A DNA stretch of 33,008 nt from Candidatus Aenigmatarchaeota archaeon (GTDB lineage Archaea; Aenigmatarchaeota; Aenigmatarchaeia; GW2011-AR5; JAGGXF01): positions 1-33,008 of the forward strand of contig JAGGXF010000018.1 of the NCBI GenBank assembly GCA_021163205.1, written 5' to 3'. The translations under genes and the position numbers were made by a program. Within the stretch, counting starts at the first letter, position 1; every line of letters begins with the position of its first letter. The notes under the pieces were generated by a model. That model was not told the DNA's origin. It ran no database searches and worked only from the letters and a program-made list of their open reading frames with translations. Shown here in pieces: positions 1 to 33,008 of the stretch.

Positions 1-127
1 AGTGGTGTCTAGAGGAAGTCATAGCGGAAACCTCTGGTTTCCGAGGAAAACCGACAAAGGATACAAAGCAGGTGTCTTGGTTAATAGGAAGTCATAGAAA
101 CCGACAAAGGATACAAAGCAGGTGTCT
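1..127 (+). repeat. Tandem array of a ~46-nt hairpin repeat (units about 1-12 partial, 13-77, 84-127) ending at the uL2 start codon
   Basis: aggaagtcatag...aaccgacaaaggatacaaagcaggtgtct occurs twice. The first copy carries an extra perfect hairpin, CGGAAACC-TCT-GGTTTCCG. Related arrays lie at 1287-1401 and 31172-31295. Confidence 0.85.
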
Positions 128-129
128 GT

Positions 130-837
130 ATGGGAAAAAGGCTGATACAGCAAAGAAGAGGAAGAGGAGGAAGGTATAAAGCGCCTAGCCATAGGTATCT
201 CGGTAAGGTAAGTTATATTCGAAACAGAGAGCCGACCAAAGGACGGGTCATTGACATCAAACATGACCCAGCAAGGTCTGCTCCAGTTGCTGTTATTGCA
301 TTAGAAAATACTCAAAGAAATATTTTACTTCCTGCTGCAGAAGGTATGATGCTTGGACAAGAAATAATGTTCAATCATGGAAACGTGAGCATAGGAAATG
401 TTTTACCTTTGAAGGACATACCAGAAGGTACACAAATATATAATATCGAGATAAATCCCGGAGACGGTGGAAAACTTTGTAGGTCAAGCGGGGGGTTTGC
501 TATTGTTGTTGGCCATGAAAAAGGAAAGACAACAATAAGATTACCGTCCAGGAAATTTAAAATCCTAAAATCCACATGTCGAGCAACAATAGGAAAGGTT
601 GCTGGATCTGGTCGTGTCGAACAACCTTTCGTAAAAGCAGGTAAAAAGTTTTATGCTGCCAAGGCACGCAACAAACTCTACCCTGTGGTAAGTGGCGTTG
701 CCATGAATGCTGTTGACCATCCTTTTGGTGGTAGCGCAAAGCCAGGAAAGCATAAGACAGTTAAACGTGATGTGCCTCCTGGAAAGAAAGTGGGCTCAAT
801 AGCAGCCAGACGAACGGGGAAAGGTAAAAAGAAATAG
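130..837 (+). CDS. rpl2: 50S ribosomal protein uL2 (L2)
   Basis: MGKRLIQQRRGRGGRYKAPSHRYLGKVSY... and the C-terminal NAVDHPFGGSAKPGKHKTVKRDVPPGKKVGSIAARRTG are typical of archaeal L2. Confidence 0.97.
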   Translation: MGKRLIQQRRGRGGRYKAPSHRYLGKVSYIRNREPTKGRVIDIKHDPARSAPVAVIALENTQRNILLPAAEGMMLGQEIMFNHGNVSIGNVLPLKDIPEGTQIYNIEINPGDGGKLCRSSGGFAIVVGHEKGKTTIRLPSRKFKILKSTCRATIGKVAGSGRVEQPFVKAGKKFYAAKARNKLYPVVSGVAMNAVDHPFGGSAKPGKHKTVKRDVPPGKKVGSIAARRTGKGKKK

Positions 838-865
838 ATCATGTCAATAAGATTATGGTGATAAA

Positions 866-1255
866 ATGGCTATCAAGTTCACATACCGTGGAAAAACCTT
901 AGAAGAGCTTAAAAAAATGTCTCTCGATGATTTCATTGCCTTATTACCAGCAAGGCAACGACGGTCATTGAAGAGGGGGTTAAGCCCAAGACAGAAAAAA
1001 CTCTTGAAAAAAATACGTATGTTTAAAGGAAAGGATAAACTAATACGTACTCATGCACGTGATATGGTAATACTCCCTGAGATGGTAGGTTCCAAAATTG
1101 GTGTTCATAATGGTAAAGAATTCAAAACAGTAGAGATAACGCCTGAAATGATAGGACACTATCTTGGTGAGTTCGCTCAAACAAGAAAACCCGTAAAACA
1201 CAGCGCACCAGGATTTGGAGCAACTCGCTCAAGTAAATTCGTGCCACTGAAATAG
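866..1255 (+). CDS. rps19: 30S ribosomal protein uS19 (S19)
   Basis: Archaeal S19 motifs, including [26 protein letters not shown] and the [19 protein letters not shown]-terminus. Confidence 0.96.
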
Positions 1256-1286
1256 GTGGTATGAGTTTGTATGTTGTATATTCACG

Positions 1287-1401
1287 CCAGAAGTCTAATA
1301 GAAACTCTGGTTTCCGAGGAAAGCCGACAAAGAATACAAACCAGGTGTCAGCATAATAGGAAGTCCTAGAAACCACCAAGGAATACAAGGTTGGTGTCTA
1401 G
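1287..1401 (+). repeat. Second tandem hairpin-repeat array (units about 1287-1349 and 1356-1401), directly upstream of Rpp29
   Basis: ctctggtttccgaggaaagccgacaaagaatacaaaccaggtgtc closely matches positions 33-76. ataggaagtcctagaaaccaccaaggaatacaaggttggtgtctag is nearly identical to 31250-31295. Confidence 0.88.
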
Positions 1402-1402
1402 T

Positions 1403-1693
1403 GTGAGAACAAAATATAACATAGCGAGGCATGAGCTGATTGGACTTGATGTGGCAGTTATGAGAAGCAGAAATAAGTCACAAGTTGGCTTGAAGGGCAA
1501 GATAGTTGATGAGACAGCAAAGACAATCATAATCGGGCTGAATGGAAGTGCTGAAAAGTCAAAAAGGAGAGTTATACCAAAAGCCGGAACCATCTTTAGG
1601 GTTGCGCTAGACAAGGGGAAAGTTGATATTGATGGCGACATAATCCTTGGAAGACCGGAGGATCGAATCAAGAAAAAATTAAAAAGATGGTAG
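1403..1693 (+). CDS. rnp1: RNase P protein component 1 (Rpp29/Pop4)
   Basis: MRTKYNIARHELIGLDVAVMRSRNKSQVGLKGKIVDETAKTIII... matches the archaeal Rpp29 pattern and operon position. The likely start is GTG at 1403; the ORF is open from TTG 1391. Confidence 0.88.
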   Translation: MRTKYNIARHELIGLDVAVMRSRNKSQVGLKGKIVDETAKTIIIGLNGSAEKSKRRVIPKAGTIFRVALDKGKVDIDGDIILGRPEDRIKKKLKRW

Positions 1694-1833
1694 GAGAGTA
1701 GAAGCTAGAGTATTAACACCTAAAGTTTTTAACTACACAAGTCGTAGAATAAACGATTAAAAAAGATGTAAGAAACCGGATATAAATTTGATAAGAAGCT
1801 GTTAATTAGATGATTAAAGCAGAGATGATATAT

Positions 1834-2256
1834 ATGAAAGATATTGGCCTCGGTATAAAAGGACCAGAGAAAGAATGTGATAGTCTTAAATGTCCTTGGC
1901 ACGGCTCATTAAAAGTCAGAGGAAGGACATTTATAGGAAAGGTTGTTAGCGATAAAGGAAGCAAGACTGTTATAGTAGAAAGGAGTTACAATAGGTTCAT
2001 TAAAAAATATGAAAGATTTGAGAGAAGAAAGACCAGGATTGCTGCGCATAACCCAGATTGCATAGCAGCAGAAATTGGGGATGTAGTAAGAATCGCGGAA
2101 TGTCGTCCGATTACAAAGACCAAGCACTTTGTTGTTGTTGAAAAGATTAACCAGAAATCACCCCATACAGATGGAAAAAAAGATATAGAGAATAATAAAA
2201 ATGAGCAAGAGAACATGAAAACAGACGTGATTGAAAATGAAACCGATAGCAGCTAA
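1834..2256 (+). CDS. rps17: 30S ribosomal protein uS17 (S17) with a hydrophilic C-terminal extension; ORF open from 1810
   Basis: GIKGPEKECDSLKCPWHGSLKVRGRTFIGKVVSDKGSKTVIVERSY... is archaeal S17. Confidence 0.9.
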   Translation: MKDIGLGIKGPEKECDSLKCPWHGSLKVRGRTFIGKVVSDKGSKTVIVERSYNRFIKKYERFERRKTRIAAHNPDCIAAEIGDVVRIAECRPITKTKHFVVVEKINQKSPHTDGKKDIENNKNEQENMKTDVIENETDSS

Positions 2257-2638
2257 AATAACAAAACCCATAACGCTGAAAACTAGACTTAAATGTATAG
2301 ACAATACTGGGGCAAAAGAGTTAGAGGTTATTAGCGTTAAGCTTTACAAGGGGAAGAGAAAAAGGCTCCCAAGAGCAGGTATTGGGGATGTTGTGATATG
2401 CTCTGTGAAAGTTGGCAATGAGAAGATGAGAAAAAAAGTTGTCTATGCTGTTGTTGTTCGTCAAAAGAAGGAGTATAGAAGACCAGATGGTCTGAGAATC
2501 AAGTTCGAAGATAATGCGGCAGTAATAATTAATCCAAAAACAAAAGAACCACAAGGTACTGAGATAAGAGGCGTTGTGGCAAAGGAGGCTATACAGAGAT
2601 TTTCAGCTATAGGAAAAATAAGTTCGCAAGTTGTGTGA
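2237..2638 (+). CDS. rpl14: 50S ribosomal protein uL14 (L14)
   Basis: LKCIDNTGAKELEVISVKLYKGKRKRLPRAGIGDVVICSVKVG; start overlaps the S17 3' end. Confidence 0.95.
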   Translation: MKPIAAKITKPITLKTRLKCIDNTGAKELEVISVKLYKGKRKRLPRAGIGDVVICSVKVGNEKMRKKVVYAVVVRQKKEYRRPDGLRIKFEDNAAVIINPKTKEPQGTEIRGVVAKEAIQRFSAIGKISSQVV

Positions 2639-2679
2639 AGTTTTTAGTTGTGTGAATTTTAATGCTCAAGGTGGTGTGA

Positions 2680-3087
2680 TTGAAAAAAGAATGGTCCAGG
2701 GAGTGGATAAGAAGTAAACAGCCGAGAAAACAGCGCAAGTATAGGTATAATGCTCCGCTACATGTGAGGCAAAAATTTGTGAGAGCATTGCTGAGCAAAG
2801 AGCTAAGAAAATCAGTCGGTTGTCGCTCTCTCTCTGTGCGGAAGGGGGACGAAGTCAAAGTTATGCGCGGTGACTTTAAAGGTAAGACAGGGAAAGTCAT
2901 GCGCGTAGATTTAAAGAGAGGTAAAGTTTTCATAGAAAACTTGAAAGCGAAAAAATCAACCGGAGAAGAGAAACATGTTCCCTTTGAGCCAAGCAATCTT
3001 ATGATAGTTTCAATCAACAAGGATGATAAAAGAAGGCAAAAAATAATAGAGCGTAAGAAATCGGCCAAAGAAAAGGGTGAGAAATGA
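2680..3087 (+). CDS. rpl24: 50S ribosomal protein uL24 (L24)
   Basis: KOW-type motif VRKGDEVKVMRGDFKGKTGKVMRVDLKRGKVFIE and operon position; TTG start. Confidence 0.93.
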   Translation: MKKEWSREWIRSKQPRKQRKYRYNAPLHVRQKFVRALLSKELRKSVGCRSLSVRKGDEVKVMRGDFKGKTGKVMRVDLKRGKVFIENLKAKKSTGEEKHVPFEPSNLMIVSINKDDKRRQKIIERKKSAKEKGEK

Positions 3088-3788
3088 TGGCTATAACAAA
3101 GAGGTATAATGCGCCAAAATTCTGGCGAATAAAGACCAAGGAGAAAAAGTTTATAGTTTCACTTAGGGTAGGGCCTCATAATAAAAAGTCCGCAATACCC
3201 CTGCTTGTCATAATAAGAGATATTCTTGAATATGCCCATACAGCCAAAGAAGCAAAAGAGATAGTAAAAAAAGGTCTCATAAAGATAAATGGTGTTGTGA
3301 GAAAAGATTATAAATTTCCCGTTGGTCTTATGGATATACTTGAAATGGGAACAGAATATTATATGGTTCTACCACATAGAAAAGGACTCTCGATTCAGCC
3401 CATCAAAAAAACTGATGCTGAGAGGAGACTGGTTAAAATTGTCAGAAAAAAAATCGTGAAAAAGGGAAGAATACAACTTGGGTTTCACACAGGTGAAACA
3501 ATGTTGGTAGATGACAACAGCCTCAAGCCAGGAGACGTGATTATTTTAACCACGAAAGACAAAAAAATATCCGACGTACTCAAGTTTGAGGTGGGAAACA
3601 TAGCCATGGTTACAACAGGCCGGAATATTGGTGTTGTGGGAAAAATTAAAGAGATAATCATTGAAAGAAGTTCAAGGCCAAATAGAGTCGTGCTTGACAT
3701 AGAAGGTAAAGATGTGGATGTTCCAATGGACTATGTTTTTGTTGTGGGCAAAGAAAAGCCGGTCATATCAATAGCAAAAGAATTATAA
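3084..3788 (+). CDS. rps4e: 30S ribosomal protein eS4 (S4e)
   Basis: S4e-like HRKGLSIQPIKKTDAERRLVKIVRKKIVKKGRIQLGFHTGETMLVDD; operon position. Confidence 0.94.
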   Translation: MMAITKRYNAPKFWRIKTKEKKFIVSLRVGPHNKKSAIPLLVIIRDILEYAHTAKEAKEIVKKGLIKINGVVRKDYKFPVGLMDILEMGTEYYMVLPHRKGLSIQPIKKTDAERRLVKIVRKKIVKKGRIQLGFHTGETMLVDDNSLKPGDVIILTTKDKKISDVLKFEVGNIAMVTTGRNIGVVGKIKEIIIERSSRPNRVVLDIEGKDVDVPMDYVFVVGKEKPVISIAKEL

Positions 3789-3807
3789 GAACTAACGAGT
3801 GGTAAGA

Positions 3808-4335
3808 ATGAACGACCCAAAAACAAATCCGATGAGAAAAATTCGAATAGAGAAGATAGTCTTAAATATAGGATGTGGAAAGGATGGGAATATCGAGAAT
3901 GCCAAAAAAATTTTAGAATCGCTCACAGGCAGAAAAGCCGTTGTAACCAAGACACATAAAAGAACAACGTTTGGTGTTGGTAGAAGAAGACCAATAGGTG
4001 TTATGGTTACCGTAAGAAAAAATGCAAAAGAGCTTTTGATGCGTCTCGTAGAAGCAGTGGATAAGAAGTTACTTGTAAAAAACTTTGACCAATTTGGGAA
4101 TTTTTCATTTGGTGTTGAAGAGTATATCTCTGTTCCGGGAATGAATTACGATCCTAAAATTGGAATACTTGGTTTTGATGTTTGTGTTACTTTGGAAAGG
4201 CCCGGATTCTCTATAAAGAGAAAGTCTCTTTCAAAAAAAGTTGGGAAGAAGCACAGAATATCAAGAGAAGAGGCAATGGATTTTGTCCGCTCTCTTGGTA
4301 TAGATATAGTCGAGAAAAGAGAGAAAGAATATTAA
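3808..4335 (+). CDS. rpl5: 50S ribosomal protein uL5 (L5); ORF open from 3799
   Basis: NPMRKIRIEKIVLNIGCGKDGNIENAKKILESLTGRKAVVTKTHKR is archaeal L5. Confidence 0.94.
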   Translation: MNDPKTNPMRKIRIEKIVLNIGCGKDGNIENAKKILESLTGRKAVVTKTHKRTTFGVGRRRPIGVMVTVRKNAKELLMRLVEAVDKKLLVKNFDQFGNFSFGVEEYISVPGMNYDPKIGILGFDVCVTLERPGFSIKRKSLSKKVGKKHRISREEAMDFVRSLGIDIVEKREKEY

Positions 4336-4390
4336 GATATGTCATAATTACAATATTTTAGTCTAATGAGAAAGAACAAAAGGTGTAAAA

Positions 4391-4549
4391 ATGCGGAATA
4401 AAGCAGTAAAACGAAAAATTGGAAAAGGATCGAAAAAATGTAGAAGATGTGGAAGCTTTCATGGAGTTATCAGAGTTGCTGGTCTTTACTATTGTAGAAG
4501 ATGTTTCAGAGAGGTGGCAAAAAAGCTTGGTTTCAAAAAACTGGGGTGA
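4391..4549 (+). CDS. rps14: 30S ribosomal protein uS14 (S14, zinc-binding); missing from the ORF track
   Basis: Manual translation: [52 protein letters not shown]. CxxC...CxxC zinc motif; lies between L5 and S8. Confidence 0.95.
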
Positions 4550-4553
4550 AATA

Positions 4554-4940
4554 ATGAGACATGATATTATCGCGGACGTGCTTTCAGCAATTAAAAATGC
4601 AGAAAGAGTAGGTAAAAAATTGTGCGAAGTCCCAGCAAGTAATATGGTTAGGGAGATACTAAATCTTATGAAAAAATATGGATATGTAGAAAATTTTGAG
4701 TTTATTGATGACCTAAAATCTGGAAAGTTTAGGGTATTCCTCGCAGGAAATATAAACGACTGTAATGTCATAAAACCGAGATTTTCCTTGAAGAAGAATG
4801 AGTTTGAAAAGTGGGAAACCCGGTTTTTGCCTGCAAAGGATTTTGGCATACTTATCTTAACAACTCCAAAAGGCATGATGACACAACACGAGGCAAAAAA
4901 GCATCAAACAGGAGGAAAGTTAGTAGCTTATGTTTATTAG
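4554..4940 (+). CDS. rps8: 30S ribosomal protein uS8 (S8); the track ORF extends 5' to 4419
   Basis: MRHDIIADVLSAIKNAERVGKKLCEVPASNMVREILNLMKKYGYVENFE; ILTTPKGMMTQHEAKKHQTGGKLVAYVY C-terminus. Confidence 0.95.
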   Translation: MRHDIIADVLSAIKNAERVGKKLCEVPASNMVREILNLMKKYGYVENFEFIDDLKSGKFRVFLAGNINDCNVIKPRFSLKKNEFEKWETRFLPAKDFGILILTTPKGMMTQHEAKKHQTGGKLVAYVY

Positions 4941-5017
4941 GTTCAAAAAGGGAAACTATACCAAACGTCATCAAATCTCATTAAATGCTCAAATAACAGC
5001 ACATGGAGATAAATATG

Positions 5018-5566
5018 CAAAAGGAAATAAAAATACCAGAAAATGTTGAGGTAGTTGTCGAGGGGAAAAAAGTAGTGGTTAGAGGAAAGAATGGAGAGCT
5101 CGAGAGGGATTTCTCTGACCCACGATATAATCATTCGATTCTTATAGAAAAGAAAGACGGAACACTTGTTGTTTCCACCAACGAGAAAAAGAAAGGATTA
5201 GCGTATAAAATGGTGAATACGATCGCTGCACATGTTAGGAATATGATATTGGGTGTCCAGAAGGCATTTGAATATAAGTTAAAAATACATTATGTTCATT
5301 TTCCGATGACGGTAGAGGTTAAAGACGGAAAGGTGTTAATAAAGAACTTTCTTGGGGAGAAGGGAGCTCGTGTTGCCAACATTGTTGGAGACACCAAAGT
5401 CAAAGTCGAAAAAGATATAATAACTGTTTCATCAATCAGCATAGAAAATGCTGGACAAACCGCTGCAAATATAGAGCAGGCGTGTAAGGTTATTGGAAGG
5501 GATAGAAGAATATTTCAAGACGGGATATTTATCATTCAAAAGCCCCTGCGGGTAATCGAAAACTAA
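5018..5566 (+). CDS. rpl6: 50S ribosomal protein uL6 (L6); ORF open from 5003
   Basis: IKIPENVEVVVEGKKVVVRGKNGELERDF and operon position. Confidence 0.93.
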   Translation, partial: QKEIKIPENVEVVVEGKKVVVRGKNGELERDFSDPRYNHSILIEKKDGTLVVSTNEKKKGLAYKMVNTIAAHVRNMILGVQKAFEYKLKIHYVHFPMTVEVKDGKVLIKNFLGEKGARVANIVGDTKVKVEKDIITVSSISIENAGQTAANIEQACKVIGRDRRIFQDGIFIIQKPLRVIEN

Positions 5567-5623
5567 GCTTGAGTGACAAGAGCATATGAAAATAATTAAG
5601 AAAGAAAATGTGGTGTAAAGACA

Positions 5624-6106
5624 ATGACAGAAGCTAATGCTGGTGAGCAAAATAGCGAAAAAATTAATGGAAAAAAGCCAGAAGAGAACAGACAAAAGAA
5701 TAAACCCAAATTTTTGAGACAGAATTATAAAAACCTCAAAAGGGTTGGTGCCAAATGGAGACGACCAAAGGGGCACCAGAGCAAGTTGAGAAAAAGAAAG
5801 AAATCTCACGGTAAAGTACCAAAAATTGGGTATAAATCTCCAGAAGCTGCGTCTGGCTTGATAGATGGATTAAAGCCGAAAAGAGTTTTTTCCCCATCAG
5901 ATATTGACAGATGCAACCCAGAAAAAGAGATCATAATTATCGCTTCAACAGTTGGACTCAAGAAAAGGAAAGCCATCATTGAAAAAGCGGAAAAATTAGG
6001 CATTAAAATCAGAAACCTGAAAAAAATAAAAAGAAGGCTTCACAAGAGGGGAAGAGTCAAGGACAAGAAAAATGAGGAGAATAAGAACAGCAAGGAGAAA
6101 TCATAA
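5624..6106 (+). CDS. rpl32e: 50S ribosomal protein eL32 (L32e)
   Basis: KPKFLRQNYKNLKRVGAKWRRPKGHQSKLRKRKKSHGKVPKIGYKSPEAASGL. Confidence 0.93.
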   Translation: MTEANAGEQNSEKINGKKPEENRQKNKPKFLRQNYKNLKRVGAKWRRPKGHQSKLRKRKKSHGKVPKIGYKSPEAASGLIDGLKPKRVFSPSDIDRCNPEKEIIIIASTVGLKKRKAIIEKAEKLGIKIRNLKKIKRRLHKRGRVKDKKNEENKNSKEKS

Positions 6107-6228
6107 CTTGAAAGACTGAGTATTGATAAAATTTCATGCTTCATAGTTTAGCAGACACCGATAAATGCACGTGAACGATAATTCATGAATATGATGGAAA
6201 ATAGAATAAAAATATAGGAGGGCACAAA

Positions 6229-6411
6229 ATGTTTGAAGTCTTCGGAGAAGGGAGATGTCCTATTTGTGGCAGTGTTGGAAAGAAGATAAAAGGGCATCTT
6301 TTCTTTTGCGAAAAATGTGAGATACATTTCGGGAAGTTTGGAATACCCAGAACAGAGATGAACGTATTAGATGCTCTCGAAAACAGGAATAAGAAATTTG
6401 AGTTTAACTAG
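6229..6411 (+). CDS. Small zinc-ribbon protein of unknown function
   Basis: 60-aa ORF MFEVFGEGRCPICGSVGKKIKGHLFFCEKCEIHFGKFG... with CPIC...CEKC. Preceded by GGAGGGCACAAAATG, a plausible Shine-Dalgarno. Confidence 0.7.
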   Translation: MFEVFGEGRCPICGSVGKKIKGHLFFCEKCEIHFGKFGIPRTEMNVLDALENRNKKFEFN

Positions 6412-6465
6412 CTTATGGTGGTCGTTTAGAATTTAAATATCCAAAATCTTATCCAAGTGATTGTA

Positions 6466-6975
6466 ATGGATCTGAAATCTCAAAGAAAAATGGCCGCAAG
6501 GGTTTTAAAATGCGGAGAAACAAGGATATGGTTTGATCCTGCTAGGCTTCAGGACATATCTGATGCTATAACAGCTGCTGACATCCGGCGGCTTGTCAAT
6601 GATGGTGTCATAAAGAAATTACAAAAGAAAGGCGTTAGCAAGGCAAGGACAAGGCGAGTGAAAGCTCAGAAAGCAAAGGGACGGAGAAAGGGACACGGCT
6701 CAAGAAAAGGTAAAGCGACTGCCAGAAGAGGCAAAAAAGTCACGTGGATGAATCAGATAAGAGCACTCAGAAAAATGTTAAAAGAACTTAAACAGGGCGG
6801 ATACTTATCTAATGCTCATTATAGAAACCTTTACAGAAAGGCTGGAGGAGGATTTTTCAGGAGCAAGGCTCATATGAGGCTTTACATCGAACAACATAAA
6901 ATGCTGGAAAAGCCATTGCCTGAACATGGTGAAAAAAAATCAGAAAAGCAAAAAGAGGAAAATAAAAAAGAATAA
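6466..6975 (+). CDS. rpl19e: 50S ribosomal protein eL19 (L19e); ORF open from GTG 6457
   Basis: LKSQRKMAARVLKCGETRIWFDPARLQDISDAITAADIRRLVNDGVI is archaeal L19e. Confidence 0.96.
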   Translation: MDLKSQRKMAARVLKCGETRIWFDPARLQDISDAITAADIRRLVNDGVIKKLQKKGVSKARTRRVKAQKAKGRRKGHGSRKGKATARRGKKVTWMNQIRALRKMLKELKQGGYLSNAHYRNLYRKAGGGFFRSKAHMRLYIEQHKMLEKPLPEHGEKKSEKQKEENKKE

Positions 6976-7000
6976 AAATCTTGTGTAGAGAGTGGTTGAA

Positions 7001-7483
7001 ATGCCCTTTAGAAGGAGAATTGAGAAGAAGACAAATTATAGAAAGAGGCTTGCCCTACTCAAGTCTGGGCTGCCAAGGATAGTCATAAGAAAATCGCTTA
7101 ATTATGTTAATGTTCAAATGGTTAACTATGAGCCATATGGTGACAAAGTTATTTTTGCATTTTCCTCGAAATCGCTCAAAAAGTTCGGCTGGTCAAAAAA
7201 TTGTTCAAACACACCTGCTGCATATCTTGTGGGATTCTTGTTTGGTATGGAAGCCAAGAAGAGAAACCTACTAAAAGCAGTGGTTGATTTTGGCCTTCAA
7301 CGGTCAACTAAGGGGAATTTGTTGTACGCTGTCATTGCTGGACTTAAGGATGCCGGACTTGATATTAATGTTGATAGCAATATGTTGCCAAGTGATGAAC
7401 GCATTAAAGGTAAACATATATCAGATGATATTGAGAATGAATTTCAAGAAGTTAAGAAAAAAATCCAAGAGAGCTATCAATAG
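7001..7483 (+). CDS. rpl18: 50S ribosomal protein uL18 (L18)
   Basis: FRRRIEKKTNYRKRLALLKSGLPRIVIRKSLNYVNVQMV is archaeal L18. Confidence 0.94.
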   Translation: MPFRRRIEKKTNYRKRLALLKSGLPRIVIRKSLNYVNVQMVNYEPYGDKVIFAFSSKSLKKFGWSKNCSNTPAAYLVGFLFGMEAKKRNLLKAVVDFGLQRSTKGNLLYAVIAGLKDAGLDINVDSNMLPSDERIKGKHISDDIENEFQEVKKKIQESYQ

Positions 7484-7503
7484 AATCAACCAAGAGTGGT
7501 ATT

Positions 7504-8445
7504 ATGACAAAAAAGAAAAACGATGATGCTGAAAAAAAGAAAAGAAACAAAAAGACTTTAGAGGAGTCAACTGTGAAGGAAGCTCCCTCCGAAACAAAGA
7601 AAAATCGCGGAGAAGAGGAAGAAAGCCAGACAAAGCCAGAAGAAAGCCAGAAGAAAAAAGAAACTAGAGAAGAGGTGAAAACAGGCGGCTGGATCCCGAC
7701 CACAGAGCTTGGTCAGGCAGTTATGCGCGGTGAGATAACATCAATAGATGAAATATTTGCACGAGGGCTTAAGATAAAGGAGCCTGGAATAGTTGACAAA
7801 CTCTTACCAAATCTCGAGAGTGAGATAATTTTGATAGGGGGGTCTCCTGGAAAAGGTGGCGGTATAAGAAGAACCCCGACTAAAAAAACCGCAAGAATGC
7901 ATAAATCTGGAAGGAGGTTTAAAGTTTCTGCTGTTGTTGTAGTTGGAAATAGAGACGGCTATCTTGGTATCGGAAAAGCTTCTGCTGTAGAGCATGTCCC
8001 TGCGATAGAAAAAGCAACAACCGAAGCCAAGCTAAATATAATACCAATAAAACGAGGATGTGGTAGCTGGGAGTGTGGTTGCGGTGAAAAACATTCGATA
8101 CCTTTTGCAGTTGAAGGGAAGCGAGGCTCCGTGAGAGTTATACTAAAGCCAGCTCCAAAGGGTGTTGGGCTCTGCGTAAATGATGAAATGAAGAAAATAA
8201 TATCGCTTGCAGGGATAAAAGATATATGGTCAAAATCTTTTGGAAATACAAGGTCGAGGGTTAATGCTTCGTTTGCTGTGTTCAATGCGCTCAAAAAGCT
8301 TAACGCTATGAAGGTGCCGACAACAAACATCTCTCATACCTTAGAAGAAGATAAGGAAACTAAAAAGAAAAAAGAAGGTTCAATCAAATCCAAAGCAACA
8401 CCAAAGAAGATACGAAAAAAACCACATAAAAAAAGTAATGAGTGA
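7504..8445 (+). CDS. rps5: 30S ribosomal protein uS5 (S5) with a ~60-aa charged N-terminal extension
   Basis: S5 core GRRFKVSAVVVVGNRDGYLGIGKASAVEHVPAIEKA, preceded by a Lys/Glu-rich low-complexity stretch. Confidence 0.95.
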   Translation: MTKKKNDDAEKKKRNKKTLEESTVKEAPSETKKNRGEEEESQTKPEESQKKKETREEVKTGGWIPTTELGQAVMRGEITSIDEIFARGLKIKEPGIVDKLLPNLESEIILIGGSPGKGGGIRRTPTKKTARMHKSGRRFKVSAVVVVGNRDGYLGIGKASAVEHVPAIEKATTEAKLNIIPIKRGCGSWECGCGEKHSIPFAVEGKRGSVRVILKPAPKGVGLCVNDEMKKIISLAGIKDIWSKSFGNTRSRVNASFAVFNALKKLNAMKVPTTNISHTLEEDKETKKKKEGSIKSKATPKKIRKKPHKKSNE

Positions 8446-8450
8446 TTGTT

Positions 8451-8798
8451 ATGGGAAAAATAGCTGTTATAAGACTTCGCGGTTCGATAAACACAAAGAA
8501 AGAGATCAGGGACACTTTCAAACTTTTGGGTTTGAAAAGGGTAAACTCTCTTATAATCGTAGACTCAGAAGATAAATCAAAAATGGGAATGATCAAGAAG
8601 GTAAAGGATTTTGTGACGTGGGGAGAGCTATCAGAAGAAACGGAAAATCTAATAAAAGAAAAGAAAGGAGCAGATAAAAAGGTTTACAGGCTGTCCCCTG
8701 CTCGTGGAGGTATAAAAGGTATAAAAAGAAATTGGCCAAAGGGTTCTATAGGATATCGTGGAGAAAAGATAAACGATTTGATAAAGAAGATGCTTTGA
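8451..8798 (+). CDS. rpl30: 50S ribosomal protein uL30 (L30); ORF open from 8442
   Basis: IAVIRLRGSINTKKEIRDTFKLLGLKRVNSLIIVD is L30. Confidence 0.9.
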   Translation: MGKIAVIRLRGSINTKKEIRDTFKLLGLKRVNSLIIVDSEDKSKMGMIKKVKDFVTWGELSEETENLIKEKKGADKKVYRLSPARGGIKGIKRNWPKGSIGYRGEKINDLIKKML

Positions 8799-8808
8799 GT
8801 GTGTCTAT

Positions 8809-9279
8809 ATGGGAAAGAAAAAAGTTAAAAAAGTTAGAAAGCTTCGTGGCTCCAAAACGCATGGCTATGGCTCAAAGAAGAAGCACAGAGGCAAGGGGAG
8901 CCGCGGAGGTCGAGGATATGCGGGTTCTAGCAAACATAGACGTAGCTATATCGTGAAATATGAAAAAAATCATTTTTATCATAAAAAACTTAAGCCAAAG
9001 AGAAAGCTGAAAACAATAAATGTTTCAGACCTTGGAGAATTGTTGAGAGAAGGACAGAAAAAGATTAACTTGATTGAGCTTGGCTATGAAAAGCTCTTGG
9101 GTAGTGGAACAGCTCCGAAAGAAATTGTTGTTGTGGTTGGTAAATGCACAGCAAAAGCTAGAGAAAAAATAGAATCAGCCGGAGGAAAAGTAATCATAGC
9201 TGAAAAAACGAGTAGGAAAAAACAAGAAAAAAATCCCACAGAGGAAGCTGCTGGTAAAGAGTTTGAAAAATCTGAATGA
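8809..9279 (+). CDS. rpl15: 50S ribosomal protein uL15 (L15)
   Basis: KVRKLRGSKTHGYGSKKKHRGKGSRGGRGYAG is archaeal L15. Confidence 0.93.
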   Translation: MGKKKVKKVRKLRGSKTHGYGSKKKHRGKGSRGGRGYAGSSKHRRSYIVKYEKNHFYHKKLKPKRKLKTINVSDLGELLREGQKKINLIELGYEKLLGSGTAPKEIVVVVGKCTAKAREKIESAGGKVIIAEKTSRKKQEKNPTEEAAGKEFEKSE

Positions 9280-9347
9280 GGGTTGTGAAAAGTTAGACCA
9301 AGAAAACGCGATAAATTATCGATAAAATTAGACAGCTGGTGTGGTAA

Positions 9348-10862
9348 GTGTTTGAAAACTTGATCAACTATCTGCCCGGTGTGAGTAGCCCGACAAAAAG
9401 ACTCACGTTCAAAGACCGTTTGAAGTGGACAGGGTTAGTTCTACTGATGTTTCTAGTTCTAGGCCAGATTAAAGTTTTTGGTGTCAAAGAGGAAGCTCTT
9501 GCGAGATTTGGAATATTGGAGCAGATAATGGCATCTACAATGGGTTCTCTGATAACGCTCGGTATTGGACCTATAGTCACAGCCTCCATTATTTTACAGT
9601 TGCTTGTCGGGTCGGGAATTATTTCTTGGAATCTTCAGAGCGAAGAAGGTCGAGCAAGGTTTCAAGGAACACAAAAGTTGCTAGCAATTCTGTTTTGTAT
9701 ATTCGAAGCGTACGCCTATGTAGCATTCGGTGCCATACCTGCTAAATCAGCCACACTTATGCCGATTGTTATTGCACAAATAGCGTTTGGTGGTTTTATC
9801 ATACTTTTAATGGATGAGGTTGTCTCAAAGTGGGGTATAGGTTCTGGAATATCTCTTTTCATCGCAGCTGGTGTTACAAAAAGAATTTTTGTTTCAGCAC
9901 TTAATCCTCTTGTTCCAACAGGTTCAGAACTCCCGTCTGGTTTGATTCCTCAATTCATTTCATATCTTGGTCTTGGTCTCATAAAGAATGCCGTACTTAC
10001 ATTGCTTCCCATACTTGCCACGATATTAGTTTTTGTCATAGTTGTCTATGTGCAAGACATAAAGGTTGAGATACCGCTTGCATTTGGTTCTTTCAGCGGG
10101 TTTGGTAGAAGATGGCCACTGAAATTTATCTATACGAGCAACATACCAGTTATATTGACAGCTGCTCTGCTCGCCAATCTTCATATGATTGGCTCGATGA
10201 CTGCAAAAACTGTTCATGAAGGAGTGAGGTGCGGCATTCTTGGCTGTGTCAATTCCAACGGGACTTTCACATCCGGTGTTCTTTACTATTTATCAGCTCC
10301 AAGGGGCGTACCTCAAATACAGATATTTTTCCTTGTATTCGCCACTGTTGTATTTCTCGGCATTCTCTCTTCTGTGTTTCTAGTCAAGAAAAAATACAAA
10401 GAAATAATAGTCACTTCTATTATTCTTGGTTTTCTTTTGGCACTCTTCATTGATATGTTTTTTGTTGGACTGCCTGATGTAACATCGGTCATAAGAGCGC
10501 TCACATACCTACTCTTTATGATGATAGGTGCGACCATATTCTCTGTGTTCTGGGTCGAAACAAGCGGCATGGATGCACACTCTGTCGCTGAGCAAATAAA
10601 GAGCATAGGTATGCAGGTGCCTGGCTTTCGTCGCGATCCTAGAATTGTCGAAAAGGTTTTATCTAGGTATATTATGCCGTTGGCTGTGATGGGTGCTTTG
10701 TTTGTCGGGCTTGTTGCTGCCCTCGCAGACTTTACAGGTGCGCTAGGCACAGGAACAGGAATATTACTTACCGTGATGATTATTTACAACTTTTATGAGC
10801 AAATCAGCATGCGTTATATGGAAGATATGAACCCGATGGTCAGGAAGTTCTTTGAGAAATAG
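9348..10862 (+). CDS. secY: Preprotein translocase subunit SecY/Sec61alpha
   Basis: KDRLKWTGLVLLMFLVLGQIKVFG, GIGPIVTASIILQLLVGSGII, multiple TM segments; canonical position after L15. Confidence 0.97.
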   Translation: MFENLINYLPGVSSPTKRLTFKDRLKWTGLVLLMFLVLGQIKVFGVKEEALARFGILEQIMASTMGSLITLGIGPIVTASIILQLLVGSGIISWNLQSEEGRARFQGTQKLLAILFCIFEAYAYVAFGAIPAKSATLMPIVIAQIAFGGFIILLMDEVVSKWGIGSGISLFIAAGVTKRIFVSALNPLVPTGSELPSGLIPQFISYLGLGLIKNAVLTLLPILATILVFVIVVYVQDIKVEIPLAFGSFSGFGRRWPLKFIYTSNIPVILTAALLANLHMIGSMTAKTVHEGVRCGILGCVNSNGTFTSGVLYYLSAPRGVPQIQIFFLVFATVVFLGILSSVFLVKKKYKEIIVTSIILGFLLALFIDMFFVGLPDVTSVIRALTYLLFMMIGATIFSVFWVETSGMDAHSVAEQIKSIGMQVPGFRRDPRIVEKVLSRYIMPLAVMGALFVGLVAALADFTGALGTGTGILLTVMIIYNFYEQISMRYMEDMNPMVRKFFEK

Positions 10863-10914
10863 ACTCGGAAAACGGTCAGATGGTTGGTTATTGATCGATG
10901 ATTTTTAAGGTGTT

Positions 10915-12282
10915 GTGGTGTTAGGGCTAAAAGATGTAAGTAATCGTGTATTAGAGGCAAGATACGCTGTCCGTGGCCCAATTGTGAGAAGAGCGCAAGA
11001 GCTTCAGAAGCGAGGCAAGGAAATTATCTGGTGTAATATCGGTAATCCGCAGGCGCTCAAGCAAGAGCCGCTAACATATATCAGGCAGATTCTCTCTTTG
11101 GTAGAGTATCCTGATTTATTGAATGACAAACACGTTGATGAAATCTTTCCTAGCGACGTAATAGAAAAGGCGAGATTTATTATAGCTCATAGTAAGCACG
11201 GTCTTGGTGCTTATACAGTCAGCCAGGGCTTTGAATTTGTTAGGGATGCTGTTTCTAAGTTTATCACTAAAAGAGACGATATTACCGCAAGGGCCGAAGA
11301 TATATATCTGACAGACGGCGCAAGTCAAGGCGCTCAATTCGTTTTGAGCATGTTAATAGCAAATCCAAACGATGGGGTCATGATACCTATTCCTCAGTAT
11401 CCACTTTATTCTGCTCTCATCTCTTTGCTGGGTGGTAAGCAAGTTAATTATTTTCTTGATGAAGATAACGACTGGCAGCTTAGTCAAGCGTCTTTGGAAC
11501 AGTCCATAAAAGATGCAAAACAAAAAGGTATAAACACGAAGGCAATTGTTGTTATTAATCCAGGAAATCCTACCGGTGCGGTGCTTGACCATGAAAATAT
11601 TGAAATGATAATCGAGTTTGCAAGGGAGCATAATCTTTCTATAATTGCTGATGAGGTTTATCAGGAAAACATCTACGATAACGAAAAGAAATTCATATCT
11701 TTTGCAAAAGTGATGTGCGAGTTAGATGTGCGAGACGTTTCGTTGTTTAGTTTGCATAGCGCTTCTAAAGGTTATTTGGGTGAATGCGGACAACGGGCAG
11801 GTTATCTTGAGGTTAGAAACATACCCACCAACGTTAATAATGAGCTTTTGAAGTTGCGCTCAATTGGTCTCTGCTCAAATGCAGCAGGTCAGATTATTCT
11901 CTATCTCATGGTTAATCCACCCAAAAAGGGGGATGAGTCTTATGAACTTTTCACAAAAGAAAAAAGTGGCATACTGAACTCGCTAAAGAGGAAGGCGCAC
12001 CTGTTAAGCAAAGGGTTGGACAGTGTTGATGGTATTGAGTGCAAGACTCCATCAGGAGCAATGTATGTTTTTCCGAGGATAGATCTACCTGATAAAAAGA
12101 CAGATAGCGACTATTGTCTGTCTCTTCTAGAGTCAACCGGTGTTTGTGTTGTTCCTGGGAGCGGTTTTGGTCAACTTCCAGGCACTTGGCATTTTAGGGC
12201 AACATTTCTACCGCCAGAAGACCAGATCAAACAAGTCGTCGAGAAAATAGAGGATTTTCATACGAAGTATACGAATGTCTGA
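10915..12282 (+). CDS. Class I/II PLP aminotransferase, alanine-aminotransferase-like
   Basis: EARYAVRGPIVRRAQELQKRGKEIIWCNIGNPQALKQEPLTYIRQIL resembles GPT-type alanine aminotransferases. NPGNPTGAV, ADEVYQENIY and SASKGYLGECG match PLP-fold motifs. Confidence 0.9.
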   Translation: MVLGLKDVSNRVLEARYAVRGPIVRRAQELQKRGKEIIWCNIGNPQALKQEPLTYIRQILSLVEYPDLLNDKHVDEIFPSDVIEKARFIIAHSKHGLGAYTVSQGFEFVRDAVSKFITKRDDITARAEDIYLTDGASQGAQFVLSMLIANPNDGVMIPIPQYPLYSALISLLGGKQVNYFLDEDNDWQLSQASLEQSIKDAKQKGINTKAIVVINPGNPTGAVLDHENIEMIIEFAREHNLSIIADEVYQENIYDNEKKFISFAKVMCELDVRDVSLFSLHSASKGYLGECGQRAGYLEVRNIPTNVNNELLKLRSIGLCSNAAGQIILYLMVNPPKKGDESYELFTKEKSGILNSLKRKAHLLSKGLDSVDGIECKTPSGAMYVFPRIDLPDKKTDSDYCLSLLESTGVCVVPGSGFGQLPGTWHFRATFLPPEDQIKQVVEKIEDFHTKYTNV

Positions 12283-12438
12283 TGCAGCATGCCTGTCCAT
12301 ACCCTAATAACACAGAATAACAGAAAAATATTATGCAAGTTTATATTGCTAAAACATTTATTTTCACAAGTCATGCCATAACACACAAGCTAAACCATCT
12401 AAAATAAATTTTATATTCTCGCCCGAGTAATTAAGATT

Positions 12439-12864
12439 ATGGTTTTATTGCTACGTGGGGGGCGCAAAGGGCAGATAGCTGTCGAATATATAATAATGGT
12501 AGGATTTCTCATGACCTTATCTCTGCCGATCATATCGCTTTTTCTTGAATATTCGCGCGGATCACAGGACATCATAATAACTACGCAGGCTTATAATGCT
12601 GCCAGAAAGATTGTTGATACAGCTGAAACTGTTTATTCATACGGGGAGCCTTCTAAGTTGCAGATTAAAGTTTTTTTCCCTTCCAGAATAGAAAGTATAT
12701 TGCTCAGAGACAAAGAGATTACGTTTAGAATTCGAACATCGGGTGGTGTGACAGATGTTGTTGTTTACACAATTACAAATCTCACGGGGTCGCTCTCCAC
12801 ATTAGAAGGTACGCATGTTATCACTGTTGAAGCTAAAGATAATTGTATACAAATATCTGAATGA
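12439..12864 (+). CDS. Type IV pilin-like protein with class III signal peptide
   Basis: N-terminal GRKGQIAVEYIIMVGFLMTLSLPIISLFL: basic residues, KGQ cleavage-like site, hydrophobic helix with E at +5. Confidence 0.8.
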   Translation: MVLLLRGGRKGQIAVEYIIMVGFLMTLSLPIISLFLEYSRGSQDIIITTQAYNAARKIVDTAETVYSYGEPSKLQIKVFFPSRIESILLRDKEITFRIRTSGGVTDVVVYTITNLTGSLSTLEGTHVITVEAKDNCIQISE

Positions 12865-13307
12865 TACTTATGCAACGAGATATACGAGAACGTACACAAA
12901 CAATTTTAGAGATGAAGGTCGAAACAAAGGCGCAGTCTACGATAGAGTTTGTCTTGTTAACGATGGTGCTATTTCTATTTTTTGTCTTTTTTTTATCATT
13001 CTCGTCTACTCAGCTTATAAATACCGCTAGGCAACATGAGTTTGATTTGCTAAAAAAGAATGTAGAAATAGTTGGCAATGAAGTTGCTTTGGCAGCATCA
13101 CAAAAGGACGGGTACGAAAGAAACTTTTCTATAGCAGAGACGATAGCAGGTTCTTCTTATGACATAACACAAAATGGGAAGAGCCTCATGTTTAGCACGG
13201 ATGATTATAGTTATAGTATTAATTTGGCTGTTGAAATAAACGGAACCATTCAGAAAGGGGAGAATCGGATAAGAAAATCCAATGGTGTTGTGTATGTTAA
13301 CAAATAA
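12861..13307 (+). CDS. Type IV pilin/pseudopilin-like protein
   Basis: ETKAQSTIEFVLLTMVLFLFFVFFLSFSS class III-like signal; overlaps the preceding gene by 4 nt. Confidence 0.75.
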   Translation: MILMQRDIRERTQTILEMKVETKAQSTIEFVLLTMVLFLFFVFFLSFSSTQLINTARQHEFDLLKKNVEIVGNEVALAASQKDGYERNFSIAETIAGSSYDITQNGKSLMFSTDDYSYSINLAVEINGTIQKGENRIRKSNGVVYVNK

Positions 13308-13809
13308 TTTTTTAACAATCTTTTCTAGAAATTCGAGAAAGGCACAAAGCTGGACAATGGATTTTCTGATAGCGGTCATAATATTTTCTATATTCTTGCT
13401 TGTGTTTCGCGCAGTTTCATCCGCTTCAATAGAGCATACTTACACACAAAAAGTCATAGAAGCCGGGGCAATTAGAATATCTGAGAGTCTTCTCACGCGG
13501 GGCTCGCCGCCCAACTGGACTCGGGATTCATACAATGCCATTGGACTGCTTGGAAGTGACGGCCAGCTTGATGAAAGAAAGCTCAACGAAACCCTGCACC
13601 TGCCAATGGAAGATATAAGAAAAGAATTTTCACAGCCCTCATACTTTTACTTCTATGTTGAAGATATGAATGGTGTGGTTGTGAAGGTCGACGGAACGGA
13701 GTTTAAAATTGGTGATGAGCCGACAAACTATAATAATCTTATAAGTGTCCAAAGGATAGTAGGTTATAAAGGAGATCCTGTTAAGCTTGTGGTTCAAACA
13801 TGGAGTTGA
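13282..13809 (+). CDS. Pseudopilin-like membrane-anchored protein
   Basis: RNSRKAQSWTMDFLIAVIIFSIFLLVFRAV N-terminal hydrophobic helix after a basic segment; overlaps neighbours. Confidence 0.7.
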   Translation: MVLCMLTNNFLTIFSRNSRKAQSWTMDFLIAVIIFSIFLLVFRAVSSASIEHTYTQKVIEAGAIRISESLLTRGSPPNWTRDSYNAIGLLGSDGQLDERKLNETLHLPMEDIRKEFSQPSYFYFYVEDMNGVVVKVDGTEFKIGDEPTNYNNLISVQRIVGYKGDPVKLVVQTWS

Positions 13810-15626
13810 TGAGCTTGTGGTGTAGATCAAAAGGTTTCATATTTACTATGGATGCCTTGATAGGGGTCAGCATACTTGTTCTCACCATGGTGCTCCTCTT
13901 TCAATTGCACACAACTCCGTCCCACACAGAGCAAACGAGGTTTTTTGTTAGGGATACGATAAATACACTTGCGTCTATCAAAGTCAGCGAGTCCAACAAT
14001 CCCTATGTTCTTGATCTTATGTCTGCCGGTCTAATAAGCAATCCAAACAACACAATACTTGAACAAATCGGTGAGTTCTGGGCCAATGGAGACCAGGATC
14101 TGGCCAAGAATCTGTCAAAGGAATTCCTAGATGACATTCTCCCTGATGAATATGGATATGGTATGTGGATAGACGATGACATGATTTACAACAATTCAGT
14201 TCCCGAAAAATCTCAGCGAGTCATTTATCAGCGAGTAGTTTCTGGTATAAAAAAAGGCAGACCAAAGGAGGGATACCTTGGCCGTGCATGGGCAACGAAA
14301 ATGCAAAAAAACAATACATTGATTGTCAAGGGAGATGTTATAACAAGCAGTGTTCGGAGATGGTGGGGAGGTAACAATGGAAACAAAGTTAACATAACAT
14401 ACGATATGGACATACCGGCAGGCGCCACGCTTATTGATTCATACTGGTTTATAGAATCTGCTTGGACAGATAACAACATTGACGCATATATAAATGATGT
14501 GCACGTGGGTGGCGGGACTGGTGGCGCGCTTTTTACAAATCTTAATTCATATTTGCATGACGGCCACAACGCCTTAACAGTTGTGGGAAGCTATGGAAGT
14601 GGTGGAAATGAGGCTGGCGATGACGGTGCATCGCATTTTGTTCTGAATTATTCAATAGAAAAGATGAACACGCTGGAAAATCTGGAGCGAAAATATTTTG
14701 CCCAAGTTGTTTCGCATTGTTCAATAAGATACAAGAAACCTATTTTTGTTCTTGGTGATATAAACTCGTTGTTTGTTAACATGAGCATAATCGCGACAAC
14801 AGCAGAGCTGCGTATTGCTTACAGGGGTACAGAGTATGATGTGTCTCAAAAGAATGTGGTTGACAACAATGTTTATTGGACAGACAATGAGATCAAGTCA
14901 GCTCTCAATAGCGTTGGGATAACCTATGAGAATCTTAGTAATGAGTATTTCTGGTTTGTTGTGGATGTAGACACATATCACAGCAGAGAAAACTATGGCG
15001 CTGAAAGAAAGATTTTCAACACTTCCTATGTCGAAATAAAGTTTTCGACGACAAAAAATCTTTACGGTAACATAGACTTAACAAAGGTTGTTCCAATTGA
15101 TTCTTACTCCGACAGCGCAGGAGGCAGTTTTAGTCAGTTTTATAGGAACCTGGGCTGGCGTTTTGATTCTCCTGGAAACGCGACCTCACTTGCGCTGGAC
15201 TCTCAACTGGCTTGGTTGTATTACACTGGCACCAACCCATCACAAATAGCATCCGCCAATTCTATAGTATTATATCAACATCCTCCGGACCCGCTGATAC
15301 ATGAATTTGCACGCTTCGGCTATGTGAATAAGACAGGAGAGATTGTAGCAGGGACAAACACATATAATTTAAGTTTCGGCTACGGATATTATATCAACCC
15401 GTTTAACTCCTTGGTGGACTATACGTTTCTCATACCTTCGCAAGTTGGATATGGCGAAACATTTTCAACAGAGAGTGATGCAAAAGATGATGCTATTAAT
15501 AGATTGAAGACGCTTCTTGGTCCTTATGTGTCAGCAACTGAAATACAGACAAGTGCTTCGAGCGTCGGTAGAGTGCCTACTTTGTGGGGACCATCTCTTG
15601 TGGAAGTGAGGATATGGAGACAATGA
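13800..15626 (+). CDS. Large pseudopilin-like or exported surface protein (608 aa)
   Basis: WCRSKGFIFTMDALIGVSILVLTMVLLF pilin-like N-terminus followed by a long hydrophilic extracellular-type region rich in NxS/T sequons. Confidence 0.7.
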   Translation: MELMSLWCRSKGFIFTMDALIGVSILVLTMVLLFQLHTTPSHTEQTRFFVRDTINTLASIKVSESNNPYVLDLMSAGLISNPNNTILEQIGEFWANGDQDLAKNLSKEFLDDILPDEYGYGMWIDDDMIYNNSVPEKSQRVIYQRVVSGIKKGRPKEGYLGRAWATKMQKNNTLIVKGDVITSSVRRWWGGNNGNKVNITYDMDIPAGATLIDSYWFIESAWTDNNIDAYINDVHVGGGTGGALFTNLNSYLHDGHNALTVVGSYGSGGNEAGDDGASHFVLNYSIEKMNTLENLERKYFAQVVSHCSIRYKKPIFVLGDINSLFVNMSIIATTAELRIAYRGTEYDVSQKNVVDNNVYWTDNEIKSALNSVGITYENLSNEYFWFVVDVDTYHSRENYGAERKIFNTSYVEIKFSTTKNLYGNIDLTKVVPIDSYSDSAGGSFSQFYRNLGWRFDSPGNATSLALDSQLAWLYYTGTNPSQIASANSIVLYQHPPDPLIHEFARFGYVNKTGEIVAGTNTYNLSFGYGYYINPFNSLVDYTFLIPSQVGYGETFSTESDAKDDAINRLKTLLGPYVSATEIQTSASSVGRVPTLWGPSLVEVRIWRQ

Positions 15627-16870
15627 TAACTAGAGAAATGGCTGAAGGAAGAATTTTAGATGGGGTAAGAAGCAGAAAAAATAAATCATCTAGCAAAGGT
15701 ATATTTTTCAGTATGATTGCAGTTCTGCTGGCAGCTGTTCTTATGACATATATGATGCAAAGCAATGAATACGAACGACATGATATTGTCAATATTCGTG
15801 TCAACGCATTGAATAGTTTTCTAGACGATGCCGAGAAGGACATTCAGAGGGCTGTTTACATATCCGCATTTCGTGCTCTCACAACACTCATAGATGATAT
15901 GATTCAAAGAGGGTCGTACTCTGATAATGTCACGGGCAACATAGAAGAGTTGATGATCAATGGTGAACTAGACGGCGTGAAAAAGCCTGTCATGGAAAAT
16001 TCTACACTAACTGAATGGGACCGCAGATTGTCTGACCTTGCAAAGCTTATCGGAGCCAATTTTTCTGTATCTTTTGGTTCTATGTCGGTAAATCAGTCAA
16101 GTCCTTGGACAATAGATATCTACGTGGACGCCACCATAAATCTAAGAGATCAGAGAGGCATGGCATCTTGGCACTACAACAAGTCCTTGCATACCGCTGT
16201 TGACATATCAGGCTTTGAGGACCCAACCTTTGCAATAGAAACATATGCAAAGGTGCATAGAGTAATAAGCAAAACGCCATATGATAATTTTACAACACTC
16301 CTGAAGACAGGTTCTTCCGGATCGTCTTATGTCTACGGGCATGTTGTATATGTGGCGACAGAGGCAGAGGCTAGTGCACTTGCGAATAAGTCCACAACAA
16401 TTCTGGCGGCAGAAGATATGAGCACTTGGCAATCCTCTTTACTCAACCAATTTTTAGGGTTGGTATCAGAAGATTTTCCAAGCAACATAACAACAGCCTA
16501 CATCAAAGTTTCGGATTATTCTGGTTTGCCTTCCAATATACTCTTAGACGGCGACGGGAAGAAGATATGGAATATAGAAAACCTGAGAGACCACTACTAC
16601 CATCCTTACTACAAGGCATCTCCAGATGCTCCATCATTCCTACAGCGGTTGGCCGGAAATTTTTCATCTTCGCCATATGGCATAGAATCACTCGTGGATA
16701 AGGATGAAATCAGCAGCGCGGGTATCGCTGTTTTAAATAATGCGACCAATATAGATTATTTGTACTGGTCAGGCACAGCGGGTGATGAGCAAATCAAAGG
16801 CATGCCAGACTCATTCCTGCTCGACAACGAGCACCTGGACGATTATGATTGTGGGAGTATAACGAGATAG
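15614..16870 (+). CDS. Membrane-anchored exported protein of the pseudopilin operon; ORF open from 15584
   Basis: SRKNKSSSKGIFFSMIAVLLAAVLMTYMM N-terminal TM helix; large NxS/T-containing ectodomain; overlaps the preceding gene. Confidence 0.65.
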   Translation: METMITREMAEGRILDGVRSRKNKSSSKGIFFSMIAVLLAAVLMTYMMQSNEYERHDIVNIRVNALNSFLDDAEKDIQRAVYISAFRALTTLIDDMIQRGSYSDNVTGNIEELMINGELDGVKKPVMENSTLTEWDRRLSDLAKLIGANFSVSFGSMSVNQSSPWTIDIYVDATINLRDQRGMASWHYNKSLHTAVDISGFEDPTFAIETYAKVHRVISKTPYDNFTTLLKTGSSGSSYVYGHVVYVATEAEASALANKSTTILAAEDMSTWQSSLLNQFLGLVSEDFPSNITTAYIKVSDYSGLPSNILLDGDGKKIWNIENLRDHYYHPYYKASPDAPSFLQRLAGNFSSSPYGIESLVDKDEISSAGIAVLNNATNIDYLYWSGTAGDEQIKGMPDSFLLDNEHLDDYDCGSITR

Positions 16871-16880
16871 GAGAGAAAAA

Positions 16881-17306
16881 ATGAACGAAGAAAAGAGAAG
16901 ACCTCTTGTCGGTGTTGGCGTACTGATTATTAGGAATGGTAAGGTTCTTCTCGGTAAGCGTAAAGGTTCGCATGGTGAGGGAGCATGGTGTTTGCCTGGC
17001 GGACACCTCGAATATGGAGAATCGTTTGAGAATGCTGCAAAGCGAGAAGTTTTTGAAGAAACAGGATTGAAAATAGACGGATTAGAAGTTATATCTGTCA
17101 GTAATGATATTATGTATGGAAAGCATTATGTTACTATAGGGCTTAAACCAGCTCTCGTAGAAGGCGATGTTAAGTTAAAAGAGCATGACAAGGCCGAGGA
17201 ATGGGACTGGTTTGAGTTTGATGCACTACCAGAACCGCTTTTCGTTGCCAGCGAGCGCATCATCAAAAATTATCTCGCAAGGAGGATGTATAAGAAATAT
17301 GGCTGA
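16881..17306 (+). CDS. NUDIX hydrolase
   Basis: Nudix box GHLEYGESFENAAKREVFEETGL, preceded by WCLPGG. Confidence 0.95.
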   Translation: MNEEKRRPLVGVGVLIIRNGKVLLGKRKGSHGEGAWCLPGGHLEYGESFENAAKREVFEETGLKIDGLEVISVSNDIMYGKHYVTIGLKPALVEGDVKLKEHDKAEEWDWFEFDALPEPLFVASERIIKNYLARRMYKKYG

Positions 17307-17447
17307 AAAAGACACCGTAAGTTTTTTAGCTCTTTTTAGCTCTTCTTAGGTTATGTTTAAATCTTCGTCTTTTTCTGAACCAAAAAGAAATTATTTCCTA
17401 CATGATTTTATCACATCTTCCGAGAGAGTCAGTTCTATCTAGACAAA

Positions 17448-17460
17448 TTATTTATATAAG
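17448..17460 (+). promoter_or_regulatory. Archaeal TATA box for the HTH/coiled-coil gene
   Basis: TTATTTATATAAG lies ~25 nt upstream of ATG 17480, implying a leaderless or near-leaderless transcript. Confidence 0.6.
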
Positions 17461-17479
17461 GCTCTTGCAATATATTATC

Positions 17480-18619
17480 ATGGCTGTTATTCAGACCGCT
17501 GTGGACAAACTAGTCAAACTTGTCAAAGAAAGAGGGAAGATAAGCATACCCGAGGCTGCCAAAACTTTGGGCGTTTCAGAATCTGTGATAGAGGAATGGG
17601 CTTCTTTTCTCCAGGAGCAAGGCATACTTGGTGTTGAATACAGACTTGCAACTGGTTATTTAGTCGGTAAAAAATTAACTGAAAAAGAAAAAGTCCAGAA
17701 GTTAAAGCAGTTTAAGGAGACACAAGACCTATTCACGGTGCGCGCAGAAACTATGCTTGAAAAACTGGAAAAACATTCCAAGGTCATAGATGATATCGAA
17801 GCAGAGTTCTCAAAATTGAAAAAAACTATAGATACGACAAAGATATCGAAAGAGCTTAAGACTTTATACGATGCGGAAAAAGAACGTGAGGATATAAAAC
17901 GGCGTGTGGCAGCTCTCGAACAAAAAATAAAAAGCAACATTGAAGACATTCACAAACAACTTATAAACGAGCATAAGAAATACGAAAACATTCTCAGCAA
18001 GAGAAAAGAAATAGACAAGTATCTGGAGATAAAACACGAAAGATTAAGTCTTTTGAGAAGCAGAGAGAGAAGCATTGAAGAAAGGATTAAAAAACTTTCA
18101 GAGAGCTTGCAAAAAATAAAGAATACAATTAAAAATGAAAACCAGGAATTTTCCGAGATAAAGGAAAGATATAATCAGCTGGACAAGTTGGAGAAAAAGC
18201 TTTCTGAAAATATTGAGAGGCATAAGAAAACAATCCTTGAGCTTGAAAATATGGCTGAAAAAAAAGACAAAGAAATAATAAATGCTCAAAAAGAAATAGT
18301 GAAGAAGGTGAAAAATGCGGAGAAAAATCTTAAAAAAGAGTTACAGAAGGGAGAGACCAAATACAAGAAAATTGAAAGAGTGTTCAAAGTTAAAGCAAAA
18401 ATAGATCAACTACTCGAAGAGCTTGAGAAAGAAAAGAGTGAAATGGAGAAGGACCTTCGGTATATAATAAAAACTGCAAAGGCGTTCAAGTCGTCTTTCA
18501 GATTGCCTCTCGAGAAGAACATTGTTATATTGAATAAAAAAATGAAAAAAGTCGAAAAAACTAACAAACTTTTCAGGCAAAAAAGCCAGAGATTGTTAAA
18601 GCTTATGAAGAGCTTGTAG
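17480..18619 (+). CDS. N-terminal HTH plus long coiled-coil protein; track start at 17402 is probably too early
   Basis: AVDKLVKLVKERGKISIPEAAKTLGVSESVIEEWASFLQEQGIL looks like a winged-HTH. The rest is Lys/Glu-rich heptad-like coiled coil. Confidence 0.75.
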   Translation: MAVIQTAVDKLVKLVKERGKISIPEAAKTLGVSESVIEEWASFLQEQGILGVEYRLATGYLVGKKLTEKEKVQKLKQFKETQDLFTVRAETMLEKLEKHSKVIDDIEAEFSKLKKTIDTTKISKELKTLYDAEKEREDIKRRVAALEQKIKSNIEDIHKQLINEHKKYENILSKRKEIDKYLEIKHERLSLLRSRERSIEERIKKLSESLQKIKNTIKNENQEFSEIKERYNQLDKLEKKLSENIERHKKTILELENMAEKKDKEIINAQKEIVKKVKNAEKNLKKELQKGETKYKKIERVFKVKAKIDQLLEELEKEKSEMEKDLRYIIKTAKAFKSSFRLPLEKNIVILNKKMKKVEKTNKLFRQKSQRLLKLMKSL

Positions 18620-18661
18620 TCAAATAAATTTAATAAAGGTTAGAACTTGGGGAGGAATGGA

Positions 18662-20281
18662 ATGATTTTAGCTTCGTACCAGTTTAATGCTGGCGACATT
18701 CCTGTTAAAATAGAAATAAAAACTGTTGAGGGGGAGTATGTACCCATTTATAAGGTTTCTGTGACAGGAGTGGAAAAAACCACAGAACTGATTCTCGAAA
18801 AGATAAAATCAGAACTGGTGAAAGAAGTTTCTCTCGACATAAAAGACCTTCGAAATATAAAAAGATCTGCCGAGATTAGAAAAAAGTTTGAAGAAAAGAT
18901 ATCATTTCTTGTCAAAAAGTATTTTCCGGATGCCAGCGAGAAGACAACAAGGTATCTGGCAGCTTACCTGATTCAGAAAAGCATTGGTTTGGGCTCTCTA
19001 GACCTTCTCATAGCAGACGACAATCTCGAGGAGATAGCGATCAACAATTCTGAAGAAGCGGTGTGGGTTTATCACAAGAAGTATGGTTGGCTCAAGACAA
19101 ACATAAAAATGGAGAACGAAGACAAAATCTACTATTATGCTTCGTCTATAGGGAGACGCATTGGAAGACAAATAACACTTCTCGAACCACTTATGGATGC
19201 TACTTTAGAAACAGGTGACCGTGTTAATGCCACACTGGAGCCAATATCAACTTTTGGCAACACAATAACAATACGAAAATTCTCCAGACGACCTTGGACA
19301 ATCACAGACTTTATAGCAAGCAATACCATATCCATAGAAGCGTCTGCGTTGCTCTGGTTGGCTGTTCAGTATGAGCTTTCCACTCTCATATCAGGCGGAA
19401 CAGCATCTGGAAAAACATCTATGCTTAATGTAATATCCAATTTCTTTCCACCAAACCAGAGAATAATTTCGATAGAGGATACGAGAGAAATAACCTTACC
19501 AAAGTTTTTGCACTGGGTCCCGATGACTACTAGACTCCCAAACCCAGAAGGAAAAGGTGGAGTATCTATGTTGGACTTGATAGTCAACTCCCTCAGGATG
19601 CGACCGGACAGAATAATAGTTGGTGAAATTAGAAGACAACGCGAGGCAGAAGTTATGTTTGAGGCTATGCATACGGGCCACTCTGTTTATGCAACTGTTC
19701 ACGCAAACAATACAAAAGAAACTATAGTAAGGCTGACAAACCCTCCCATAAACATACCAAAGACTATGCTGCCCGCAATATCGTTGATAGTTGTTCAGTA
19801 CAGGAACAGGCGTGTGGGTTATAGGCGAACATTCCAGGTCGCAGAAATTCTACCAGACGGTGATGCCAGAGTATTGATGCAGTGGAACGCAAAGAAGGAC
19901 CGACTGGAAAAGGTTGCCCGTTCTGTTAATCTTATGAACACATTAGAAACATACACTGGCTATACGAGAAACGAAATACAAAAAGACCTTATAGAGAAAG
20001 GAAAGGTCTTGAAATGGTTGGTCAAACACAAAGTCAACAATATCCACGATGTTGGTTATGTTATGGCAGAGTATTATACTAACAAGAAAAAACTTATGGA
20101 TTATGTCAACAAAAATAAGCCCATTAAGTTTAAGGCTCCTGAGCAAAGAGTACCTGAAGAAGGGAAGAAGAAAAGAGTGAAGAAGAGAGAACCTGCCGTG
20201 AAGAAAGTCATGAGGCGATTTAAAAAAGTTATGCCTAAAAAAAGAAGAGCATCTCCAGCTAGAAGAAAAAAATCAAAATAA
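18662..20281 (+). CDS. Type IV pilus / secretion ATPase (TadA/PilT/VirB11 family); ORF open from 18647
   Basis: Walker A SGGTASGKTSMLNVISNFFP, ISIEDTREITLP, RMRPDRIIVGEIRRQREAEVMFEAMHTGHSVYATVHANN. Basic C-terminal tail. Confidence 0.95.
   Translation: MILASYQFNAGDIPVKIEIKTVEGEYVPIYKVSVTGVEKTTELILEKIKSELVKEVSLDIKDLRNIKRSAEIRKKFEEKISFLVKKYFPDASEKTTRYLAAYLIQKSIGLGSLDLLIADDNLEEIAINNSEEAVWVYHKKYGWLKTNIKMENEDKIYYYASSIGRRIGRQITLLEPLMDATLETGDRVNATLEPISTFGNTITIRKFSRRPWTITDFIASNTISIEASALLWLAVQYELSTLISGGTASGKTSMLNVISNFFPPNQRIISIEDTREITLPKFLHWVPMTTRLPNPEGKGGVSMLDLIVNSLRMRPDRIIVGEIRRQREAEVMFEAMHTGHSVYATVHANNTKETIVRLTNPPINIPKTMLPAISLIVVQYRNRRVGYRRTFQVAEILPDGDARVLMQWNAKKDRLEKVARSVNLMNTLETYTGYTRNEIQKDLIEKGKVLKWLVKHKVNNIHDVGYVMAEYYTNKKKLMDYVNKNKPIKFKAPEQRVPEEGKKKRVKKREPAVKKVMRRFKKVMPKKRRASPARRKKSK
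20177..20277 (+). repeat. Copy 1 of a ~100-bp direct repeat (3' end of the pilus ATPase gene)
   Basis: gtgaagaagagagaacctgccgtgaagaaagtcatgaggcgatttaaaaaagttatgcctaaaaaa...aaatcaaa recurs at 27509-27608. Confidence 0.97.
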
Positions 20282-20337
20282 GAACCGTAGTAAATGTTTT
20301 GTTGAATTGATATCATCAAGCCGAACTATAGCTATAT

Positions 20338-21162
20338 TTGGGTGGGAGAGAAGTGAAATTTTTTGAACTGCTCGCTAGCAAATTCCCGGACCTAGACTTT
20401 AAACTTAGACAAGCCGGTATAGACAAATCTCCGAAAGATTTTATGAAGATGGTTTTAATATCCTCTCTTTATATCTCGCTTGGTATTGTTGTGTTTCTTT
20501 TTTTCATATTTTTCAAACTCGAAAAAAACATTTTACTTTTGCTGGTATTGTGGCCCATCTTGTTTTTTTTATCTTTTTTTTACATAATGAAGTATCCTGA
20601 TATGAAAAGAATACATCGCGCTAAAAATATAGAAAAAGACCTCATATCTGCAGGGCGGCACATACTCATAGAGCTTGAGTCAGGTATAACAATATTCGAT
20701 GCACTCGTTTCTGTTTCTGAAGGATATGGAGAAACAAGCAGAGAGTTCAAAAAAATCGTCGAAGAGGTTAACATGGGAAGTAGCTTGGAGAAAGCCTTTG
20801 ACAAAGTTTTGGAGACCAACCCATCCAACGGTTTCAGGAGAATCTGTTGGCAAATAATTAACTCCTTGAGAACAGGCTCTGATATAGCGTCGTCTTTAAA
20901 AATTGTCATAGACCAGCTCACAGAAGAGCAAATAATAGAGATTAAGAATTACGGGAAAACTCTTAATCCTCTGGCTATGTTCTATATGATACTCGCTGTT
21001 GTTATACCGTCCTTAGGAGTGTCTATGATGCTCATATTTTCGAGCTTCTTTCCCATCCCAATGTCGATGGGTATATTATTATTTTTGGTCTTTTTCCTCG
21101 GATTTATCCAATTCATGTTCGTTTCCGTTGCCAAGTCTACGAGACCAACAATATCGACATAG
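20338..21162 (+). CDS. TadC/GspF-like pilus assembly membrane protein 1
   Basis: Polytopic; ELESGITIFDALVSVSEGYGETSREFKKIVEEVNMGSSLEKAFDKV is T2SF-domain-like; follows the ATPase gene. Confidence 0.82.
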   Translation: MGGREVKFFELLASKFPDLDFKLRQAGIDKSPKDFMKMVLISSLYISLGIVVFLFFIFFKLEKNILLLLVLWPILFFLSFFYIMKYPDMKRIHRAKNIEKDLISAGRHILIELESGITIFDALVSVSEGYGETSREFKKIVEEVNMGSSLEKAFDKVLETNPSNGFRRICWQIINSLRTGSDIASSLKIVIDQLTEEQIIEIKNYGKTLNPLAMFYMILAVVIPSLGVSMMLIFSSFFPIPMSMGILLFLVFFLGFIQFMFVSVAKSTRPTIST

Positions 21163-22149
21163 GTGCATTTAATGAAACCCGACTACAAAATTATTGGAAG
21201 AATGATACCGAACTTAATAGTAAAAGTTTATAACGACCTTTTAAAAAAAACAGATTTGGATATGGATGGTCACGAATTTACAGGATTCTTACTCTTTTTT
21301 TCTCTGCTTCTTGGAGTATTTGTATACTTTCTCCAGCCGCTTGGTTATTATAGTCTGATAGTAGGTGAGCTCGCGTTTTTTTCTCCGTGGATTTTATCTT
21401 ATGTTCTTTTGGATTTTTCGATATATCGAAGAACAAGAGAAATAGAAAAGGTTTTATCAGATTTTCTTCAGTTGACATCAGCGAATATTAGGGCCGGGAT
21501 GAGCATTGATAAGGCTCTGTGGTTCGCTATTAGACCAGAGTTCGGTGCTCTATCGAGAGAAATAGAAGGCGTGGCAAAGGAAACAATGAGTGGGAAGGCG
21601 CTTGAAGAAAGCCTGAAAGAGCTTGGTGAAAAGTTCGATTCTCTTATGATTAAAAGAGCGATGAAATTGATTGTGGCTGGGATAAGGTCTGGTGGAGAGA
21701 TGGCATACCTGCTAGACAGGATAGCTCACAGCATACGAAAAACACAGACCATTCAAAAGGAAATAGCAGCCAACGTCATGACCTACACGATATTTATATT
21801 TTTTGCTGTTTGTGTGGCTGCTCCATTTTTGTTTGGTCTCAGTTTTCAGGTGATAACAATTATGCAACAGCTTTCTGAGACTATATCAATACCTGCAACA
21901 GGAGCGGCTTCTTTTTCCACCCCCATAAACTTTGCTGGCCCTGCCGTAAGTCCGGTAGATTTCAAAATATTTGCCATAGTTTCGTTGGTGGTCACTTCCT
22001 TGTTCTCATCAATGCTACTTTCCATAATACGCTCCGGCTCAGCAAAAGAAACCGTTCGAATCTTTCCTATTTTAGCTGGGATATCTGTCGTAGTGTTCTT
22101 TGCTGCGATACACTTGCTTGGTGGGGTAATGGGTTCAATAATCTATTAA
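21163..22149 (+). CDS. TadC/GspF-like pilus assembly membrane protein 2
   Basis: SDFLQLTSANIRAGMSIDKALWFAIRPEFGALSREIEGVAKETMSGKALEESLKEL is T2SF-like; multiple TM helices. Confidence 0.85.
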   Translation: MHLMKPDYKIIGRMIPNLIVKVYNDLLKKTDLDMDGHEFTGFLLFFSLLLGVFVYFLQPLGYYSLIVGELAFFSPWILSYVLLDFSIYRRTREIEKVLSDFLQLTSANIRAGMSIDKALWFAIRPEFGALSREIEGVAKETMSGKALEESLKELGEKFDSLMIKRAMKLIVAGIRSGGEMAYLLDRIAHSIRKTQTIQKEIAANVMTYTIFIFFAVCVAAPFLFGLSFQVITIMQQLSETISIPATGAASFSTPINFAGPAVSPVDFKIFAIVSLVVTSLFSSMLLSIIRSGSAKETVRIFPILAGISVVVFFAAIHLLGGVMGSIIY

Positions 22150-22193
22150 AAGCAGATATGTGGCTATTTCCGGGAAATCATGAAGTATGGAAA

Positions 22194-22204
22194 CGTTTAT
22201 ATAC
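22194..22204 (+). promoter_or_regulatory. TATA box upstream of the pilin gene
   Basis: CGTTTATATAC in the spacer between the TadC-like gene and the pilin; strong Shine-Dalgarno GAGGTGAT lies just before GTG 22248. Confidence 0.6.
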
Positions 22205-22247
22205 TAGTTCAATGAAAAAAATTATAGTGAATATTCGAGGTGATAAA

Positions 22248-22694
22248 GTGAAGTCGAAAAAAGCACAGGCAGCCATGGAGTTCTTGATGACTTATGGCTG
22301 GATGATTTTGATTGTGCTTGTTGCAATAGGAGCTCTATACTACCTCGGTGTCTTTAGTCCAGGGAAGTATGTCCCAGCAAGGTGTGAATTCTATCAGGCC
22401 GGTTTTACCTGCCTTGATTATAAGGTTAACACTTCCGGCGTGTCGCTTTATCTTGGTCAGAATCTTGGAAAGTCTATAAATGTAACTAATGTCACGCTAG
22501 CCGCAGTCAGCTGTTCGGGAACATCGCCGTCAACACCATTCACCATGAACTCAGGAGACAAGCAAAACATAGTTCTTTCCTGCTCAGGAATTTCAGGAGA
22601 CAACTTCAACTCCGACATAACGATAAAATATAAAGATTTGGACACCGGATACGAGCACGTTGCACACGGAAAGATAAGTGCTCCAGTCGAGTAA
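22248..22694 (+). CDS. Class III signal peptide pilin, likely major subunit; track ORF extends 5' to 22158
   Basis: VKSKKAQAAMEFLMTYGWMILIVLVAIGALYYLG; GAGGTGATAAA immediately before GTG 22248. Confidence 0.85.
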   Translation: MKSKKAQAAMEFLMTYGWMILIVLVAIGALYYLGVFSPGKYVPARCEFYQAGFTCLDYKVNTSGVSLYLGQNLGKSINVTNVTLAAVSCSGTSPSTPFTMNSGDKQNIVLSCSGISGDNFNSDITIKYKDLDTGYEHVAHGKISAPVE

Positions 22695-22787
22695 ATCTGA
22701 GCTCCTCTCTTTTCTTTTTTATTTTCACATGACTTAGACCAAGCTTTTAATCTTTTTCTTATGTAATTATTATGTAGTGGTTATACT

Positions 22788-23840
22788 ATGGTAATTGAAG
22801 CTTCATCAGAGGACATTACTAAATTATTTAAGATACCGACTGTTCAAGAATTAAAAGGAAAAATAAAAAACGGATACAGGGAACTAAAACTGTCCCGGGG
22901 GTCCAGCATAAGTAATGTTATCGACACCTTGAAAAGTGTTGAAATAGATAGAGAGATAGTGATACTTCCCGAAGACTTTAATAAAAAAATTTTAGGCGAA
23001 AGATGGAAAACAAAGGGAACTGTTAGAAAAATACAGATTACGGAAAATGGAAAATTAAAAAGACGTCATGGCTGTGTATATTTTCCTTTTGAGCTGATAT
23101 ATGAAAATTTCTCTAAACTGAAAAAATATCATGGAAGAAATATTTATGCTTTTTGGGGTTGGCAGGGTTCTGACCATAAGTTCAGAGCCAGAACACACTC
23201 TGCTATTATAGAGGGCATCTGGTTACAGCAATTTTGTAAATCTGAAAAAACAGAAGAAAAAATAACTTTTGATCATATAAGCTGCGAACACGAGTTTGTT
23301 GCTTATGTTCCTTCTAGGTCGGAAAAAAATAAAAGCTATAAAGTAACTTTGCTTTATCAGCCCCTTCTGTTTTTAGATCCACTTCAAAAGTATCAACTTT
23401 ATGGAAAGGAGTTTACTATTAAAGGAAAGAAACACAGACCACTGGATGAATATTGTCGTGATGCTTGTGCAGACACATCTTGTGATGACGCCAGGTATCA
23501 TTTTAAAATAAATAACTTTCAAAAACATTACCCTTACTATGATTGTGCCCACGCGATCGCTGCGCGCGAAGAATTGTTGTCAAAGGGGAAACTTAAGTTC
23601 AAAGATTTAGACTTGGATGCGGTCGCCCTTCCCATAAGTCCGAGACCAGCTGAAGAGCATTCCGACCTACACTATATTGGGCTCAAATATGTGGCTAGAA
23701 AAGTAGGTGGTAAAATCAGAGAGATGACAAAAGACATGCTAGAAGCCATTTCCTGGAACTATATTGGTTGTTGTGGTGTAGATGCAGCCTATCAAAAATA
23801 TTTTTCCAAGAAGCCAAAGAAACTTATAAAAGTTATATAA
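22788..23840 (+). CDS. Hypothetical protein with a Cys-rich segment
   Basis: 350-aa ORF with DEYCRDACADTSCDDARYHF and YIGCCGVDAA; upstream AT-rich promoter-like DNA. No family recognised. Confidence 0.75.
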   Translation: MVIEASSEDITKLFKIPTVQELKGKIKNGYRELKLSRGSSISNVIDTLKSVEIDREIVILPEDFNKKILGERWKTKGTVRKIQITENGKLKRRHGCVYFPFELIYENFSKLKKYHGRNIYAFWGWQGSDHKFRARTHSAIIEGIWLQQFCKSEKTEEKITFDHISCEHEFVAYVPSRSEKNKSYKVTLLYQPLLFLDPLQKYQLYGKEFTIKGKKHRPLDEYCRDACADTSCDDARYHFKINNFQKHYPYYDCAHAIAAREELLSKGKLKFKDLDLDAVALPISPRPAEEHSDLHYIGLKYVARKVGGKIREMTKDMLEAISWNYIGCCGVDAAYQKYFSKKPKKLIKVI

Positions 23841-23868
23841 ATGTTTTTATAATATTTTATCTCTTAGC

Positions 23869-23991
23869 GGGGTCATAATCTAGCCAGGTAGGATGGCAGG
23901 CTCCAGACGTTTCTGGAGCGTTGAGATGCCTTCGGCATCGGTGATATGAAAGAGAAACCTGCTAACGGGGGTTCAAATCCCTCTGACCCCA
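23869..23991 (+). tRNA. tRNA-Trp(CCA) with a ~50-nt intron (about 23907-23956) in the anticodon loop
   Basis: Acceptor GGGGTCA/TGACCCC, D-arm ATCT/GGAT, anticodon stem GCAGG/CCTGC, loop CTCCAG|..A (CCA at 23903-23905), T-arm GGGGG-TTCAAAT-CCCTC, A73. Confidence 0.93.
23921..23948 (+). ncRNA. Putative intron-encoded kink-turn / half box C/D guide module in tRNA-Trp
   Basis: TTGA-[GATGCC-TTC-GGCATC]-GGT-GA-TA, preceded by TCTGGAG complementary to the anticodon loop. Confidence 0.55.
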
Positions 23992-24053
23992 CTATGATTA
24001 TTTTTTCTGATGACATCACAATTTATTTATTATGTAGTGCGCAAAGATAAAAC

Positions 24054-25070
24054 ATGCGTGCAAGGTTTTACGAGGGATTCACGGTTTATGAGAATGGAGT
24101 AGGTCCTGTTTATGTTGTTCTTCATGGCGGCCCTGCTTTGGGCGCTTTCGCATATAGAGACGAAACAGCCGAAACCGTCGGAAGTTTTCTTGTCGAAAAG
24201 GGCGGAACGTTGATAATATCCAATATGGCGCGTAACAGAATTTATGGAATAGATATGAATAGGCTTCCGCCACCAAAGGCCAAAGCACTCGGGATGTATA
24301 AAATATTTCTTGACAAACCTTTTTCAGCAAATGCAAGAGAGTACAGAAAAAAGTACGCGTGGGTCGCGATTGATGAGAGAGAGCATGAAAAGAAGAAAAA
24401 AATATACGAAAGATTTTGGCACACAACAAAGAGCTATGGAAATTTTTTTGTCTTGTTACATAGAAAGTTTTCCTTGCTAAAAAATTATCCAAGCATTATG
24501 GACCTTTCGACATTCGACAGCAAGGGCATAGATAGGAACACTCTAAAGATAATTGTTGATAAAATCAATGAAAGATATAAGACATTCTTTGAGAAACTTA
24601 GGGTCCCGTTTATGACCGAAGTATTAAGCAAAGAAAAACAGATACTAATCGAAGCAAAACTCGAGAAAGAAAAACTTGACGTGAAAAAACTGAAAGATAA
24701 ATATCAATGGACGCTTGCAGAGGAGCTTAAAATGATTAAGAATTATGCACCACCTCATGTATTTGACCGGGTCAGATCAAAATTTACAATTTCAAGATAT
24801 ATGAGAGCAGCAAGAATTGCTGCCGAGAGATGCGGACCACCGCTTGTCACTGTTGAACGCTTTTTTAAGGGGAAATTATCTTATGGACCAAAAAAATCTC
24901 TTGTTCATCCAAACAATATCGTAGTTCAAGTCGAGTTGGACGCGTTTTTCAATAAGTACTATCCGGATGAAACAAGCAACATAATGTTCGAAATCATAAC
25001 ATCAATAAAAATGGCCGAGCTATATAAAAAAATAGGATTTAGTCAGAAAAATATTAAAGAGTTCTTGTGA
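24054..25070 (+). CDS. Hypothetical protein, possibly N-formylglutamate amidohydrolase-like
   Basis: VYVVLHGGPALGAFAYRDETAETVGSFLVEKGGTLIISNMARNRIYGIDMNRLPP vaguely resembles FGase-type HGG...DxNR motifs; located beside GCS2/RimK genes. Confidence 0.4.
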   Translation: MRARFYEGFTVYENGVGPVYVVLHGGPALGAFAYRDETAETVGSFLVEKGGTLIISNMARNRIYGIDMNRLPPPKAKALGMYKIFLDKPFSANAREYRKKYAWVAIDEREHEKKKKIYERFWHTTKSYGNFFVLLHRKFSLLKNYPSIMDLSTFDSKGIDRNTLKIIVDKINERYKTFFEKLRVPFMTEVLSKEKQILIEAKLEKEKLDVKKLKDKYQWTLAEELKMIKNYAPPHVFDRVRSKFTISRYMRAARIAAERCGPPLVTVERFFKGKLSYGPKKSLVHPNNIVVQVELDAFFNKYYPDETSNIMFEIITSIKMAELYKKIGFSQKNIKEFL

Positions 25071-25107
25071 ATAAGTCTTTAAAAGCTGCAAGTTCAAGGC
25101 TTTGTAT

Positions 25108-26178
25108 ATGAGGCCGAAACAATATAACTTTTCAAGTCACGAGTTTGATTTTGGCATAGAAGAGGAATTCTTTCTTGTAGATAGTTTCGGAAATCCCGCA
25201 CCAGTTGCTGACAGGATTTTAAAGGCTTTACCAGCATCGTTGCTTAGCCACAAAATTGTTTATTATGAGTTTCATAAGTCACAAATAGAAATTAATACAG
25301 GCATATGCGAGGACATCGACGACGCCAGACGGGATTTGGAATTTCTTCGTGGTCTTGTTCTTGATGCTGCTAAAGATTTTGGTGTCACACCCGTCGGCAT
25401 TGGAACGCACCCAACAGCAGATTGGAAGATTAGCGAACTAAATCCTCAGTATGCAAGGAATGTTGTCCGGCGAAAGCAAATGGAGGCATATCTTACATGC
25501 GGCAACCATATTCACATAAGTTTGAGAGCGAAAGATATTGTTAAGGTCATCAATGCTATAAGGTACTATGTTCCGATGGTTATACCGCTGGCAGCCAACT
25601 CTCCATTCTGGATTGGAAAGGAAACCGGGTATCAAGATTATCGACTGAAGGTTGTGGAGATTGCCCACACGCTTGACAAACGATATGCCGGACTTCCACC
25701 CGCGTTGAAAAACCTCAAGCAGTGGAACAAGCTTTATCAGAGCAAAGACATTCCAATGTATTGGGATATTAGGCCAAACTTCAAGTATGGAACAATGGAG
25801 GTCAGATTTTTGGATCAACAACCATCTATAACTGACATAATATCTTTGACAACTTTTGTTAGGCTTCTAACAATCGGTTTGACAAAGAGAAAGATCGGCA
25901 TCCCTTATATGAAAGAATCTGAGCTCTTGAAGCTTCGTTCAGACGCGATAAAAAAAGGCATGAGTGCAAATTTTCGTAGAAAATCTTTGAGAGAGCACGC
26001 AAAAATACTTTATCAAAAGGTTATGGAGTTGTCAGATTATTATACCGGTGATAAAAAAATATTCAGGCCTATAGCAAAAAAGATGAAAAAAAATCTTGCC
26101 GAAGAGCAGCTATCAATATGGAAAGTCCTCGGGCCAAAAAAACTTATTAAAAATTTTTCAAGAAGATTTATGAAATAA
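25108..26178 (+). CDS. GCS2-family (YbdK-like) carboxylate-amine ligase; ORF open from 25102
   Basis: FDFGIEEEFFLVDSFGNPAPVADRIL, EFHKSQIEINTGICEDIDDARRDLEFLR, CGNHIHISL, MEVRFLDQQPS. Confidence 0.85.
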   Translation: MRPKQYNFSSHEFDFGIEEEFFLVDSFGNPAPVADRILKALPASLLSHKIVYYEFHKSQIEINTGICEDIDDARRDLEFLRGLVLDAAKDFGVTPVGIGTHPTADWKISELNPQYARNVVRRKQMEAYLTCGNHIHISLRAKDIVKVINAIRYYVPMVIPLAANSPFWIGKETGYQDYRLKVVEIAHTLDKRYAGLPPALKNLKQWNKLYQSKDIPMYWDIRPNFKYGTMEVRFLDQQPSITDIISLTTFVRLLTIGLTKRKIGIPYMKESELLKLRSDAIKKGMSANFRRKSLREHAKILYQKVMELSDYYTGDKKIFRPIAKKMKKNLAEEQLSIWKVLGPKKLIKNFSRRFMK

Positions 26179-26244
26179 AGCATTTTTCAGATAATTAATC
26201 TTTTAATAGCTTGAATGCGACAATCTTTTTAATAGGGAGATGAA

Positions 26245-26619
26245 ATGAGAAGAGAAAAGAAAACGGTTGGTCTTATAGAAAGAGTTGAAGTCATAGGTAA
26301 AAAAGTTGTTTCCACGAATGCAAAGTTTGATACCGGAGCTTCCGGAAATTCAATAGACACGACACTTGCTGCGAAGGCGCAACTTGGCCCTATAGTTTCC
26401 GTAGTCAAAATCAAACAGGCAAATTTGAAAGAGCCGAAAAGAAGGCCTGTAGTCGACGTGACCTTTAGGATAAAGGGAAAAAAATACAAAACCCGGGCAA
26501 ATATAGAAGACAGGTCACATATGTCATATCCTGTTCTCATAGGGCGTGAGTTAATAAGAAATAATTTTGTTGTTGATGTAGCAAAGACTGGGAGAAGAAA
26601 GAAGGCGAAAAAATGTTAA
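26245..26619 (+). CDS. RimK-associated retropepsin-like / ATP-dependent zinc protease family protein
   Basis: KKTVGLIERVEVIGKKVVSTNAKFDTGASGNSID (DTGAS), SYPVLIGRELI. Directly upstream of the rimK-like gene. Confidence 0.85.
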   Translation: MRREKKTVGLIERVEVIGKKVVSTNAKFDTGASGNSIDTTLAAKAQLGPIVSVVKIKQANLKEPKRRPVVDVTFRIKGKKYKTRANIEDRSHMSYPVLIGRELIRNNFVVDVAKTGRRKKAKKC

Positions 26620-27494
26620 ATAAAAAACTGCTTATTGTAGCCCCATCTAACTATGCAAAATCAACCCAGATGCTCGTTGATGAGGCAAAGAAGGTTTTTT
26701 CTACGGTGGAGTTAGTTCCTATTAACGACATATCTCTTAAGCTGGATGAAAAAACTTGGTCCATGATTTACAAAGATACAAATCTGGCAGAGTTTGACTA
26801 TTGTCTGCCACGGATAGATGCCAAACGTGCTTTACACGGGTATCATGTGATAAGATTTATGGACCATCTTGGTATTGATAAACCGTATTCTGCTGAAACG
26901 ATACTAATGGCTCATAACAAGTTTGAAACCTTGGAGCAGATGAAAAAAGCGGGCGTTCCGATACCAACTACATATACGGCAGGGTCTGTGACTGCCGCAA
27001 AGGATATTCTGAAGAGGATGGACTACCCTGTTGTCATAAAGGTTGTTGATGGGTTTGGTGGTCGGGGCGTAGTCATGGTAGAAGATTTTGAGTCTGCCCA
27101 ATCTGTTGTAGAGACCATGAAGATTCTTAAAAAAGAGATCATAATAGAAGAGTTTGTCGGTAGTGGTGGTGAAGACATACGTGCTTTTATTGTCGGTGGA
27201 GAAATCGTGGCAGGTATGAAACGGAAAGCAAAAACGGGCGACTTCCGTTCTAACCTCTTCTCAGGTGGCAAGGCAACTCATTTTACTGTGACAGGTGAGT
27301 TTAAAGATGTTGCACTCAAGGCAGCTGCAGCGGCAGGCAGCGATATAATTGCCATAGATATGATAGACTCTCCTGATGGTCCAAAGGTCATTGAGGTCAA
27401 TATCAACCCGGGTATAAAAGGCATACAAAAGGTCACGAACATCAATGTTGCTGGTCGAATCATAGAATTCATTGCGAAGCGATTGGAGAAATAA
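26613..27494 (+). CDS. RimK-family ATP-grasp ligase
   Basis: DYCLPRIDAKRALHGYHVIRFMDHLGI, NKFETLEQMKKAGVPIPTTY, PVVIKVVDGFGGRGVVMVE, EVNINPGIKGI. Confidence 0.92.
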   Translation: MLNKKLLIVAPSNYAKSTQMLVDEAKKVFSTVELVPINDISLKLDEKTWSMIYKDTNLAEFDYCLPRIDAKRALHGYHVIRFMDHLGIDKPYSAETILMAHNKFETLEQMKKAGVPIPTTYTAGSVTAAKDILKRMDYPVVIKVVDGFGGRGVVMVEDFESAQSVVETMKILKKEIIIEEFVGSGGEDIRAFIVGGEIVAGMKRKAKTGDFRSNLFSGGKATHFTVTGEFKDVALKAAAAAGSDIIAIDMIDSPDGPKVIEVNINPGIKGIQKVTNINVAGRIIEFIAKRLEK

Positions 27495-27508
27495 AATTTC
27501 TATAAACG

Positions 27509-27608
27509 GTGAAGAAGAGAGAACCTGCCGTGAAGAAAGTCATGAGGCGATTTAAAAAAGTTATGCCTAAAAAAGAAGAGCATCTCCAGCTAGGAGAAAA
27601 AAATCAAA
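27509..27608 (+). pseudogene. Copy 2 of the ~100-bp repeat: frameshifted duplicate of the 3' end of the pilus ATPase gene
   Basis: Near-identical to 20177-20277. One A lost in the A7 run (A6 here) and AGAAGA to AGGAGA, which removes the original reading frame. Confidence 0.9.
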
Positions 27609-27738
27609 TATTGGACATTCAGAACGATATACGGCTTTTTTATCTTCGGTGCGTGTGTTTAAAGACAAACCTCGAAGCAGTTGATTTAAGAGATTAATCT
27701 GAAAAATCGTTTTTAACTTCTTTGGCATTTGCTCGAAA

Positions 27739-27910
27739 TGCCGGAGACGGGTTTCGAACCCGCGACCTCTACGTTTCTGCGCCTTGATTCTTTCATTGCT
27801 GCGAAAACAGCTCAAAGCTCATAAAACTTATGAGCGTAGCGCTCTACCATTTCTCCAGTTTTTCAGCACCCTCGACCATTTGGCAGAAAAACTGACTGAG
27901 CTACTCCGGC
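27739..27910 (-). tRNA. tRNA-Met(CAT), elongator-type, with two apparent introns (D-loop about 27851-27895; anticodon loop about 27775-27828)
   Basis: Minus strand: GCCGGAG TA GCTC AG[intron]TGGTA GAGC G CTACG CTCATA[intron]A CGTAG AGGTC GCGGG TTCGAAA CCCGT CTCCGGC A. All arms pair only if both insertions are removed. Confidence 0.88.
27790..27817 (-). ncRNA. Putative intron-encoded kink-turn / half box C/D guide module in tRNA-Met
   Basis: Minus strand TTGA-[GCTG-TTTTCG-CAGC]-AAT-GA-AAG, preceded by TTATGAG complementary to the CTCATAA anticodon loop. Confidence 0.5.
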
Positions 27911-27911
27911 A

Positions 27912-28280
27912 TTAGGAAGATTTTTCATTTTTCTTTGCTTCGTAAAAAAGTTTTTTTGCGTCTTCAGCCGTTTTTGCCTCGGCATCGCCGAAAACGTGCG
28001 GGTGGCGTCTTATCATCTTTTCTTTCAGTTCATTCAGAGACTCTTCAAGCGTGAACATGCCCTGTTCTTCTGCTATTTCTGTCATGAGCAACAACCCAAA
28101 CAACACGTTTCCTATTTCTTCTCTGATGTTCTCGGTGTCGTCTTTATCTATTGCTTCAGCGAGCTCTTTTGCTTCGTCTAATAAATCTTGCTTTAAGCTT
28201 TTTATTGTTTGTTCGCGGTCCCAGGGGCATTCCTTTCTGAGCTTATGGACGAGTTCCCTGATATCAGATATGTCTGTCAT
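27912..28280 (-). CDS. mazG: MazG-family nucleotide pyrophosphohydrolase
   Basis: LRKECPWDREQTIKSLKQDLLDEAKELAEAID, REEIGNVLFGLLLMTEIAEEQG, RRHPHVFGD. Confidence 0.94.
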   Translation of the reverse strand: MTDISDIRELVHKLRKECPWDREQTIKSLKQDLLDEAKELAEAIDKDDTENIREEIGNVLFGLLLMTEIAEEQGMFTLEESLNELKEKMIRRHPHVFGDAEAKTAEDAKKLFYEAKKNEKSS

Positions 28281-28299
28281 GATATCACTTAGTTATGGA

Positions 28300-29250
28300 T
28301 TAACTCTTAATCAATCCAAGCTGTGCCAGCAACGCCTCCAATTGTATTAATTCGTTACTGCCTTCGGTTAGCCTGAATTCATATTCTCCTGTTTTGGTAA
28401 TTAGCTCCATCTTCTTTTTGTCTGGTATTTGCAGAGAGAATATCTGCTTGTGAATCTGCTTTATTATATCTTCACCTGAAAGACCCTTCTCAAAAAGCAG
28501 GTCTACCAAGATTTTTCTGGCCTCTGTGAACTTTCCTTTAAGTGCGAGATTGAGCATGTCCGAGATTTGCCTTGGTTCTGCCTTACCCGCAGTTTGCAGT
28601 ATTATTTTTGTCGTTATCTTCTTGCTGGATATAGCCGCTGTCTGTAAAATATTTATGGCCTTTCTCATATCACCTTCACTTATGTCGAATATCAGACCAA
28701 GGGATTTCTCATCTATCTTCAATTTTTCTGCTTTCTGTATCTTTTTCAGGTATTCAGTGGCTTCCTTTTTTGTAAGTCGCGAGAATCGGAAGACAGCACA
28801 CCTGCTCTGTATTGGTAGAATGATTTTTGATGAGTAGTTGGCAGCTAATATGAAGCGGCACGTGTCGGCAAAATTTTCCATGGTTCTTCTTAGAGCCTGC
28901 TGTGCATCCCTGGTCAGGGCATCTGCCTCGTCAAGATATATTATCTTAAAAGAATCTCCTATGGCTCTTGTTCTTGCAAAATCCTTAACTTTTGTTCTTA
29001 TGGTATCTATTCCTCGCTCGTCTGAGGCATTGAGTTCAAGAAAATTAGATTTAAAATTTTCTCCGAACAATTCCCTTGCGATACACAACGCTGCTGTTGT
29101 TTTCCCTGTTCCGGCTGGTCCTGCAAAAAGGCAATGCGGCAGCGAGCGCTTCTTAACAAACGACTCAAGCCTGTTAACTATCTCGTTTTGACCAGCCATT
29201 TCTTCGAGTTTTTTTGGTCTGTATTTCTCTGTCCATATCTCTTCAAACAT
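28300..29250 (-). CDS. rfcS: Replication factor C small subunit (clamp loader)
   Basis: WTEKYRPKKLEEMAGQNEIVNRL, FAGPAGTGKTTAALCIARELFG, NASDERGIDTIRTKVKDFA, DEADALTRDAQQALRRTME. Confidence 0.97.
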   Translation of the reverse strand: MFEEIWTEKYRPKKLEEMAGQNEIVNRLESFVKKRSLPHCLFAGPAGTGKTTAALCIARELFGENFKSNFLELNASDERGIDTIRTKVKDFARTRAIGDSFKIIYLDEADALTRDAQQALRRTMENFADTCRFILAANYSSKIILPIQSRCAVFRFSRLTKKEATEYLKKIQKAEKLKIDEKSLGLIFDISEGDMRKAINILQTAAISSKKITTKIILQTAGKAEPRQISDMLNLALKGKFTEARKILVDLLFEKGLSGEDIIKQIHKQIFSLQIPDKKKMELITKTGEYEFRLTEGSNELIQLEALLAQLGLIKS

Positions 29251-29335
29251 ACAATCACTTTATTAACTAACTTTAATAAATTTCACGCATAATCTCTTAA
29301 ATCTTTATAAGTGCCCGCGAGAATTAATTTATTTA

Positions 29336-31150
29336 ATGAAAAAAACTTTTACAATTTACTTGGCCATATTTTTGTTTTTCTCAGTTGTTGCTGTCGCTTT
29401 TGCATCTTCGAAAGCTGTTGAGCAGTTTGATGTAGAGTTGGTCAAAAGTGGAACGCTTTATATAAGTGGAGATGTTAAAGATGTTTATCTAGATTTGTAT
29501 ATACCGCAAAAAGGTCTGGAAAATATCGAGGTAAGTCCTAACAACTATGAAAAAATAAAAGATGAATATAATAATGCGATGATAAGAATACACTGGAATA
29601 ACCTCTCTGGCATAGAAAAATACAGAGTAAAGTTCAAGATTAAAAGTGAAGCAAAACATTACAGGGACACGGAGTTTATGGGTTATTGGTACCAGCATCT
29701 CGAGAAGGCATTAGAAGAAACGCCACTAACCAAGCAGACAGATGAGATGAGGCGGTTAGCATATGGCAACGAAACAGATATGGAAAAGCTTATCAGGTTG
29801 ACCATGTGGGCAAAAAAGAATCTGAGATACGAGAGGGACCCAAAGAAGAGACAAACAAAATCTTCTGACTGGATGTTCAAATATCGTAGGGGCGCGTGCG
29901 GAGAGTATGCGAATCTCTTGACAGCATTGCTTCGTAGCGCAGGCATACCTGTAAGATATGTTGTTGGTTATGCTTATTCTCCTGAAACAACTAACGCTAC
30001 TGCTCTAGAGTCGCATGCATGGGTGGAAGCTCTCGTTGATGGAAGGTGGATACCTGCCGACCCAACATGGTTAGAAGTGGGCTATTTAGATGCCACACAC
30101 ATTCCGTTCGCATACCTGCAAGACAGCAACTTCACGGAGAGCATTCATTGGCGCGGTTCTGGAAGCGTTCAGTGGAAGAAGAATGCCATAGAATATAGTA
30201 TTCTCTCTATAAAGGAAAGAGAGCCGAGGATTTTGGCAATGTCAATTACTCCTGTCTGTGCCGGTGAATACGGGCTGATAACACTTGACGTGGCAGAACA
30301 TTTGAAGCAGTGCTCTATGGCTGACATATCTGTGCAGTCGTGTGTGGATAATATGCATCACCCTGTTTTAGAAATACGTGATGAGAGGAGGATGTTGTGG
30401 TTGTGTCCAGACCAGACGATTTATTGGCTCTTCCGGGCGCGAAATTTGAGTAGTGATTATAAATGTGTTGTTACTGCCTTTGATCAATCTGGTGCAACAG
30501 TCGAAAAGGAAATCGTTGTAGCAGGAAACGAAGAAACAGAGCAAATAGCTCTGGATGCGCCTGACCAGGTTTTGGTTAACCAGCAGTTTATGATTAAGTC
30601 AAAGACCGGTGGATTGTTTTTTTCACCGAATCTTACTGACGCTAAGGAGGGGAGAGAGTGGCGGCTTGTACTGAAAACACCCGGTAGATACAAATTTTAT
30701 TTCTACTCGCCCGGTTTTTTTGCCGAAAAAGATATAGATGTTGTGACCAAAAAGGAAACGAGTCTTTATGTTTATACACCGGAGCATGTCATTGCTGGCC
30801 AAAACTTTTCCGTGATAGTTAATCTACGAAATCTTTTGAACAAGCGAATATTTCCAACTGTGCGGGTCATATTCCACAACCAGACGCTGGAAGATATAGC
30901 AGTCTTGCAGCCGCTTGAAGATATCAATCTGACGTTTAAATTAAGAGCAAGCAAACCAGGAAGATACAAATTTGTTGCACTTGCCGAGTCGGACTATTTG
31001 AGCAGTTACACGACCGCAATAGATGTGGAAGAGCAAAAAACAATTGTTACTGAGTTGAAAAAGACCACCAAAAGTTTACTGAAAAAAATCTTGAGCTTTT
31101 TTGAGCTTTTTGGGCAGTATCTTAAGAGTGTGCTGGAAAAATATATATGA
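29336..31150 (+). CDS. Secreted or cell-surface transglutaminase-like domain protein
   Basis: N-terminal signal peptide; RRGACGEYANLLTALLRSAGIPVRYVVGYAYSPE...ESHAWVEALVDGRWIPADPTW carries the Cys/His/Asp transglutaminase-core pattern. Confidence 0.88.
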   Translation: MKKTFTIYLAIFLFFSVVAVAFASSKAVEQFDVELVKSGTLYISGDVKDVYLDLYIPQKGLENIEVSPNNYEKIKDEYNNAMIRIHWNNLSGIEKYRVKFKIKSEAKHYRDTEFMGYWYQHLEKALEETPLTKQTDEMRRLAYGNETDMEKLIRLTMWAKKNLRYERDPKKRQTKSSDWMFKYRRGACGEYANLLTALLRSAGIPVRYVVGYAYSPETTNATALESHAWVEALVDGRWIPADPTWLEVGYLDATHIPFAYLQDSNFTESIHWRGSGSVQWKKNAIEYSILSIKEREPRILAMSITPVCAGEYGLITLDVAEHLKQCSMADISVQSCVDNMHHPVLEIRDERRMLWLCPDQTIYWLFRARNLSSDYKCVVTAFDQSGATVEKEIVVAGNEETEQIALDAPDQVLVNQQFMIKSKTGGLFFSPNLTDAKEGREWRLVLKTPGRYKFYFYSPGFFAEKDIDVVTKKETSLYVYTPEHVIAGQNFSVIVNLRNLLNKRIFPTVRVIFHNQTLEDIAVLQPLEDINLTFKLRASKPGRYKFVALAESDYLSSYTTAIDVEEQKTIVTELKKTTKSLLKKILSFFELFGQYLKSVLEKYI

Positions 31151-31171
31151 TGCATGTCGTTAAATCCATGT

Positions 31172-31295
31172 ATAGGAAATCGATGTTCGCAAACCAGGCG
31201 TCTTAGCCCGGAAGTCCTAGAAACTGCGAACGAAGTGAGTGGTGTCTAGATAGGAAGTCCTAGAAACCATCAAGGAATATAAGGTTGGTGTCTAG
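31172..31295 (+). repeat. Third tandem hairpin-repeat array (degenerate unit about 31172-31205; units about 31209-31249 and 31250-31295), directly upstream of Fap7/AK6
   Basis: ataggaagtcctagaaaccatcaaggaatataaggttggtgtctag differs from 1356-1401 at 2 positions. The middle unit, ggaagtcctagaaactgcgaacgaagtgagtggtgtctag, keeps the ends with a different centre. Confidence 0.88.
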
Positions 31296-31296
31296 T

Positions 31297-31833
31297 GTGA
31301 TAATCACAATATCCGGGACTCCTGGCACAGGCAAAACAAGCGTAGCCAGGATTCTCGCAAAGCTTATGAGCTGCGAAGTCGTCGCTATCAACAAGTTCGT
31401 GGACGAGCACAAACTTTCTGAAGGCAGAGATGAAACTGGCTCAAAAATTGTTGATGTGTCAAAGCTTAGAAGAGAAATCGAAAAACATCTGAAAAATTTT
31501 AAAGGCTGTATAATAATAGAAGGTCATCTTGCTCACTTCCTGCGCGCAGATTTCTGTGTTGTGCTGCGCTGTGATCCGTTGGTGCTGGAAAAGCGACTTA
31601 AGAAAAAGAAGTGGCGCAAGGCGAAGATAAGAGAAAATGTACAGGCAGAGATTTTGGACGTTATTTTGGCCGAGGCGCTTGCGAATAAGAAGATAAAATG
31701 TCTGTTAGAGTTAGATAATACGAGGCTCGTTCCTAAGAAATGCGCTGAAAAAATTCTACGCCTTATTAAGAAAGCAAAACCGCACAGGGAAAATGTGCAG
31801 TGGCTAAAGAAATACGAAAATATGATGATTTGA
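31297..31833 (+). CDS. Adenylate kinase-like ATPase of the Fap7/AK6 type; ORF open from 31285
   Basis: IITISGTPGTGKTSVARILAKLMSCEVVAINKFVDEHKL; short kinase with VVLRCDPLVLEKRLKKKKW and a C-terminus typical of AK6/Fap7. Confidence 0.85.
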   Translation: MIITISGTPGTGKTSVARILAKLMSCEVVAINKFVDEHKLSEGRDETGSKIVDVSKLRREIEKHLKNFKGCIIIEGHLAHFLRADFCVVLRCDPLVLEKRLKKKKWRKAKIRENVQAEILDVILAEALANKKIKCLLELDNTRLVPKKCAEKILRLIKKAKPHRENVQWLKKYENMMI

Positions 31834-31877
31834 TGTGGGAAAAAACTTTATTAGTAAGGAAAGTATAAAGATTTTTT

Positions 31878-33008
31878 ATGAAATACAAAATATTTGCGCT
31901 GTCTGTTCTTCTCATTTTGAGTTTTTCTACTATAGCATTTGCATTTAGTTTTCAGGATTTTTTTGGCTGGTTTTTTTCTTTGTTCGGGCTTAATACAGAT
32001 GTGGGCGGGGGATTGAGCCAGAATGAAAAAGGTCTCGTGAATTCACAATCCATGATTTCAAATGAAACTGAACTAGGTAATATTAAACAGTCAGGAGAAG
32101 CACAAGAATTTTATAATAATCAACAGAATGTCACGACCGATTATGAAGAAGAGATCAATTGTGATGTTATAGTAGTTGGCGGCGGTTCTGGTGGAACAGC
32201 AGCTGCAATTCAATCAGCTAGACTTGGAGCTAAAACATGTTTAATTGAAGAGACATCATGGCTAGGTGGAATGGTTAGCTCAGCAGGTATTGTTAGATTT
32301 GATGGTGCTCATAGAGAAACTGTCTCTACAGGCATTTTTGATGAATTTAAGGAAAAAATATTAGAATATTATAATAATGGGGCAGATATGCCTCTTAATT
32401 GCAAACCACTGGGATGCAAAGCAGACCCATGGTTTGAACCGCATGTCGCAAATGAAATTTTAAAAGAAATGATTAATGAATATCCTAATATTGATGTTAT
32501 ATATAATTCATATTTAATTGATGTTAAAAAGAAAAATGAAAAAACAATAAAAAGTGTGATAATTGAAACACCGAATGGAACTAATGAATATACTGGAAAT
32601 GTTTTTATTGATGCTACACATGAGGGAGATTTATTAGCATTAGCTGGTGCTGATTTCAGAATAGGTAGAGAAGGAAAAGATGAGTTTAATGAACCTCATG
32701 CAGGAGTATTCTATTGTAATAAGAAGAAAAGTGATGATTTAACTGGTTGTGACCCAAAAAACATAGGAGAATTAATTGGTGCTGGAGCTGGTGATGACCG
32801 TTTGCAAGCTTATACAATTCTTATGACTTTAAAGAAATATCCTAAAAATGAAGCACCTGAGATTTCAAATCCATATGGATCAGATGACAATCCTGAATAT
32901 AAAAAATTAGTTGATAGATTTACTTGGAAAAGAGGCGTGGCTAATTCAACACATAATCTTAAATCATTAGAAAATATGAATTTGTGGTATTTAGATAGAA
33001 ATAAATCC
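31878..33008 (+). CDS. Exported FAD-dependent oxidoreductase (FAD_oxidored-like), truncated at the window end
   Basis: Manual translation: MKYKIFALSVLLILSFSTIAFAF... signal peptide, then CDVIVVGGGSGGTAAAIQSARLGAKTCLIEETSWLGGMVSSAGI (GxGxxG Rossmann), VFIDATHEGDLLALAGA. No stop before 33008. Confidence 0.85.
   Translation, partial: MKYKIFALSVLLILSFSTIAFAFSFQDFFGWFFSLFGLNTDVGGGLSQNEKGLVNSQSMISNETELGNIKQSGEAQEFYNNQQNVTTDYEEEINCDVIVVGGGSGGTAAAIQSARLGAKTCLIEETSWLGGMVSSAGIVRFDGAHRETVSTGIFDEFKEKILEYYNNGADMPLNCKPLGCKADPWFEPHVANEILKEMINEYPNIDVIYNSYLIDVKKKNEKTIKSVIIETPNGTNEYTGNVFIDATHEGDLLALAGADFRIGREGKDEFNEPHAGVFYCNKKKSDDLTGCDPKNIGELIGAGAGDDRLQAYTILMTLKKYPKNEAPEISNPYGSDDNPEYKKLVDRFTWKRGVANSTHNLKSLENMNLWYLDRNKS

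Follow-up and report, generated by a model that had tools for sequence, protein, structure and literature searches.

The anticodon intron of a tRNA-Met(CAU) gene in the window, as we call the whole 33,008-nt stretch of DNA analyzed here, very probably constitutes an embedded box C/D guide with a single kink-turn, predicted on sequence grounds to direct Nm34 formation in unspliced pre-tRNA. The anatomy of the intron, the register and covariation of its guide, its phylogenetic breadth, and the protein genes that accompany it in the genome were all directly observed and are presented below, together with the way such a guide might work.

The anticodon intron of tRNA-Met(CAU)

The genome carrying the window is an archaeal assembly of 811 kb, with ~9% missing, and its phylum is very probably Aenigmatarchaeota. 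Direct reading of the minus strand reveals a tRNA-Met gene with an anticodon arm CTACG-CTCATAA-CGTAG, interrupted by two introns (Table 1). This gene is missed by ARAGORN in default mode and by Rfam at gathering thresholds, the Rfam tRNA model scoring 19 bits, below threshold, on its 3' part. It is almost identical to the tRNA-Met gene of a close relative of the same genus (L042). The anticodon stem lacks the three G-C pairs of initiators, and we assume the tRNA to be of the elongator type.

Table 1. Features of the two tRNA genes in the window that carry the guide design
Feature	Position	Strand	Remarks
tRNA-Met(CAU) gene, including two introns	27739..27910	-	Direct reading of acceptor GCCGGAG/CTCCGGC and of the D, anticodon, and T arms
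Anticodon-loop intron of tRNA-Met (37/38), 54 nt, with predicted guide unit	27775..27828	-	Excision restores stem CTACG/CGTAG and loop CTCATA+A
Anticodon CAT	27830..27832	-	C34 at 27832, predicted 2'-O-methylation target
Anticodon loop CTCATAA	27834-27828	-	Direct reading
Met guide TTATGAGC	27817..27824	-	Complementary to bases 31-37 and first intron base
Met box D-like TTGA	27812..27815	-	T27816 between guide and TTGA; GA invariant at same spacing in relatives
Met kink-turn stem-loop GCTG-TTTTCG-CAGC	27798..27811	-	GCTG 27811-27808 / CAGC 27801-27798, loop TTTTCG
Met box C-like AATGAAAG	27790..27797	-	3-nt bulge AAT, sheared GA, then AA
Second intron of tRNA-Met, in D loop	27850..27895 (boundaries ±1)	-	9-bp helix CAGTTTTTC/GAAAAACTG
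tRNA-Trp(CCA) gene, same design	23869..23991	+	Rfam RF00005 50 bits; ARAGORN tRNA-Trp with 50-nt intron
Anticodon intron of tRNA-Trp	23907..23956	+	Target C34 = 23903
Trp guide TCTGGAGC	23912-23919	+	
Trp box D TTGA	23921-23924	+	
Trp box C-like GTGATAT	23941-23947	+	Stem GATGCC/GGCATC, bulge GGT

The anticodon-loop intron begins one base past the anticodon. On the minus strand, GCTCATAA (27835-27828) and TTATGAGC (27824-27817) form an 8-bp helix closed by a 3-nt loop, in which G27820, five bases upstream of TTGA, faces C34. The box D-like motif is followed by the GCTG/CAGC hairpin, a 3-nt bulge, tandem G-A pairs, and two further pairs, U-A and U-A. The first-pass annotation of this DNA had described each of these elements (the anticodon loop followed within 3 nt by its complement, the TTGA in register with C34, and the hairpin with its bulge and G-A pairs), and we find them all in place. 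The GA/GA geometry and the 3-nt bulge are those of a box C/D kink-turn with tandem sheared G-A pairs. At the level of predicted pairing, the intron is confirmed as a single putative box C/D unit with one kink-turn, its boxes arranged as D-stem-C. With 7-8 bp, its guide helix is short, and another pairing is favored in the minimum-energy fold of the excerpted Met arm; the fold of the full pre-tRNA-Met includes the 8-bp guide hairpin. The boxes in the window are degenerate (TTGA and AATGAAAG); relatives, L076 and L099 among them, have canonical boxes, with a box C of the AUGAUGA or AUGAUAA kind. In the bulge-helix-bulge at the splice sites of the window's Met intron, inspected by eye, two of the four central pairs are possible (CTCA with GCAG) and the motif looks noncanonical; relatives such as L124 form all four.

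Archaeal C/D sRNAs usually contain two box pairs, and there is one pair here. The 54-nt Met intron holds no second CUGA or RUGAUGA-like box and so departs from the canonical bipartite layout with two guides; it would work like one half of a bipartite archaeal C/D sRNA. The D-stem-C order would correspond to the internal C'/D' half of such an sRNA, and the intron, if circularized, would read as an ordinary C-guide-D unit closed by a terminal stem.

The tRNA-Trp gene on the opposite strand of the window carries an intron with an identical order of elements, as the first-pass annotation had claimed, and its predicted fold displays both hairpins (z -3.26). The same annotation had proposed one intron family retargeted in two different tRNAs. 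Comparative data across DPANN phyla bear out the retargeting; the number was too low, since at least five tRNAs are concerned (see below).

The second intron of tRNA-Met lies in the D loop. Its excision yields GCTCAGTGGTAGAGC, which is exactly the D arm of the same-genus L042 gene; L042 has no D-loop intron, and a different one is found in L040, of the same family. Introns are present in most tRNA genes of this 0.8-Mb genome, frequently in the D loop or at two sites of one gene (L014, L015, L016, L019, L021, L027, and others), and as a result standard finders miss or mistype many of these genes.

Recurrence, register, and covariation

We scanned one genome per GTDB species for the Met design, using a pattern made of anticodon, guide, TGA, and T arm, with box C not required. 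This returned 53 loci, namely 52 tRNA-Met genes and one stray. The stray, which lies in a Gammaproteobacteria bin (L087), was discarded, having no tRNA context. Nearly all of the 52 genes belong to DPANN (Micrarchaeota, Aenigmatarchaeota, Nanoarchaeota of the Nanoclepta type, and Nanohaloarchaea), with additional ones in Geothermarchaeota/Nitrososphaeria; the prevalence in Nanoclepta and Micrarchaeota is that of this one-genome-per-species scan. A box C-like ATGA or GTGA is found downstream of box D in these 52 genes. Carriers of the intron include Micrarchaeum A_DKE (L088) and ARM-1 (L119), which can be grown in host-symbiont culture. The first-pass annotation had made its reading depend on homologous architecture in relatives, and this architecture is found in the tRNA-Met genes of dozens of species. 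Among close relatives, the design of the Met intron is kept while its sequence drifts: guide, TTGA, and stem persist in the same-genus G001, whose box C (AATGACA) is better, and G002 has an ATGA box and a different but still paired stem (ACTGC/GCAGT). Two bins outside DPANN (L105 and L132, Nitrososphaeria/Geothermarchaeota) carry the tRNA-Met cassette, which may reflect ancient origin, transfer, or mis-binning. The tRNA-Met of L045 (G007) has a very short plain intron with no boxes, possibly a loss state.

An open scan of all the loci retrieved, asking for any anticodon loop, then its complement, then box D, gave Met, Trp, Lys(UUU), Leu(CAA), and Leu(UAA). Two further hits were odd and not tRNA-like, and another, of the Leu(CAA) type, had +4 spacing. 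The reversed-sequence control, run in an earlier pass on 241 loci, returned zero matches. In the window's own genome the cassette occurs in Met, Trp, and Leu(CAA) (C38:9935-10015), and the Leu(UAA) and Lys(UUU) versions occur in relatives; G098 has the cassette in all five tRNAs and G058 in four. The Leu(CAA) gene of the window's genome (L257, minus strand, ~1500-1640) seems to carry an additional insertion in its T arm. An Arg(CCT) intron (L006) that looked guide-like by eye was rejected, the register not being satisfied. In Pyrococcus, C/D sRNAs are reported to target position 34 of exactly four tRNAs, namely Leu(CAA), Leu(UAA), Met, and Trp (PMC7994747), all of which are among the five cassette tRNAs. 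This published list was not used in the Met, Trp, and Lys searches; it prompted the search for Leu(UAA), and Leu(CAA) surfaced before being sought.

Because the species-level scan itself required TGA, the register of box D was determined across the phylum with D-box-free patterns asking only for anticodon loop, complement, and T arm; hits without tRNA shape and near-duplicates were removed by eye beforehand. In 34/35 Met and 21/21 Trp introns, the GA of box D lies exactly four bases past the six-base core of the guide, and the same exact spacing (+4/+5) is found in 24/26 Leu(CAA), 31/34 Leu(UAA), and 23/38 Lys(UUU) introns. With box D so placed, N5 (the fifth base before it) stands opposite base 34 in ~133 of the 154 introns of the five tRNAs, which is the register of box C/D guides. 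Neighboring offsets are near zero, save for a secondary +6 class (seven Lys at +6/+7, two Leu(UAA), one Leu(CAA)) in which the spacing shifts N5 onto base 32. In the Lys(UUU) introns of G065, G066, G137, G139, G145, G039, and G148, box D is 2 nt farther, and by the N+5 rule C32 instead of U34 would therefore be targeted. Some Lys(UUU) introns have a box D with U for G (UUUA/CUUA).

Covariation was assessed with an explicit register and pair counts, kinship being handled by sequence clustering. A Watson-Crick match links base 31 to guide base N2 in 118 of 137 distinct introns, through A-U, G-C, U-A, and C-G pairs alike. For Met alone the count is 62/64, with both A-U and G-C in use, and clustering at 75% similarity leaves 22/23, against a mean of 11.9 in shuffles. 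One step further out, base 30 and N1 form a Watson-Crick pair in none of the 137. At the other end of the helix, the first intron base matches the facing guide base in 105/141 introns, more than shuffles give for any of the tRNAs. Pairing is thus conserved with the unspliced pre-tRNA as its target, and the helix extends over the 5' splice site. The stem of the kink-turn is flush with box D and followed by a 3-nt bulge in 31 of 62 clustered introns (five at most for any other bulge size), with many compensatory pair types at each of its positions in the clustered set. In Met alone, a flush stem of at least 3 bp with a 3-nt bulge is present in 35/70 introns, and no other bulge size exceeds four.

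Proposed mechanism and alternative readings

The protein partners of a box C/D guide are all encoded in the window's genome: the fibrillarin (E 1.4e-90) and Nop5 (E 1.4e-51) genes are adjacent on C32, and a reading frame for L7Ae was found. We infer that these proteins assemble on the intron. L7Ae would bind the D-stem-C kink-turn, Nop5 and fibrillarin would join it, and the 7-8 nt guide directly 5' of box D would pair with the anticodon loop of an unspliced pre-tRNA, either its own or another copy, allowing fibrillarin to 2'-O-methylate the base opposite N5, that is, C34. Since the guide-target helix runs over the 5' splice site, it would have to open before the splicing endonuclease cuts, and methylation would thus come before splicing; because the helix covers that site, the two events would be mutually exclusive in time. 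With its guide rewritten for each anticodon, one cassette would serve three tRNAs here (Met, Trp, and Leu(CAA)) and two more in relatives (Leu(UAA) and Lys(UUU)).

As to the molecule on which the guide works, we slightly favor action in cis on its own pre-tRNA over action in trans. That the guide acts exclusively in trans, the excised intron (probably circularized by tRNA ligase) forming a one-guide C/D RNP that methylates other pre-tRNA or tRNA molecules, is a serious possibility, although we judge it somewhat improbable. The tRNA-Trp intron of Haloferax has been shown to work in trans (PMC7994747; PMC11408192), and in Nanoarchaeum equitans the tRNA-Met intron RNA is stable and abundant and circular permuted C/D RNAs occur (PMC3491384). 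However, the covariation of the first intron base with the guide means that pairing with spliced tRNA is not what is conserved, and with guide and target 3-14 nt apart the cis hairpin forms readily in folds, another unspliced copy remaining compatible as a target. A stronger version of the cis reading holds that these are a class of self-guiding introns, in at least five tRNAs of DPANN and some Thermoproteota-side lineages, in which the splicing of a pre-tRNA requires prior methylation, in cis, of its own wobble base. On present sequence data we would give this an even chance. If true, such obligatory methylation would explain the persistence of introns in reduced genomes.

The remaining alternatives dispense with methylation altogether. 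L7Ae alone binds kink-turns and has other roles in archaea, so that the intron might be a platform for regulation or processing, such as intron stabilization or the timing of splicing. The N+5 register at base 34, the covariation of N2 with base 31, and the sharp stop at N1 are nevertheless properties of methylation guides, which makes this very unlikely. We find it highly improbable that the hairpin merely helps the pre-tRNA to fold or be spliced, with the D- and C-like motifs incidental: archaeal splicing does need intron-exon pairing at the anticodon, and the short plain intron of L045 shows the same complementarity without boxes, but a continuous helix over 37/38 would block a splice site rather than form one, and neither the single spacing of the box-D GA, nor a bulge of exactly 3 nt, nor a tRNA set that matches known C/D targets would be accounted for. 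Finally, the motif is short, and the 26 TATGAGNNNNGA sites in the window's genome equal the chance expectation, as would suit fortuitous self-complementarity beside an anticodon. The probability of this is negligible, given that the arrangement recurs in the tRNA-Met genes of so many species and never in the reversed-sequence control. An embedded guide for Nm34 is thus the reading that we retain.

The first-pass annotation had suggested checking whether the genome lacks stand-alone guides for C34. Among the perfect TATGAG-NN-NTGA sites of the available genome (~91% of the whole), three occur besides the intron; two of them look protein-coding, and none has the layout of a C/D sRNA.

Relation to known guides

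An intron-borne guide was already established for tRNA-Trp and suspected for one other tRNA. The euryarchaeal tRNA-Trp intron RNA is ~100 nt long and contains C/D plus C'/D' boxes that target C34 and U39 (PMC2584109); the tRNA-Trp guide was called a unique example in a 2014 review (PMC4090602). The introns described here resemble those of pre-tRNA-Trp in Haloferax volcanii and Pyrococcus (sR50) in being, by prediction, intronic C/D guides for C34 of their own tRNA that use fibrillarin, Nop5, and L7Ae. They differ in their size of ~50 nt, in having a single kink-turn (D-stem-C order) and a single target, in the placement of the guide a few nucleotides from the anticodon, and in their distribution over five tRNAs. 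Neither anticodon intron of the window falls into the dual-guide type defined by tRNA-Trp with C34 and U39, Met being another tRNA and the Trp intron having one guide only, with C as base 39.

The closest precedent is the 66-nt intron of tRNA-Met in N. equitans, a stable and abundant RNA predicted to be a C/D sRNA with a possible role as methylation guide (Randau 2012, PMC3491384). It has in common with our Met intron box D, a box C variant, a GC hairpin, and a DPANN host, and in N. equitans the RNA was observed. In contrast to the present set, it was reported from one species, and the passage describing it names no target nucleotide, the comparison made here being one of descriptions (PMC3491384). 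The first-pass annotation mentioned no intron-encoded Met guide; with the 2012 prediction, the idea has some precedent. In a 2008 survey set, the Met guide was "always exonic", i.e., outside the intron (Grosjean 2008, PMC2584109). We found no report, within the open-licence literature, of intron guides in tRNA-Leu or tRNA-Lys or of the compact adjacent design. What is new is that the predicted set is broader and more systematic than reported, covering five tRNAs in several phyla of genome-reduced archaea. The persistence of archaeal tRNA introns is an open question, on which the extension of the Trp guide logic to five tRNAs bears. The compact design could couple wobble-base methylation to splicing, and exact predictions follow as to which nucleotide, which tRNA, and which order of events.

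The stand-alone Cm34 guide of tRNA-Met, known from Pyrococcus (sR49) and from H. volcanii relatives, involves the same nucleotide and chemistry but is encoded outside the tRNA. Likewise, the Pyrococcus guides for position 34 of Leu(CAA) and Leu(UAA) are separate sRNAs (PMC7994747), whereas those predicted in Aenigmatarchaeota are intron-borne. The observations point to a mutual replacement of stand-alone and intron-borne Nm34 guides in evolution.
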